A stretch of DNA of 64,000 nucleotides from Pseudomonadota bacterium. GTDB taxonomy: Bacteria; Pseudomonadota; Alphaproteobacteria; Micropepsales; Micropepsaceae. Positions 1 through 64,000 of this stretch are shown here, in pieces. Position 1 is the first letter of the stretch. The number at the start of each line of letters is the position of its first letter. Below the pieces are notes generated by a model. That model ran no database searches and was not told where the DNA came from. It saw nothing but the letters and a program-made list of their open reading frames with translations. The DNA lies in assembly GCA_021851325.1 (NCBI GenBank), contig JAJZDZ010000016.1, positions 1 through 64,000 on the forward strand, read 5' to 3'. The position numbers and the translations under genes were made by a program.

Positions 1-318
1 GGGCCAACGGAGGAAATTCCTTTCCGTGCCCTTCTGGTAACCTATCTGGCCGCCACCATGCCCGGCAAACTGCGTCTCGGGCGCTTCAACATGAACTGGG
101 CCGGCATCATCGTGGCGCTGCTCTTTGCGCTCGCCCACATTGGCAGCTTCTGGCTGGAAAGCTGGGTCGATGCGCTTGTCCAGCAGGGCTATGCCTTCGC
201 CTGGGGTGTTCTTTGTGCCTACTGGCTGGAAAAATCAGAAAGCATCGTGGCGCCTATCATCGCGCACAATGTCGGTGATGGCATCACCGTGCTGTTTTGG
301 GCGCTGGGCATCTTTTAG
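1..318 (+). CDS. CPBP family intramembrane metalloprotease, 3' part
   Basis: This is the C-terminal part of an integral membrane protein of the CPBP (CAAX protease and bacteriocin-processing) family. The frame is open from base 1, so the gene starts upstream of the window; the track's Met at 58 is internal. All three family motifs are visible: EEIPFR (EExxxR) at the left edge, FALAH (FxxxH), and HNVGD (HxxxD/N), so this copy appears catalytically intact. Such proteins are prenyl-protein proteases or of unknown substrate. A near-identical copy follows at 454-1204, which makes this the functional member of a tandem pair. No substrate can be inferred from the neighbours. Confidence 0.75.
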   Translation, partial: GPTEEIPFRALLVTYLAATMPGKLRLGRFNMNWAGIIVALLFALAHIGSFWLESWVDALVQQGYAFAWGVLCAYWLEKSESIVAPIIAHNVGDGITVLFWALGIF

Positions 319-453
319 GTAGACTTTGGCCGGGCGGACCTGCCGCAGCGCCGCCTCGTGCTGTGGCTGCAGGATGAAGCTTGGCCGCAGGTGCCAACAC
401 CAGAGTCAACTGTGTTCAAGACGGCGTGTCGTTGCCGTGGCTAGCTTTGGTTC

Positions 454-1204
454 ATGAAAAACGTGACAACCTCGCAAGGCCTCCGGCTGAAACCCATCCC
501 CCTGCTTGTGACCGTGCTCCTCGGTCTTGTTCTTACCATTGGTTCGGCGGAAGCTGCGGCACTTGTTTTGCGACTTCTTCATCTACGGAAATTCAAGCAG
601 TCGATACTCCTTTTTCTCTTTGTCCAGCATGGCTTTCAGCTTCACCTGGCGCTGATTGCGATCGCCGTTCTGAAATTCTGGCTGGTGCCGGCAGATTACG
701 GTCTGCGTTGGCCGCGGGGCAAAAGTTACATCCTGCCTGCACTGTTGTGGGGTCTTGGTTTGGCGATTGCCGTGAATGCCGGCAATAGCTGGCTCGATAG
801 CATCCTGCACGTCAGCCAGGCGACATCGGACATCACCTATACCCATAGAACGGTGTGGGGCTGGGCTACCTTTGAGGGCCTCTATGTCGGACCAACCGAG
901 GAAATTCCTTTCCGTGCCCTTCTGGTGACCTAATCTGGCGGCCACCATGCCCGGCAAACTGCGGCTCGGTCGCTTCAATATGAGCTGGGCGGGTATCATC
1001 ATTGCCCTGCTGTTTGCGCTCGCGCCTATCGAGAGCTTCTGGCTTGAACACTGGGTGGATGCGCTGGTGCAACAGGGCCACGCCTTTACCCTTGGAGTGC
1101 TATATGCCTACTGGCTCGAGAAGTCTGAAAGTATCATCGCCCCCATCATCGCGCATAATGCCAGTGACGGCATTACGGTCCTGCTATGGACCATTTGCTT
1201 TTAG
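454..1204 (+). pseudogene. Decayed tandem copy of the CPBP protease gene (frameshift plus lost catalytic His)
   Basis: The ORFs 454-933 and 947-1204 together form one CPBP gene of about 249 codons broken by a one-base insertion. The upstream copy reads CTGGTAACCTATCTGG, whereas here it is CTGGTGACCTAATCTGG; the extra A creates a TAA stop right after the EEIPFR motif. The downstream half continues in the shifted frame and closely matches the first copy. The FxxxH motif is also damaged: FALAH has become FALAP. The HxxxD motif (HNASD) remains. The N-terminal half contains several hydrophobic segments. Two independent lesions in the active-site region argue for a real pseudogene rather than a sequencing error. 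Confidence 0.85.
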
Positions 1205-1299
1205 GGGCGCGGCTCTGCAGTAGCCTAACCAATTGGATCCGGCGGCGAGGATTGGTGCAGTACTGCGCCGCTCATGGACATGCGACGCAGAAGGAGCGT

Positions 1300-2007
1300 C
1301 TAGGCGCGTGAGCTTGGGCGGGTCCGTCGGCTTTTCGTCGACCTGGGGGCTTCTTCCATGCGCTTCAGATAGTACTCGTGGTGCTCGGCAAGGAGGGATA
1401 CTGCGTCATCAATTAATTCCCGCGAGGGTGCGATGGCCGCTTCCAGGGCGAGGCCACGCAGGGCGGCACGTACCAGAAGAAATTCCGGGTCTGGAGATAA
1501 TGAGCGCTCGCCGCCGCGCGATATACCGGACTTGCTCATCTGCTGCAGTGAACGCGAGGTTACACGTGAAAAGGCGGACGGAAGTTTGGCGCGAAGTTCA
1601 GTATCTCCGATACTGCCGATCAGTACCTGCAGAACCGCCATGCCGCCCGGGCTGGAAAATGCTTGCCAGGCGGCCTGGACAAGCGCGACCGCGCGCGCGT
1701 CTCGTGAAAGACCTGTAAGCGCCTGCTCGTAGAAGACGACATCCTGCTCGTAGACGTAATCGACCACACCCAGCATAAGTTCGACTTTGCTGGGGAATTG
1801 ATGGAAGAGAGAGCCACGGCTGACCTTGGCGCGATCCTGTACGACCGAAGAACTGGTTGCAGCATATCCCAGTTCGGCAAGGCTGGCGATTGCAGCTTCA
1901 AGAATTTTCTTGCGGGTGGAATGGCTACGCTTCTGCGGGCCGCGTTTAGCCGGCTGCGTCTGGCCTTTGGCACGGGGCTTCGGCCTGGTGACCTTTCGAT
2001 CAGTCAT
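1300..2007 (-). CDS. TetR/AcrR family transcriptional regulator
   Basis: A 235-residue TetR-type repressor. A basic N-terminal tail (about residues 1-30, Lys/Arg/Pro-rich) precedes a typical TetR DNA-binding domain: a helix around KKILEAAIASLAELGY, then the helix-turn-helix at about 51-73 (TSSSVVQDRAKVSRGSLFHQ), ending in FPSKVEL. The C-terminal part is the divergent ligand-binding and dimerisation domain. It is transcribed away from the sulfatase gene. The intergenic region carries a 22-bp palindrome that recurs almost unchanged before the TonB receptor, so this protein is the obvious candidate repressor of the whole cluster. The ligand is unknown; by analogy with the family it is probably a small, often hydrophobic, compound such as an aglycone. 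Confidence 0.88.
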   Translation of the reverse strand: MTDRKVTRPKPRAKGQTQPAKRGPQKRSHSTRKKILEAAIASLAELGYAATSSSVVQDRAKVSRGSLFHQFPSKVELMLGVVDYVYEQDVVFYEQALTGLSRDARAVALVQAAWQAFSSPGGMAVLQVLIGSIGDTELRAKLPSAFSRVTSRSLQQMSKSGISRGGERSLSPDPEFLLVRAALRGLALEAAIAPSRELIDDAVSLLAEHHEYYLKRMEEAPRSTKSRRTRPSSRA

Positions 2008-2154
2008 GTCGTCTCATCGGGCTATGCACAAAGGGCTTATTGTCAATTAGGGTGATGTCTAACGGCTAGGTGGCAGGCACCGGCCTGACTTTATCCATAT
2101 AGAGGAATTTTTATAGCTTTCTTACCGCACCCTCTTCCCTCGGAGCAACCATTT

Positions 2155-2176
2155 AATTAGACTGATAAGTCTAATT
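2155..2176. promoter_or_regulatory. Palindromic operator 1 (candidate TetR site)
   Basis: The sequence AATTAGACTGATAAGTCTAATT is a perfect inverted repeat with 9-bp arms (AATTAGACT / AGTCTAATT) around GATA. It lies 20 bp before the sulfatase ATG and about 150 bp before the tetR start, so it could control both directions. Nineteen bases of it recur with one mismatch at 7144-7162. A weaker, compressed version (AATTAGggTGATgtCTAA, 2045-2062) sits 38 bp before tetR and could be a degenerate autoregulatory site. Confidence 0.75.
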
Positions 2177-2196
2177 TACGATCAGGCGGAAGTGTC

Positions 2197-3528
2197 ATGG
2201 ACGCCAGCACGCAACCCTCCTCACCTCGGCCAGAGGCGCCGGCTCGGCGGCCCAATTTTGTTCTGGTGTTCTGCGACGATCTAGGTTTTGGCGATGTTAG
2301 TCTCTATGGCGAAAAGGACATCATCACGCCTGCCCTGGAGGCGATGGCCCGTAGAGGTGTCGTGCTGTCAAATTTTTACGCTGCCGCTAACATTTGCACG
2401 CCTTCGCGGGCGGGTCTATTGACAGGCCGCTATCCGATCCGCACCGGGCTGGGCTATGAGGTCATCATGCAGGATGATGATCGTGGCCTGCCGCTATCGG
2501 AAATCACCATTGCCCGAGCCTTAAAGCCGGAATATGCAACCGGTCTGTTCGGTAAATGGCATCTCGGTCATCGCGGGCCATTCTGGCCTCCAACCCGGCA
2601 CGGCTTTGATCGCTTTTTCGGAATTCCCTACAGTCACGACATGATGCCACTTGCGCTCTGCGAGGCCGAAGCTGGCAGCGACGAGGTCAAAACCACGGAG
2701 GTCGACTACCCAAGGCTACAGCAGGAATTTTATGAACATGCTGAGCGCTTCATTGAGGAGCACCGTAACCAACCCTTTTTTGTGCTGCTGTCTCTAAGCG
2801 CTCCACACCTACCAAATCATCCCTTGCCCGATTATGCTCATAGCTCCGGGCGCGGCGCCTATGGTGATGTCGTACGAGAGATCGATGACATCGTTGGCCG
2901 GCTTATTGCGAAGCTGCGTGCTCTTAGTCTTGAAGACGATACCCTGGTCATCTTTACTTCGGACAACGGCCCCTGGTTCGAAGGTAGTGCCGGACGCCTG
3001 CGTGATCGCAAAGGGGGGGCCGGCTACGATGGTGGCTATCACGTACCGTTTGTGGCCCAGATGCCAGGTCACCTGCCACAAGGCGTTGCCGTCACTTCTA
3101 TCGCCATGGCTATTGATCTGCTGCCGACCTTCTGCAGGCTTGCCGGTAAGCCGGTACCCGCGACTCGGCTCGATGGTCGCGACATAACCGAAGTTCTGCT
3201 TTCAGGGACAGCCTCGCCGCATGACGAAGTACTCCTCTTCGACAATGAAATAGTCGTTGGCATTCGTACGCAGCGATGGAAATACATCGATACCTCATAT
3301 TACCGCGGTATTCGCATGCCGCTGGCGCGAATGGGATATGACCAGCTTTACGATTTGAGCGCTGACCCAGGAGAAAATTACAATGTTGGTGCGGACTTCC
3401 CAGATGTCCTCGCCGATATGCGCGCCAGAATGAAGCGTGCAAAGGCGGAATTTGCTCCCCTTAAATCCAAGGAAATTCCACCCGTCTTCGCCAAGCTAAG
3501 AAATTTGCTTGCCCACTTGCAGGACTGA
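2197..3528 (+). CDS. Cys-type S1-family sulfatase, no signal peptide
   Basis: A 443-residue sulfatase of the alkaline-phosphatase superfamily that hydrolyses sulfate esters. The signature CTPSR has Cys67, which an FGE-type enzyme would convert to formylglycine. Metal-site residues are present: DD at 27-28 in FCDDLGFGD, and SDNG at 255-258. GKWHLG (119-124) supplies the usual Lys/His pair. The N-terminus (MDASTQPSSPRPEAPARRPN) is polar and Pro-rich, with no Sec or Tat signal, so the enzyme is predicted to be cytoplasmic, which is unusual for this family. GGCGGA lies 6 bp before the ATG. It is the first gene of a sulfatase-GH3-symporter operon under operator 1. No maturase gene is visible in the window. 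Confidence 0.88.
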   Translation: MDASTQPSSPRPEAPARRPNFVLVFCDDLGFGDVSLYGEKDIITPALEAMARRGVVLSNFYAAANICTPSRAGLLTGRYPIRTGLGYEVIMQDDDRGLPLSEITIARALKPEYATGLFGKWHLGHRGPFWPPTRHGFDRFFGIPYSHDMMPLALCEAEAGSDEVKTTEVDYPRLQQEFYEHAERFIEEHRNQPFFVLLSLSAPHLPNHPLPDYAHSSGRGAYGDVVREIDDIVGRLIAKLRALSLEDDTLVIFTSDNGPWFEGSAGRLRDRKGGAGYDGGYHVPFVAQMPGHLPQGVAVTSIAMAIDLLPTFCRLAGKPVPATRLDGRDITEVLLSGTASPHDEVLLFDNEIVVGIRTQRWKYIDTSYYRGIRMPLARMGYDQLYDLSADPGENYNVGADFPDVLADMRARMKRAKAEFAPLKSKEIPPVFAKLRNLLAHLQD

Positions 3529-3561
3529 TCCCGTGACGTCTTATACAACCAGAGGGCTTTG

Positions 3562-5640
3562 ATGACCGATTTGTCGCCACCGCGAAAAGGTGCCAGTGAA
3601 AGCGAAATTGTCGCCTTTGTGGCCGCAGTGATCGCTCGAGCCACCCTCGCCGAAAAGGTCGCCATGATGTCGGGCAAGGGTTTCTTCGAGCTCTATCGTG
3701 AGGGGGGAGGCGTTTGGGGCGCTCATCCTTATCCAGCCGGCAGTGGCGTTGAGCGGTTTAGTGTGCCGCCACTTTACTTCACGGATGGGCCGCGTGGAGT
3801 GGCACGGGGGCAATCAACGTGCTTTCCCTGCACAATGGCGCGCGGAGCCAGCTTTGATCCGGACCTTGAATACCGCATTGGTCAGGTCATGGGCATCGAG
3901 GCCCGGGCGCAGGGTTGCAATCTTTCGGGGGCGGTGTGCATCAACCTTCTGCGTCATCCAGCCTGGGGGCGCGCGCAGGAAACCTATGGGGAAGACAGCT
4001 GGCATCTGGGCGTGATGGGTGCTGCCCTCGGCACAGGTATTCAGGTTCATAATGTTATCGCCACGGTCAAACACTTTGCACTAAATTCCATGGAAAATGC
4101 CCGCTTCAGGGTCAATGTTCGGATCGATGAGCGTGTGCTGCATGAAATCTACCTACCACACTTCAAGTACGTGCTGGATGCGGGTGTGGCCAGCGTGATG
4201 AGTGCCTATAACAAGGTCAATGGTGAGTATTGCGGACAGAACCGGTATCTACTCAGTGATGTTCTGCGGGCGGAGTGGGGCTTCGATGGCTTCGTGCATT
4301 CAGACTGGATTCGTGGCGTCTATCAGCCTTATGGTGCTGCCGCGGGACTTGATATCGAAAATCCCGAGCCGATGGTATTTGGCCCGAAGCTTCTGTCTGC
4401 TGTAGAGGCCGGCACGATTGAGCCGGAGGTCATAGATCGGGCGTGCAGACGCATTCTGCTCACGCAATATCGCTACGCGGCAGCGGAGGATCCGCTCGTA
4501 GACTACCCATTATCATTGGTAGCAAGTCCGGAGCACTGTGCGCTTGCCTGTGAGGCGGCAGAAAAATCTGCAGTTCTTCTGGAGAACGATGGCATTTTAC
4601 CGCTGACCCGTGATAGCGTTAAGAAGCTTGCCGTTCTGGGTCGGCTGGCCGATTGCAAGAATACCGGCGACAATGGATCGAGCCGGGTTCATGCTCCTTA
4701 CTGCATAACCCCTCTCTCTGGTCTTCAATGCTACCTCGGAGAGGACGCAATCCTCACGGCCGCCGAGGATGATTTGGACGGTGCTCGCCGGGCGGCTCTT
4801 GCTGCAGATGCGGTTGTCGTTGTCGCCGGCTATACCTATGAAGACGAAGGCGAGTATATTCCAGCAGATGTCGTTACGCAGGTGCCCAGAGCGTCAACTC
4901 CTGTACGTAACGCCCCACTGGGTGGTGATCGCACGCTGCTTGAGCTTCCCTACGAACAGCAACAACTGATCGAGGTAGTGGCCGCAACAGGAAAGCCGGT
5001 CATCGTGGTGATCGTGGCTGGATCGGCGGTCCTGGTGGAGAGCTGGCGCGGCAAAGTTGCTGCGATTCTGCAAACCTTTTATGCGGGAATGGAGGGCGGT
5101 ACGGCCCTCGCCCGTCTTCTCTTCGGTGACGTTAGTCCCTCAGGCAAGCTACCTTTCACCGTCGCATGTCATGCCGATCACTATCCTTTCTTCGACCGCG
5201 AGGCTGACGAAATCGAATATGACTACTGGCATGGCTATGCCAAGTTTGATCGTGACGCTATTGCGCCGCGGTACGGCTTTGGCCATGGCTTGTCCTACAC
5301 GAAGTTTACCTATCGCGCCCTTCGTGCGCGGCGGCTAGGAACCGACATTGAAGTCAGTGTTGCTGTGCACAATGTAGGTGAACGGGGCGCCGCTGAGGTT
5401 GCGCAGTTTTACGTCGGATTTCCTCCTGGCGCGCTGGAACGGCCGATCAAGGTATTGCGCGGCTTCAGCCGCGTCAGCCTTCAGCCAGGACAAGTGCGGG
5501 TCGTACGCGTGCGCATTTCTCTGGATACCCTGCGCTGGCGTGATCCCGCGCGACATAGCTGGCGTTTCGAACATGGCTGTTACCGGATTATGGCTGGAGG
5601 CTCGTCGCAGCAGCTGATTGAAACCTCGATCGTCCTTTAA
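3562..5640 (+). CDS. GH3 family beta-glycosidase (beta-glucosidase-like), cytoplasmic
   Basis: A 692-residue glycoside hydrolase family 3 enzyme. Order: the (beta/alpha)8 domain, with TDGPRG, KHF and the nucleophile Asp in FVHSDW near residue 248; then the alpha/beta sandwich domain; then a C-terminal fibronectin-III-like domain that follows YGFGHGLSYTKF. It would remove a terminal beta-linked sugar. The track begins at TTG 3559; I chose ATG 3562 because AGAGGG lies 5 bp before it. There is no signal peptide, unlike periplasmic BglX-type enzymes, so the substrate must be imported intact. It sits 33 bp after the sulfatase and 26 bp before the symporter, which implies one operon and sequential deconjugation of one substrate class. 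The sugar and aglycone specificity cannot be read from sequence. Confidence 0.9.
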   Translation: MTDLSPPRKGASESEIVAFVAAVIARATLAEKVAMMSGKGFFELYREGGGVWGAHPYPAGSGVERFSVPPLYFTDGPRGVARGQSTCFPCTMARGASFDPDLEYRIGQVMGIEARAQGCNLSGAVCINLLRHPAWGRAQETYGEDSWHLGVMGAALGTGIQVHNVIATVKHFALNSMENARFRVNVRIDERVLHEIYLPHFKYVLDAGVASVMSAYNKVNGEYCGQNRYLLSDVLRAEWGFDGFVHSDWIRGVYQPYGAAAGLDIENPEPMVFGPKLLSAVEAGTIEPEVIDRACRRILLTQYRYAAAEDPLVDYPLSLVASPEHCALACEAAEKSAVLLENDGILPLTRDSVKKLAVLGRLADCKNTGDNGSSRVHAPYCITPLSGLQCYLGEDAILTAAEDDLDGARRAALAADAVVVVAGYTYEDEGEYIPADVVTQVPRASTPVRNAPLGGDRTLLELPYEQQQLIEVVAATGKPVIVVIVAGSAVLVESWRGKVAAILQTFYAGMEGGTALARLLFGDVSPSGKLPFTVACHADHYPFFDREADEIEYDYWHGYAKFDRDAIAPRYGFGHGLSYTKFTYRALRARRLGTDIEVSVAVHNVGERGAAEVAQFYVGFPPGALERPIKVLRGFSRVSLQPGQVRVVRVRISLDTLRWRDPARHSWRFEHGCYRIMAGGSSQQLIETSIVL

Positions 5641-5666
5641 GCCTCGTCACCTCCCGGAGAAGTCAC

Positions 5667-7034
5667 TTGCCGTCGATCACAGGCCCGGATGGTGAGGTCT
5701 ATGAACTGCCATACTGGCGCAGATTAAGCTTTGCATTTGGTGACTTTGCCAACAATCTTTACTTCACGACGGCAAGCTTCTTTCTTCTTTATTATTATAC
5801 CGATTACCTTGGTCTGACGCCGGCCGAAGGTGGCTGGGTGTTCGCAGTTGCGTTGATCTGGGACGCGATTTTTGATCCCTTTATGGGCTATTTAGCCAAC
5901 CGGACCAGCTCCGTGTGGGGCCGCTATCGTCCGTACCTGTTGTTTGGCGCCGTCCCTCTGGCCCTAAGCTGGATCCTGATATTTGTACCTACCGGACTTA
6001 AGGGTCCCCAGCTACTGCTCTTCGCCCTCGTCGCCCATATGCTGTTCCGTACCTGCTACGCCGTAGTAGGCACGCCCTATCAGGCAATGAATGCCGTCCT
6101 TACCCGTAGCAGTGATGAACGTGGTCAGATCGCGGCAATGCGCATGATCTTTGCTGCCTTGTGCGGACTCGCGGCCGCCTTTGCGACACTGAAGCTGGTG
6201 GAGGCGTTTGGCGGTCGGCAGGGCGGGTTTCTGCAAACGGCAGTGATTTACAGCGGCATAGCTACTCTCATCTACCTAGTCGTCTTCTTGACAACTCGTG
6301 AGCCACAACGTGCCTTGCCTAGCCACAATAAGCCTCTGGGCGCGGGTGATATTTTGCGCATGCTAAGAGCCAATCGCGCCTTTTGGCTGGTAGCAGCCGC
6401 TACCCTCGTGGGCGCAGCCGGAAGCACGATTTTTAACAAAACGTTGCCCTACTTTCTGAAGTACAGCCTCCATCAATCCCATCTTATAGGCCCAGCATTG
6501 ACCGTGGGCGCAGCGGGGGTGGGCCTGTCCATTCCATTTTGGCGCTACGTAATGCGCAAGACATCGAAGCGCACCATGTGGCTGTGCGGTATAGCCATCA
6601 ATCTGTTGGTTTATGCCGTGCTTTGGTTCCTGCCGGCGCGTGGTGAACTATGGCTCCTTGCTATCGCTCCTGGTGGATTTGGGGCCGGGGCGTCATTTCT
6701 GGGCTTTTGGTCAACGATCCCCGATACCGTGGAATATGGCGCCTTCAAAAGCGGGATCAGGGCGGAAGGCGCGATCTTCGGCCTTGTGCTGTTAATTGAA
6801 AAGTCCGCGCTCGGTCTTGCAGCTGGCATTCTAGGAGAGTTGCTGGAGGCAGCGGGATACAAGGCCAATCAGCCCCAGACAGCGGTAACCTTGCACGACA
6901 TCAAGCTTGTTCTGCTTGTGGTTCCAGCCATCTGCGCGCTTATTTCCGGTATCTTTGTGCTTTGCTATCCGATTGATCGGAGGCTCCATGCCAGACTCAA
7001 CCGCGTCTTGGAGCGCCGAGCGCGCCAGGGCTAG
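5667..7034 (+). CDS. GPH-family glycoside:cation symporter (MFS)
   Basis: A 455-residue inner-membrane protein with about 12 hydrophobic segments and the character of MelB/GPH (glycoside-pentoside-hexuronide) symporters: an early LSFAFGDFANNLY segment, DAIFDPFMGYLANRT with conserved acidic residues in helix 2, and RYRPY in the first cytoplasmic loop. It would import a glycoside with Na+ or H+. The start is TTG at 5667 with CGGAGA 6 bp upstream; no nearby in-frame ATG fits better. It is the third gene of the operon, placed to carry the glycoside past the inner membrane to the cytoplasmic GH3 and sulfatase. Confidence 0.88.
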   Translation: MPSITGPDGEVYELPYWRRLSFAFGDFANNLYFTTASFFLLYYYTDYLGLTPAEGGWVFAVALIWDAIFDPFMGYLANRTSSVWGRYRPYLLFGAVPLALSWILIFVPTGLKGPQLLLFALVAHMLFRTCYAVVGTPYQAMNAVLTRSSDERGQIAAMRMIFAALCGLAAAFATLKLVEAFGGRQGGFLQTAVIYSGIATLIYLVVFLTTREPQRALPSHNKPLGAGDILRMLRANRAFWLVAAATLVGAAGSTIFNKTLPYFLKYSLHQSHLIGPALTVGAAGVGLSIPFWRYVMRKTSKRTMWLCGIAINLLVYAVLWFLPARGELWLLAIAPGGFGAGASFLGFWSTIPDTVEYGAFKSGIRAEGAIFGLVLLIEKSALGLAAGILGELLEAAGYKANQPQTAVTLHDIKLVLLVVPAICALISGIFVLCYPIDRRLHARLNRVLERRARQG

Positions 7035-7143
7035 ACTCGGCGCCAATTTCCTGTCCAGGCCACTGTCTGCTTTGTCATGCGAGCTCATCCGTGTTCGCGT
7101 TTCGCCCCTCTTGCATGCACCTCGACGGCGTGTATCCTAAACA

Positions 7144-7162
7144 TAGACTGATCAGTCTAATT
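7144..7162. promoter_or_regulatory. Palindromic operator 2 (candidate TetR site) in the TonB-receptor leader region
   Basis: TAGACTGATCAGTCTAATT matches operator 1 (TAGACTGATAAGTCTAATT) at 18 of 19 bases. The core TAGACTGATCAGTCTA (7144-7159) is a perfect 16-bp palindrome. It lies about 190 bp before the receptor ATG, in the 318-bp gap 7035-7352. The same gap holds a second short inverted repeat, GTGCAATTTGCAC (7229-7241), and a GC-rich segment ending in six Ts (about 7253-7276) that might fold as a weak terminator-like hairpin. The long leader suggests the receptor has its own regulated transcript. Confidence 0.75.
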
Positions 7163-7352
7163 AGTGATTGGTCGTGGGGAGGGGCGTGACGTACAGCCGG
7201 ACACCACGGGGATTTGCTACCACCAAGCGTGCAATTTGCACGGGAGGTTGCAGCCCTAGGCGGGCCCTTTTTTCACACCGATTACGCCCATCGTAGCTAA
7301 GCGGGATCTGGCGGGCCGACACGGCGCATGCAAGTCCCCGAGGAGGCGCTTT

Positions 7353-9584
7353 ATGTCATTGCGTGAATTTCGCCGCCCGGTTCAGGCGGTTCTGTTGGCT
7401 TCCATTGCCATATCGGCCTACGCCATCGCGCCTGCCTCGGCCAAAATCGAAACGATTATTGTGACGGCTGAAAAGCGTAGCCAGAACCTGCAGACGGTGC
7501 CAGCTTCGGTATCGGTCATCAGCAACCTGCAAATGAAGCGCAGCGACATCAACAGCATTTCGGAATTGCAGCAACTTGCTCCCAGCATCACCTTTTCAGA
7601 TGGGCCAAACGCACGTGGACAGGGCATCAACATTCGTGGCATCGGCACCCAGAACTTTAGTGATGGCGTAGAGCCGTCGGTCAGCACTGTAGTAGACGGC
7701 GTTGTACTGGGTCGTCAGGCGATGTCGGTATTCGATTTGATGGGGATCAAGCGCATTGAGGTGCTGCGTGGACCGCAAGGAACGTTGTTCGGTAAGAATG
7801 CTTCCGCGGGTGTCGTCAATATCATCACTAAACAACCAAGCAATAGAAACAGTTTGGATGCCCAGCTCAGCTATGCCTCGCTGAATGAGGTCAAAGCCCA
7901 GGCATCGGCCAACGTCGCATTGGCTCACAATCTCGACGCACTGATCACCGGGTATTCCGTCACCCGGGACGGAACCGGGACCAATATCCATACCGGCCAA
8001 TCCTTCAACAATGACAATGAGTGGGGTTTGCGCGGCCGCCTGCTCTACCGGCCGTCAAGGATGGTAAAGTTCTTGCTCACGGTGGACTATGCACGTATCA
8101 ACAACAATTGCTGTGTTGCAACGCCGCTAATTGCCTCCCCACTCTATGCGGCTATTATCGCCCCCCTCAAGGCTGGGCCTCAACAGCGTAACGCGAATTA
8201 CAATACGCCCACATTCGAAAAACAAACGAGTTGGGGGGTCGCGCTCGAAACTGATGTCAATCTGGGATTTGCATCTCTTACATCAATTACTGCTTATCGC
8301 GGATTTCACGATCATGACAATAACGACGACGGTGATCTTTCACCTCTGCCGTTACTGGCTGTAAACAGCGGTCTGCAGAACCAGCACCAATTCACTCAGG
8401 AACTACGTATTGCGTCACCTGACGGCACAAAGTTACGCTATACGCTAGGAGCATTCCTGTTCCAGCAGCGTGTCGCATCATTTACACAGCAAAGTGGGTC
8501 GTTCGGTACACCCTACAACCTAGGCAGCAACGTCAATCGCAGCATCAGCACGACCAACTACGCATTCTTTGGCCAAGCAAGCTATGATCTCATCACACAT
8601 CTGCGAGTTATCGGTGGATTTCGTTGGACCCACGATAGCATGGACGCTGAGTTCGCGCGCATCAACACTCCGGGCACTGTTGCCGGATTTCCCGGGCAGC
8701 CACCGCTGGCACAAACGCCAATCAAGGCATCAGACAACAATCTTAGCTACAAAACCGGCCTGAAATATAATGTTGTCAAGAACGTCATGCTCTATGCGAC
8801 GGTCGCGAGCGGGTTTAAGGGTGCGGCCATAAACCTCCTGAACAATCTGACTGCTGGAGAGATTGCTTCGGGCACCGCCGTTCTCAAGCCGGAAACTTCA
8901 ACCGACTATGAAGTGGGTATGCGCTCACAATTCTGGGACCGGCGGGCTACAATCAATCTCACCGGCTTCTGGACTCATTATTCCAATTTTCAATCACAGT
9001 CTTATGATCCGGCTACGGCAAGCTTTGTTCTTGCCAATGCTGGTGCGCTACGCACCCGTGGGGTTGAAGCCGATCTAGCGCTACATCCGATTTCCGGTCT
9101 TACACTGTCCTCGAACGCCTCGTATACCGAAGCGACATTCCTTAACTACATTTCAAGCTGCTATCCGGGTCAGACGGCCGCCTTAGGCTGCGCGGGAGCG
9201 CCTGCACGTCAGAATCTCGCGGGCGCCGTTCTCGCTAATGCACCGAAAATGACGTTCAACCTCTCTGCCAATTATGACTTCGAAATTCCACGGATCAATA
9301 AGCTGGGTTTTGTTTACGCATCCTATTACCATACCAGCAAGATTCAATTCAGTAACAATCAGGATCCGCATACAATTCAACCCGCCTACGGCATCCTCAA
9401 TTTCTCGGTTGGCGTTGAAACCGAAAATGGGCATTACTCGCTGTCTCTGTTCGCCAAGAACCTCCTTGATCAGCATTTTGCTAGCATTATTTTTGCCAAC
9501 TCCTTCTTGGCCGGCAGCTACTCGCAGATCATGCCGGCTGACGCGCAGCGCATTATTGGCGTTCGTGTGGCGGCGCACTTTTGA
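7353..9584 (+). CDS. TonB-dependent outer-membrane receptor
   Basis: A 743-residue outer-membrane receptor. A Sec signal peptide ends near AIAPASA (about residue 30). It is followed by a TonB-box-like segment (IETIIVTA), the plug domain (SVSVISNLQM through VLRGPQGTLFGKNASAG and GVVNIITK) and a long beta-barrel that ends in Phe (VAAHF), as expected for Bam recognition. The start is secure: AGGAGG lies 6 bp before the ATG. Receptors of this sphingomonad/xanthomonad style take up many ligands besides iron, including glycans and terpenoid-type molecules. The shared operator with the sulfatase operon implies that this receptor imports the same substrate. Confidence 0.92.
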   Translation: MSLREFRRPVQAVLLASIAISAYAIAPASAKIETIIVTAEKRSQNLQTVPASVSVISNLQMKRSDINSISELQQLAPSITFSDGPNARGQGINIRGIGTQNFSDGVEPSVSTVVDGVVLGRQAMSVFDLMGIKRIEVLRGPQGTLFGKNASAGVVNIITKQPSNRNSLDAQLSYASLNEVKAQASANVALAHNLDALITGYSVTRDGTGTNIHTGQSFNNDNEWGLRGRLLYRPSRMVKFLLTVDYARINNNCCVATPLIASPLYAAIIAPLKAGPQQRNANYNTPTFEKQTSWGVALETDVNLGFASLTSITAYRGFHDHDNNDDGDLSPLPLLAVNSGLQNQHQFTQELRIASPDGTKLRYTLGAFLFQQRVASFTQQSGSFGTPYNLGSNVNRSISTTNYAFFGQASYDLITHLRVIGGFRWTHDSMDAEFARINTPGTVAGFPGQPPLAQTPIKASDNNLSYKTGLKYNVVKNVMLYATVASGFKGAAINLLNNLTAGEIASGTAVLKPETSTDYEVGMRSQFWDRRATINLTGFWTHYSNFQSQSYDPATASFVLANAGALRTRGVEADLALHPISGLTLSSNASYTEATFLNYISSCYPGQTAALGCAGAPARQNLAGAVLANAPKMTFNLSANYDFEIPRINKLGFVYASYYHTSKIQFSNNQDPHTIQPAYGILNFSVGVETENGHYSLSLFAKNLLDQHFASIIFANSFLAGSYSQIMPADAQRIIGVRVAAHF

Positions 9585-10303
9585 GGTAGCCTTGAAAACT
9601 TGTTGCCTGGGGTGCCACAGGGCGAATGAACGCGGTTAGACTTGCTTATTGAAAGAGGAGGTGGATGCAAGGGAGGGTGCCAAGTGGATCGCCCGCGGTA
9701 CTATGGTGACGTCCGGAGGCGGTCGAATGGCACTTAACGGACCAAGGCAATCTTCGGACTGAGTGGCGGAATCCACATCACTCTTTCGCGGTTGGACGAT
9801 CGCAGATTGAATTCGGTACGAAGCAGCCCAGGCGACTGCGTATTTCACGAATAGGGGGCAGCAGTTTCGCTAAATCCCGGACAGCGAGAGGGAGGTATCA
9901 GTCACCAGGTTGTCTCAGGTTGGGTTGCTGTGGCGGCCTACCTCGGGAGCTCAACATGCACTAGCCTTTTAGCTTTCGTGGGCAATCCCGTTCCAGGGTA
10001 ATGCGGTGGGGGCTTTGGGCAATGCGGGCCAGTAAGGCCAAGCAGGATGGGGTGCAGCTCAAGCTATCGCGAAATTAGATGCTGGCGAACTTTGCCAGAG
10101 ACCCAACTCGGCAGCCGAGCTCGGGCGGCACACAGTATTCTCCTTCTTTCAGGTTCTGGCACAAACGTCCCGATGTATAGTGGGTATCCGTCGAGAACGG
10201 CGGTTGGGTGATCAAAAACTGAGGGGTATGATTGAGATGCAACGGACGCGGTGGGCGGTCCCATGCTGTCTCCTGTTTGCCATATGGACACTGATGTTGC
10301 GGT
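9585..10303. other. Gene-free stretch of about 720 bp
   Basis: No ORF here shows a recognisable domain, codon bias or ribosome binding site; the short track ORFs (60-75 residues) conflict with one another. I see no tRNA, repeat array or transposon end. It separates the TonB receptor from the convergent FkbM gene and may be decayed accessory DNA. Confidence 0.5.
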
Positions 10304-11323
10304 TCAGGGCCCGGCTATGTCGGGATAGGGGTTCTTCGCAACCGCATCTTTTGCTGTCGTAAGAAAGCAGTCACGCCCGTCAACCGCTCTGAGGTGGTCG
10401 ATTGCCCGGAGCCCATCCGGGGTCAGACCATAAAAGCGGTATCCAAAAGCCGCAAAGTCAATTGCGGCGCTTATTGCGTCTTCAAATCCAGGCAGGACTT
10501 CGATCAGGATATCAGGGCGCAACTGTGCGATGACGGGCTCCAGCGAGCGCAGAACTTCTGCTTCAAATCCTTCCACGTCGATCTTGAGAAGGACGCGCTT
10601 GGCCCCTGAAAGGAGTTCAAGAAGAGAGGACCCGGCCAAGGTCACAATCCAGTACGACACCGGGTGCTCGTCAAAATACGAAGCGAAGCTTATTTTGAGT
10701 GAACCGTTGGTAAGGTTGCCGCGTGGTTCATAGAAGCGCGCAAAGCCGGTATTAACGCCAATCGCCGCGTTGAACGAGGTAACGTTTTCGGTTGCGCCAT
10801 TTAGCTCAAGGTTTTCGCGTAGTCGCTTGTACGCCTCGTTGCTGGGCTCGAATGCGAAGATCCGTGCATTAGGATTCTCTGTCATCAGTCGCTTGGAAAA
10901 ATAGACGGTGAAGATCCCGACATTTGCACCGATTTCGATGACGGTGTCGTAGGAGGTTGCGACCTTGTCTAAGAATGCAAACACCTCAGGCTCATAGGAC
11001 AATTGTCCGCCCAGAACCGCTTCGATGTCGAACTCGTGATTGTGGGGCTTCAGGTAGAACTCCGATGATCTGCCAACGTGGATCAATCGCGGGCTAAGGG
11101 CTGCAGCCGGCCAGTTGATCATGGAAATTATATTGATGGCCCGACGGCGGAGCGCCGGCAGGCGTAGTGGAGGCAGATGCCGGCAAAGTGTGAGGTAAAG
11201 CCGTGACAGCACTGTCGAACGGGCGATGAGCGAATGGCACCTTAAGATGCGCGCCCGGGTGCGAGGTGCGAGGTGCTTCACGATGGCGCCATCCGATGTC
11301 GATCCAAGCTGCGGTCGGTTCAA
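10304..11323 (-). CDS. FkbM family SAM-dependent methyltransferase
   Basis: Up to 339 residues. The Rossmann methyltransferase core begins around residue 120 with the SAM-binding motif VIEIGANVGIFT, followed by FAFEPSNEAYKRL (acidic ribose-binding position) and LLKIDVEGFEAEVL, which is the hallmark of FkbM O-methyltransferases. These often methylate sugars or polyketide-like hydroxyls. The N-terminal about 100 residues are Arg-rich and not recognised. The start is uncertain: the track uses TTG at 11323, but an in-frame GTG at 11281 preceded by GGATGG is equally plausible. It stands alone, so its substrate is unknown. Confidence 0.8.
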   Translation of the reverse strand: MNRPQLGSTSDGAIVKHLAPRTRARILRCHSLIARSTVLSRLYLTLCRHLPPLRLPALRRRAINIISMINWPAAALSPRLIHVGRSSEFYLKPHNHEFDIEAVLGGQLSYEPEVFAFLDKVATSYDTVIEIGANVGIFTVYFSKRLMTENPNARIFAFEPSNEAYKRLRENLELNGATENVTSFNAAIGVNTGFARFYEPRGNLTNGSLKISFASYFDEHPVSYWIVTLAGSSLLELLSGAKRVLLKIDVEGFEAEVLRSLEPVIAQLRPDILIEVLPGFEDAISAAIDFAAFGYRFYGLTPDGLRAIDHLRAVDGRDCFLTTAKDAVAKNPYPDIAGP

Positions 11324-11740
11324 ATTTTGTGAAGCTGTAAGGGCAGCCCCATCCGTCTGTGTGACTAAACGAAGCGCGCCTGGAATTGTGCGAAGAGCCT
11401 TAAGGGGAAATTAGACGATGCCGGGCGGGCTGGGAAGACCCCGTCGTGAACTGGGGGCAAAGGGACTTAAGCCCTGGGGCGTAAGCCCAATCCCGGAGCA
11501 ACACTCGGCAGAGGGGCGCGTATAGAACCAGCCTTGAGGGGGCGCCGCCAGATTTGAAACTCCCGCCTCGTCGATGGGCGCGGAGGGTAGTGCTCCGTCG
11601 TCGGGGCAGCATCAGGACTGAGGTTGTGGTGCGCGACGGTGCGGGGGCAGAGATCGGCCGATGGGGCCAGCCAGAACCTGGCAGTGGAGGCCCAGGGGCG
11701 CCGGCAGTCTGTGCGCGACAAATGTCGAGGGGGTGTGGCA
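11324..11740. other. GC-rich non-coding stretch with several possible hairpins
   Basis: About 420 bp with short GC-rich inverted repeats (for example GGGC-GTAA-GCCC near 11480). The only long ORF (minus, 11400-11768) has the odd composition of an out-of-frame reading. I considered 6S RNA, RNase P RNA and tmRNA, but saw none of their conserved signatures. No assignment. Confidence 0.35.
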
Positions 11741-11774
11741 AACAAAAAGGCGGTGAAGCAGGCTTCACCGCCTT
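11741..11774 (-). terminator. Intrinsic terminator of the cold-shock gene
   Basis: Read on the minus strand, AAGGCGGTGAAGC and GCTTCACCGCCTT form a perfect 13-bp stem with a 2-base (in practice larger) loop, followed by TTTTTGTTT. It lies 18 bp after the cold-shock stop codon. Confidence 0.85.
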
Positions 11775-11791
11775 CGTTCTAGTCCTCGGAC

Positions 11792-11995
11792 TTAGGCAGC
11801 CTTGAGGTTGGCAGCCTTCGAGCCGCGCGCATCCGGCTGGATGTCAAACTCAACGCGCTGGCCTTCGTTAAGGGTGCGCATGCCGGCTGCTTCCACGGCG
11901 GTGGCGTGAACGAACACGTCTTTGCCGCCGCCATCTGGCGCGATGAAGCCGAAGCCTTTGGTTGTATTAAAGAATTTAACCGTTCCGATGGTCAT
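11792..11995 (-). CDS. cspA: CspA-type cold-shock protein
   Basis: A 67-residue single cold-shock domain that binds single-stranded nucleic acid. Both RNA-binding motifs are present: KGFGFI (RNP1) and VFVHATAV (RNP2). Length is typical. It is monocistronic, with a strong intrinsic terminator immediately downstream. The roughly 200-bp upstream gap to the next gene could hold a long 5' leader, as is common for temperature-controlled csp mRNAs, but I can identify no specific element there. Confidence 0.92.
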   Translation of the reverse strand: MTIGTVKFFNTTKGFGFIAPDGGGKDVFVHATAVEAAGMRTLNEGQRVEFDIQPDARGSKAANLKAA

Positions 11996-12201
11996 TTGTA
12001 GGTCCTTGAAGCATCGGGTTCCGCGCGGACAACATGTTCACGCGGACGCTCTGACGCTGATTTTCTGGAGTTTCCGACTGTCTCGTCCGGGCGCGCGGAT
12101 TAGGCGGGCAGGATGCGAACAAAAGGCGCGCTCATCAGACGGATCACCGTCGCGTTCAGTCTACATAGCCCATTTTGGGCAAAGATTCAATCCGCCCCTC
12201 G

Positions 12202-12465
12202 TCAGCCTTGGTTCTTGAGTGCCCTGGCGGCCGCCTTTGCGGCGGCGGAGCGAGTCTTTTCCGCATCTTTCTGCGCGACCAACCGATCCGCCTCGATCTT
12301 TTCCTCGGCCTGCCTCGCCATGCGCAAGGCCTTCAAGCGTGCCGTCTTGGCATCGACCACCGCACGCTCCTTCTCAATTTGATCGCGCACGGCATCGTCG
12401 CGTTGCTGTGGCGATTTGAAGTGACTTTGCGCGCGGCTGCGTGCACTTGGGGTGCTTGACATCAT
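12202..12465 (-). CDS. Small basic/charged coiled-coil protein, hypothetical
   Basis: 87 residues, strongly helical and charged: the middle (about 20-70) is rich in Glu, Lys, Arg and Ala with coiled-coil spacing (RDDAVRDQIEKERAVVDAKT), and the tail is Ala/Lys-rich. It resembles small uncharacterised alphaproteobacterial proteins but I cannot name the family with certainty. The start is one of two adjacent ATGs at 12465 and 12462. It lies upstream of and on the same strand as cspA, separated by about 200 bp, so it is probably transcribed separately. Confidence 0.55.
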   Translation of the reverse strand: MMSSTPSARSRAQSHFKSPQQRDDAVRDQIEKERAVVDAKTARLKALRMARQAEEKIEADRLVAQKDAEKTRSAAAKAAARALKNQG

Positions 12466-13114
12466 TAGCCTATGGTTTTGCGTTTATCGCGATAACGAAG
12501 GCACTCAGCCAGGAATCCGAACGCAGCGGTCTCCCGGCAAGAAGGCAATTCCGTGTGCCTGTCGAACTACTGGGGCCTTTCTAGCACAGTTTGGGGTATA
12601 ATGGGAAATCGCCTCAGAGGGCGCGCAGGGCCAGGCTCCAAGCGGTCGCAAGCCAGCTGGATTTCCGCGTCCGTAGCCTTACGCCCCACCCGGCCGTCCC
12701 ACTTGCGGTTCAAACTCCGCCACGATACCGCCCGACCGCAGTCGCGCTTTGCTGCCAGCCAGGCAGACAATATCAGTCTGCTCGACCACAGCCGTATTGC
12801 GCGATGCAGACCATAGGCTCCGAAAAACGTCGCCTTGCCCGAGACGGGGCTTCGGACGTGGGGAGTAAATGCCTAAGTCCGTAGCGCCGTCGTGTTGCAT
12901 GCTATCGTAGTGAAGACCGCTCGTGTGCCTATCGCCGGCTTCGATCGCGGAGCGCGGTCGCAGCCTACGGCTGGCGAGCCGATGGGCAGCTGTTTGACCA
13001 CAAAGTGTCGTCCCTGACTGTCAAAGGATACTGGAACCTGCGCTCGCAGAGGCGCCACTTTTGTCGTCGACCCGGCCGTGGCGACTCGGCACGAAAACGA
13101 TCGGTTCGACTTTA
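12466..13114. other. No supported gene (about 650 bp)
   Basis: Overlapping short ORFs exist on both strands, but none has a domain, signal or ribosome binding site I can support. No tRNA or repeat was seen. Possibly eroded accessory DNA. Confidence 0.4.
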
Positions 13115-13768
13115 TCATCTGCGTTCAAAAGGATGCCCCGCTCTGGTACGCGGAGAACTTGCGGCTCCATTATGTCCGCCTCCTGCCTGGCGTGCGAATG
13201 ATCCTTCAGCGGTCCCCCCAGAGCTACCATGGAATACCGTCACGATCCGACGACTGTCTCCATCAGGGATGTCGCCAAGCCCTCCATGGAAGTCACTTTG
13301 ATCAAACTGCCCGCCATCATAATCACCAAAGTCATCGCCACTTTCAAAGGTCAGCCCGAAGTCGCCCGACTCGTAGCCGGGCCAGCTGTCGCCCCAATAA
13401 GCATCTCCGAAAGGATAGCCATAGCCGGAATAATACGGATAAGGATAGTAGCCATAGCCACTGTAGCCGTACCCGCTGCCGTAGCCATTTTGTACAGCCA
13501 CCACGCATCCCCTACGTCTTTTCCTGCTTTTCGGCGAGCGTGTGCGAGAGGTCGTCTGTTGCGGCGTGGTCGTCGCAGAATTCTTGCTTGTAGCAGGTGG
13601 CTGTGTCGATGAAGGTGTAGACGGACCAGACATCCTATAACCAGGATAACTGCCGGCTACTGCACAAGACACACGATAGTAGCTATATTTTGGCTGAGTT
13701 GCACAGCTCGTCAGAAATGCCGCGACCCCAACCGACACGAAACCAAAAGCGACCCGGCGAATGAGCAT
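13115..13768 (-). CDS. Gly/Tyr-rich putative lipoprotein
   Basis: 217 residues when started at the internal ATG 13768. That start exposes a lipoprotein signal: MLIRRVAFGFVSVGVAAFLTSC, with lipobox LTSC at Cys22. The mature part has a Ser/Thr/Pro-rich linker (about 45-75), a short basic run KSRKRRR, then a low-complexity region dominated by Gly, Tyr and Pro (YGSGYGYSGYGYYPYPYY). An acidic, Gly/Asp/Phe-rich tail follows. Composition suggests a disordered, surface or periplasmic anchored protein; no enzymatic domain is recognisable. The track's longer start (13846) would bury the signal peptide and is rejected. Confidence 0.55.
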   Translation of the reverse strand: MLIRRVAFGFVSVGVAAFLTSCATQPKYSYYRVSCAVAGSYPGYRMSGPSTPSSTQPPATSKNSATTTPQQTTSRTRSPKSRKRRRGCVVAVQNGYGSGYGYSGYGYYPYPYYSGYGYPFGDAYWGDSWPGYESGDFGLTFESGDDFGDYDGGQFDQSDFHGGLGDIPDGDSRRIVTVFHGSSGGTAEGSFARQAGGGHNGAASSPRTRAGHPFERR

Positions 13769-14138
13769 CGAAGTTTTCTCATTTCGTGTTACGTCTAGGA
13801 TTGAAAAAGCGGGGCACCTGACTGCTCCCCACATCATGTAAATCAAGCTGAGCCTGTTTCAATAAGGCTCGCATGTTTCCGCGGTTAAGCTTTTGATAGG
13901 TAAACCTGAAGCCGGCTGATCGCGATCACCTCGCGCTACGAATTGTGTGCGTTTTGCAGGTATGCGGCTTTGGCGTCGATCTAGCACCAAGCTAAGGGCG
14001 ATGGCCTACACGACAGTGGTGGGTGGGCATCAGAAGGGAGTGACACAGCGCGCGAAGGCTATGTGCCGCTGTTCAAGTGTGCGCCGGTGACAGCATGAAG
14101 GCTTACCGGCTCGATGCCTTCCTGCCTGCATATGAGGT
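13769..14138. other. Intergenic stretch without a recognised feature
   Basis: About 370 bp between the lipoprotein gene and the zinc-ribbon gene. Nothing coding, no tRNA and no clear terminator were found. Confidence 0.4.
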
Positions 14139-14609
14139 CTAAAACCTAGGTTTCGACCGTGGGTCGATCGCCGCAATGGCCAAATCGTGAATTTTATCCA
14201 TGAAAGAACCTGAACGCAGGTATCGAAGGTGCGCGGCAAATCGGTCTTCAGCCAGAACTGTTCTGGCGAGATTTGCCTCCTCCTTTTTCATCAGTTCCAG
14301 CACGCGCTTATCCTCGTCGGCCTCTAGCCAAAAGCCGTGCTGGTCCTCGCAGAAAAGCATTTCAAGCTCATAAAGCCGGTATTGGAAGCTATTCATGAAC
14401 TTGCCACATTGGGGACACTTATGGGTGGTGGGCGAGGATCCCAGCATTAGGCTCCCTTTTTCGTCGTCGCCAAAGTCGAAGGCTTTATCCTCCAGCTGGC
14501 TAAGCTCTTGACGACTGAGCCACATTCCATCGCAGGATGGACACACTTCCATCTCAACACCATCGCGCTTCTTTGGCATCAACTCGGTGTCGCAGCTTTG
14601 GCACTTCAT
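14139..14609 (-). CDS. TFIIB-type zinc-ribbon protein
   Basis: 156 residues with start ATG 14609, chosen because AGGAGGT sits just upstream; the track's 14678 start adds a basic tail without a binding site. Two zinc-ribbon-like units are visible: CQSCDTEL with CPSCDGMWL (residues 3-30), and CPQCGKFM with FCEDQHGFWLE (about 62-95). The pattern, including a Trp after each second knuckle and a following acidic helix, matches the zf-TFIIB domain family of bacterial proteins. Its role is not established; metal-dependent scaffolding or nucleic-acid binding are possibilities. It stands alone. Confidence 0.7.
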   Translation of the reverse strand: MKCQSCDTELMPKKRDGVEMEVCPSCDGMWLSRQELSQLEDKAFDFGDDEKGSLMLGSSPTTHKCPQCGKFMNSFQYRLYELEMLFCEDQHGFWLEADEDKRVLELMKKEEANLARTVLAEDRFAAHLRYLRSGSFMDKIHDLAIAAIDPRSKPRF

Positions 14610-15383
14610 GGGACCTCCTGATTTATGATCTTTGGCGCTCCGGGAGCGCCGTTCCACGAATTTTCGCCGGAGCAGCATGTATTACCGCATGATCTGCCTG
14701 GTGCGTTTAATGAATGCTTTGTAGCACGGGCGCGTATCAATAGCCTACACGAAAATAGTAACGCTGACTGATCTCATCGGTCGATATGCGTAAGCGCTTG
14801 GGAAGAGTGTTACGCGTAACGATAGAGAGGTACGTTCGGCTCGGGAACGCGCTGATAATAGGATTGCGGAGTTTCCTAATAGCAAGGTTTTGTGCGCAAT
14901 CCGGCAGGGTCCGCCTGCGACTCCATCAGATGCGAGCAGGTAATCCGGCTTAGGGCATCGTCCGCTTCGCCGATCAAAGGCGGATGCGCCGGCTCAAAGA
15001 TCAGGACTGCAAATGTCTGGGAAAGGCACTTCGCAACATGTCGCGCGATGTGCCGTGGGCCATTGCCGCCGAGGCATCGACGCTCTGGAAGCCCGCGGCA
15101 TCTTTAAGAAAGACGCTGCTGGTGCGCGTAGCACGAGCTATTCGCTGGTTATTGAGGATTAGTACATTGGCTCATTGTGCATGCGGTTAGCACAAGCATT
15201 AGAATCATCCGTGGGAAGGCAAAATACGGGGAGCTGAGAAGAACTGGCTCGTGTCAGTTTACAGGCACGATGCCGAAGGGCCCGCCACGAACCGGGCGCC
15301 TTCGCGTAAGCGCCAGTGCAACGCCTTGGGTTGTTAATCGACGTGGTATAAGGGCTTTGGCGCAGATTTGGTGCAGGGAGGGA
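14610..15383. other. Gene-poor stretch with two CG-centred palindromes
   Basis: About 770 bp with no supported gene. It contains AAGCGCTT (14792-14799) and the perfect palindrome GTTACGCGTAAC (14809-14820), with centres 19 bp apart. CG-centred palindromes of this type are typical of LacI-family operators, but no LacI-type gene or promoter-linked gene survives here. Confidence 0.4.
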
Positions 15384-15787
15384 TCAATTTGCGCCGAGCA
15401 ATCTCGCTTCAAGGGCATCCAGCTTGGTGCGGCCATACATCTGATGTTTGACGAGCTTGGGCTTGGTGATCTGACCTTTGGTTTGCCCGTTCGACCAAGA
15501 TGACGAGATTTCCGCCTGCACAGCGGCCCTGTCTTTGATTACGCCGTTCGCGAAGGCGGCAACGAGGCTGAGCTTGGCCTGCTCGATCCATGGATCGGGT
15601 TCCTGTTCAGCCGTCCTTCGTAGCATGGTGTGGACGGCGGTGATGATCACGCGCGCTTCCAGCAATTGCGGGATGCTGGCCTCTATGGCCGCGATCAAGC
15701 GCACGGGTATGGAATAGGGCCGGTTTCGGTGGTACCGAATTTGCAACGGCGGGGGATTGGCACAAAGCTCGGCAAAGAAGGCAAAGT
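15384..15787 (-). pseudogene. ISL3-like transposase, C-terminal remnant
   Basis: The reading frame ends with SNGQTKGQITKPKLVKHQMYGRTKLD, the strongly conserved C-terminal block of ISL3-family transposases (consensus WSNGQTEGQINRLKLIKRQMYGR). Before it are about 100 residues of plausible transposase helix (WIEQAKLSLVAAFANG). The catalytic core and N-terminal zinc finger are missing, and the fragment is cut at about 15787 by the oppositely oriented IS481-like remnant. It is therefore a dead fragment. Confidence 0.75.
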
Positions 15788-16178
15788 TTGATGCCTTCCG
15801 TCAGGCGTTCAACCACGAGCGGCGCCCATGAGGCCTTGGCCTTGAAGTTCCCGGCCGGGGTCTACGCGCGTTCAACCCGTCTATACCGGGGCCTGCCGGG
15901 GATCAGGTATCCCCAACACACCATGGCCGCGAGATTGTCGTCACCCGCTGTGGCCGCATCTGCCTGCACCGCAAGAAGATCAATCTCTCAAACGTTTTGC
16001 CGGCCAGACTGTCGGCATCAGGGAGGTCGAACACGGCGTTTGGCTCGTCTCCTTCATGAGCTATGGGGATACATCGGTCTGGAGCAGAAAAGCTTGGGAC
16101 CCCTCGACAACCCGTTCGGCCCGAGGTTGTAACCTATCTCTCCGGTACGATCTGCTACCGATCTCTCCGGTCCGTACA
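15788..16178 (+). pseudogene. IS481-like transposase, frameshifted 3' remnant with IS end
   Basis: Pieces of an IS481-family integrase-type transposase C-terminus are spread over all three frames: FRQAFNHER, HEALALKFPAGVYA, LYRGLPGIRYP, CGRICLHRKKINLS, VGIREVEHGVWLVSFM and LEQKSLGPLDNPFGPRL. Together they match the usual order of that family's tail, so at least three frameshifts have occurred. After the stop come two copies of ATCTCTCCGGT (16136 and 16161), ending in GGTCCGTACA at 16178. Read inward this is TGTACGGACC, which looks like the IS terminal inverted repeat. The end lies 10 bp from the tRNA-Glu 3' end. Confidence 0.7.
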
Positions 16179-16188
16179 TTGAACTGTT

Positions 16189-16263
16189 TGGCGCTCCCAA
16201 GGGGAATCGAACCCCTGTTTCAGCCTTGAGAGGGCCGCGTCCTAACCGCTAGACGATGGGAGC
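16189..16263 (-). tRNA. tRNA-Glu (anticodon CTC)
   Basis: The minus strand folds as a full cloverleaf: a 7-bp acceptor stem GCTCCCA/TGGGAGC, D-arm TCGTCTAGCGGTTAGGAC, anticodon loop CTCTCAA (anticodon CTC), T-arm AGGGG-TTCGATT-CCCCT, discriminator G and encoded CCA. The 75-nt length is normal. Its 3' end faces the IS remnants and accessory DNA to the left; core genes lie to the right. Confidence 0.95.
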
Positions 16264-16389
16264 CTAGCCGAAGGCGGGGCTTATAACCTTTTGGCTGGTC
16301 TTTCGGCAAGCTGATGTCGCTTGCCGTGGTCAGGTGAGCGGGTTCTGGCTGTGCTCGGGGCACGGAGCTTGCACTTTCGCGCCCACCGT

Positions 16390-16812
16390 TCAGGACCGAT
16401 CGACCACGCACAGGACATGAAAGCGGTTGGCGCCGAAGGCGAAGGCCCCAAGCGCGCCTGCGCCATCGGGGCCGACCGCCTGAATGAGCCAAAGAAAATC
16501 TTCGTCACTTGCCCCCTGCGCGTCGCGCGCAGAGGCAGCGGCCCGCCCATTGGGGTGCGAGTGATAGCAGCCGATGAGGCTGCGTGGCGTGCCGCGTAGC
16601 TGGCGCAGCAGCCTGATGTGGTCACGGGGGTCGATCTCAAAGCGATCTGGTTCCCTGGCCAGGTTGGTACAGGGATGCAGGACGACGGCCTGCGCCGTGC
16701 CCCCCCCAAGGGTTCCTTCGATCAGCCCGCAGCATTCGCGCGGAAAGCTCTCCTCTGCTTCGCGGGCAAGCTGCGCCCTCAGATCCTCCGGCAGGACCAG
16801 CCGCTCGATCAT
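16390..16812 (-). CDS. JAMM/MPN (Mov34/PAD-1) family metalloprotease-like protein
   Basis: 140 residues, a stand-alone JAMM domain. The complete zinc motif is present: Glu26 (RECCGL), HSH at 84-86, then S94 and D97, matching H-x-H-x7-S-x2-D. The domain is expected to be an active isopeptidase-like zinc hydrolase. In bacteria such proteins cleave C-terminal extensions of ubiquitin-like sulfur carriers or act in related pathways, but no ThiS/MoaD/CysO-type gene is nearby. Its start overlaps the stop of the upstream membrane-protein gene by 4 bp, implying translational coupling. Confidence 0.85.
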   Translation of the reverse strand: MIERLVLPEDLRAQLAREAEESFPRECCGLIEGTLGGGTAQAVVLHPCTNLAREPDRFEIDPRDHIRLLRQLRGTPRSLIGCYHSHPNGRAAASARDAQGASDEDFLWLIQAVGPDGAGALGAFAFGANRFHVLCVVDRS

Positions 16813-17198
16813 GGCGTGGCAGCAGGTGCCATGATCCGTGCAACCAGGCGTCCATCCCTGAGGCTGAAGATATCGACTTCCTGGCCCTGCTTGGTTTTGA
16901 GCGCGAGGACGAGACGGTTTTGCGCAACGCGCACGGTCTTGATGACCGTCTGGGCGGGCAGGGTCAGGTTGCGGGTGGCTGCAGGACTGGCCCCGTGCGC
17001 AAGGCTTGGCTTCACCGGCTGGCTGTGGCGCAGGAAGCCATAGATGAGCAGCCCGATGCCGATGACAATCAGGGTTGACAGCACCACCACCAGGGTCACC
17101 GCAAAAGTATGGAGCGCGCCCCGCTCTGCGGGTGGATTGACCTGGGCGCTGCCGCGCGCCACATCCTCGTTCATGTCACGATCCGAACTGCCTGACAT
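16809..17198 (-). CDS. Single-pass membrane protein, DUF6476-like
   Basis: 129 residues from ATG 17198, which has GGAGGT 5 bp upstream; a second possible ATG is 17174. One strong transmembrane helix lies at about 30-52 (FAVTLVVVLSTLIVIGIGLLIY), followed by an extracytoplasmic beta-rich part (LPAQTVIKTVRVAQNRLVLAL...). This resembles the small DUF6476 proteins found beside rluA/rluD in alphaproteobacteria; the assignment is from memory of family layout, not a search. It overlaps rluD head to head and is coupled to the JAMM gene. Confidence 0.65.
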   Translation of the reverse strand: MSGSSDRDMNEDVARGSAQVNPPAERGALHTFAVTLVVVLSTLIVIGIGLLIYGFLRHSQPVKPSLAHGASPAATRNLTLPAQTVIKTVRVAQNRLVLALKTKQGQEVDIFSLRDGRLVARIMAPAATP

Positions 17199-18201
17199 CT
17201 TGACCTCCGAGCCGGAGCTGCGCTGCACACGTGCCGATGCGGCAGAGGCCGGCTGGCGCCTCGACCGGTTTCTTGCTGCCAAATTTCCCGAGTTCAGTCG
17301 CGCGCGCCTGCAGGCCCTGATTGCCGGTGGACGGGTCAGCTCGGGGGGCGAGACCATAAAAGACGCCAATTATCGAATCAAATCCGAACAGGGTTTTGTC
17401 CTGATGCTCCCCCCACCTGTTGCGGCGGAACCGCTTGGGCAGGCCATTCCCCTCAAGGTCGTCTATGAGGACGAGCATCTCATCGTTATCGACAAGCAGG
17501 CCGGCCTTGTTGTCCATCCTGCTGCCGGCAATCCTGATGGAACCCTTGTCAACGCCCTCATCGCCCATTGCGGCGACAGCCTGAAGGGAGTGGGCGGGGT
17601 CGCCCGCCCTGGCATTGTCCATCGCCTGGACAAGGATACAACCGGCCTTCTGGTGGCAGCCAAGACCGAGAAGGTAATGACGAGCCTGGCCAAGCAGTTC
17701 GCCGCCCATGCCATTGAGCGGGCCTACCACGCGGTGGTGTGGGGCGCGCCCCGCCAGGCCGAGGGCCGGATCGAGGGTCAGATCGGCCGCAATCCCTTTG
17801 ATCGCAAGCGCATGGGGGTTGTCCGGGGCGGTGGTAAGGACGCACGCACCCGCTATTGTACGCTGGAACGTTTCGGGCCCCCGAGCCAGGCTATTGCCGC
17901 CTTGGTCGAATGCCGGCTCGAGACCGGGCGCACCCATCAGATCCGGGTCCATCTCACCCATTTGGGCCACCCGCTCATCGGCGACCCGACCTACGGGCGT
18001 GCCCGCAGCGCGCCGCGCGGCCGCAGCGAGGCGCAAATTGCCGCCTATGGGGCCGCAGCAGGCTTTACGCGGCAGGCCCTGCACGCCCGCCTGCTCGGGT
18101 TTCATCACCCGGTGCTCAATCGCCCGCTACGGTTTGAATCAGAGTGGCCAGCCGATTTTGCCGCTCTCATCGAGGCGCTCCGGGGGCTGAACGAGGCCTG
18201 A
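17173..18201 (+). CDS. rluD: Ribosomal large-subunit pseudouridine synthase, RluD type
   Basis: 343 residues from ATG 17173. An N-terminal S4 RNA-binding domain (WRLDRFLAAKFPEFSRARLQALI) precedes the pseudouridine synthase domain with the catalytic Asp153 in HRLDKDTTG. It converts specific uridines in 23S rRNA, classically at helix 69. The track's start at 17044 reads through the opposite gene and is not supported. No ribosome binding site precedes 17173; TTG 17200 is an alternative. The start region overlaps the start of the divergent DUF6476-like gene. Confidence 0.9.
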   Translation: MSRSELPDILTSEPELRCTRADAAEAGWRLDRFLAAKFPEFSRARLQALIAGGRVSSGGETIKDANYRIKSEQGFVLMLPPPVAAEPLGQAIPLKVVYEDEHLIVIDKQAGLVVHPAAGNPDGTLVNALIAHCGDSLKGVGGVARPGIVHRLDKDTTGLLVAAKTEKVMTSLAKQFAAHAIERAYHAVVWGAPRQAEGRIEGQIGRNPFDRKRMGVVRGGGKDARTRYCTLERFGPPSQAIAALVECRLETGRTHQIRVHLTHLGHPLIGDPTYGRARSAPRGRSEAQIAAYGAAAGFTRQALHARLLGFHHPVLNRPLRFESEWPADFAALIEALRGLNEA

Positions 18202-18223
18202 GGCGGCGCGAAGGGCGTTAACC

Positions 18224-18299
18224 CTTGATCTGGAGGCGGAGACTTCCCATTTTACGGGGACCGCTTCGGCCATTTTGGCGGAGCGTTACCGTCCATTTT
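18224..18299 (+). promoter_or_regulatory. Sigma-32-like promoter and CCATTTT repeat upstream of rpoH
   Basis: CTTGATC (18224) is separated by 15 bp from CCCATTTTA (18246), a good fit to heat-shock promoters (CTTGAAA, about 13-15 bp, CCCCATNT). The heptamer CCATTTT then recurs at 18247, 18270 and 18293, exactly 23 bp apart. The block lies 90-165 bp before the rpoH ATG and suggests autoregulated heat-shock transcription, with the repeat as a further possible control element. Confidence 0.55.
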
Positions 18300-18390
18300 G
18301 CTCTCTGTCGCGTTATCGAAGAAAGCGGAGGGACGTCTATGCCCGGCGGCTGTGGCGCCGGGAGAACCAGGGCCAAGGGGGCCTGATTTG

Positions 18391-19311
18391 ATGAGCAGCC
18401 GAGGAGTGCCGGCGCTGACGGGCGAGAGCGGCCTGTCGCGTTACCTGTCTGAAATCCGCAAATTTCCGCTTCTGCAACCTGAAGAAGAATACATGCTGGC
18501 CAAGGCCTGGAAGGAACACCAGGACCCGGAGGCCGCCCGCCGTCTGGTAACAAGCCATCTGCGTCTCGTGGCCAAGATCGCCATGGGCTATAGGGGCTAT
18601 GGCCTGCCGATTTCCGAAATCGTCTCGGAGGGCAATGTCGGGCTGATGCAGGCGGTCAAACGCTTCGAGCCGGACAAGGGCTTTCGCCTTGCCACCTATG
18701 CCATGTGGTGGATCCGGGCAGCGATCCAGGAATTCATCCTGCGCTCGTGGAGCCTCGTCAAAATGGGCACCACGGCTAATCAGAAGAAGCTGTTTTTCAG
18801 CCTGCGCAAGGCAAAAAGTCAGATCAACGCCCTCGAGGAAGGCGATCTGACGCCGGAGCACGTGCGTGAAATAGCTCACCGGCTCGGGGTTCCCGAACAC
18901 GATGTGGTGGACATGAACCGGCGGCTTTCGGCACCGGACTCGTCTCTCAATGCGCCGGTGAAAAATGAGTCGGACGCCGAATGGCAGGACTGGCTCACCG
19001 ATGACGGGCTTGACCAGGAGGCCATACTGGCAGGCAGCGAAGAGCTCAACGAGCGGCGCGAACTGCTCAGCACGGCACTCGATGAGCTCAATGAACGCGA
19101 GCGTGAAATCATCGCCGCACGGCGGCTCCAGGACGAGCCGTCGACGCTTGAGGAGCTGTCGCAGAAATATGGCATTTCGCGTGAACGGGTTCGTCAGATT
19201 GAGGTTCGTGCCTTCGAGAAGCTGCAGACACAGATGAAGCGCACGCTTGCGGAGCGCCGCAGCCACATCCGTTCCAGCTCTGCGACCGGAACCCCCGCAC
19301 CCAGCGCATGA
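18391..19311 (+). CDS. rpoH: RNA polymerase sigma-32 (heat-shock sigma factor)
   Basis: 307 residues. Start ATG 18391 with AAGGGGG 9 bp upstream; the track's 18298 extension is unsupported. Region 2 (LVTSHLRLVAKIAMGYRGYG, FRLATYAMWWIRAAIQEFILR) is followed by the RpoH box QKKLFFSLRK, diagnostic of sigma-32, and region 4 (EREREIIAARRLQ... GISRERVRQIEVRAFEKL). It directs RNA polymerase to heat-shock genes. A sigma-32-like promoter of its own lies upstream. Confidence 0.95.
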   Translation: MSSRGVPALTGESGLSRYLSEIRKFPLLQPEEEYMLAKAWKEHQDPEAARRLVTSHLRLVAKIAMGYRGYGLPISEIVSEGNVGLMQAVKRFEPDKGFRLATYAMWWIRAAIQEFILRSWSLVKMGTTANQKKLFFSLRKAKSQINALEEGDLTPEHVREIAHRLGVPEHDVVDMNRRLSAPDSSLNAPVKNESDAEWQDWLTDDGLDQEAILAGSEELNERRELLSTALDELNEREREIIAARRLQDEPSTLEELSQKYGISRERVRQIEVRAFEKLQTQMKRTLAERRSHIRSSSATGTPAPSA

Positions 19312-19397
19312 AGCCTTAGGCGGAGGGTAACGGGGCCAAAGGTCGCGTTTGCGGACCCTGGCTTGCTTTGCGGAAGGAGCAGCGGCAGCCTTTTGTC

Positions 19398-21134
19398 ATG
19401 CTCGGCGCGACCCATGTCAGTTCGGATCTTTTGCTCTTCCTCGGCGTAGCGGCGGTCATTGTGCCGCTGTTTGCCCGCCTGCACCTCTCCGCGGTGCTGG
19501 GCTTTCTCGCTGCCGGTGTCCTGCTCGGGCCGTTTGGTTTGGGCGCACTGGCCCATTACCTGCCGGCGCTCAGCTACGTCACATTCGATGATCCTGCGCG
19601 CATGGCCGATCTGGGCGATCTGGGGGTTGCCTTCCTGCTCTTCATGATCGGGCTTGAACTGTCTTTCGACCGTTTGCTGCGTCTTCGCTCCCTCGTCTTC
19701 GGACTCGGGCCGGCCCAGGTGATCATCTGTTCTGCTGCCATCGGTGCAATTGCCTATCTGCTGGGGGCACAGCCGCGTTCAGCCATTGTCTATGGCACGG
19801 CACTTGCCCTGTCCTCGACAGCCATCGCCTTGCCCGCGCTGTCCGAGCGCCGCCTGCTCAATTCGGCTGCCGGACGTACGAGCTTTGCCATCCTGCTGTT
19901 CCAGGATCTGGCAGTGGCCCCCCTGCTGTTCATGCTGACGCTGCTCTCTCCCGACCACGCCCGACATTCGGCCTGGACCGCGCTACTGGCTCTGGCAACC
20001 GGGCTGCTGGAACTGGCGCTGCTGGTCGGACTGGGTCGGCTGGTGCTGAAGCCATTGTTCCGTCTGGTGGCCCAGACCCGCAGCAGCGAACTGTTTGTTG
20101 CCGCATCGCTTCTGGTGGTGATCGGCGCGGCTTCCGCAACTGCAGCCCTCGGTCAATCGATGGCGCTGGGGACATTCATCGCCGGACTGCTGCTCGCGGA
20201 GACAGAATTTCGCCGGCAGATCGCAATGACGATCGAGCCCTTCCAGGGCTTGCTGCTTGGCCTCTTTTTCACCGCTGTGGGGGCGCGCCTCGATTTCGGC
20301 CAGATCGCGGCGGCGCCTTCGCTCCTCCTGGGTCTCGTCGGAGGCATTCTGGCCATCAAGATGCTCGTCGTTGCACCGTTGTCGCGTCTGGCCGGTCTGC
20401 CAGCGCAGGTTGCGGTCCAAACCGCCATGATACTGGCACCGTCCGGAGAGTTTGCCCTGGTGTTGATCAGCCAGGCCATGGCCGGTCACCTCGTCGCGGT
20501 CTCGACCGGGACCAACGCTCTGATTGCTGCCACCATCACCATGTTTGCCATTCCGCTACTGGTGCGTCTGTCCGAGCGCTTCAAGGTCACTACGCGTGAG
20601 GAAACGCTGCTGGCCGAGGTTTTGCCGGCTCCCGAAGAGGCCAGAAATCACGTTCTGATCGTGGGGTATGGCCGTGTTGGCGAACTGGTTGGGCAGATGC
20701 TGCGCCGCCACAATATCGATTTTGTCGCAATCGATGCCCTGGCCGGTCTTGTTGCCCGCGAACGACGCAGTGGCGCGCCGATCTTCTTTGGCGATGCGCG
20801 TCGGATCGAACTGCTGCGCCATTGTGGCATCAAGGATGCCAGAGCTCTGGTTGTCACCATGGATGACGCTGGTGCCGCTGATGCTGTGGTTGCGGCGGCG
20901 CGCGCAGAACGGGACGACCTCATCATTGTCGCCAGGGCGCGTGATGCCGAACATGCCAAGAGGCTTTACGCGTTGGGGGTCAGCGATGCGGTCCCCGAAA
21001 CGATCGAATCGAGCCTGCAGCTGAGTGAAGCGTTGCTCGTTGACATCGGTGTGCCCAAAGAACCGGTGATTGCCTCGGTGCATGAACTGCGCAATGAATT
21101 CCGTGCGCTTTTGCAAACCCCGACGAACGGATAA
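19398..21134 (+). CDS. CPA2-family cation:proton antiporter with TrkA-N domain (KefB/YbaL-like)
   Basis: 578 residues from ATG 19398; the track uses TTG 19368, but no binding site favours it. The N-terminal about 390 residues form the CPA2 antiporter fold with 12-13 helices (FLLFMIGLELSFDRLL, FFTAVGARLDF). A cytosolic TrkA-N/RCK Rossmann domain follows, with GYGRVGELVGQMLRRHNIDFVAID and FFGDARRIELL, which senses nucleotides. Such proteins are K+/H+ or Na+/H+ antiporters; the exact ion cannot be read here. No KefF-type partner is adjacent. It follows rpoH by about 85 bp on the same strand. Confidence 0.88.
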   Translation: MLGATHVSSDLLLFLGVAAVIVPLFARLHLSAVLGFLAAGVLLGPFGLGALAHYLPALSYVTFDDPARMADLGDLGVAFLLFMIGLELSFDRLLRLRSLVFGLGPAQVIICSAAIGAIAYLLGAQPRSAIVYGTALALSSTAIALPALSERRLLNSAAGRTSFAILLFQDLAVAPLLFMLTLLSPDHARHSAWTALLALATGLLELALLVGLGRLVLKPLFRLVAQTRSSELFVAASLLVVIGAASATAALGQSMALGTFIAGLLLAETEFRRQIAMTIEPFQGLLLGLFFTAVGARLDFGQIAAAPSLLLGLVGGILAIKMLVVAPLSRLAGLPAQVAVQTAMILAPSGEFALVLISQAMAGHLVAVSTGTNALIAATITMFAIPLLVRLSERFKVTTREETLLAEVLPAPEEARNHVLIVGYGRVGELVGQMLRRHNIDFVAIDALAGLVARERRSGAPIFFGDARRIELLRHCGIKDARALVVTMDDAGAADAVVAAARAERDDLIIVARARDAEHAKRLYALGVSDAVPETIESSLQLSEALLVDIGVPKEPVIASVHELRNEFRALLQTPTNG

Positions 21135-21232
21135 ACTTCTCTGGTGCAAGGCGGACCCAGCGGAACGCAGTTGGCAACCTTAGGTCCGGGAGGGCCGGTT
21201 TTGGCCTTGAAAGCAGAGCGTGGAGTTGAGCG

Positions 21233-22042
21233 ATGAAGCTGAAGATGTGGCAGGTCGATGCCTTTGCAGGACGTCCATTTGAAGGCAATCCTGCGGCGCT
21301 GGTTCCTTTGGAAGGGTTTATCGGCGCCGAGCAGATGCAACAGATCGCCAACGAAAACAATCTCGCGGAAACTGCCTTCTTTGTACGCACGGCACCGGGG
21401 CAATATGACCTGAGATGGTTTACACCACAGGCCGAGGTCGACCTCTGTGGTCACGCCACGCTGGCCAGCGCGCACCTCATTTTCACGGAACTGGAACCTG
21501 AACTTGCCGAGGTCAGCTTTCAGACCCGCTCGGGCAGGCTCTCGGTGCTGCGCGGCGCCGATGGCTGGCACGAGATGTCACTGCCGTCTGATCCACCCAC
21601 GCCATGGTGGGACAAGAATTTTGCTGACGAGCTTGCGGGGGCCCTTGGTGTTGCTCCGCCTCGAGAACTCCTCAGAGCACGCTATCTGATGGCGGTCTGG
21701 GAAGATGCTGAGACGATTGCCGGTATTGAGGGTCCTGGGCGGATCGCTCCTCTCCTGCATGCGCAGGGGATGTGGGGCCTCATCACCACGGCCAGAGGCT
21801 TTGGTGACTATGATTTTGTCTCGCGCTTCTTCGCACCGGCCAAGGGCGTCCCCGAAGATCCGGTAACTGGTTCGGCGCATTGCAGCCTGGCGCCATTCTG
21901 GGCCGAACGGCTTGGCAAGACGACACTCCTTGCCCGTCAGATCTCGCCGCGCGGCGGCGACCTGATCTGTCGTCAGGCCAAGGAACGGACCATTCTGAAG
22001 GGACCGTGTGCACTTTACATGGAAGCCGAGATTTTCGTCTGA
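21233..22042 (+). CDS. PhzF family isomerase-like protein
   Basis: 269 residues, a complete PhzF/diaminopimelate-epimerase fold. The start MWQVDAFAGRPFEGNPAAL is typical. The conserved catalytic Glu lies in NLAETAFF, and the C-terminal motif is GVPEDPVTGSAHC. Only PhzF of phenazine producers has a proven isomerase role; most homologues are uncharacterised. There are no phenazine genes here, so the substrate is unknown. The gene is flanked by about 100-bp and 300-bp gaps and appears monocistronic. Confidence 0.85.
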   Translation: MKLKMWQVDAFAGRPFEGNPAALVPLEGFIGAEQMQQIANENNLAETAFFVRTAPGQYDLRWFTPQAEVDLCGHATLASAHLIFTELEPELAEVSFQTRSGRLSVLRGADGWHEMSLPSDPPTPWWDKNFADELAGALGVAPPRELLRARYLMAVWEDAETIAGIEGPGRIAPLLHAQGMWGLITTARGFGDYDFVSRFFAPAKGVPEDPVTGSAHCSLAPFWAERLGKTTLLARQISPRGGDLICRQAKERTILKGPCALYMEAEIFV

Positions 22043-22267
22043 TGCCGGGACATTGTGTCACGCAGGGTGCCGTGCGCGTGGTGCACCGTCATTGACCGGC
22101 CTGGTCAACAGCGCTTGATTAAAGCCATGTTTTACTTGTCTGCAGAAGCTTTTGTGCGTTGCCGGAGGTGGGTACGCAAAACACCCGTTCGCCGCGATCA
22201 GAATGTTCAGCCTGTGTGCAAATGATGCGGACGCAACAGCCAGAGCTCCACGTCTGCAAAGTTGTGA

Positions 22268-22346
22268 TTGACCCGAAGAGCTGATGCGCCTATAAGAACT
22301 GTGGGCCACGCCTCCCCAACGAGGCGCTTCATTCTGAAAGGAATGA
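22268..22346 (+). promoter_or_regulatory. serC promoter and structured serC leader
   Basis: A strong sigma-70-type promoter is visible: TTGACC (22268), a 17-bp spacer, TATAAG (22291), giving a start near 22303. The short leader folds into CGCCTC-CCCAAC-GAGGCG (22309-22326) and then TCATTC-TGAAAG-GAATGA (22329-22346), whose 3' arm covers the start region and half-buries the AAAGGA binding site. Position and architecture agree with the serC leader RNA motif described in alphaproteobacteria, in which the last stem overlaps the ribosome binding site. The rest of the 305-bp gap 22043-22348 holds nothing I recognise. Confidence 0.65.
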
Positions 22347-22348
22347 CT

Positions 22349-23506
22349 ATGACCGGAAATCGTCCGGCCGTGCGCCCTGCACGGCCTTTTTTTTCGTCCG
22401 GACCTTGTGCCAAGCGGCCAGGCTGGACCCCGGACGCGCTCAAGAACGCCGTGATCGGCCGTTCGCATCGCTCCAAACCCGGAAAAGCCAAGCTGAAAGA
22501 GGCGATTGATCGCACGCGCAAGCTGCTCAATGTGCCTGATACCCATCGTATCGCCATCGTGCCGGCGTCAGACACCGGCGCTGTGGAGATGGCGATGTGG
22601 TCGCTGCTTGGTCCGTTGCCGGTTGATGTATTTGCCTGGGAAAGTTTTGGCGAAGACTGGGTAACGGACGCAGTCAAACAGCTCAAGCTCAAGGATGTGA
22701 ATGTCTACAAAGCCGGTTATGGCGCATTACCGGATCTCAAGCAGCTTCATCCTCATCACGACTGCGTCTTTCTGTGGAATGGCACCACCTCGGGTGTGCG
22801 GGTGCCTGACGGTACCTGGATTTCGCAGGACCGGCTGGGGCTAACGATCTGCGATGCGACGAGTGCTGCGTTTGCCATGGATCTGCCCTGGGACAAGCTC
22901 GATGCCACCACCTTTTCCTGGCAGAAGGTGCTGGGTGGCGAAGCCGCCCATGGCATGCTGATCTTAAGTCCAAGAGCTGTTGCGCGGCTGGAAGCCTATA
23001 CGCCGCACTGGCCCTTGCCGAAGATCTTCCGCATGACCAAGGCGGGCAAACTGATCGAAGGCCTGTTCGAAGGCGAGACCATCAACACGCCGTCGATGCT
23101 GGCGGTTGAGGATTACCTCGATGCCCTCGCATGGGCCGAGGAGATGGGAGGCCTGGATGCCCTGAAGGCGCGGGCCGCGGCCAACCTCGCCGTCATCGCG
23201 GCGCATGTCGCCCAGTCGCAGTGGCTGCGCTTCCTTGCGGCGGATCCTCATATCCGCTCCCAGACCAGTGTCTGTCTGAAGATCGTCGATCCCTGGTTTA
23301 CGGCGCTTGATGACAAAGCCCAGGCTGAGGCCGCCAAGAAACTTGCAAGCGTATTGGAAAAGGAAGGCATCGCCTTCGACATTGCCTCTTATCGTGCGGC
23401 GCCGCCGGGCTTGCGGATCTGGTGTGGTGCGACGGTTGAGCAGGCTGATCTGCAAGCACTAATGCCCTGGCTCGACTGGGCCTTCGGCCAGGTGAAGGAG
23501 AACTGA
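22349..23506 (+). CDS. serC: Phosphoserine aminotransferase
   Basis: 385 residues. It converts 3-phosphohydroxypyruvate and glutamate to phosphoserine, using PLP. The family-defining [13 protein letters not shown] follows a short variable N-terminus, and the PLP lysine is in [12 protein letters not shown] chose ATG 22349 because AAGGA lies 6 bp upstream; ATG 22343 is in frame but too close to it. Codons 6-16 coincide with an intrinsic-terminator-like hairpin and T-run. serA begins 3 bp after the stop, so the two form an operon for serine synthesis. Confidence 0.93.
22366..22394 (+). terminator. Terminator-like hairpin inside the 5' end of serC
   Basis: GGCCGTGC (22366-22373) and GCACGGCC (22379-22386) form a perfect 8-bp GC-rich stem with a 5-base loop, followed directly by eight Ts (22387-22394). 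It begins 17 bp after the serC ATG. An upstream element CCGGA-AATCG-TCCGG (22353-22367) shares two stem bases and could compete with it. Confidence 0.6.
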
Positions 23507-23509
23507 ACA

Positions 23510-25090
23510 ATGGCCAAGGTTCTGATTTCGGACAAGCTGTCGCCGGCAGCGGTTGCCATCTTCAAGCAGCGTGGCATCGAGGCGGACGTCAAGACCGGGC
23601 TCTCCAAGGAGGAGCTTGTTGCCATTATCGGCGACTATGATGGTCTTGCCATTCGCTCTGCGACCAAGGTTACGGCCGAGGTGCTGAAGGCCGCCAAGAA
23701 GCTCAAGGTCGTCGGCCGTGCCGGCATCGGTGTCGACAATGTCGATATTCCAGCGGCGACCGCCGCCGGCGTCATCGTCATGAATACGCCGTTCGGCAAT
23801 TCCATCACCACCGCCGAGCATGCCATTGCCATGATGATGGCTTTGGCACGAGACATCCCGGCGGCCAATGCCTCGACGCACGCCGGTAAATGGGAAAAGA
23901 ACCGGTTCATGGGCGTGGAGCTTTACGGCAAGAGCCTGGGACTGATCGGGGCCGGCAATATCGGCTCGATCGTCGCGGACCGGGCCCGTGGCCTCAAGAT
24001 GCATGTGATCGCCTATGATCCCTATCTGTCGGTCGAACGGGCGGCAGAGCTTGGTGTCGAGAAGGTCGAGCTCAACGACCTGCTGGCGCGTGCTGACTTC
24101 ATCACGCTGCACACGCCCTTGACGGCAGAGACGCGCAACATCCTCTCGGCAGATGCATTGCAGAAGACCAAGAAAGGCGTGCGCATCATCAACTGCGCCC
24201 GCGGCGGTCTCGTTGATGAGCTGGCGCTCAAGGCGGCGCTTGAATCAGGTCATGTCGCAGGGGCGGCCCTCGATGTGTTTGAGGAGGAGCCGGCCAAAGC
24301 CAACGGTCTTTTCGGCAATGAAAAACTCATCGCCACCCCACATCTGGGAGCCTCCACGGCGGAAGCCCAGGAAAATGTGGCGCTGCAGGTCGCCGAACAG
24401 ATTTCGGATTATCTGTTGACCGGGGCCATCGTCAACGCGCTCAACATGCCGTCGATTTCCGCCGATGAAGCGCAGAAGGTTCGGCCGTGGATTTCGCTCG
24501 CCGAAAAGCTTGGCGGGTTTGTCGGTCAGCTGACCACAACCAGCATCGAGAACCTCGACATTCTCTATGAGGGTAGCGCTGCGGATCTCAATCTGCGCGC
24601 GCTCACCCAGGCCGCGGTGATGGGGCTTCTGCATCCCACCCTGAGCGAGGTCAACATGGTCAATGCCCCTCTGGTGGCCAAGGAGCGGGGGATCAAGATC
24701 AGCGAAACCCGGCGTCCGCGCCAGGGCGTCTATGAAGGCTACATCAAGCTGACCGCGCGCCTGGCCGATGGCTCGACGCGGCGGGTGGCCGGAACTGTGT
24801 TCGCCGATGGCCGTCCGCGCCTGATCCAGGCCAAGGACATCAACATGGATGCGGAATTCGCGCCGCACATGCTTTATGTCATCAATGAAGACAAGCCTGG
24901 ATTCATTGGCCGGCTTGGCACGCTTCTGGGCGAAGCCGGCGTCAATATCGCAAACTTCAATCTGGGCCGCAGTGCCCCCGGCGCCGATGCTATTGCCCTG
25001 GTTGAAGTCGATGGTCCGCTCGACAGCAAGGTTCTGGGCGCCATTGGCAAGCTGCCGCTGGTCAAGGAGGCAAGAGCGCTCGCTTTCTAG
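23510..25090 (+). CDS. serA: D-3-phosphoglycerate dehydrogenase
   Basis: 526 residues, the long four-domain form. The substrate domain has VVGRAGIGVDNVDI, the NAD domain has LGLIGAGNIGSIVADRA and the catalytic NCARGGLVDE, and the active-site His is in TPHLGAST. These are followed by the allosteric-substrate-binding domain (about 320-450) and a C-terminal ACT domain (LYVINEDKPGFIGRLGTLLGEAGVNIANF), the usual site of serine feedback inhibition. It catalyses the first step of serine synthesis and is cotranscribed with serC. Confidence 0.96.
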   Translation: MAKVLISDKLSPAAVAIFKQRGIEADVKTGLSKEELVAIIGDYDGLAIRSATKVTAEVLKAAKKLKVVGRAGIGVDNVDIPAATAAGVIVMNTPFGNSITTAEHAIAMMMALARDIPAANASTHAGKWEKNRFMGVELYGKSLGLIGAGNIGSIVADRARGLKMHVIAYDPYLSVERAAELGVEKVELNDLLARADFITLHTPLTAETRNILSADALQKTKKGVRIINCARGGLVDELALKAALESGHVAGAALDVFEEEPAKANGLFGNEKLIATPHLGASTAEAQENVALQVAEQISDYLLTGAIVNALNMPSISADEAQKVRPWISLAEKLGGFVGQLTTTSIENLDILYEGSAADLNLRALTQAAVMGLLHPTLSEVNMVNAPLVAKERGIKISETRRPRQGVYEGYIKLTARLADGSTRRVAGTVFADGRPRLIQAKDINMDAEFAPHMLYVINEDKPGFIGRLGTLLGEAGVNIANFNLGRSAPGADAIALVEVDGPLDSKVLGAIGKLPLVKEARALAF

Positions 25091-25143
25091 CATCGCTCTT
25101 GTCAGGGCTCCTCCCCATCCCCATGTGAGTTTGGGGGGCAGTC

Positions 25144-25782
25144 ATGACGGATTATGTTGTTGCCATCGAGCTCAGTTGGGCGATTTGGTATGCAAGCTGG
25201 ATGATCGCAGCGATGTTCAGCGCTGGGACCGTCAAGCGGGCCCCCTCCACGATCTTGGTTTTTCTCTTTGAGGCGCCAGGTTTTTTCCTTCTGCTGGGCG
25301 TCATCGCCACGGGCGGGGGTCCGGTCTGGCAGGCGGTATCCCAGACGGACCACGGGATCTATCTCCTGGCGCTACCGGGGCTGCGCCTGTGGCAGCCCTC
25401 CGAATTTTTGGGCTGGGGCCTGTTCGTTCTCAGCCTGCCGGGCTTCGCCTTTGCCTGGTGGGCGCGGCTGACCTTGGGTCGTCTGTGGTCGGGCACCATT
25501 ACCCGCAAGGCGGATCATGTTCTGGTCGACACCGGGCCCTATGCCCTGGTGCGCCATCCGATCTATACCGGCCTGATGGCAAGCGTGATCATGACCGTGG
25601 CCGCCAAGGGCACGACGCTGGCGCTTGTGGGCGGGATGATGCTGGTGGTCGGCTGGACCCTGAAGGCCCGCTTTGAAGAGCGCTTCCTCGCTGCGGAGCT
25701 GGGCGCTGCGGGTTATGCCACCTATCGTGCGCGGGTGCCCATGCTGCTTCCGTTCGGAGGGAAAAGGGAGGTCAGCTCATGA
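25144..25782 (+). CDS. Isoprenylcysteine carboxyl methyltransferase-like membrane protein, copy 1
   Basis: 212 residues with about five membrane helices. The C-terminal half carries the ICMT/PEMT-type SAM motif: GPYALVRHPIYTG, then EERFL and YATYRARVPMLLPF. ATG 25144 follows a GGGGGCAGTC stretch. Eukaryotic ICMT methylates prenylated cysteine; bacterial homologues modify lipids or small molecules and are mostly uncharacterised. The next gene is a tandem paralogue overlapping it by 4 bp, so the two are translated together. Confidence 0.75.
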   Translation: MTDYVVAIELSWAIWYASWMIAAMFSAGTVKRAPSTILVFLFEAPGFFLLLGVIATGGGPVWQAVSQTDHGIYLLALPGLRLWQPSEFLGWGLFVLSLPGFAFAWWARLTLGRLWSGTITRKADHVLVDTGPYALVRHPIYTGLMASVIMTVAAKGTTLALVGGMMLVVGWTLKARFEERFLAAELGAAGYATYRARVPMLLPFGGKREVSS

Positions 25783-26366
25783 ATCTTGCCTTCAGCCTGT
25801 CGCGGTTAGACGCTGCCCTGGCAATTCGTGATCTGTGGCTTTTGTGGGCGCTAAGCTGGCTCCTGGCCGCGCCTTTTGCGGCGCGCGCGGCAAAGCGCTC
25901 CCGCTGGATGATGGTGCCTCTCACCGTCGTCGGTCTCATCGCCATTTTTGCCTGGAACCAGGCCGGGCAGCTGTTGACGCGGCCGCTCTGGTCGGTGCCG
26001 GAGCTCTTCGGCTGGCTTTGTGCTGGCGTGGTGCTGGCTGGTTTTGGCTTTGCCTGGTGGGCGCGGCTGACGTTGGGCCGCCTGTGGTCGGGCTTTATCA
26101 CCCTGAAGGAGGGCCATCATATCGTGGATCAGGGTCCTTACGCGTTGGTGCGCCATCCGATCTACACCGGCATCCTTCTGGCGATTGGGGCGACAGCCCT
26201 TGCGGCCCCGTCGCCCCTGGCCTTTGCCATGGCGGCGGCGATCCTGGCGGTGCTTGTTGCCAAGGCGTGGGCTGAAGAACGCTTTCTTGGTCAGGAGCTG
26301 GGTGAGGAGGCCTATGCCAGCTATCGCGCACGGGTTCCCATGCTGCTGCCATTTTTGCCCAAATAG
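25779..26366 (+). CDS. Isoprenylcysteine carboxyl methyltransferase-like membrane protein, copy 2
   Basis: 195 residues, paralogous to the preceding gene. It shares nearly identical blocks FGFAWWARLTLGRLWSG, GPYALVRHPIYTGI, EERFLGQELGEEAYASYRARVPMLLPF. The N-terminal helices differ more. The start ATG overlaps the previous stop (ATGA). The pair may act as a heterodimer or have diverged in substrate. Membrane-embedded SAM-dependent methyltransferase is the expected activity; the substrate is unknown. Confidence 0.75.
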   Translation: MNLAFSLSRLDAALAIRDLWLLWALSWLLAAPFAARAAKRSRWMMVPLTVVGLIAIFAWNQAGQLLTRPLWSVPELFGWLCAGVVLAGFGFAWWARLTLGRLWSGFITLKEGHHIVDQGPYALVRHPIYTGILLAIGATALAAPSPLAFAMAAAILAVLVAKAWAEERFLGQELGEEAYASYRARVPMLLPFLPK

Positions 26367-26455
26367 AGCTCGCACCGACGCGTGCTTTCAGACTATAAGT
26401 CGCCACCGTGCCCGGGCGGAACGCCAGGGCGTCTTCTATGCGGGTGCGGTAAAAA

Positions 26456-27751
26456 ATGTCGAATGTGGCCGTGATCGGCGCCCAGTGGGGCGACGAAGGC
26501 AAAGGCAAGATTGTTGACTGGCTGAGTGCGCGCGCCGATGTCGTGGTGCGCTTTCAGGGCGGGCACAATGCCGGCCATACCCTCGTCATAGATGGCGTCA
26601 CCTTCAAACTCAGTCTGCTGCCGTCCGGTGTGGTCCGGCCGGGCAAGCTTGCGGTGATCGGCAATGGCGTTGTAGTTGATCCCTTCGCCTTTGCGGCAGA
26701 GGTTGAACGCCTGCGCGAGCAGGGTGTTGCGATCACCCCGCAAGGTCTTGTGGTGGCCGAAAACGCAACGCTGATCCTGCCGCTGCACCGCGAACTTGAT
26801 GAGGCGCGTGAAAGCGCAAGCAGCAGCCAGGCGATTGGAACCACCAAGCGTGGCATCGGTCCTGCCTATGAGGACAAGGTCGGTCGGCGCGCGCTGCGCG
26901 TGATTGATCTGCGCGATCTGGGGAGTCTGCCGGCCAAGATCGAACGGCTGCTTGCCCATCACAATGCGCTGCGCCGGGGCATGGGCCGCGAGGAAATCCG
27001 TGTTGCTGACGTGTTTGAACCCTTGCAGGAGGTGGCGGGCAAGATACTGCCGTTCGCCAATTGCGCCTGGCGTCTTCTCGACGACGCCCGCCGGCAGGGC
27101 AAATGGATCCTGTTCGAAGGGGCGCAGGCGGTACTGCTCGATGTCGACCACGGCACCTATCCCTATGTAACCTCCTCGAACACTGTCGCCGGTCAGGCAG
27201 CGGCTGGAGCCGGCATCAGTCCACGCGACATCGGCTATGTCCTTGGCATCGCCAAGGCCTACACCACCCGCGTGGGCCAGGGGCCCTTTCCGACCGAACT
27301 CAGCGATGCCACCGGCGATGAACTGGGGCGGCGCGGCGCTGAGTTTGGCACCGTGACCGGCCGCAAGCGCCGCTGCGGCTGGTTCGATGCGGTGCTGGTA
27401 CGCCAGACCGTGATTACCGGCGGCATCGATGGCATCGCTTTGACCAAGCTCGATGTGCTGGACGGTTTTGCTGAAATCAAGCTGTGCACGGGTTATCGGC
27501 TGGATGGCACCCATCTTGACCACCTGCCGGCGGATGCCGTTCTGCAGGCCCGCTGCGAGCCCGTCTATGAAGTTATGGAGGGCTGGTCGCAATCCACCCG
27601 CGGCGCGCGTAGCTGGGCTGATCTGCCGGCTCAGGCGGTAAAATATGTGCGCCGCATTGAAGAGCTGATCGGTGCTCCGGTGGCGCTTTTGTCCACCAGT
27701 CCCGAGCGTGAGGACACCATCTTGGTGCATGATCCTTTCGTCGCCCGCTAG
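26456..27751 (+). CDS. purA: Adenylosuccinate synthetase
   Basis: 431 residues, normal for the family. It joins IMP and aspartate using GTP in AMP synthesis. The N-terminal GTP-binding loop [16 protein letters not shown] is intact; [23 protein letters not shown] and the later [10 protein letters not shown] are diagnostic. ATG 26456 lies in an A-run without a strong Shine-Dalgarno sequence. Between purA and the next gene lies CCCGGC-AGGGT-GCCGGG (27797-27813), a hairpin with a T-run 8 bp further on that may act as a weak terminator. Confidence 0.96.
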
Positions 27752-27764
27752 ACGCCGAAGCTGA

Positions 27765-28814
<1,050 letters not shown>

Positions 28815-28838
28815 ACGCCTGCTCTGGGCAGGCGCTAC

Positions 28839-29651
28839 CTATGCCGTGCCGCGCCGGCGTGGCGTCCTTGGGGTGGGCACAAAGGCATGATTGAGCGGGC
28901 CATGGCCGTGGCCAAGGCCGGGAGCGGTGCGGATCGCTCCTTGCAGATAGCTGCGGGCTTGCCCGACCGCCGCTGGTAGCTCAAGGCCCTGGGCGAGGCC
29001 GCAGGCTATGGCCGTGGCATAGGTGCAGCCGGTGCCATGGGTGTGACGGCTGGTGAGGCGCGCGCCCTGGACGCAAAGGCTGCCACCCGGCCATACCAGT
29101 ACGTCCCGCAGTATCCTCTCGTGACTGTGTCCGCCCTTGATGAGAGCGGCTTCGGCGCCAAGCGCGATCAGCTGCCGTGCGGCCGCGACCCGGCCTTTGA
29201 GCCCGCGCGGGTGCTGGCCCAGGAGGGCGCAGGTTTCGGGAAGGTTGGGGGTGACGAGACTGGCCAAAGGAAGCAGCAGGGTTTTGAGGGTGGCGATGGC
29301 GTTCTCAGCCAGCAAGCGCTGCCCGCTGCTCGACACCAGCACCGGGTCCAGCACGATGGGTACGTCAAGCACGGCGATTTCCCTGGCGACGGCGCGAATG
29401 ATGGACGCCGAGCCGAGCATCCCGATCTTGATGGCATCAATGCCGATATCGTCGCGGCAGGCCCGGATCTGGGCGGCAACAAGCCCCGCCGGCATCAGCT
29501 TGAGGGCGCTGAGGCCGGTGGTGTTCTGGGCACTGACCGCGGTGATGGCGGTCATGGTGTAAAGCCCGAAGGCCGCCGCGGTCTTGATGTCCGCCTGGAT
29601 CCCGGCCCCGCCGCCCGAATCCGAGCCGGCGATGACCAGTAGCCGTTTCAT
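28839..29651 (-). CDS. thiD: Hydroxymethylpyrimidine/phosphomethylpyrimidine kinase
   Basis: 270 residues, ribokinase-like fold. N-terminal [19 protein letters not shown] binds the pyrimidine; [14 protein letters not shown] and the C-terminal anion hole and catalytic Asp/Cys region [14 protein letters not shown] are typical of ThiD. It phosphorylates HMP and HMP-P in thiamine synthesis. Its start overlaps the glmM stop by 4 bp, so it is the last gene of the folP-glmM-thiD group. Confidence 0.92.
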
Positions 29652-30994
29652 GCGGCCACGGAGCGGATGGCCGCGCAGATCTCGCGCACCACCTCGCGTA
29701 CGAGTTTCTCATCGTCGCCTTCGGCCATCACCCGGATCACCGGTTCGGTGCCAGATTTGCGCACGAGGATACGACCCTTGCCATTCAGCCGCTCGCCCGC
29801 AGCGGTGATCTGTGATTTGACCCGCTCGTTGTCGAGCGGCGCGGTGCCGTTGAACCGCACGTTCTCGAGGATCTGCGGCAGGGGTTCGAAGAGATGTGCG
29901 GCCTGCGAGGCAGGCTTGCCTTCGTCGGCGATGACGGCGAGCACCTGCAGGGCGGCGACAAGGCCGTCGCCGGTGGTACCAAAATCGCTGAACACGATGT
30001 GCCCGGACTGTTCGCCACCGATATTGTAGCCACCCTCGCGCATCATCTCGATCACGTAGCGGTCGCCGACGGCCGCGCGTCCCAGCTTGAGGTTGAGGCC
30101 GGCGAGATATTTGTCGAGCCCCATGTTTGACATGATGGTTCCCACCACGCCGCCACCCTTAAGATCGCCCCGGCGGCTCCAGGACTTGGCCATCAGCGCC
30201 AGAATCTGGTCGCCGTCGATGATCCGGCCATGTTCATCGCTCATCACCACGCGATCGGCATCACCATCAAGGGCAATCCCGAAATCGGCGCGCATTTCAC
30301 GTACCTTGGCGGCCATGGCGTGGGGCGCGGTCGAGCCACATTCGAAATTGATATTGAAGCCATCGGGGTTCACGCCCATGGGAATGACTTCGGCGCCCAG
30401 TTCCCACAACACGGCGGGGGCGACGCGGTAGGCCGCGCCATTGGCGCAGTCGATGACGATGCGCAGACCCTCAAGGCTGAGGTGACGCGGAAAGCTGCGC
30501 TTGGCGAATTCGATGTAGCGCGCCTGGCTGTCGTCGATCCGTTTGGCGCGGCCGAGCATCGCCGGAAGGACAAGGCCTTCGGCCAGACCATTGTCCATGA
30601 GTGCTTCGATCTGCTGCTCGGTGTCGTCGGAGAGCTTGTTGCCATCGGGTCCGAACAGCTTGATGCCGTTGTCATGATAGGGGTTGTGCGAGGCCGAGAT
30701 CATGACCCCGAGATCGGCGCGCAAGGAGCGCACCAGCATCGCCACCGCCGGTGTGGGCAGGGGGCCGAACTGGAACACGTCCATGCCCACTGCCGTGAAG
30801 CCGGCAACCAGGGCAGGCTCGATCATGTAGCCGGAGAGCCGCGTATCCTTGCCGATCACCACCCGGTGGCGGTATTCGCCCCGGGTGAACAGACGACCGG
30901 CCGCCATGCCGATCTTCATGGCGATTTCCGGCGTCATCGGAAAACTGTTGGCGAGGCCGCGAACCCCGTCGGTACCGAAATATTTGCGCGCCAT
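29648..30994 (-). CDS. glmM: Phosphoglucosamine mutase
   Basis: 448 residues. It converts glucosamine-6-phosphate to glucosamine-1-phosphate for peptidoglycan and LPS precursors. YFGTDGVRG at the N-terminus, the phospho-serine loop [17 protein letters not shown], the metal loop ALDGDADRV and the C-terminal phosphate site [14 protein letters not shown] are all intact. It follows folP by 90 bp on the minus strand, a gene order seen in other alphaproteobacteria and relevant to the unusual folP. Confidence 0.96.
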
Positions 30995-31084
30995 TGCGCC
31001 TTGATCCTCTCTGCGGGCGTCGTGCCCCTTGGTCCCTTATTGTAGTCAGCTGGATTAAAGATCGTTAGCCATTCGTGGAACAAC

Positions 31085-31897
31085 TTAGATTGCATTTTTC
31101 GGCGGCTTTTCCCTCAGCCGGGCAAACACCCTGGCGCCATCACGCAGTGCCGCCACATCGTGGGTGCGCAGAAAATCGGCGCCTGAGCTCAGTGCGAACA
31201 GTTCGGCCGCCAGACTTGCCGCGCCCGCGGCCTCGGGTCGGGCATCGACCAGGCGGCGCAGAAAGGATTTGCGGCTGACCGAGATCAGGACGGGCCGGCC
31301 AAACGCCGCTTTGAGCGCCCCGATATGGCGGAGCATGGTGAAGGATGCCTCAGGATCCGTGCCGAGGAACATGCCCATCCCCGGATCCAGGATCAGCCGG
31401 TCGGCCGTGATGCCGGCGGCGAGCAGACGCGAGAGCCGCTGCTCGAAGAAACGGCAGACCCGATCATAGATTTCGCTGGCGGGGACAAACATCGGCCGGG
31501 CCGGGCCCTGGCCCTGGACCGAATGCATGACGACGAGCTGGCACTGGCTTGCGGCCAGTTCAGGATAAAAGCTGGGATCGGCAAAGCCCTGGATGTCGTT
31601 CAGATAGCCCACATTGCGGCTGAGCGCCCAGCGCTGCACAGGGGTGGCAAAGCTGTCGACCGAGAGGCGATGGGCGTCGGCCGCAAAGGCGTCCATCACG
31701 CCCTTGAGGCGGGCGATTTCAAGCTCGGGGGGCACGGCTTGCGCCGCAGGCGCCGAGGAGGCGGCGCCAAGATCAAGCACATCCGCGCCGGCAGCAAAGA
31801 GCGCATGGGCCCGCGCTAGGGCGGCTGCCGGCTCAAGGAAGCGGCCACCATCGGAAAAACTGTCGGCAGTAATGTTGAGAATACCAAAGCTTTGCAT
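31085..31897 (-). CDS. folP: Dihydropteroate synthase, Sul-like variant
   Basis: 270 residues from ATG 31897 (GGAGG 5 bp upstream; the track's 31948 start runs through a terminator). It joins pABA to the pterin pyrophosphate in folate synthesis. Conserved catalytic elements: NITADSFSDGG (8-18), SVDSF (79-83), LNDIQGF (99-105), LDPGMGMF (170-177), SVSRKSF (206-212), THDV. The usual second loop GGESTRPG is replaced by GAASSAPAA (44-52). Blocks such as GYLNDIQGF, VVMHS, RLILDPGMG and SVSRKSFL resemble recalled Sul1/Sul2 sequences rather than ordinary alphaproteobacterial FolP. The enzyme may be naturally sulfonamide-tolerant. Confidence 0.85.
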   Translation of the reverse strand: MQSFGILNITADSFSDGGRFLEPAAALARAHALFAAGADVLDLGAASSAPAAQAVPPELEIARLKGVMDAFAADAHRLSVDSFATPVQRWALSRNVGYLNDIQGFADPSFYPELAASQCQLVVMHSVQGQGPARPMFVPASEIYDRVCRFFEQRLSRLLAAGITADRLILDPGMGMFLGTDPEASFTMLRHIGALKAAFGRPVLISVSRKSFLRRLVDARPEAAGAASLAAELFALSSGADFLRTHDVAALRDGARVFARLREKPPKNAI

Positions 31898-31910
31898 TGC
31901 GCCTCCAACC

Positions 31911-31937
31911 GAAAAGGGGAGGCCTGGCCTCCCCTTT
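31911..31937 (-). terminator. Intrinsic terminator between ftsH and folP
   Basis: AAAGGGGAGGC and GCCTCCCCTTT form a perfect 11-bp stem with loop CTG; on the minus strand it is followed by TTTTC. It lies 24 bp after the ftsH stop and ends 13 bp before the folP start, so folP probably needs its own promoter, read-through or antitermination. Confidence 0.8.
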
Positions 31938-31961
31938 GGTCTTCTCACACCGTGCAGCGGC

Positions 31962-33875
<1,914 letters not shown>

Positions 33876-34057
33876 GGTCGTTCTTTCTTTGGCGATGGGC
33901 CACGCACTGAGCCGGCCAACCGGGCCGGATCGTCTGCTTTGCGGGCAGCCGGGTGCTCCCTATAGATAGGGACACTCACGCATCCTGCCAGCACTAAAAG
34001 GTTAGGCGCTTTCGCCCGTGCGGGCAATCGCCCCGCCAAGGGTTCATAGTCGGCCGC

Positions 34058-35122
34058 CTAGTCTTCCATATCGGAGCGCGAACTTCCACCTCTTGCCACA
34101 CTCCGCTTCTTTACGCCCGCGGAGGCCCCCCCGGGGCTGCGACGTGGTGCCTCGCCCTGCACCCAGAGGCTGGCCTCGCCAAAAAGGCGCCGGGCCCGGG
34201 GCACCGGCGCAAGCCGGCAGCCCATCAGGGTTCGCCCACCACCAAGTTCTCCACTGCATACACTGTTGTAAAGCGCCTGCAGGCGGCGAAAGCGCGGACG
34301 GTAGCTGCTGCCGCTGACCCGCATCAGCACCAGAGCGAGCGCCCTCAGACCGATCTCCTCGGGCAGTGCTGCGAGTGCCGCGCGATCAAGCTGGGCGTGG
34401 CCGTCTTCGAAGCGGCAATGGTCCGCGACGAAGGCCTCCGCTGTACTCTGCAGGGCGCTGCGGGCGCGGCGCAGATGGTCGGTGGCGAGTACCAGGCGCT
34501 CGGGTGCCAGGCCGGCGGCGATGAGCGTGGGCCAGGCCTGGCGGATCCGGACCCTGGAAAAGCGCGGATCCTCGTTCATGGGATCCTCGTGCCAGGCAAC
34601 GCCCAGTTCCCGCAGCAGGCGGCGCAGCGACGCCCGCGCCAGCATCAGCAGCGGGCGTACCAGGGCAAGCTCAAAATAGCCCGCAAGCGGAAAGGGACTG
34701 AGGCCCGACATGGCGCAGAGGCCATCGACGCCGGAGCCGCGGCCAAGCCGCAAGAGAAGGGTTTCGGCCTGATCTTCGAGGGTATGACCGACATAAAGAC
34801 CCTTGATGCCGTGGCTGAGGCACCAGTCACCCAGGAGCTGATAGCGCGCGTCGCGTGCGGCCGCTTCCAGATTGCGCCGCGGCTTGGGTCCAGTCCAGGG
34901 CAGGACAGAGGCTGTGAGTTGCCACTGTTGCGCTGTTTCAACCACCTTCCTCGCGATGTCGTCAGAGCCGGCGCCAAGGCCGTGATCGACACTGAGGACG
35001 GTAGGCGGAGCAAGCCCCCCCTGCTTCGCCCACGCCGTCAGGAGCCAGCACAGGGCAAGGGAGTCGGCACCGCCCGAAACCGCAACTGCCGCCGGCCAGG
35101 GCTGTCGTGGCAGTGCCGCCAT
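34058..35122 (-). CDS. tilS: tRNA(Ile)-lysidine synthase
   Basis: 354 residues from ATG 35122. It modifies C34 of tRNA-Ile2 to lysidine so the codon AUA is read. The N-type ATP pyrophosphatase loop is VAVSGGADSLALCW; GHTLEDQAETLLLRLGRGSG and the following R-rich helices are typical. The track start (TTG 35236) overlaps cpoB by 89 bp; the upstream residues AAELLRVFGAS look partly homologous to other TilS N-termini, so the true start may lie between 35143 and 35236. The C-terminal tail is basic. Confidence 0.88.
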   Translation of the reverse strand: MAALPRQPWPAAVAVSGGADSLALCWLLTAWAKQGGLAPPTVLSVDHGLGAGSDDIARKVVETAQQWQLTASVLPWTGPKPRRNLEAAARDARYQLLGDWCLSHGIKGLYVGHTLEDQAETLLLRLGRGSGVDGLCAMSGLSPFPLAGYFELALVRPLLMLARASLRRLLRELGVAWHEDPMNEDPRFSRVRIRQAWPTLIAAGLAPERLVLATDHLRRARSALQSTAEAFVADHCRFEDGHAQLDRAALAALPEEIGLRALALVLMRVSGSSYRPRFRRLQALYNSVCSGELGGGRTLMGCRLAPVPRARRLFGEASLWVQGEAPRRSPGGASAGVKKRSVARGGSSRSDMED

Positions 35123-35147
35123 GCTGGCGCCAAAGACGCGCAAAAGC

Positions 35148-36185
35148 TCAGCGGCAATGGGCCGCCCTGCGGCTTGCGAGAGCCTCGCGGCGCACGCTTT
35201 CGGAGGCTCTGGGGTATTTGATGTGGAGTGCGGCAAGAGTGGTGCAGCCTTCCTGCTTCTGCTTCATCGCAATCAGCGACTGGCCAAGGCGCAGCATGCT
35301 TTGTGGGGCGAGTTCTGCATGCGGATAGTTCTTGATCTCTTCGGCAAAGGCGCGGGCGGCGCTGGCATAATCCTTCTGTACATAGGAAATCGATCCATCC
35401 CAATAGACCGCCTGTGCGGCCTTGGGAGCGGTGGGATTGGCCGCCGCAAAGCTGCGGAACGCCGCCTGGGCTTCACTGTAGCGGCCCTGGGCAAGAAGTT
35501 TCATGGCGCTGTCGAAGGAGGCCCCGCTCTCCCCCGATGGCGCTGGCGGCGTACTGTTGCCGGCGGCGACCGCACCCATATTGACGGTTATTTCGCGGCC
35601 TGGCCGCGGCAGAGGTGTGCCGGAGGGCAGGGTGCCGAGGGTACCGGGCTCGGCCGCCAGCGGGGCTGGGCCGGAGGCCTCCGCGGGGGCCGGCGCCGCC
35701 GCCGTGCCCGCGGCCGAAGCTGTGGCCGGCGCTGCCGGTGAGGCAGTGCCGCCGCCAAAACCGCTGCAGTTGAGCTGCGGCGTAGCTGTGCTGTCGGCGC
35801 TGGCGCCGCTGGCGTTGCTCAGGATCTGAGCCGACAGCTGGCAGACGCGATAGTCGAAGTCCTTCTTCATGCGCGTGATCTGTTCGCGCAGGAGAGCATT
35901 TTGATGCTGCGCGGACTGGACTTCGCCGGTGACGTTGCGCAGGGCTCGTTCCAGATCCGAAACCCGTTCGGTGAGACTGGAGATGGCGGCATCCTGGGCC
36001 TGCTCGCGCTGGGCAGCCGCAAGGCGCCTGGCCTTTTCCGCATCGCTTTCGCCGAACAGACCGGCGACCTGCACCCAATGGTGCCCGCCCTGGGCGGGGG
36101 CGGCCGCAAGCGGCGCGGGGGCGCCAAGGAGCAGGGTGGCAGCAAACGCTACCAGGCTGGCACGATGCGCAAGGCGAAGACCCAT
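35148..36185 (-). CDS. cpoB: Cell division coordinator CpoB (YbgF)
   Basis: 345 residues, periplasmic. A Sec signal peptide ends near GAPAPLAAAPA. A coiled-coil trimerisation segment (about 50-110, SLTERVSDLERALRNVTGEVQ) follows, then a long Ala/Pro-rich linker (about 125-215) and a C-terminal TPR domain (AMKLLAQGRYSEAQAAFRSF, YWDGSISYVQKDYASAARAF). It couples Tol-Pal constriction with peptidoglycan synthesis. The linker is long compared with the enterobacterial protein. Confidence 0.9.
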   Translation of the reverse strand: MGLRLAHRASLVAFAATLLLGAPAPLAAAPAQGGHHWVQVAGLFGESDAEKARRLAAAQREQAQDAAISSLTERVSDLERALRNVTGEVQSAQHQNALLREQITRMKKDFDYRVCQLSAQILSNASGASADSTATPQLNCSGFGGGTASPAAPATASAAGTAAAPAPAEASGPAPLAAEPGTLGTLPSGTPLPRPGREITVNMGAVAAGNSTPPAPSGESGASFDSAMKLLAQGRYSEAQAAFRSFAAANPTAPKAAQAVYWDGSISYVQKDYASAARAFAEEIKNYPHAELAPQSMLRLGQSLIAMKQKQEGCTTLAALHIKYPRASESVRREALASRRAAHCR

Positions 36186-36265
36186 AGCGTGATCCTCTCA
36201 GCAATGAAGGGTACTTGTCAGTCCAGCTCTAGAGTTGGACCGAATTACGGCTGCATGGCAAACGC

Positions 36266-36299
36266 GAAAAGGGCGCCGCGCTCTGTCGACGCCCTTTTC
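36266..36299 (-). terminator. Probable terminator after pal
   Basis: GAAAAGGGCG and CGCCCTTTTC pair over 10 bp with a 14-base loop; on the minus strand the second arm ends in TTTTC. It lies about 50 bp after the pal stop and before cpoB, so it may limit transcription into cpoB. The loop is large, so it could be only a partial terminator. Confidence 0.5.
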
Positions 36300-36346
36300 T
36301 TGAAGCCTGATTGGCGCACGTTCCCCCGTGCGCCAGTCATCTGGCC

Positions 36347-36871
36347 TTAGGAAGTCGCACCGCCGCTGGTGACGACGGTCACGTCGCGACGATCCTTGGC
36401 GTAGCAGCTGGCGTTTGATTCAGCGCAGATCGGACGCTCCTTACCGTAGGAGATCGTGTCGACGCGCGCCGGGGAGACACCGAGGCTGACCAGGTACTCC
36501 TTGGCTGCGCTGGCTCTGCGGGCACCAAGGGCAAGGTTGTACTCACGCGTGCCGCGGGGGTCGCAATTGCCCTGAACCTGTACGGTCACGGCTGGATATT
36601 TCTGAAGCCAGGCGGCCTGACGCTGCAGGGTCGCCTTGGCCGTGCTGTTCAGTGCGGAGCTGTTGAAGGCAAAATGGATCGTATCGCCGACATTGACGCG
36701 CAGATCCTCCGCGCTGCCTGGCACGATCGAAGAGGTCTTGACCTGCGCGGGAGCTGCGGCCGCTGGCGGGGCGGGAGGCGCCGCGGGAACGGCCTTGGGT
36801 TTTTCCGCGCAGCCGGCCAAGGCTACAACGGACAGTATGGCTGCAAATTTTATAGCGTTTGAAAATTTCAT
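36347..36871 (-). CDS. pal: Peptidoglycan-associated lipoprotein
   Basis: 174 residues from ATG 36871 (an ATG at 36874 is adjacent). Lipoprotein signal with lipobox LAGC, a short Ala/Pro linker, then an OmpA-like domain with VQGNCDPRGTREYNLALGARRA that binds meso-DAP of peptidoglycan. It anchors the outer membrane to the wall and interacts with TolB. It sits in the standard tolB-pal order. Confidence 0.95.
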   Translation of the reverse strand: MKFSNAIKFAAILSVVALAGCAEKPKAVPAAPPAPPAAAAPAQVKTSSIVPGSAEDLRVNVGDTIHFAFNSSALNSTAKATLQRQAAWLQKYPAVTVQVQGNCDPRGTREYNLALGARRASAAKEYLVSLGVSPARVDTISYGKERPICAESNASCYAKDRRDVTVVTSGGATS

Positions 36872-37017
36872 CATTGGAAGTCCACTCCCCACAAGGGTCG
36901 CCAGCCCTTGTGCGCTAGGGCCGAGCGCAATTTGGAGGCGCGCACATCACGGTTGAACGTGTGAGCGCGGAAATAGACCCGGGCCTTGGTTACGCGCAAC
37001 AGAAATTTTTGTTTATC

Positions 37018-38331
37018 TTACTGGATTAGCGGGGACCAGGCCGGATCGGAGGCGGGGCCAGGGGTATTAACCCGCTGTTCATTACGTCCGGTCACGTCGA
37101 CCGACCAGATCTCATCCGCACGCCCATTGGGGTAGCTGCGGGTGAACATCAGTACCTGGCCATTAGGTGCCCAGGTGGGATCTTCATCCTGCCAGCCATC
37201 GGTGATGACACGCTCCCCCGAGCCATCGGGGTGCATGACTGCGATACGGAAGCTGCCTGGTTCGATCTTGGTGAAGGCGATGAGATCGCCCCGTGGGCTC
37301 CACACCGGCGTACCGGCCCGACCGCTGAAGAAGCTGATGCGATGCTGGTTGGAGCCATCGGCGTTCATCACATAGATCTGCTGCGAGCCGCCGCGATCCG
37401 ATTCGAAGGTGATCTGCTTGCCATCAGGCGAGTAGCAGGGCGAGGTGTTGATCGAGGGATTGTCGGTCAGCTGGGTGACGGCACGGGTGCGCAGGTCCAT
37501 GACGTAGATCTCCGAATTACCGTGCTTTTCGAGGCTCATGATGACCTTGTTGCCATCCGGCGAGAAGCGTGGCGCAAACGTCATATTGGGGAAGTTGCCG
37601 AGCATCTGCTGGTGGCCGGTTTCCAGATCGAAGAGATAGACCCGGGGCTTGCCAGAAATATAGGACATGTAGGCGATCATCTGTGCGGTCGGATTGAACC
37701 GCGGGGTGAGCACCAGATAGCTGCCATTGGTGAGAAACACCGGATTGGCCCCGTCCTCATCCATCACCGCGAGGCGTTTGATGCGATGGGTGGGCGGACC
37801 ACTTTCCGAAATGAACACGATCCGGGTGTTGAAGTAGCCTTCCTCACCGGTGATGCGCTTGTAGATGGCGTCGGAAATCATGTGTGCGACACGGCGCCAG
37901 TTCTCGGGGGTGGTGAAATACTGCAGACCGAGCATCTGGCTGCCGCCATAGACGTCCCACAGGCGAAAATCGACCCGCAGCCGCCCGTCCGGCTGCATTG
38001 CCGCCTCGCCGGTCACCAGGGCCTGGGCTTTAATGACCTGCCAATTGCTGAATTGTGGCGGAACATTAATGTTTGTGATCTTCTGGATGAAGGATTTCCG
38101 GCTGAGCGGACGAAAAAGGCCGGAGCGTCCGAGATCGGCGCGCACCACCGCTGCGATATTGACGGCGGGGGTCTCGTCCCCCGCGGTCGCCGCAACAAAA
38201 TCAGGAATGGCGATCGGCAGCGGCTGGACATTGCCCTGCGTGACGTCGACATGCAGTTGCGCCGCGGCGGGCATGATTGTGCCCACAAGCATCGCGAACG
38301 CCGCCAACACGCCTAGACACCAGTTGCGCAT
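37018..38331 (-). CDS. tolB: Tol-Pal system periplasmic protein TolB
   Basis: 437 residues. The Sec signal peptide ends at [10 protein letters not shown]; the N-terminal alpha/beta domain (about 30-160) binds TolA and a six-bladed beta-propeller follows, with repeated SPDG and ADGSN turns ([26 protein letters not shown]). It acts with Pal and TolQRA at the division septum. It lies 41 bp after tolA. Confidence 0.96.
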
Positions 38332-38372
38332 GCCGTTTCTCCTCTGCTTTCACCCTGCCATCCGGTTGCCCG

Positions 38373-39290
38373 TCATTGGGCCCCCATCATCTGGCGCGGA
38401 TCGAACTGAATCTCGATATCCCGCCACTGATTATACTGGTTGGCGGGAAGCTTGTAGGGCGCACAGGTATAGATCGCCCGCCGCGCTGCTTCCGCCGCTG
38501 CCCGGGTATAGGAATTGTTCGCGGCAGCCGCTGCAGAGCTTGCAGCCAATTGTGGCGGTCTCGCGACGCTGCCGTCCGGATTAAGAAAAAGCTCGAATTC
38601 GACAATGAGATCGGAAGGATTTGGCGCGTCCACGGGCGGGCTCCAGCACGGCGCGACCTCACTGCGCAGCGCGTCGGAAAGCTGGAGGGTCATCGCCGTC
38701 TGGGCGCCAAACCCACGATGCGGTTGGGCGCCGGTGATCCCCTTGGCTGCGCTTGGCGCCGGCTTTTCCTTGTTGAGCAGGGCAAGGACGCTGTTGATGT
38801 TGAAGGCCTTGGGCTTGGCCCGGTGAGGCGGCGCCGGGCGTGGCCGCTCATGGGGCACAACATGGGGTTGGGGTGCCTTGATCGTGAACACCGGGGCTTT
38901 GACATCGACCGGCTTGGCCTGGGCCATCTTCAGCTTCGGCATCTTGATCGGCATCGGCACGCGGGGGGCGCGGGTTTCCTCGGGCAGCGGCTGGTTGGCG
39001 GTCTTGACCGGCTGCGCCTTGAGCGGCTGCGGCTGCTTTTCGATCACTTTCTGCGGCTCGGGGGCGACCTGACGCAGATTGGTCTTGGGGGCAATGGTGA
39101 TCAGATCCACCGGGATCACCGGTGGGCCCTGATTGGGAATCTTGAAGTGATGCTGGAAGCTGAGCAGCGTGGCACCAATCACGGCAAGGTGCAGCAGCAC
39201 CGAGCCGGCCAGGCCCAGGCGCCCTGTTCCATCCTGCGTGGTGTGGGCCGGTACGAGCCTAGTGATGATGCGGCTTTTGCCTTGCGACAT
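38373..39290 (-). CDS. tolA: Cell envelope integrity protein TolA
   Basis: 305 residues. One N-terminal membrane helix (LGLAGSVLLHLAVIGATLL), a long Pro/Lys-rich periplasmic spacer (about 70-175) instead of the Ala/Lys/Glu helix of enterobacteria, and a C-terminal TonB/TolA-like domain (MTLQLSDALRSEVAPCWSPP). It transmits proton-motive force from TolQR to TolB-Pal. It overlaps tolR by 32 bp. Confidence 0.9.
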   Translation of the reverse strand: MSQGKSRIITRLVPAHTTQDGTGRLGLAGSVLLHLAVIGATLLSFQHHFKIPNQGPPVIPVDLITIAPKTNLRQVAPEPQKVIEKQPQPLKAQPVKTANQPLPEETRAPRVPMPIKMPKLKMAQAKPVDVKAPVFTIKAPQPHVVPHERPRPAPPHRAKPKAFNINSVLALLNKEKPAPSAAKGITGAQPHRGFGAQTAMTLQLSDALRSEVAPCWSPPVDAPNPSDLIVEFELFLNPDGSVARPPQLAASSAAAAANNSYTRAAAEAARRAIYTCAPYKLPANQYNQWRDIEIQFDPRQMMGAQ

Positions 39291-39699
39291 CCGACACGAG
39301 CCCGATATGGGTAAACCCGGCAGCGCTGATTCGCGCCATCACTTCCATCACCCGTCCATAATCCACATGGGTATCGCCGCGCACGAAGATGCGGCTGTCA
39401 TAGCCATTGCTTGCAATAGCCTTGAGCTTGGCGACCAGCTGGTCCTCCTGAATTGGTGTGTTCTGCAGATAGACCGAACCGTCACGGCGGATCGTCACCG
39501 ACAGGGGTTGGGTCTCATGACCAAGAGGCTGGGCTTTGGTTTTGGGCAGATCCACCGGTACGCCAACCGTGAGCAAGGGGGCGGTGACCATGAAGACGAT
39601 CAGCAGCACCAGCATGACGTCGACAAAGGGCGTGACGTTGATATCGGCCATCGGGCGGCGCGAGCGGCCACGCTGCCGGCCCTGAATCGTTGCGGCCAT
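39259..39699 (-). CDS. tolR: Proton-channel subunit TolR
   Basis: 146 residues, ExbD/TolR family. A single helix at about 20-40 ([19 protein letters not shown]) carries the conserved proton-relay Asp in PFVDVML; a periplasmic dimerisation domain follows ([20 protein letters not shown]). Its start overlaps the tolQ stop by 1 bp. Confidence 0.95.
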
Positions 39700-40586
39700 T
39701 AGCGCACCGCCTTTTCGTCAAGCTGGCGCCCGAGTATGGCCGAGAACTCATCGGCAAAAGCCTCAAGGCGCCCGGTGTAGCGGACAATCTGGTTGGTGAA
39801 CCAGTTGTAGAAAATCACCGCCGGAATGGCGGCCAGAAGTCCCATCGCGGTGGCAAACAGCGCCTCCGCGATACCCGGTGCCACCACCGAGAGCGTGGTG
39901 TTGTGACGCGCGGCGATGGCCGTAAACGCGTTCATGATGCCCCAGACGGTTCCGAACAGTCCGACAAAAGGTGCCGTCGCTCCGACTGTCGCCAAAAAGC
40001 CGAGCTGATGCTCGAGCCCGTCGGTTTCGCGCAGGATGGTGACGCTCATGGCCTTTTCGATGCGTTCCTTGATGCCGCCCAGACGGCTTTCGCGCGGCGG
40101 GCCATTTTCAAAGGCGCGCTTCCATTCGCGCAACGCGGCCGTGAACACCGCGGACATCGGATGCTCGTTGCGGGCGGCAATCTGGGTGTGCAGCTCGTCG
40201 AGCGAGAGCCCTGACCAGAAGGTCTTTTCGAACTGGCTGGCCTGACGCTGCACCGCGCGCAGCGCCAGCCATTTATTGATGATGATGGCCCACGACCACA
40301 GCGAAGCCAGGAACAAGAGGCTCATCACCGCTTTGACGATGATGTCGGCATTGAGGAACATATGCACAATCGAAAAGCCCTCGGCGGTGGGCGCGCTGGT
40401 GCCGCCGGTCTGGTTGACCGTCACCGCCGTTGTGGGAGCGGCCAGCGGCGCGGCTGCGCCCACCGGCGCTCCTAACGGAGCGGCCTTCGGGGGGGCAGGC
40501 TGGGCCAGGGCGGGGGCTCCCCCCACGGCCAGGAACATCACCGACAAGGCAATGGCCGCCGCGGTGATCAGGTGCTTCATCGTCAT
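39699..40586 (-). CDS. tolQ: Proton-channel subunit TolQ with an N-terminal signal-like extension
   Basis: 295 residues against about 230 for classical TolQ. The MotA/TolQ/ExbB core (about 70-290) has three helices, with GATAPFVGLFGTVWGIMNAF as the family signature. In front is an extra segment: a signal-peptide-like helix (about 1-28, cleavable after PALAQ) and a Pro/Ala-rich linker (30-65). Such extensions are familiar in ExbB proteins, yet genomic context (ybgC before, tolR/A/B/pal after) makes this TolQ. Confidence 0.9.
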   Translation of the reverse strand: MTMKHLITAAAIALSVMFLAVGGAPALAQPAPPKAAPLGAPVGAAAPLAAPTTAVTVNQTGGTSAPTAEGFSIVHMFLNADIIVKAVMSLLFLASLWSWAIIINKWLALRAVQRQASQFEKTFWSGLSLDELHTQIAARNEHPMSAVFTAALREWKRAFENGPPRESRLGGIKERIEKAMSVTILRETDGLEHQLGFLATVGATAPFVGLFGTVWGIMNAFTAIAARHNTTLSVVAPGIAEALFATAMGLLAAIPAVIFYNWFTNQIVRYTGRLEAFADEFSAILGRQLDEKAVR

Positions 40587-40708
40587 CCATCAACCTCTTC
40601 GCTGACTGTGCGCGGAGCAATCGGTCCCGTGCGCGCCCTTGCCGGCCGTAATCTGGGATGGCCGCGAGAAGCGCATCGTAACGTGGCCGAATTTTGGCGC
40701 GCCCTTTT

Positions 40709-41173
40709 TTAACTGTTAGCCTCAACTACCAATGGCGCCAAGATTGCGCGCCAGTCCTGCGGAATTCGGCGCGGCTTGCCGGTCAGCGTCATGATGCAGG
40801 CTTCAACGCTTCCCGATACCAGAAGCTGATCCTTGGCATAGATACGCTGATCGGCGCACATCCGTGCGCCGCTCAGATTCGAACAGCGGGTGTGTACCTC
40901 AATGAGATCGTCGACGCGAGCCGGACGGTGGTAGGTGAGCGCGACCGTGCGCAAGGTCCAGGCGCAGGGCTCGGCATCTTCCAGCATCGCGAGACGGGAA
41001 ATCCCGGCGCAACGGAAGAATTCGCTGCGCCCCCGTTCCATGAAGCGCAGATAATTGGCGTGGTAGACCACTCCGGAGAGGTCGGTGTCCTCATAGTAGA
41101 TGCGCAGCGGCAGCACATGGACCTTGCCGCTGAAATGGCCAAAGCCACCCCTGTGCTCCTCGTCGTGCGTCAT
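40709..41173 (-). CDS. ybgC: Acyl-CoA thioesterase YbgC
   Basis: 154 residues from ATG 41173; the track's long start runs through the neighbouring gene. Hot-dog fold with the active-site Asp in YYEDTDLSGVVYHANYLRFMERGR, the 4-hydroxybenzoyl-CoA thioesterase signature. It is the customary first gene of the tol-pal cluster and may act on phospholipid-related acyl-CoAs. It overlaps the small upstream membrane-protein gene by 4 bp. Confidence 0.92.
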   Translation of the reverse strand: MTHDEEHRGGFGHFSGKVHVLPLRIYYEDTDLSGVVYHANYLRFMERGRSEFFRCAGISRLAMLEDAEPCAWTLRTVALTYHRPARVDDLIEVHTRCSNLSGARMCADQRIYAKDQLLVSGSVEACIMTLTGKPRRIPQDWRAILAPLVVEANS

Positions 41174-41403
41174 CGCCCGGGTTCCGTTGGCGGAGCGGTC
41201 GTGCCCTTCTGGGGGCTGGCGGGGAGCACGGATACCGTCACCACCCCGGATGGCGCAGCCGGTGTCGCGGCGGGCGGGCGGGCACGTGACAGATAGGCGC
41301 CAATGATGGTCGCCGTCATGCCATAGGACCACACCACGGCAAAGGCGATGGCCAGGGCAATGGCGAGGGCGCCCAGGCGCACATAGATCGCCTCCCGGCT
41401 CAT
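41170..41403 (-). CDS. Small single-pass membrane protein, hypothetical
   Basis: 77 residues: one strong transmembrane helix (about 9-30, [20 protein letters not shown]) and a Pro/Ala/Thr-rich tail. It overlaps ruvB upstream and ybgC downstream by 4 bp each, and this double translational coupling is the main evidence that it is a gene. No family is recognised. Its position between recombination and Tol genes suggests an envelope role, but this is conjecture. Confidence 0.6.
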
Positions 41404-42461
41404 GCTGGCTCCTGCCCGTCAAACAGGCCCGCATCGCTCCCCCGTTGTGTCGGGGCCGTCAGTCCCAGATGGCCCCAGGCCGCACCGGTGAGGACACGCC
41501 CGCGGGGCGTGCGCTGGACAAAGCCCTGCTGCATCAAGAACGGTTCCACGATTTCCTCAATCGCATCGCGGGCTTCTCCGAGCGCCGCTGCGATCGTTTC
41601 AATTCCCACCGGACCTCCGGCAAAGGCACTGGCGATCAGGGCGAGATAGCGCCTATCGAACGCATCCAGCCCGCGCCCGTCAACCTCCAGCCGGGTGAGC
41701 GCGGCATCGGCGATCCTGGCATCGATGCGGGCTTGGCCGGCGACCGCTGCAAAATCCCGCACCCGTCGCAACAGCCGGCCGGCGATGCGCGGCGTACCGC
41801 GGGCGCGGGAGGCGATTTCCTCGGCACCATCGAGGCTGAGATCAAAACCGAGGAGACGGGCGCCACGGGCCACGATCGCCACCAGTTCCTCGGCACTGTA
41901 AAAATTGAGCCGCACCGGAATGCCGAAACGGTCGCGCAGCGGGGTGGTGATCAGTCCGGAGCGGGTGGTCGCCCCGACCAGCGTGAAGGGTTTGAGGCCG
42001 ATCTTCACCGAGCGCGCGGCGGGGCCCTCACCGATCACCAGATCAAGCTCGTAATCCTCCATGGCGGGATAGAGGATTTCCTCGACTACGGGATTGAGGC
42101 GATGAATCTCATCGATGAAGAGGACGTCACGTTCGTCCAGATTGGTCAGGATCGCCGCCAGATCGCCGGCCTTGGCGAGCACGGGACCTGAGGTCGAGCG
42201 GAAATTCACGCCAAGCTCACGGGCAATGATCTGGGCGAGGGTGGTCTTGCCGAGGCCTGGTGGGCCTGAAAACAGGACATGATCGAGGGCCTCGCCACGC
42301 TCCCGCGCGGCGCGAATGAACACATCAAGATTTTCGCGGGCCTGCTTCTGACCAATAAAGTCCGCAAGTACCTGCGGCCGCAGCGAGGTCTCGACCACGT
42401 CATCATCGCGGCGGCTGGGATCAAGAACGTGGTCCGGGCTGGGCATGGGAGCTTTTGCCAT
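41400..42461 (-). CDS. ruvB: Holliday junction branch-migration ATPase RuvB
   Basis: 353 residues. AAA+ motor with Walker [10 protein letters not shown], Walker [11 protein letters not shown], sensor GATTRSG, and C-terminal winged helix ([18 protein letters not shown]). RuvB hexamers drive branch migration with RuvA; RuvC resolves the junction. The order ruvC-ruvA-ruvB is compact, with a 9-bp gap from ruvA. Confidence 0.97.
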
Positions 42462-42470
42462 GGCTCGATC

Positions 42471-43064
42471 CTATCGCGCCATCGCTTTTAGGGCTTCACG
42501 GATGATGGCGTCGACAGGGGCGTCGGCACCGAGGGTCTTGAGCGCACGCGCGACCAGGTCTGCGGCCTGCGCCGGGGCATAGCCAAGCTTGGTGAGGGCG
42601 GCCTGCGCATCTGCGCCTGAGGCCGGGGCGCCCTCTGGTTTGGCGCTGCCGCCGGCAAAAATCGGCGCCGGGGCCTTGTCCTTCAGTTCGCTCAGAATAC
42701 GGGTCGCGAGCTTGGGGCCGATGCCCTGTGCCCGCCCAATTGCCGCCTTGTCGGAGAGGGCGATGGCGGTGTGCAGTTCCTGCGGGCTCAGCGTCGACAG
42801 CACCGAGAGGGCAACCCTGGCGCCAACATTCTGTACCGTCTGCAGCAGCCGGAACCATTCGCGCTCCTGTGCGGTCGCAAAGCCATAGAGCCTGATGCTT
42901 TCCTCAGTGAGGCGGGTCTCGATCATCAGCGCCGCCCGTTCGCCCGGTTTAAGCCGGGCGAGGCTCGAACCCGGGCAGTGGACGAGATAGCCCACGCCGC
43001 CGACATCGAGGATGACATGGTCCTCGCCGACCATGTCCACGGTTCCGGTGAGCTTGCCGATCAC
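42471..43064 (-). CDS. ruvA: Holliday junction DNA-binding protein RuvA
   Basis: 198 residues beginning GTG (read as Met) at 43064, giving the canonical [10 protein letters not shown]. The track's 43229 start lies in ruvC and is wrong. Order: N-terminal OB fold, central helix-hairpin-helix pair ([31 protein letters not shown]), Ala/Gly linker, and C-terminal RuvB-binding three-helix domain. It overlaps ruvC by 4 bp (GTGA). Confidence 0.95.
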
Positions 43065-43567
43065 GACGCGGCCTTGATGCGGGCGAGACTGCCCGCAAGA
43101 TGGGCGTGGGTGATGGCCGCCGCCAGCGCATCGGCCGCATCGGCTTGCTCGCAGTTGGCGCTCGGCAGCAGAATGCGGATCATCGCCTGGACCTGCTCCT
43201 TGCCCGCATGGCCGACACCGACCACGCATTTTTTGATGTGGTTGGGGGCGTATTCGGCGATGTCGAGCCCGGCCTGGGCGGCGGCAAGAAGGGCGATTGC
43301 GCGGGCATGACCAAGCTTCAGCGCGGCGGAGGGGTCCTTGGCGACAAAGGCCTGTTCGACTGCGATGGCATGCGGCGCGAGCGCCGCGATGATCGCGCCA
43401 AGTCCGTCATGGAGCGCCAGCAGCCGTCGGCCGAGGTCCTGGCGCGGATCGCTCGAAAGGATGCCATGGCGGATATGGGCAAGGCGGGTGCCGGACAACT
43501 CGATCACGCCCCAGCCCATGCGGGCAAGGCCAGGATCAAGGCCCAGAATACGAATCGCGCGTGCCAT
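43061..43567 (-). CDS. ruvC: Holliday junction resolvase RuvC
   Basis: 168 residues. RNase H-like nuclease with the first catalytic Asp in [14 protein letters not shown], a Glu in [18 protein letters not shown], and the C-terminal acidic pair in [16 protein letters not shown] 43567 is preferred over 43573 because AGGT lies 6 bp before it. About 155 bp separate it from yebC, with nothing recognised in the gap. Confidence 0.95.
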
Positions 43568-43724
43568 AAGCATACCTATCGCTAATGGTGACCTCAGCGC
43601 CAGCGTGCCATCCGCAGCTCCGGCACCGAAAGCACCCCGCCCAGCCAGGATGCCGCAGTGGGCCGCAAGCAGGCAAAGACCGACCGCCGACGCGGGGGCG
43701 GCCCGAAGCTGCGCCGGCGCGGCC

Positions 43725-44471
43725 TCAGGCTTCCAGCTTGCGCATCAGGGCGTCGGAGAATTCGTAATTGCCATAGACGTTCTGCACGTCATCGTGCTCA
43801 TCGAGCACGTCCAGAAGTTTGATCAGAGTTTCGCCAGCATCGTCCGATACCGCAGTCATGGTCTTGGCACGCCACTCGACGCGGGCCGAAGAGGGCTCGC
43901 CCAGACGCGCCTCGAGCGCATCGCGCACGCTCGCGAAATCCTCGAGACTGGCGATGAATTCATGCGCATCTTCACTTGAGACACACTCGTTGGCCCCGCA
44001 CTCGATCGCAGCCTCGAGCATGGCATCGTCGCTACCCTTGGCTTTGGGATAGGTGATGACGCCCACCCGATCGAACATGAAGGCAACCGAATTGGGCTCG
44101 CCGAGACTGCCGCCGAACTTGGAAAACGCGGCCCGGACATCGGCCCCGGTACGGTTGCGGTTGTCGGTCAGGGCTTCGACGATGAGGGCGACGCCGCCGG
44201 GGCCATAACCTTCGTAGCGCACCTCTTCGATGTTGTCCGCGGCGGCGCCGCTCGCCTTGTCGATCGCCCGCTGAATATTGTCCTTGGGCATGCTTTCGGC
44301 CTTGGCGGCAATGATCGCCGCCCGCAGGCGTGGGTTGTGGGCGGGATCGGGCAGCCCCATCTTGGCCGCCACGGTCAATTCCCGGCTGAGCTTGGAAAAC
44401 AGCTTGGAGCGCTCCTTATCCTGGCGCCCTTTGCGGTGCATGATGTTCTTGAACTGGGAATGCCCGGCCAT
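43725..44471 (-). CDS. yebC: YebC/PmpR family transcriptional regulator or translation factor
   Basis: 248 residues from ATG 44471: [25 protein letters not shown] is the family's invariant N-terminus. [22 protein letters not shown] and the C-terminal [20 protein letters not shown] are typical. YebC homologues act as DNA-binding regulators and, in recent work on the family, relieve ribosome stalling. It stands first in the yebC-ruvCAB run. Confidence 0.95.
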
Positions 44472-44651
44472 TGCCTTGATCCATGAAGAAAGCGCGTGCA
44501 TAGCGCCAGCCGCGGGGCTCCATCAAGCCCCACACCTGCCCCCACACCCAGAGCTTGCGTGTTCGCCAAGGCTCCATAAGAGTGCCGCCTGAAATCCCAT
44601 GGGGGCGCCTGCTTGCCCAATCGCAAAGCCGAAGAGGCCGAAGACCTCGTC

Positions 44652-46073
44652 ATGGCCGCTGAGGTCAAAAGTGGTGCGGCGCTCCGCTCGCCACTCGAGG
44701 AATTCCAGCTCAGCAGCCGCACCAACACCGCCTTTCTCGGGCATCCCCCGGGATTGGGCTGGCTTTCGATGTCCGAAGTCTGGGAACGCTTTTCCTATTA
44801 CGGGATGCAGTCCCTGCTCGTGCTCTACCTGACCGAATATCTCTTCAAGCCAGGGCGCATCCGCCATGTGTGGGGTTTTGCGCCCTTTGCCCACGCCATC
44901 ACCTGGGCCTATGGCCCGCTCTCGCCCCAGGCCCTGGCCAGTGCCATCTTTGGTCTTTATGCCGGTCTGGTATTTGTCACGCCGCTCGCAGGTGGCTGGC
45001 TTGCCGACCGCATCCTGGGACGCACCCATACCGTAACCATCGGGGCCGTGCTGATGGCTTTCGGCCATTTTCTCATGGCCTTCGAGGTCAGTCTGCTCCC
45101 GGCCCTGCTGTGTCTGCTGGTGGGGGTGGGCTGCTTTAAGGGCAATATCGCAGCCCAGGTCGGCGATCTCTATGGCGAGGATGATCCGCGCCGGGCCGAT
45201 GGCTTCATGCTTTATTTTTTGGGCATTCAGCTCGCGGTGATCGTGGCACCGCTGATCTGTGGCACGCTGGGCCAGACCGTTGGCTGGGACTGGGGGTTTG
45301 GTGCCGCTGGCGTGGGTATGGTGATCGGCCTTGCCACGTATCTGATCGGGCGTCCGTCGATGCCGCCGGAGCCTTCGCGTCAGGTCAAGGTCAAGCGGCC
45401 CAAGCTTTCGGCGCAGGATTGGCGCGTGATCGCGGTCCTGGTTGGACTTTTGCCGGTGCTGGCACTTTCCCTGGTGAGCAACCAGGAAATCTTCAACGCC
45501 TATCTCATCTGGGCCCAGAAAAATTACCAGCTGGTGTTTTTCGGCAAGACCATGCCCATTACCTGGATGCTTTCGGTCGATGCCTTTATCTCGACGGGGA
45601 TGATGGCGTTTGTGATCTGGTTCTGGCGCTGGTGGGCGCGGCGCTGGCGCGAGCCCGATGAAATCACCAAGATCGTCATCGGCACCGCAATCACCGCCTG
45701 CGCGCCCCTGGTTCTGGCTGCGGCGTCTTACCGGGTCGCGCAAAGCCATCATCCGGTCTCGATCTACTGGGCCTTCGCCTTTCACTTCGTCAATGATTTT
45801 GGCTTCTCGATGGTCCTGCCTACGGGGCTTGCACTTTATTCGCGGGCCGCACCGAAAGGCCTGTCGGGCACCATGATCGCGGTCTACTACCTGCACCTTT
45901 TTATCGGCAACATGCTCGTCGGCTACATTGGCGGACTGCTGAGCACGATGACGGCGGTCCATTTCTGGCTGCTGCATGCGGCCTTGATGGTGACGGCAGC
46001 GGTGCTGCTCACGCTGGCGCGCTTTTTGTTTGCGCCAATACTCGCACCGGCTTTCGCACCGGCCCCAGGCTAG
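44652..46073 (+). CDS. POT/PTR2 family proton-dependent oligopeptide transporter
   Basis: 473 residues from ATG 44652; the track begins at TTG 44613, which would add 13 residues, and no binding site decides. The proton-coupling signature EVWERFSYYGM opens helix 1, followed by GGWLADRILG and KGNIAAQVGDLYGEDDPRRADGF. About 14 membrane helices. It imports di- and tripeptides or similar compounds with H+. It is divergent from yebC and appears monocistronic. Confidence 0.88.
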   Translation: MAAEVKSGAALRSPLEEFQLSSRTNTAFLGHPPGLGWLSMSEVWERFSYYGMQSLLVLYLTEYLFKPGRIRHVWGFAPFAHAITWAYGPLSPQALASAIFGLYAGLVFVTPLAGGWLADRILGRTHTVTIGAVLMAFGHFLMAFEVSLLPALLCLLVGVGCFKGNIAAQVGDLYGEDDPRRADGFMLYFLGIQLAVIVAPLICGTLGQTVGWDWGFGAAGVGMVIGLATYLIGRPSMPPEPSRQVKVKRPKLSAQDWRVIAVLVGLLPVLALSLVSNQEIFNAYLIWAQKNYQLVFFGKTMPITWMLSVDAFISTGMMAFVIWFWRWWARRWREPDEITKIVIGTAITACAPLVLAAASYRVAQSHHPVSIYWAFAFHFVNDFGFSMVLPTGLALYSRAAPKGLSGTMIAVYYLHLFIGNMLVGYIGGLLSTMTAVHFWLLHAALMVTAAVLLTLARFLFAPILAPAFAPAPG

Positions 46074-46097
46074 GAGAGGGTGAGACGTGCGGAGGTC

Positions 46098-46529
46098 TCA
46101 GTCGGCGCGTGAGGGCGATGCATTGGTTGCCGCCTTGAGCTCGACGATGTTGCCGTCCGGATCACGAAGATAGATGGCTGGGCCGACGCCATTGGCGCCA
46201 TAACGCGCGCCTTCCTCGACGATGGCGATGCCATGCCGGGTGAGGTGGGCGTGGATTTTGTCTCTGTCAAAGGGCGCAATGCTGAGCGCGAAATGATCGA
46301 GGTTGCGGCCTTCCTGGCCGGGACCACGGCCACCACGTGCGCCCAGCGTGCCTGCAAGTGGTACCAGATCAATGAGACTTGTGCCCACGCGCAGCTGCCA
46401 CAGGCCGATGTCATCCTGTACCTTTTCCAGGCTGGCGCCGAGCCCCTCGCAGTAGAAGGCCAGACTTTGAGAGAGGTCGGCGACACGCAGCACGATGTGA
46501 TCGAGGGTCAGCAACGTAAACGGGATCAT
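46098..46529 (-). CDS. VOC (glyoxalase/dioxygenase) superfamily protein
   Basis: 143 residues from ATG 46529 (GTG 46541 is the track alternative). A single vicinal-oxygen-chelate unit pair: LDHIVLRVADLSQSLAFY at the start, NLDHFALSI in the middle, and YLRDPDGNIVELK at the end supply the expected His, His and Glu metal ligands. Relatives act as glyoxalase-like lyases, fosfomycin thioltransferases or unknown enzymes; this one is unassigned. It follows the YmdB-like gene on the minus strand by 48 bp. Confidence 0.75.
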   Translation of the reverse strand: MIPFTLLTLDHIVLRVADLSQSLAFYCEGLGASLEKVQDDIGLWQLRVGTSLIDLVPLAGTLGARGGRGPGQEGRNLDHFALSIAPFDRDKIHAHLTRHGIAIVEEGARYGANGVGPAIYLRDPDGNIVELKAATNASPSRAD

Positions 46530-46577
46530 TTTCCTGTCCACAACAACATCTGCATCAAGTCTAACAGGCTCTGCACC

Positions 46578-47384
46578 TTAAGGGCGCGTTGATTTCAGCC
46601 GACCTCCGAGACGGACCGGTTCAATGCGTTGCGCCAGACCGCCCCGACCGGTTTCGACAAAGACCGCGCAGAGCGTTCCTGGACCTTCGGCGGGGGTCAT
46701 GCGGCCGCCGGGCATCTTGGTCAAAAAGCGTTGCAGGGGCTCGTTCTTGTCCATGCCGATCACTGAATCATAATCGGCGCAGGCGCCCGCATCGCTCTGA
46801 TAGCCGGTCCCGCCGGGCAGGATCTGCGCATCTGCGGTTGGAACATGGGAATGGCTGCCGACCACCAAACTGACACGGCCATCGCAGAAATGGCCCATGG
46901 CCATTTTCTCGCTTGAGGCTTCGGCATGAAAATCGACGACGATGGCATCGGCGCCCTCTGCGAGCGGGCAGAGTTCAAGTTCCCGGGCGACCGCGGCAAA
47001 AGGATCATCCTGTGGTTCCATGAACACCCGGCCGATGGGCGCAATGACAAGAACCTGTTCGCCGTTTTTGGCCTGGAACAGGTTGACGCCCCGCCCCGGT
47101 GTCCCCTTGGGCAGGTTGAGGGGCCGCAGCACCCGGTCATCCTCACCGATGAAAGAGAGAATCTCGCGCTGATCAAGCCAGTGATTGCCGGTGGTGATGC
47201 AGTCCACGCCAAGAGCAAAGAATTCGTCGGCGAGCCGCCGCGTGAGACCAAAGCCATGCGCGGCGTTTTCACCATTGAGAATGATGAAATCGAGGTCGAG
47301 TTCTGCCTTGAGCGCGGGAAGATAGCTGCTCACCGCCTCGCGACCAGCCCGGCCGATGACATCACCAATGAAGAGAAGACGCAT
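46578..47384 (-). CDS. YmdB-type metallophosphoesterase (2',3'-cyclic-nucleotide phosphodiesterase family)
   Basis: 268 residues. Metal motifs in order: FIGDVIGRAGREAV (GDxxG), LNGENAAHGFG, TTGNHWLDQ, DFHAEASSEK, GSHSHVPTADAQILPGG. This pattern defines the TIGR00282/YmdB family of dinuclear-metal phosphodiesterases acting on cyclic nucleotides. Role in alphaproteobacteria is not established. It may share a transcript with the VOC gene. Confidence 0.9.
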   Translation of the reverse strand: MRLLFIGDVIGRAGREAVSSYLPALKAELDLDFIILNGENAAHGFGLTRRLADEFFALGVDCITTGNHWLDQREILSFIGEDDRVLRPLNLPKGTPGRGVNLFQAKNGEQVLVIAPIGRVFMEPQDDPFAAVARELELCPLAEGADAIVVDFHAEASSEKMAMGHFCDGRVSLVVGSHSHVPTADAQILPGGTGYQSDAGACADYDSVIGMDKNEPLQRFLTKMPGGRMTPAEGPGTLCAVFVETGRGGLAQRIEPVRLGGRLKSTRP

Positions 47385-47459
47385 GCACGCAAATCCCGGA
47401 TTTGAGGCCCTGGCCGCAGACGGTCATCTGCGCCTGGCGCGATCGTGGCCTCAAAAGCC

Positions 47460-49982
47460 CTACTTCTGCCAGAGGATCAAGGGCAGTTCCTGCGGGAGTT
47501 GGGCATCGGTGTGGTGGGGAACCGCGCGGACCGTGTAATCGTTGGGAGCGCGGCTCGAGGGGGCACTGCCGGAGTAGATGAAGCCGTTCATGGCGCCGGG
47601 AATGGGGCGTTCACGGTTCAAGGACAGGAGCGCGGCCCCAAGCGGGCCTCTGGTCTCGGCATAGAGCTCGATCCTGACCTCCTCAGGGCTGACGTCTCCC
47701 AGACTGACCGGCACCGTGAAATGCCAGCTGCCATCCTCGCCGCGGGTGACGTTGGGAACTCCGAGGTGGAGGCTGTGCCAGCGTTCAGCCGTGCTGTGGC
47801 TCCAGGCGCACAGGGCACGGGCCGGGGCACAGTCATTGGCTACCCGCCGCGCGCGGGAGGCGGCGCACGGCAGATAGGCCTTTTCAACATAGTCGCGCAC
47901 CATGCGCGTGGCTGAAAACTCCGGGGTCAGCTGCGCCATGCTTTCGCGGATGCGGGCGATCCAGCGCCGCGGTACACCTTCGGCATCGCGGTCATAGAAT
48001 TCTGGTGCGATGTCGTTTTCGAGCAGGTCGTAAAGGCTGTTGGCATCGGCAGCATCGTTGCTGACGAGATGGTGGTCGATCTCGCCCACCGCCCAGCCGA
48101 CTTCGGCGGTAAAGGCTTCGTCCCACCAGCCATCCCGCACCGAACAGTTGAGCCCGCCATTGACGAGGACCTTCATGCCCGAGGTACCGCAGGCTTCCCA
48201 GGGACGGCGCGGATTGTTGATCCAGACATCGACGCCCTGCACCAGGATCTGGGCGATGCCCATATGATAGTCCTCGAGGAACACGACATGGCGGCGCAAG
48301 GCTGGCTCGCGCGCCAGCTCGATCCATTCGCGCACCATTTCCTTGCCCATCACGTCGGCAGGATGCGCTTTGCCGGCGACGATGATCTGGATTGGTCGGT
48401 GTTCGTTGGTAAGCAGGCTGATGAAGCGGGCCTTGTCGAACAGCAGCAGGTTGGGGCGCTTGTAGGGCGTGAAGCGACGGGCGAAGCCGAGGGTCAACAC
48501 ATTGGGATCAAGCACGCTCTGGGCCTGCTGCACCACCTGGTGGGAGAAGCCCCGCTCCCGCAGCTGCATGGCCAGATGGCGCCGTGCATGCTGGACGGCA
48601 AGGCGCCGGCCGCGACTGCGCAGCTGCCACAATTCGTCGTCGGCGACGCCGAGGATCTGCCGATGCAGCGCATCGGGCATCTGCCGCCAGCGTTCCTTGC
48701 CACAGGCCTCGGTCCACAGGCGGTCGGCTTCGGCAGAATCCCAGGATGGGATATGGACGCCGTTGGTGACGTGATCAATCGGGACTTCGGCTTCGGGAAA
48801 GCGCGGAAACAGGGGCTGGAAGATGCGCCGGCTGAAGGTGCCGTGCAGCCTGCTCACGCCACAGGTATAGGCCGATCCTCTGAGCGCGAAATAGGCCATG
48901 TTGAAAAGTTCGCCGTGATTGCCAGGCTCGGCCTGACCCATGGCGATCACCTCTTTGAGCCGTTCAGGCTCCTCGGCGAGGAGCGGCTCGGCGCTGGGCA
49001 GATAGCGGTGGAGCAATTCGGGTTCGAAGCGGTCAAAGCCGGCCGGCATCGGGGTGTGGGTGGTGAAGACATTGCCGGGCCGGCCGGCCCAGACGGCTTC
49101 TTCGAGACTGAGATGATGGTCGCGGGCGAGTTGGCAGGCCCGTTCGAGCACGGCAAAAGCCGCATGGCCTTCATTGATGTGACAGATCTCGATTTCCGGA
49201 CGCAGCCGTGCAATCAGCCGCCAGCCGCCGATGCCGAGCATGAGCTCCTGCATCAGGCGCATTTCGCCGCCCCCGCCATAGAGCTTGCCGGTGATACCGC
49301 GATCCACCGGGCTGTTGAGCGGGTCATTGGAGTCCAGCAGATAAAGCTTGATGCGTCCGACATTGGCCTGCCACACCCGCAGATGAACCGAGCGGCCGGG
49401 CAGTTCGATGGTGATGCGCATCCAGCCACCGTGCGGATCGGTGACCGGCTCGATGGGCATGGTGGCCGGCTCGTTATAGGGAAAGGCCTCAAGCTGGCTG
49501 CCATCAGCCGAGATCATCTGCCGGAAATAGCCTTCCTGGTAGAGCAGGCCCACGCCAGCCATCGGCACGTCAAGATCACTGGCGGTCTTCAAGAAATCAC
49601 CGGCGAGGACGCCGAGGCCGCCGGCATAAAGCGGCAAGGCTTCGCCAAGGCCGAATTCCATGCTGAAATAGGCCACGCCCCCGAGCTTCTTCTCGCCATA
49701 GTTCTGCGCAAACCAGCCCGAACGCTGCATATAGGCTTCACGCTGCTGGCAGAAATCCCGCAGTTTGGCGAGAAACTGCGGATCGGTGCGCAAGCTTTCC
49801 AGCCGTCCGGCCGAGGTGCCCTGCAAAACCGCCCACGGACTTGAGGTCAGATCCCACAGCCCTTCGTCGATATAGCGCCACAAGGCGTCGCCTTCGTGGC
49901 TCCAGGTCCAGCGCAGATCGAGCGCCAGTTGCTGCAGACTGACAAGTTCATCGGGAAGGTGTGGCAGCAAAATCGCGACCAT
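47460..49982 (-). CDS. glgP: Alpha-glucan phosphorylase (GlgP, short DUF3417-containing clade)
   Basis: 840 residues. It releases glucose-1-phosphate from glycogen or maltodextrin ends. The DUF3417 N-terminus (LQQLALDLRWTWSHEGDALW) is typical of the alpha-glucan phosphorylase clade that differs from muscle/E. coli-type GlgP. GGLGVLAGD, FTTHTPMPAGFDRF and the PLP-binding region EACGTSGMKVLVNGGLN are present, with a C-terminal domain ending ELPLILWQK. It lies 36 bp after ppsA. Confidence 0.93.
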   Translation of the reverse strand: MVAILLPHLPDELVSLQQLALDLRWTWSHEGDALWRYIDEGLWDLTSSPWAVLQGTSAGRLESLRTDPQFLAKLRDFCQQREAYMQRSGWFAQNYGEKKLGGVAYFSMEFGLGEALPLYAGGLGVLAGDFLKTASDLDVPMAGVGLLYQEGYFRQMISADGSQLEAFPYNEPATMPIEPVTDPHGGWMRITIELPGRSVHLRVWQANVGRIKLYLLDSNDPLNSPVDRGITGKLYGGGGEMRLMQELMLGIGGWRLIARLRPEIEICHINEGHAAFAVLERACQLARDHHLSLEEAVWAGRPGNVFTTHTPMPAGFDRFEPELLHRYLPSAEPLLAEEPERLKEVIAMGQAEPGNHGELFNMAYFALRGSAYTCGVSRLHGTFSRRIFQPLFPRFPEAEVPIDHVTNGVHIPSWDSAEADRLWTEACGKERWRQMPDALHRQILGVADDELWQLRSRGRRLAVQHARRHLAMQLRERGFSHQVVQQAQSVLDPNVLTLGFARRFTPYKRPNLLLFDKARFISLLTNEHRPIQIIVAGKAHPADVMGKEMVREWIELAREPALRRHVVFLEDYHMGIAQILVQGVDVWINNPRRPWEACGTSGMKVLVNGGLNCSVRDGWWDEAFTAEVGWAVGEIDHHLVSNDAADANSLYDLLENDIAPEFYDRDAEGVPRRWIARIRESMAQLTPEFSATRMVRDYVEKAYLPCAASRARRVANDCAPARALCAWSHSTAERWHSLHLGVPNVTRGEDGSWHFTVPVSLGDVSPEEVRIELYAETRGPLGAALLSLNRERPIPGAMNGFIYSGSAPSSRAPNDYTVRAVPHHTDAQLPQELPLILWQK

Positions 49983-50018
49983 GTGATCTCCTTTAGGCCC
50001 GGCGCGACCGCTGCAGGC

Positions 50019-52424
50019 TCAGGTGGCATCTGGCGTATGCGGCTTTTCGGCAGCAGCCACGGCCGCGATGGTTCGCATCAGACTCGCGGGATTGACGCTG
50101 ATCGAGTCGATGCCCATCCCTACGAGCGCCGCGGCCAGATCGGGAAAATTGGCTGGCGCTTCACCGCAGATGCCGCAATGGCGATGATTGCGCCTGGCGC
50201 CCGTGACCGCAAGACGGAGTATTTCAAGCATGGCAGGATCACGTTCGTCAAAGTCAAAAGCGACAATTTCTGAATCGCGATCGACACCGAGTGTCAATTG
50301 TGTGAGATCGTTGGAACCGATCGAAAAGCCGTCAAACAGCTGGGCAAAGCCGTCGATGCGGATGACATTGGATGGAACTTCGCACATCACGTAGATCTGA
50401 AGCCCGTCCGCGCCGCGTTTCAGACCATGGGCCGCAAGGGTTTCGAGCACTTTGCGCGCTTCTTCCTCACGGCGACAGAACGGAACCATGAGCCGAAGAT
50501 TGGTCAGGCCCATCTCCTTGCGCACGCGCAAGAGGGCCGCGCACTCCAGGGCAAAGCCGTCGGCATAGGCCGGATGGGCGTAGCGTGCGGCGCCCCGGAA
50601 CCCCAGCATCGGATTGTTTTCCACCGGCTCGAAGGCATGTCCGCCCAGCAAGGTGGCGTATTCATTGGTCTTGAAGTCAGAGAGCCGGACAATCACCGGG
50701 CGCGGATAGAAGGCCGCCGCAATGCGTCCGATTCCTTCGGACAGGGTGCGGATGAAGAAATCCTGCGGGCGGGCAAAGCCCGCCGTGCGTGCGGCGATCT
50801 GGCGACGCTCCTTGGCTCCCGTCACCTGTTCGGGATGGGCGAGGGCCATCGGATGGACGCCGATCGCCTCGTTGATGATGAATTCCATACGCGCCAGACC
50901 AACGCCTGCTGCCGGCAACATCGCCGTGCGAAACGCAAGATCCGGGTTGCCGAGATTGACCATGATTTCGGTTTTGGTGCGGCGGACCACGTCGGCCTTG
51001 ACGGTGACGCGCTCGAACGCCACCTGTCCGTCATAGACATGTCCGGTCTCTCCTTCGGCGCAGGAGACGGTGACGACATCGCCGGTCTGAAGCGCGGTGG
51101 TACCGGTTCCGGTTCCCACCACCGCCGCCAGTCCCAGCTCGCGGGCGACGATCGCAGCGTGGCAGGTGCGTCCGCCGCGATCGGTGATGATCGCCGCCGC
51201 CTTTTTCATCACCGGTTCCCAATCCGGCGTCGTGGTCGCCGCCACCAGCACCTCGCCATCGCGGAAAGTGGACAGTTCGTTCGGACCGGTGATCACGCGC
51301 ACTTTGCCTGCGGCGATCTTTTCGCCGACGGCGCGACCGCTGAGGCGGGCTGTGGGATGTTCCTTGAGGTGATAGGTTTCGAAGGTTGCGCCGCGCTGGG
51401 AGGCAACGGTTTCTGGCCGTGCCTGCACGATGTAGAGCTTGCCGTCAGCGCCGTCCTTGGCCCACTCAATGTCCATCGGCATGGGATGGCCTGCAGACTT
51501 TGAGTAGTGTTCTTCGATGGCGATGGCATGGCCGGCCAGTGACAGGACTTCCTCATCATTGAGGCAGAAGCTGGTCCGTTCGCGACGGGGAACCATCTTT
51601 TCGCGGGTGCGCTGAGGACCGTGGCTGTAGACGAGGCGCATCTGCTTGGCCCCCAGCCGGCGGTCAAGAACGGCGCGAAAGCCTTGCGCGTAGGTTGGCT
51701 TGTGCACGTAGAATTCATCCGGATCGACGTTACCCTGGACGACGTTTTCGCCCAGGCCGTAGGCTGCGGTCACGAACACCACATCGCGAAAGCCCGATTC
51801 GGTGTCGAGGGTAAAGGTGACCCCTGAGGCCCCGAGGTCGGAGCGCACCATCTTCATCACCGCGACACAGAGAAAGACCTTGAAGTGGTCGAAGCCGTTG
51901 TTATGGCGATAGACGATGGCGCGCTCGGTAAACAGGGAGGCAAAGCAGTTGCGGCAGGCCTCGATCAGGCCATCATCGCCGGCAACATGCAGGTAGCTCT
52001 CATGCTGGCCGGCAAAGCTCGCATTGGGCAGATCCTCCGCGGTTGCCGAGGAGCGCACGGCCAGTGTCAGCCCGGCACCATATTCGTCTTTCAGAAGTTT
52101 GTAGGCGGCGAGAATCTGCGTCTTCAGCGCCGTTCCTGCAGTGGCCGCATAGACGGTTTCACGGCAGATCCTGGCGCGCTCGGCAAGCTGTGCGGTATCG
52201 CTGACATCGAGATCGTCGAGGGCGTGGTGCAGCTTCTCCCAGCCTCCGGTTGTGGTCATGGCATCGCGATAAGCAGCGGCGGTAATGGCAAAGCCGTTGG
52301 GGACGCGAATGTGTTCCGCGGCAAGCTGGGAATAGAGCTCGCCCAGCGAGGCGGTCTTGCCGCCCACACTTGGCACGTCGCGCATGGTGATGTCGCGAAA
52401 CCAGCGAATATATTCTCCAGTCAT
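50019..52424 (-). CDS. ppsA: Phosphoenolpyruvate synthase
   Basis: 801 residues from ATG 52424 (ATG 52433 is also possible; AAGGAG lies 10 bp before the former). It makes PEP from pyruvate and ATP. Order: N-terminal ATP-grasp domain (VGGKTASLGELYSQL, LAVRSSATAEDLPNASFAGQ), the swivelling phosphohistidine in GGRTCHAAIVARELG, and the C-terminal PEP/pyruvate barrel with CGICGEAPANFPDLA. It sits between pfkB and glgP. Confidence 0.93.
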   Translation of the reverse strand: MTGEYIRWFRDITMRDVPSVGGKTASLGELYSQLAAEHIRVPNGFAITAAAYRDAMTTTGGWEKLHHALDDLDVSDTAQLAERARICRETVYAATAGTALKTQILAAYKLLKDEYGAGLTLAVRSSATAEDLPNASFAGQHESYLHVAGDDGLIEACRNCFASLFTERAIVYRHNNGFDHFKVFLCVAVMKMVRSDLGASGVTFTLDTESGFRDVVFVTAAYGLGENVVQGNVDPDEFYVHKPTYAQGFRAVLDRRLGAKQMRLVYSHGPQRTREKMVPRRERTSFCLNDEEVLSLAGHAIAIEEHYSKSAGHPMPMDIEWAKDGADGKLYIVQARPETVASQRGATFETYHLKEHPTARLSGRAVGEKIAAGKVRVITGPNELSTFRDGEVLVAATTTPDWEPVMKKAAAIITDRGGRTCHAAIVARELGLAAVVGTGTGTTALQTGDVVTVSCAEGETGHVYDGQVAFERVTVKADVVRRTKTEIMVNLGNPDLAFRTAMLPAAGVGLARMEFIINEAIGVHPMALAHPEQVTGAKERRQIAARTAGFARPQDFFIRTLSEGIGRIAAAFYPRPVIVRLSDFKTNEYATLLGGHAFEPVENNPMLGFRGAARYAHPAYADGFALECAALLRVRKEMGLTNLRLMVPFCRREEEARKVLETLAAHGLKRGADGLQIYVMCEVPSNVIRIDGFAQLFDGFSIGSNDLTQLTLGVDRDSEIVAFDFDERDPAMLEILRLAVTGARRNHRHCGICGEAPANFPDLAAALVGMGIDSISVNPASLMRTIAAVAAAEKPHTPDAT

Positions 52425-52490
52425 GATGGGCATGCTCCTTGCGCGGCGGCGCATGATTGGATCTGCCGGGGCGCGGAACCTTGACCGGTA

Positions 52491-53429
52491 TCAATCGGCG
52501 CGGACGTCGATGACGCGGGCCAGGCGATGCACATCGTCGGCCTTTGCGAGTTCGGTGCCGTGACCAAGAATGGCTGCGGTGCCGGCAGCGACGCCGAAAC
52601 GCAGGCATTGTGCGAGATCCAGCTCCTGCGCCAGGGCCCAGGCAAACCCACCGGTAAAGCTGTCTCCGGCTCCCACGGTACTGCGCGCCGTCACTTTGGG
52701 GGCGGTCGCACGCAGGATCTGGCTGCGGCCGATGAGCCGGGCGCCACGATCGGCAAGGGTGAGCGCGACGAACTCGGCACCACCGGCATCAACGATTTTG
52801 CGCGCGGCGGCGATAAAGCTGTCCTCGCTGGCCAGAGGCTGAGCGCTTAAGGCGGAAAGTTCCCGGGCATTGGGCTTGATCAGGAAGACGCCTTCAGCCA
52901 GCGCGGCCTTGAGGGCGGCACCGGAACTGTCGACGATAAGCTGCTGGCCACGGGCGCGGACGGCCCTGGCGATCTGGCCATAAAGGGAGGCTGGCGTTGC
53001 TTGCGGCAGGCTGCCGCTGAGAACCACAAGCTCGGCCTCGCTCCTGCTCAGTGCGTCCAGCATCGCGCCCTGCTCGGCCGCACTCAGCGCGGCTCCGGGC
53101 ATCACAAAGCGGTACTGCTGGCCGCTTTGCTCTTCAAAGATCGTGACATCCTCGCGGGTCTCCAGCTCGGTCCCGATGGCGATCTGGTTGAGACCCTCGG
53201 CGCGCAGCAGCTGCTCGAGCAGTTTGCCGCTGATGCCGCCGCTCGGGAAGATCGCGGTCACCTTGCCGTCGAGCCGCGCAATGACGCGGGCGACATTGAT
53301 GCCGCCGCCGCCCGGATCGCGCCGCACATTGGTACAGCGCAGCTTCTGCAGAGGCTCAAGACGACCGGTGGCCGCCGACAGGTCGATGGCCGGGTTAAGC
53401 GTAAGCGTGACGATGCGATCGGCAGGCAT
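52491..53429 (-). CDS. pfkB: PfkB-family 6-phosphofructokinase (FruK/LacC type)
   Basis: 312 residues, ribokinase fold. N-terminal TLTLNPAIDLS and GGGGINVARVIARL are typical of PfkB/FruK/LacC sugar-phosphate kinases; the C-terminal ATP and catalytic site is STVGAGDSFTGGFAW with the general-base Asp. Pfk-2-type activity on fructose-6-phosphate is the best guess because no PTS or tagatose genes are near. It lies 66 bp before ppsA, forming a pfkB-ppsA-glgP group. Confidence 0.82.
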   Translation of the reverse strand: MPADRIVTLTLNPAIDLSAATGRLEPLQKLRCTNVRRDPGGGGINVARVIARLDGKVTAIFPSGGISGKLLEQLLRAEGLNQIAIGTELETREDVTIFEEQSGQQYRFVMPGAALSAAEQGAMLDALSRSEAELVVLSGSLPQATPASLYGQIARAVRARGQQLIVDSSGAALKAALAEGVFLIKPNARELSALSAQPLASEDSFIAAARKIVDAGGAEFVALTLADRGARLIGRSQILRATAPKVTARSTVGAGDSFTGGFAWALAQELDLAQCLRFGVAAGTAAILGHGTELAKADDVHRLARVIDVRAD

Positions 53430-53495
53430 GGGTCGGCCACTGCTTCAGAGCGCAAACATATGGGCCGACCCCGCCTTGAAGGATGTTGATCTGTC

Positions 53496-54356
53496 TCAAG
53501 CGGACTCGGACCTCATCACCGCTTCGAGCACACCCACCTCGTCGATTTCGACCCGCACCACGTCACCCTCCTTGAGGAAGGTGGGCGGCTCCATTGCCAC
53601 TCCAACTCCGCCCGGAGTGCCGGTGAAAATCACATCGCCAGGCTCGAGTGTCATCACCTGGCTGATTTCGGCGATCTGGTCGAAGATGTTGAAGATGAGA
53701 TGACGGGTGTTGGAATCCTGGCGCTTTTCGTTGTTCACGAAACAGCGGATGCCGAGGTTGTGGGGATCTTTGATCGCGTCGGCGGTGACGATGTAGGGGC
53801 CAAACGGAGCGTGGCTGTCAAAGCTCTTGCCGAGGATGAATTGCGGCGTCTTGAACTGCCAGTCGCGGGCGCTGACATCGTTGCCGGCGCAATAGCCGAA
53901 GATCACCGAGGCCGCATCCTCCTTGCGCACGTGGCGACAGCGCTTGCCGATGACAAAGACCAGTTCTGCTTCGTAATCGACCTGGTGCGAGGCGCGCGGC
54001 AGCTCGATGGGATCGAAGGGGCCGTTGACGGCATTGGCGAGTTTGGAAAACCAAACCTGTTCTTTGGGCGGCTCGCGTCCGGTTTCTGCAATATGGTCTG
54101 CGTAATTGAGGCCGATGGCGAGGATCTTCGAGGGACGCGGCACTGGCGCAAGAAGATGCACGTCTGCGGCCCGCAGATGTGGCCGCGTGCTGCTGGCAAG
54201 TTCTTGCAGCCGGCTGCGCAGGCGGGGAAATTCCTCGATCAGTCCGATCATGGTTGCCGGCAGTTCGGGGGCGGCGCGCGACAGGTCAATCAGTCCTTCT
54301 TCAACGGCAATGGCGCAGTGCACCTTGCCGTCACGTTCAAAGCTCGCAAGTTTCAT
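53496..54356 (-). CDS. Fumarylacetoacetate hydrolase family protein
   Basis: 286 residues from ATG 54356 (GAGGA upstream). FAH-fold metal-dependent hydrolase: the N-terminal MKLASFERDGKVHCAIA domain and catalytic core with ILAIGLNYADHIAETG, DYEAELVFVIGKRC, GYCAGNDVSARDWQFK and GDVIFTGTPGGVG. Relatives include fumarylpyruvate hydrolase, 2-hydroxyhepta-2,4-diene-dioate isomerase and oxaloacetate decarboxylase; the substrate is not deducible. Its start overlaps the stop of the MFS gene by 4 bp, so they are cotranscribed. Confidence 0.85.
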   Translation of the reverse strand: MKLASFERDGKVHCAIAVEEGLIDLSRAAPELPATMIGLIEEFPRLRSRLQELASSTRPHLRAADVHLLAPVPRPSKILAIGLNYADHIAETGREPPKEQVWFSKLANAVNGPFDPIELPRASHQVDYEAELVFVIGKRCRHVRKEDAASVIFGYCAGNDVSARDWQFKTPQFILGKSFDSHAPFGPYIVTADAIKDPHNLGIRCFVNNEKRQDSNTRHLIFNIFDQIAEISQVMTLEPGDVIFTGTPGGVGVAMEPPTFLKEGDVVRVEIDEVGVLEAVMRSESA

Positions 54357-55732
54357 AGGGTCCTCACATTCTGCTTTTGTGGCCAATCGAACAGGCGTAT
54401 GGCGCTGATACACGCACCAAAAACAGCAGCTCCGGCTGCAACTTCAAGCGCTACGATCTGCCCGGACGTACCCAGCTGGCCAAAGAACAATGCCACCAGG
54501 GCGGCCCCCGTGGTCTGTCCGAGCAGGCGGGCGGTTCCCAGCATGCCGGCCGCACCGCCGGCGCGCGCGCGTGGCGCATTGCCGATCATGGCGCGGTTGT
54601 TGGGTGACTGGAAAAGGCCGAAGCCGGCGCCGCACAGCGCCATGCGCCAGATGACGTCGGCAATGGCCGGATGGGCCGGCATGTCGGCAAGTGCGGCAAG
54701 ACCACTGGCAAATACGATGAGGCCGATGGCGCTCAGCAGGCCTGCGGGATAGCGGTCCGAAAGCCTGCCCGCAATGGGGGCGGCAAAGCCGGTTGCAACC
54801 GACCAGGGGGTGATCAGCAGCCCGGTCGCCACTGCCGAAAAGCCAAGTCGCGTTTGCAGCAGGAAGGGCAGCGACACCAAGGCGAGCATCTGGGCGGTGA
54901 AGGAGAGGATGGAGGTGCCGACCGATAAGGCGATGATCGGCTGACCGAGCAGATCCACGGGCAGGAGGGGCGAGGCCAGGGTCAGCTGGCGGCGAACCAG
55001 AACCATGGCGAGAATTGCGGTGAGAGCCAGTTCGCCGACAAAGATCCAGGGGTCTTCACCGTGGCCGAGCGCGTCGATGCTGGTGACGAAGAGCGCAAAC
55101 ATGGCGGCGCTCATGATCGCCGAGCGACTGTCAAAACGTTGCTGGGCCCGTGGTGAATCCGGCAAGGTGCGTCCGGCGACGGCAAGCGCAACGAGCCCCA
55201 GGGGAATATTGACGGCAAAAAGATAGGGCCAGCTGGCGACCGAAAGAATGGCTGCTGCCACCGTCGGGCCGAGAGCGGCAGCAACCGCCACCAGGAGCGC
55301 ATTAAGTCCGATGCCGCGGCCGAGCTCGGCATGGGGCCAGGTAAAGCGCAGGAGTGCGGTGTTGACGCTCATGATGCCGGCAGCACCGAAGCCTTGCAGG
55401 ATGCGGGCGACCGCCAGCATCCAGAAGCTCTGTGACAGGGCACAGAGCAGCGAGGCGAGGGTGAAGAGGGCAAGGCCAGTGATGAAGACGCGCCGATAGG
55501 TGATGATCTCGCCCAGTGCTGCCAAGGGCAGCAATGAGATCGCAATGGCGAGCTGATAGCCGTTGACGATCCAGATCGAGTTGGTGGCGTTGGTGTGCAG
55601 GTCACGGGCGATGGTCGGAAGCGCGACATTGGCGATGGCGCCATCCATCACCGCCATGATGATGACGAGGCCAAGTGTGGCGATCGCCCAGTCGCGGCGT
55701 GGGCGAGGCAGACCGTCGGGAAATTCGGGCAT
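54353..55732 (-). CDS. MFS transporter, DHA2-like (14-helix drug exporter type)
   Basis: 459 residues from ATG 55732; the upstream 79 residues in the track are Arg/Pro-rich and unsupported. About 14 helices with motif C-type and antiporter features: MDGAIANVALPTIARDLH in helix 1, WIVNGYQLAIAISLLPLAALGE, and the QGFGAAGIMSVNTALLRF segment. It probably exports drugs or metabolites by H+ antiport. Coupled to the FAH gene and divergent from glgE with a 227-bp gap. Confidence 0.85.
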   Translation of the reverse strand: MPEFPDGLPRPRRDWAIATLGLVIIMAVMDGAIANVALPTIARDLHTNATNSIWIVNGYQLAIAISLLPLAALGEIITYRRVFITGLALFTLASLLCALSQSFWMLAVARILQGFGAAGIMSVNTALLRFTWPHAELGRGIGLNALLVAVAAALGPTVAAAILSVASWPYLFAVNIPLGLVALAVAGRTLPDSPRAQQRFDSRSAIMSAAMFALFVTSIDALGHGEDPWIFVGELALTAILAMVLVRRQLTLASPLLPVDLLGQPIIALSVGTSILSFTAQMLALVSLPFLLQTRLGFSAVATGLLITPWSVATGFAAPIAGRLSDRYPAGLLSAIGLIVFASGLAALADMPAHPAIADVIWRMALCGAGFGLFQSPNNRAMIGNAPRARAGGAAGMLGTARLLGQTTGAALVALFFGQLGTSGQIVALEVAAGAAVFGACISAIRLFDWPQKQNVRTL

Positions 55733-55959
55733 GGGAACGTGTTCGGGCGCGGAAATAGCGGGCTGTCGATTCTTGGGCCTATCTGTAGCGCCTGGCGGAC
55801 GCAATGACACCTGTTCACATTGGTTCCTGCGGCGCCGGAACCCAAACTCGTGCACCCGTTTCTGGAACCGGCGCGCCCTCTGCCGGTTAAAACCTGGTGC
55901 AGGTGGCCGACAAAGGTGTGGTCGCGTGCCATGTGTCTGCCGTCTACCACGAGGAGGGG

Positions 55960-58900
55960 ATGCCCGCACCGACGATATTTCACCTGGGCGCTCTGGCGGG
56001 CGCGACGCCGATTACGGCCTCAAGGATCAAGGAGATAGGTGCGCTTGGATTTTCGGCGCTCATGGTCAGTCTGCCGGAACTTGGGTATAGGCCCCCTTCG
56101 CCTGCGCTTGCTGAACGTGTCGGCAAGCTCGCCGCGCTCTGCCAGGGTGCAGAGCTTGCGCTCCTGGTCGAGCTTGATCCTTTCAGTCTTGATCCGTCGC
56201 ATCCCCTCGTCGGCGCACAGCCTGAGCTCTTTGCGCTGCGGCCGTCTTTGGCCGGGCGCGTCGTCGATCCGCGCCAGGCGGTGCGGCTGGAGGGGCGGGC
56301 GCAATTGCGCACCGCGCCGCAGCTCGAGCCGGTGATCCAGTTCTGGAGTGCGGTGGTTGAGGTATTACGCCAGGCTGGCTGCGCCGGTTTTTGTCTTTCC
56401 CAGAGCGGAGCCCTGGGGCCAGCTTTGTGCGCCAGCCTGATCGCAGACGCAGGCCCTCTGCTCTGGATTGCCGATGCCACCGCGCAGGATTGGGTGCGCA
56501 TGCTGCAGCTCAAGGGGTGTGGCTTTGATTACGTGCTGGGCTCGCTACCGTGGTGGGATTATCGCCAAAGCTGGTTCGTTGAAGAGCACGCCCTTCTGAG
56601 CCGGATTGCGCCGGTCATGAGCCAGGTTGGGAGCTGGCGCAAAATGGCGCCGGCGCGCACGCGGGCGCGCTGCGCGCGCCTTGCGGTTGCAGCCTGTGTT
56701 GGGACGGGGCTTGTGCTGCCCGCGGGTTTTGCCAGCGCGGATGAGGCCGAGGGGGACCAGACGCAGCTGAACGCGTGCGTACGCGCGGCCAATCATCATG
56801 CCCGCCGAAAGCGCGCGGCCGCGGGCGCGCTCAGTCAGCATAGCGGTCCCAGCGCCGCGGTGACGATCCTCCTGAGCACGGGGGCTGCGGATGATCTGGT
56901 CGTTCTCATCAATCCGGATCCTCTGCTGGCCACGGAGATTGACGGGGATCTGCTCGGAGCGCTCTGCGAATATCAGGAGCTTGTGCCGCTGGCGCCGTTT
57001 GCGGGCGACGGGAGCAGGTTGCTGCGCCCTGGCGAAGCCAGGCTCTGCCAGGTTCGGCGGCTGCCGGCCGTGCACATTCGCCAGAGCCTTGATGTGCGCC
57101 AGGCGCTCAAGCTGCCGCGTGTGACCATTGCGGCTGTCACCCCCCATATCGCCGCGGGCCTGGCGCTCAAGCGTATTGTGGGTGAACGGGTGGCGGTGGA
57201 AGCCGACATTTTTACCGACGGGCATCCTGTCCTCAGCGCCGACCTGATCTACCGCGCCGAGGACGCGCGCAGCTGGCAGCGGGTCGCGATGCAGTCGCTC
57301 GGCAATGATCGCTGGCGGGCGCAGTTTCCGCTGCGCCGGCTGGGGCGCCATCGTTTCGCCATCGAAGCCTGGATCGATGGCTATGGCAGCTTTGTCCGTG
57401 ACCTCGAAAAGAAACGTGATGCCGGGGTCCTCCTCGAACTGGACGTGGAGGAGGGGCGCCGTCTTATCGCCGCGGCGCAAGAGGCCGTTGCGGGTACTGA
57501 GGCTGATGGCGGAGCTGCGGCTGAGACATTGAGCGCGTGCTGCCGCGCGCTTGCTGCGGGGCCGGTGGCCGCGCAGCTGGAAGTGCTCCTTGCGCCCCGT
57601 ACCATTGAGGCCATGCGCTGTTGCCAGGAGCGGCAGCATCTGGCCCGCAGCGCTCCGGTTTTGGTCGATGCCGAGCGTCGGCAGGCCCGTTTTGCCAGCT
57701 GGTACGAACTTTTCCCCAGATCGGTGACTACGGACAAACGCAGGCACGGCACCTTGCGTGCGGTGATCGGCGAACTGCCGCGCATCCAGGCGATGGGGTT
57801 TGATGTGCTGTACCTGCCGCCGATCCATCCCATCGGTCACACCAACCGCAAGGGCGCGAACAATGCCGTGAACGCCCAGCCCGGTGAGCCGGGTTCGCCT
57901 TACGCCATTGGCTCGGCAGAAGGCGGCCATGACGCCATCCACCCCGAGCTTGGCAGCTTTACGGATTTTCAGGCGCTGCTTGGCGCCTGTCACGATCATG
58001 GCCTCGAGCTTGCGCTCGATTTTGCCATCCAGTGTTCACCGGACCATCCCTGGCTGAAGGCGCATCCTGGCTGGTTTGATTACCGTCCTGACGGCAGCAT
58101 CAAATATGCCGAGAACCCGCCGAAGACATACGAGGACATCGTCAATCTCGATTTTTATCAGCCGGATGCCTGCCCCGACTTGTGGCTGACACTGAGGGAT
58201 GTGGTGGAGTTCTGGATTGCCCAGGGGGTCAAGATCTTCCGTGTCGACAATCCCCATACCAAGCCATTTGCCTTCTGGCGCTGGCTGCTCGCGGATATCC
58301 GCGGTCGCCATCCCGAGGTCATCTTTCTGGCCGAGGCCTTCACCCGGCCCAAGCTCATGTATGAGCTTGCGCGGCTCGGATTTTCCCAGAGCTACACCTA
58401 CTTCACCTGGCGTACCCAAAAGCAGGAACTGACCGAATATCTGAACGAACTGACCACGCCCCCGGTGAGCGACTGGTTGCGGCCACATTTTTTTGTCAAC
58501 ACGCCGGACATCAATCCCTATTTCCTGCAGGTGTCCGGGCGCAGTGGCTTTCTGCTCCGCGCCGTCCTTGCGGCAACCTTGTCGGGGCTCTGGGGGATGT
58601 ATTCGGGATTTGAGCTCTGCGAGGCAGCGGCGCTGCCTGGACGCGAGGAATATCTCGACGCGGAGAAATACGAGATCCGCCCACGGGACTATACAATGCC
58701 TGGAAACATCGTCGCGGAAATCGCCCAGCTGAACCGTCTGCGCAAGGCCGAGCCGGCCTTGCAAAGCCATATGGGGCTTACATTCTACAAGGCCTTCAAC
58801 GATCAGGTTCTCTACTACGGCAAGCATGCACCAGGAGAGCAGGCGCGGATTCTGATTGCCGTCAGTCTTGATCCCCGGCAGGCGCAGGACGCCTGGTTCG

Positions 58901-59064
58901 AGGTGCCGCTTTGGGAATGGGGACTGGGCGATGATGGCGCCGTGGAAGCGCGGGAGCTCATCAGTGGAGAGCTCACGCTCTGGCACGGCAAGATGCAGCG
59001 TCTGTGGCTTGGCACCGAACGGCCCTATGCGATCTGGCGCGTAACTCCGGCCAGAAAGGCCTGA
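55960..59064 (+). CDS. glgE: Alpha-1,4-glucan:maltose-1-phosphate maltosyltransferase with long N-terminal extension
   Basis: 1034 residues from ATG 55960 (GAGGAGG just upstream; GTG 55897 is the track start). The C-terminal about 650 residues are a full GlgE: an N-terminal beta-sandwich starting LPRVTIAAVTPHIAAG (about 384), then a GH13 barrel with nucleophile Asp763 in FRVDNPHTKPFAFW, acid Glu792 in FLAEAFTRPK and Asp850 in FFVNTPDINPY. It adds maltose from maltose-1-phosphate to glucans. The first about 380 residues resemble a degenerate amylase barrel without catalytic residues, with an Arg/Ala-rich insert. The gene overlaps treS by 1 bp. Confidence 0.92.
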   Translation: MPAPTIFHLGALAGATPITASRIKEIGALGFSALMVSLPELGYRPPSPALAERVGKLAALCQGAELALLVELDPFSLDPSHPLVGAQPELFALRPSLAGRVVDPRQAVRLEGRAQLRTAPQLEPVIQFWSAVVEVLRQAGCAGFCLSQSGALGPALCASLIADAGPLLWIADATAQDWVRMLQLKGCGFDYVLGSLPWWDYRQSWFVEEHALLSRIAPVMSQVGSWRKMAPARTRARCARLAVAACVGTGLVLPAGFASADEAEGDQTQLNACVRAANHHARRKRAAAGALSQHSGPSAAVTILLSTGAADDLVVLINPDPLLATEIDGDLLGALCEYQELVPLAPFAGDGSRLLRPGEARLCQVRRLPAVHIRQSLDVRQALKLPRVTIAAVTPHIAAGLALKRIVGERVAVEADIFTDGHPVLSADLIYRAEDARSWQRVAMQSLGNDRWRAQFPLRRLGRHRFAIEAWIDGYGSFVRDLEKKRDAGVLLELDVEEGRRLIAAAQEAVAGTEADGGAAAETLSACCRALAAGPVAAQLEVLLAPRTIEAMRCCQERQHLARSAPVLVDAERRQARFASWYELFPRSVTTDKRRHGTLRAVIGELPRIQAMGFDVLYLPPIHPIGHTNRKGANNAVNAQPGEPGSPYAIGSAEGGHDAIHPELGSFTDFQALLGACHDHGLELALDFAIQCSPDHPWLKAHPGWFDYRPDGSIKYAENPPKTYEDIVNLDFYQPDACPDLWLTLRDVVEFWIAQGVKIFRVDNPHTKPFAFWRWLLADIRGRHPEVIFLAEAFTRPKLMYELARLGFSQSYTYFTWRTQKQELTEYLNELTTPPVSDWLRPHFFVNTPDINPYFLQVSGRSGFLLRAVLAATLSGLWGMYSGFELCEAAALPGREEYLDAEKYEIRPRDYTMPGNIVAEIAQLNRLRKAEPALQSHMGLTFYKAFNDQVLYYGKHAPGEQARILIAVSLDPRQAQDAWFEVPLWEWGLGDDGAVEARELISGELTLWHGKMQRLWLGTERPYAIWRVTPARKA

Positions 59065-62000
59065 TGATGACCCGCAGGAAAGTCAAGTTGCCGTCTTCGG
59101 ATCCCACCTGGTACAAGGATGCCGTCATCTACCAGCTGCATGTGAAGTCGTTCTTTGACGCCAACAATGACGGGATCGGCGATTTTGCCGGCCTGATCGA
59201 GAAGCTGGACTATCTGGCGGAGATCGGTGTTACCGCCGTCTGGCTGCTGCCCTTTTATCCGTCCCCCCGACGCGATGACGGCTATGACATCAGTGCCTAT
59301 CGTGCGGTTCATCCCGAATATGGAAGCCTGCGTGACGTGCGGCGCTTTATCGAGGAGGCCCATGCCAGAGGGCTGCGGGTCATCAGTGAGCTCGTGGTCA
59401 ATCATACCTCTGATCAACACCCCTGGTTTCAGCGCGCCCGCCGCGCCAAGCCGGGCTCGGCTGCCCGCAACTTCTATGTATGGTCCGATGACGACAGGAA
59501 ATATGCGGGTACACGGATCATTTTCATCGACAGCGAGAAATCCAACTGGACCTGGGATGAGGAGGCCAAGGCCTATTACTGGCATCGCTTTTTCAGTCAT
59601 CAGCCGGATCTCAACTTTGATAACCCGCGGGTGTTCGATGAGGTCATGGCTGTGATGCGCTTCTGGTTTGACATGGGCGTCGATGGCCTCAGGCTTGATG
59701 CGGTTCCCTATCTGGTCGAGCGCGAAGGCACCAACAATGAGAACCTGCCCGAAACCCATGCCATTCTCAAACGTATGCGCAAGGAGGTGGATGAACACTA
59801 TCCGGACCGCATGCTGCTTGCCGAGGCCAACCAGTGGCCGGAAGACATCCAGGAATATTTCGGCAATGGCGATGAGTGCCACATGGTCTTCCATTTCCCG
59901 CTGATGCCACGCATGTATATGGCCATCGCCCAGGAAGACCGCTTTCCGGTAACCGACATCATCCGTCAGACTCCCGACATTCCCGCCAATTGCCAGTGGG
60001 CGGTGTTTTTACGCAATCATGACGAGCTGACGCTCGAAATGGTGACGGACAATGAGCGCGACTATCTCTGGAACGTCTATGCTGCGGACCGGCGAGCCCG
60101 GCTCAATCTCGGCATTCGCCGTCGTCTGGCGCCGCTTTTGGAGCGCGACCGCCGTCGCATCGAGCTGATGAATTCGCTGCTGTTGTCGATGCCCGGAACC
60201 CCGATCATCTACTATGGCGACGAGATCGGGATGGGAGACAACATCCATCTGGGCGACCGCGATGGCGTGCGCACGCCGATGCAGTGGTCGCCGGATCGCA
60301 ATGGTGGCTTTAGCCGTGCCGATCCCGCCACACTCGTGCTGCCCCCGATCATGGACCCGCTCTATGGTTATGAGGCGGTCAATGTGGAGGCGCAGTGGCG
60401 CGATCCCCACTCGCTGCTCAACTGGCTGCGGCGGATGCTGGTCGTGCGCCGCGCCCATCTCAGCTTCGGGCGGGGAAGCCTGCGCTTTCTCACCCCCCAG
60501 AACCGCAAGATCCTCGCCTATCTGCGCGAGCATGGCACGGAGACGCTGCTCTGTGTGGCCAATGTCTCGCGGACGGCGCAGGCGGTTGAACTTGATCTGA
60601 ACGAATTCGAGGGGCGCACGCCGGTCGAATTGCTCGGCGGCACATCCTTTCCGCGGATCGGCCAGCTCTCCTACATGCTGACCTTGCCGCCATTTGGCTT
60701 TTACTGGTTTCAGCTTTCCGTGGACGCCGAAGCCCCGCCCTGGAGCATCGCCCAGGCAGGACCGGGCATGGAACTGCTCACCTTTGTCGTGCGCGAGGCG
60801 CTCGCGCTCGAAGGGGCCATGCGGCTCAGCCTCGAGCAAAGCATTCTGCCCACCTACATCGCCCATCGCCGCTGGTATCAAGCCAAGCACACCGCGATCG
60901 AGCAGGTACGCATTGTCGCCTCTGCACCCTTGCCTGGCGGCGACGCGGACTGTCTTCTTGCCGATGTCGAGGTGTCTTCCGGTCCGCAGTCCGAATGTTA
61001 CGCCTTGCCCATGGCGATTGCCTTCGAGGATGAGCCGACAAGCCCGTTCGCCGCGCCGCTGGCCTTCGCGCGGGCGCGGCGGGGCCGCCGGGTGGGCCTG
61101 CTCACCGATGGCTTTGCCACCAGCCGTTTTGCCCGTGGGGTGCTCGCCGGCCTTACGCTGCGGGCCAAGATTGCGTTTGGCGATGGCCATATCCTGTTTC
61201 GGGCGGTTGGCGGGCTGCCCCCCGACCTCGCGACGGAGGGCGACATCGAGTGGCCGCGTCTTGAGCAGACCAATTCGACACTGATCGTGGGACGCAGAGT
61301 GGTGATCAAACTGTTGCGGCGTAAGGTTGTGGGCGAACATCCCGAAGCGGAAATGGGACGGCTGCTGACCGAGCGCGGCTTTGATGGCGTGGCGCCGATG
61401 CTGGGCGAGGTGGTGCGCGTGGATGGGGCGGGCCGGGTCTCAGCGCTTGCAATCGTGCAGGGTTTTGTCGCCAACCAGGGGGACGGCGCGACCTGGACGA
61501 TTGAACAGCTGACGCGGATTATCGATGAGCTCTCGGTGCATCCCCATCAGGAGGGGCCGCATTTCGAGGCCTATGAGGAATTTGCCACGGTCCTTGGTCG
61601 GCGCTTGGGTCAGCTCCACCAGGTGCTGGCACAACCTGGCCGTGATCCTGCGTTTGCTCCGCAGCGCGCCGAGCTGGCGACGGTGCGGGCCTGGCAGGAA
61701 GGGGTCGTGGCGCAGCTTGAGAAGGCGTTCACAGCGCTATCCGAGCGTGCGGAGTTCGCGCCGAGGCTGGCGGCAATCTTGGAGCTGCGTGCGGCAGCGC
61801 AGGAAGAGGTCTGGACGGTTCTTGAGCGCGCCATGGGGCTTGTCCTCACCCGCATTCATGGGGATCTGCATCTGGGCCAGGTTCTGGTTGCGGCTGGCGA
61901 TGTGGTGCTGATCGATTTTGAAGGTGAACCCACCAAGACGCTGGAGGAGCGCCGGGCCAAGACCAGCCCTCTGCGCGATGTTGCCGGGGTGCTCAGATCA

Positions 62001-62315
62001 TTTGATTACGCCGCGGCGATGGCGGCGCGCGACAGCAGGATTGCGACCGGTGGGCCCGGGGAAGCCCGCGCTGCGGCCTTGCTCGAGGAATTCCGCAAGG
62101 CGGCGCAGGCGCGCTTTCTGCGCGGCTATGAAGAAGGTCGCGCAGCAGCGCTCAGCGCCTGCGAGGAGCGGGTGCTTCTTGTCTTTGCCTTGGAAAAGGC
62201 GGCATACGAAATCAGCTACGAGGCCGCCAACCGGCCAGATTGGATTGACATTCCGCTCGCAGGGCTGGAGAGCCTCCTTGCGCGGCTGCTCGCGGAGGGC
62301 GGCGATGGCCAGTAA
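59064..62315 (+). CDS. treS: Trehalose synthase/maltokinase fusion (TreS-Mak)
   Basis: 1083 residues from ATG 59064 (59067 is also possible; AAAGG upstream). The TreS half (1-560) is GH13: [19 protein letters not shown], nucleophile Asp near 212 in [10 protein letters not shown], Glu in [11 protein letters not shown], and [11 protein letters not shown]. It interconverts trehalose and maltose. The C-terminal half is an aminoglycoside-phosphotransferase-like maltokinase (Pep2), with [15 protein letters not shown] and the catalytic [11 protein letters not shown] and LIDFEGEP. The fused pair turns trehalose into maltose-1-phosphate for GlgE. It overlaps glgB by 11 bp. Confidence 0.95.
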
Positions 62316-64000
62316 GTCGGTGGGCAGTGATCCGCGTGGCGCGGCTCTGCTCGAAGGACGCCTTGACGATCCCTTTGGCTTTTTGGGACCGCATGAGCAG
62401 AACGGCGATCCCGTGGTGCGCAGCTTCCAGCCTGGCGCGCTGAAGGTCGAGGTCCTGTCCCGTCAGGATCACCGCCTTCTTGGTCAGCTGGCGCCGCAGG
62501 GCGCAGGCGGCCTTTTCGTCGGAAAGGTGGCGGCCCCAGGGCCCTATCTGCTGCGCATTCACTGGCCGGAGGCGATACAGGAAACCGAAGATCCCTACAG
62601 CTTCGGGCTGCTGCTCGGCGAGCTCGACCTGCATCTCTTCACCGAGGGCAGTCACTGGCAGCTGGCAGAGCGGCTGGGAGCGGCGCGGCAGACTGTCGAT
62701 GGTGTTGAAGGTGTTCGCTTCGCCGTGTGGGCCCCCAATGCGAAGCGCGTTTCGGTGGTGGGAGATTTCAACGCCTGGGATGGACGGCGTCATCCCATGC
62801 GTCGGCGCCACCAGGCAGGCGTGTGGGAACTGTTCGTGCCGCGCGTGACCGCGGGCGCGCGTTACAAATACGAACTGATTGGTGCCGATGGCTCGCTCTT
62901 GCCGCAGCGGGCAGATCCGCTGGCGCGGGCGACGGAGCGGCCGCCGGCGACCGCCTCGGTGGTTCCCGCGCGCTTTGCACTGCGCTGGAGCGACCAGGAC
63001 TGGATGGCTGAACGGGCCCGGCGGCAGGCGGCGGAGGCGCCCATCTCCATCTATGAAGTGCATGCGCCGTCCTGGTTGCGGCCCGAGCACGATCCCGCCG
63101 GCATCCTCGACTGGAAGGCGCTCGCCGAGCGGCTGGTACCTTATGTGCGCGAACTGGGCTTTACCCATGTCGAACTGCTGCCGATCATGGAGCATCCCTT
63201 TGGCGGTTCGTGGGGCTATCAGCCGCTTTCGCTTTTTGCGCCCAGTGCCCGCTTTGGTGAGCCCGCGGAGTTTGCGCATTTCGTCGATGCCGCGCACCGC
63301 GCCGGGCTTGGGGTCATTCTTGATTGGGTGCCGGGGCATTTCCCCACCGACCCCCATGGTCTGGCCCGCTTCGACGGTACGGCGCTTTACGAGCATGCCG
63401 ATCCCAGGGAAGGTTTTCACCGTGACTGGAACACGCTCATCTACAATTTCGGTCGTCGCGAGGTTCAGGGTTTTCTGATTGCCAGTGCGCTTTACTGGCT
63501 GAAGACCTTTCATGTCGATGGTCTGCGGGTGGATGCCGTTGCCTCGATGCTGTATCGCGATTATTCGCGCAATGAAGGGGAGTGGATCGCCAACCGCTTC
63601 GGCGGACGCGAAAATCTGGAAGCGATCGCGTTCTTGCGACGGCTCAACCACACCATTGCCGAAGAGGTGCCGGGGGCGATAACCATCGCCGAGGAGTCTA
63701 CGGCCTGGCCGGGCGTATCCGCACGGCTAGAAGATGGCGGGCTTGGCTTCAGCTTCAAGTGGAACATGGGCTGGATGCACGATTCGCTCCTCTACATGGG
63801 CAAGGATCCGATCCACCGGCGCTGGCATCACAATGACATGACGTTTTCCCTGCTCTATGCCTATAGCGAGCGCTTTGTGCTGCCGCTCTCGCATGATGAA
63901 GTCGTTCACGGCAAAGGTTCGCTCTTTGGGCGCATGCCTGGCGATGTCTGGCAGAAACGGGCCAATCTGCGCGCCTATTTCGCCTTTATGTGGACCCACC
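62305..64000 (+). CDS. glgB: 1,4-alpha-glucan branching enzyme, 5' part (runs off window)
   Basis: About 565 codons are visible; the stop lies beyond the right edge, which is why the ORF track omits it. N-terminal GBE domain ([16 protein letters not shown]), CBM48-type module ([22 protein letters not shown]), then the GH13 barrel: [23 protein letters not shown], nucleophile Asp near 410 in [17 protein letters not shown], acid Glu near 463 in [10 protein letters not shown], and HDEVVHGK near 530. It introduces alpha-1,6 branches into the linear glucan made by GlgE. ATG 62305 overlaps the treS end, so translation is coupled. Confidence 0.95.

Follow-up and report, generated by a model that had tools for sequence, protein, structure and literature searches.

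The chromosomal folP of an uncultured environmental alphaproteobacterium of the Micropepsaceae, carried on a 64,000-nucleotide stretch of DNA (hereafter the window), encodes a dihydropteroate synthase (DHPS) that resembles the mobile sulfonamide resistance proteins. Two questions follow: whether such an enzyme excludes sulfonamides by nature, and whether its lineage gave rise to the mobile sul genes. The wider issue is how bacteria could be resistant to a wholly synthetic class of drugs before those drugs existed. Chromosomal Sul-like FolP proteins (FolP*) are already known from the Rhodobiaceae and Leptospiraceae, with resistance demonstrated in E. coli (PMC6335563), and soil DHPSs that confer resistance have been described, one of them nearest to an alphaproteobacterial DHPS (PMC6416219).

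A Sul-like folP between ftsH and glmM

A sequence-only reading of the locus had described a chromosomal folP in the native ftsH-folP-glmM position, and this was confirmed, with all three genes on the minus strand (Table 1). The folP ORF starts with the ATG at 31897, which has a GGAGG site ahead of it. A putative thiD-like gene follows glmM on the downstream side, and putative tilS- and tol-pal-like genes, named by reading their translations, lie further upstream of ftsH. Every sequence block quoted in the earlier reading (GAASSAPAA, GYLNDIQGF, VVMHS, RLILDPGMG, and SVSRKSF) was found in the translation. The resemblance to Sul1 and Sul2 that it had remarked upon goes far beyond chance: the best PDB matches of the window protein are Sul2 (1.7e-79), Sul1 (2.9e-72), and Sul3 (about 1e-65), compared with 4.8e-32 for E. 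coli DHPS. What the reading missed is the sequence directly after the DPGMG of RLILDPGMG, which is MFLG in the window and FFLS or FFLG in Sul1, Sul2, and Sul3.

Table 1. Features of the folP locus, in window coordinates
Feature	Position	Strand	Basis
folP, Sul-like dihydropteroate synthase, 270 aa plus stop	31085..31897	minus	ORF, PDB matches, NCBIfam/TIGR01496 scores
ftsH, upstream neighbor, 64 bp from folP	31962..33875	minus	
glmM, downstream neighbor, 90 bp from folP	29648..30994	minus	
Alpha-6/Sul motif DPGMGMFLG, residues 171-179, two-residue insertion at 176-177	31361..31387	minus	Motif per PMC6335563, PMC10328974
Codon ATG, Met176, at the resistance-Phe position (Sul1 Phe178/Sul2 Phe179/Sul3 Phe177)	31370..31372	minus	
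Loop 2 GAASSAPAA, in place of GGESTRPG of ordinary DHPS	31742..31768	minus	
Terminator-like hairpin GGGGAGGCC-A-GGCCTCCCC-TTTT, between ftsH and folP	31912..31934	minus	

The hairpin between ftsH and folP ends just ahead of the folP ribosome site and has equivalents at loci L033, L036, and L058; it may mark the end of the ftsH transcript or tune folP. A 926-aa open frame in genome G375 was considered as an ftsH-folP fusion and rejected, ftsH stopping 71 bp ahead of folP.

The probable working DHPS of the cell

The window protein scores 227 bits against the dihydropteroate synthase model TIGR01496 (cut-off 162.6), and all of the pterin, PPi, and pABA/catalytic residues that were checked are conserved (N8, S13, F14, S48, D81, N100, D171, K210, R244, and H246), Ser48 of loop 2 being invariant in 128 Sul-like proteins. 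The sequence-only reading had proposed looking for a second, ordinary folP, and none was found by Pterin_bind matches in the 3.53 Mb, 98%-complete window genome. Only two such matches were detected, folP itself and one in a 1259-aa frame whose sequence fits MetH, leaving the window gene as the sole folP. Genes for folK (HPPK) and DHFR were found in the same genome. Comparison with L033 gave a folP dN/dS of 0.13 at a dS of 0.69, and comparison with the two nearest species gave 0.13 to 0.15 (dS 0.7 to 1.0); the FolP protein is therefore kept by purifying selection. Faster evolution of folP was considered as a sign of released constraint and set aside as not specific, folP dN exceeding glmM dN also in lineages that keep the Phe discussed below. 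Judged by its sequence and genomic setting, the window folP very likely supplies the DHPS on which the cell relies.

An inherited member of the Sul-like clade

In phylogenetic trees constructed without Leptospira, the window protein was found with Sul1-3 and the chromosomal Sul-like FolP proteins in one clade on a long stem, with support of 100/100, apart from ordinary FolP and not inside the alphaproteobacterial part of it. Sul4 was judged by its model alone, on which the window protein scores 104 bits of 600. Against the NCBIfam resistance models, the protein falls below every cut-off, with 284 of 575 bits for Sul2, 256 of 600 for Sul1, and 230 of 475 for Sul3. A sample of 387 genomes from the class separated into two score groups, Sul-like proteins at 231 bits or above (28 genomes, nine family codes) and ordinary proteins at 163 bits or below; in a phylum sample of 399 genomes, the matches outside the class were mobile sul1 and sul2 only.

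Within the window family, a match is present in 89 of 96 genomes, including 59 of the 60 of good quality, and the full-length matches are all Sul-like; the gene is therefore an inherited core gene and not an acquired sul. The ftsH-folP-glmM order is usual in the family, and no ordinary second FolP copy was reported in any of the 96 genomes. A MAG titled Rhizomicrobium (L058), which NCBI assigns to the Micropepsaceae, belongs to this family as well, and its FolP is identical to that of a same-genus genome.

These data also decide between the possible origins of the gene. The idea that this is an ordinary alphaproteobacterial FolP whose motif arose by convergence has nothing in its favor but the common DHPS fold and is refuted by the tree; the fully supported clade on its long stem, together with the gap between the two score groups, makes this reading exceedingly improbable. 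Capture of a mobile sul gene by the chromosome could be read from the 54% identity to Sul2, but the gene occupies the ftsH-glmM position family-wide, no plasmid match of at least 60% identity was present among the best-scoring 5000 records, the GC content of folP by codon position is near that of its neighbors, and the gene is deeply nested with a host-like branching order. Family-wide synteny refutes acquisition, and we give capture practically no credence.

The proposal of the sequence-only reading that the Phe-Gly insertion of Sul enzymes be looked for in the pABA site had a divided outcome. The two-residue alpha-6 insertion is kept in the window protein, and the same columns are gapped in 29 of 32 ordinary FolP proteins; the gating Phe of the Gly-Phe-Phe motif that typifies FolP* is replaced by Met176. 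Because it has Gly-Met-Phe instead of Gly-Phe-Phe, the window gene is filed as a FolP* variant and not as a typical member. An AlphaFold model of the protein (pLDDT 92, with the alpha-6 block least certain at 67) has Sul2, Sul1, and Sul3 as its top PDB matches, the best being Sul2 7s2k and Sul3 8scd with a TM of 0.93.

Gate residue 176 in the window family

A Phe of the alpha-6 helix (residue 178 in Sul1, 179 in Sul2, and 177 in Sul3) clashes with sulfonamides and is essential for pan-sulfonamide resistance: with Gly in its place, the SMX Ki fell 243-fold for Sul1 and 90-fold for Sul3, and E. coli carrying Sul1, Sul2, or Sul3 with this change had compromised resistance, as it did when the Phe was deleted from Sul2 or Sul3 (PMC10328974). 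The same study noted hundreds of Gly-Phe-Phe DHPSs in databases. Numbered on the Sul genes, the resistance Phe is the first residue after DPGMG (the Sul1 start used lacks one Met). The corresponding residue in the window is Met176, which is ungapped in the alignment and is followed by the invariant Phe177 and by Leu178, also kept.

Among 128 distinct Sul-like proteins, the gate residue is F in 97, M in 11, Q in 10, L in 8, A in 1, and Y in 1, and positions 174 and 177 are invariant. All 31 of the non-Phe exceptions lie within the window family, where they make up 31 of 80, and the Sul-like genomes of other families in the class sample have Phe in 22 of 22. A further set of proteins was gathered by a motif pattern favoring F and M; that pattern does not explain the contrast between families, because the class sample came from a whole-protein search. 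At least 10 changes between Phe and non-Phe (12 counting residues) were found on a GlmM tree used as a stand-in for the host tree, and 9 (11 counting residues) on a FolP tree made without the motif, the exact number being unsure as both are quick trees with several weak nodes. That the gate residue was replaced several separate times in the window family is clear nonetheless. The Met codon is unlikely to be an artifact of sequencing or assembly, because the three nearest species also have Met and supported sister groups have other non-Phe states. Loop-3 positions 130 and 132 also differ between the Phe and non-Phe groups, in a comparison that ignores kinship.

Predicted response to sulfonamides

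By sequence and model, the window enzyme is a TIM barrel bearing a Sul-type remodeled alpha-6 helix, on which DHPP would be joined to pABA. It retains the two-residue insertion that narrows the pABA pocket, with Met in place of the gating Phe, and the insertion and the bulky, hydrophobic Met may together still weaken sulfonamide binding relative to ordinary DHPS. Met, being long and flexible, would be expected to obstruct sulfonamides to a degree between that of Gly and that of Phe, giving partial insensitivity. We found no activity or MIC for M, Q, or L variants, and because the changes covered in PMC10328974 are limited to replacement of the Phe by Gly or Trp and its deletion, we infer the effect of Met at the gate. 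The repeated replacement of the gate residue in the window family suggests that the Sul pocket is not maintained there to exclude sulfonamides.

We favor the reading, which we consider probable, that the window gene is a sole housekeeping, vertically inherited FolP* whose Met gate gives partial and not pan-sulfonamide insensitivity, in a family that does not maintain its Sul pocket against these drugs. The sequence-only reading had instead raised natural tolerance, and in its fullest form this would be a wholly resistant Sul-like enzyme in which the insertion and the rest of the pocket keep sulfonamides out with any large side chain at 176. FolP* from Parvibaculum lavamentivorans and Leptospira does make E. 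coli resistant to sulfamethoxazole (PMC6335563), high-level resistance is conferred by SEW5_dhps01, a soil-metagenome DHPS that matches an alphaproteobacterial DHPS most closely (PMC6416219), and the published contribution of the alpha-6 backbone could be enough for full resistance, Phe177 and Leu178 being kept. The window has Met, however, where replacement of Phe by Gly in Sul1-3, or its deletion in Sul2 and Sul3, compromises resistance, and we regard full resistance as unlikely. Sensitivity, with loss of the gate Phe having restored drug binding and resistance having been lost several times, never having been selected, is also on the unlikely side, if slightly less so. It draws on the essential role of the Phe in Sul1-3 (PMC10328974), on the roughly 9-12 gate changes confined to the window family, and on the small or polar residues among the replacements (Q in 10, A in 1), but Met has a much larger side chain than the Gly that was tested, and Leu178 and Phe177, a barrier or pterin contact, are both retained.

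Partial insensitivity thus remains the reading that we prefer, and because the gate residue differs in the window and was swapped many times in its relatives, natural resistance is not to be assumed. More tentatively, and with some doubt, the Sul pocket might have arisen and persisted for a reason unrelated to sulfonamides, the window family serving as the natural experiment in which, with the alpha-6 insertion unchanging, the gate Phe was replaced many times (by M, Q, L, A, and Y) without loss of the enzyme; drug exclusion in Sul1-3 would then be an accident of lineages where the Phe stayed.

Origin of mobile sul1, sul2, and sul3

The earlier suggestion that the gene may belong to the progenitor lineage of the mobile sul genes failed for sul2 and sul3 and was not rejected for sul1. 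AU tests rejected trees that united the window lineage with Sul2 (p = 0.001) or with Sul3 (p = 1.5e-5), and gave p = 0.07 for its union with Sul1, whose branch is long. The scrap of glmM attached to sul2 has 97.5% identity to Parvibaculum; the window genome, at 75%, ranks 85. Because the AU tests reject both clades and the sul2-linked scrap points to Parvibaculum, neither sul2 nor sul3 came, on these comparisons, from the window lineage. The nearest protein to Sul2 is from a Parvibaculum MAG (80.6%), and the nearest to Sul3 is from a Paludibacteraceae MAG (72%).

The FolP of Parvibaculum sp. E19 is 80.6% (amino acid) and 71% (nucleotide) identical to Sul2 (loci L088 4001-4780, L109, and L138 4881-5181), and the N terminus of its GlmM is 97.5% identical to the glmM scrap. 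P. lavamentivorans has 63% nucleotide identity to sul2 (PMC6335563), and Parvibaculum sp. E19 is, by sequence, a closer candidate for the sul2 source. The glmM/Parvibaculum result agrees with PMC6335563 on the origin of sul2 and narrows it. An exclusive pairing of Sul1 with Sul2 was rejected (AU p = 0.0006; L139, L138), which speaks for separate mobilizations and against derivation of sul1 from mobile sul2.

Sul-like FolP proteins that group with Sul3 were also detected in Bacteroidota (Lewinella, Phaeodactylibacter, and a Paludibacteraceae MAG) and in a Treponema MAG (L077, L096, L100, and L087); Lewinella and the Treponema MAG each carry an additional FolP-like gene. At L162 (genome G329) and L106, ftsH and glmM are on one strand and a Sul-like folP is on the other. 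Because other sampled members of the G329 family have ordinary FolP, the gene may have been transferred between alphaproteobacteria.

Comparison with known systems

A Phe described as essential for resistance varies in one family and is constant in all the others sampled, within otherwise native genes that look essential. Naturally occurring enzymes with Phe, Met, Gln, or Leu at the gate would allow the contributions of the insertion and of the Phe to be told apart without engineered mutants, and the gate codon of a Sul-like match from an environmental genome should be read before the match is labeled a resistance gene. In a literature search without most subscription papers, we found no earlier account of FolP* spread over nine alphaproteobacterial families or of natural replacement of the gate Phe, for which priority is not certain.

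The closest known relatives are the chromosomal FolP* of Rhodobiaceae/Parvibaculum and Leptospiraceae (PMC6335563), which share with the window gene the Sul motif and two-residue alpha-6 insertion, the ftsH/glmM neighborhood, the housekeeping position, and the Sul-like clade. The window gene differs from these in belonging to the Micropepsaceae and in having a Met gate where they have Phe, and its protein is 52-55% identical to the Parvibaculum proteins. Sul2 (7s2j/7s2k), 54% identical, has the same fold and the same architecture of loop 2 and alpha-6; in contrast to Sul2, the window gene is chromosomal, scores less than half of the Sul2 model cut-off, has Met176 for Phe179, and is rejected from a joint clade. 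Sul1 and Sul3 (48-51% and 45% identity) likewise have a Sul-like alpha-6, with Phe178 and Phe177 where the window has Met, and the Sul3 clade holds the Bacteroidota and Treponema MAG sequences. With ordinary DHPS, represented by E. coli FolP (1aj0), the window protein shares the catalytic residues, the ftsH-folP-glmM order, and presumably the reaction, but identity is only about 31% (Salmonella FolP), and ordinary DHPS has the GESTRPG loop and no alpha-6 insertion.
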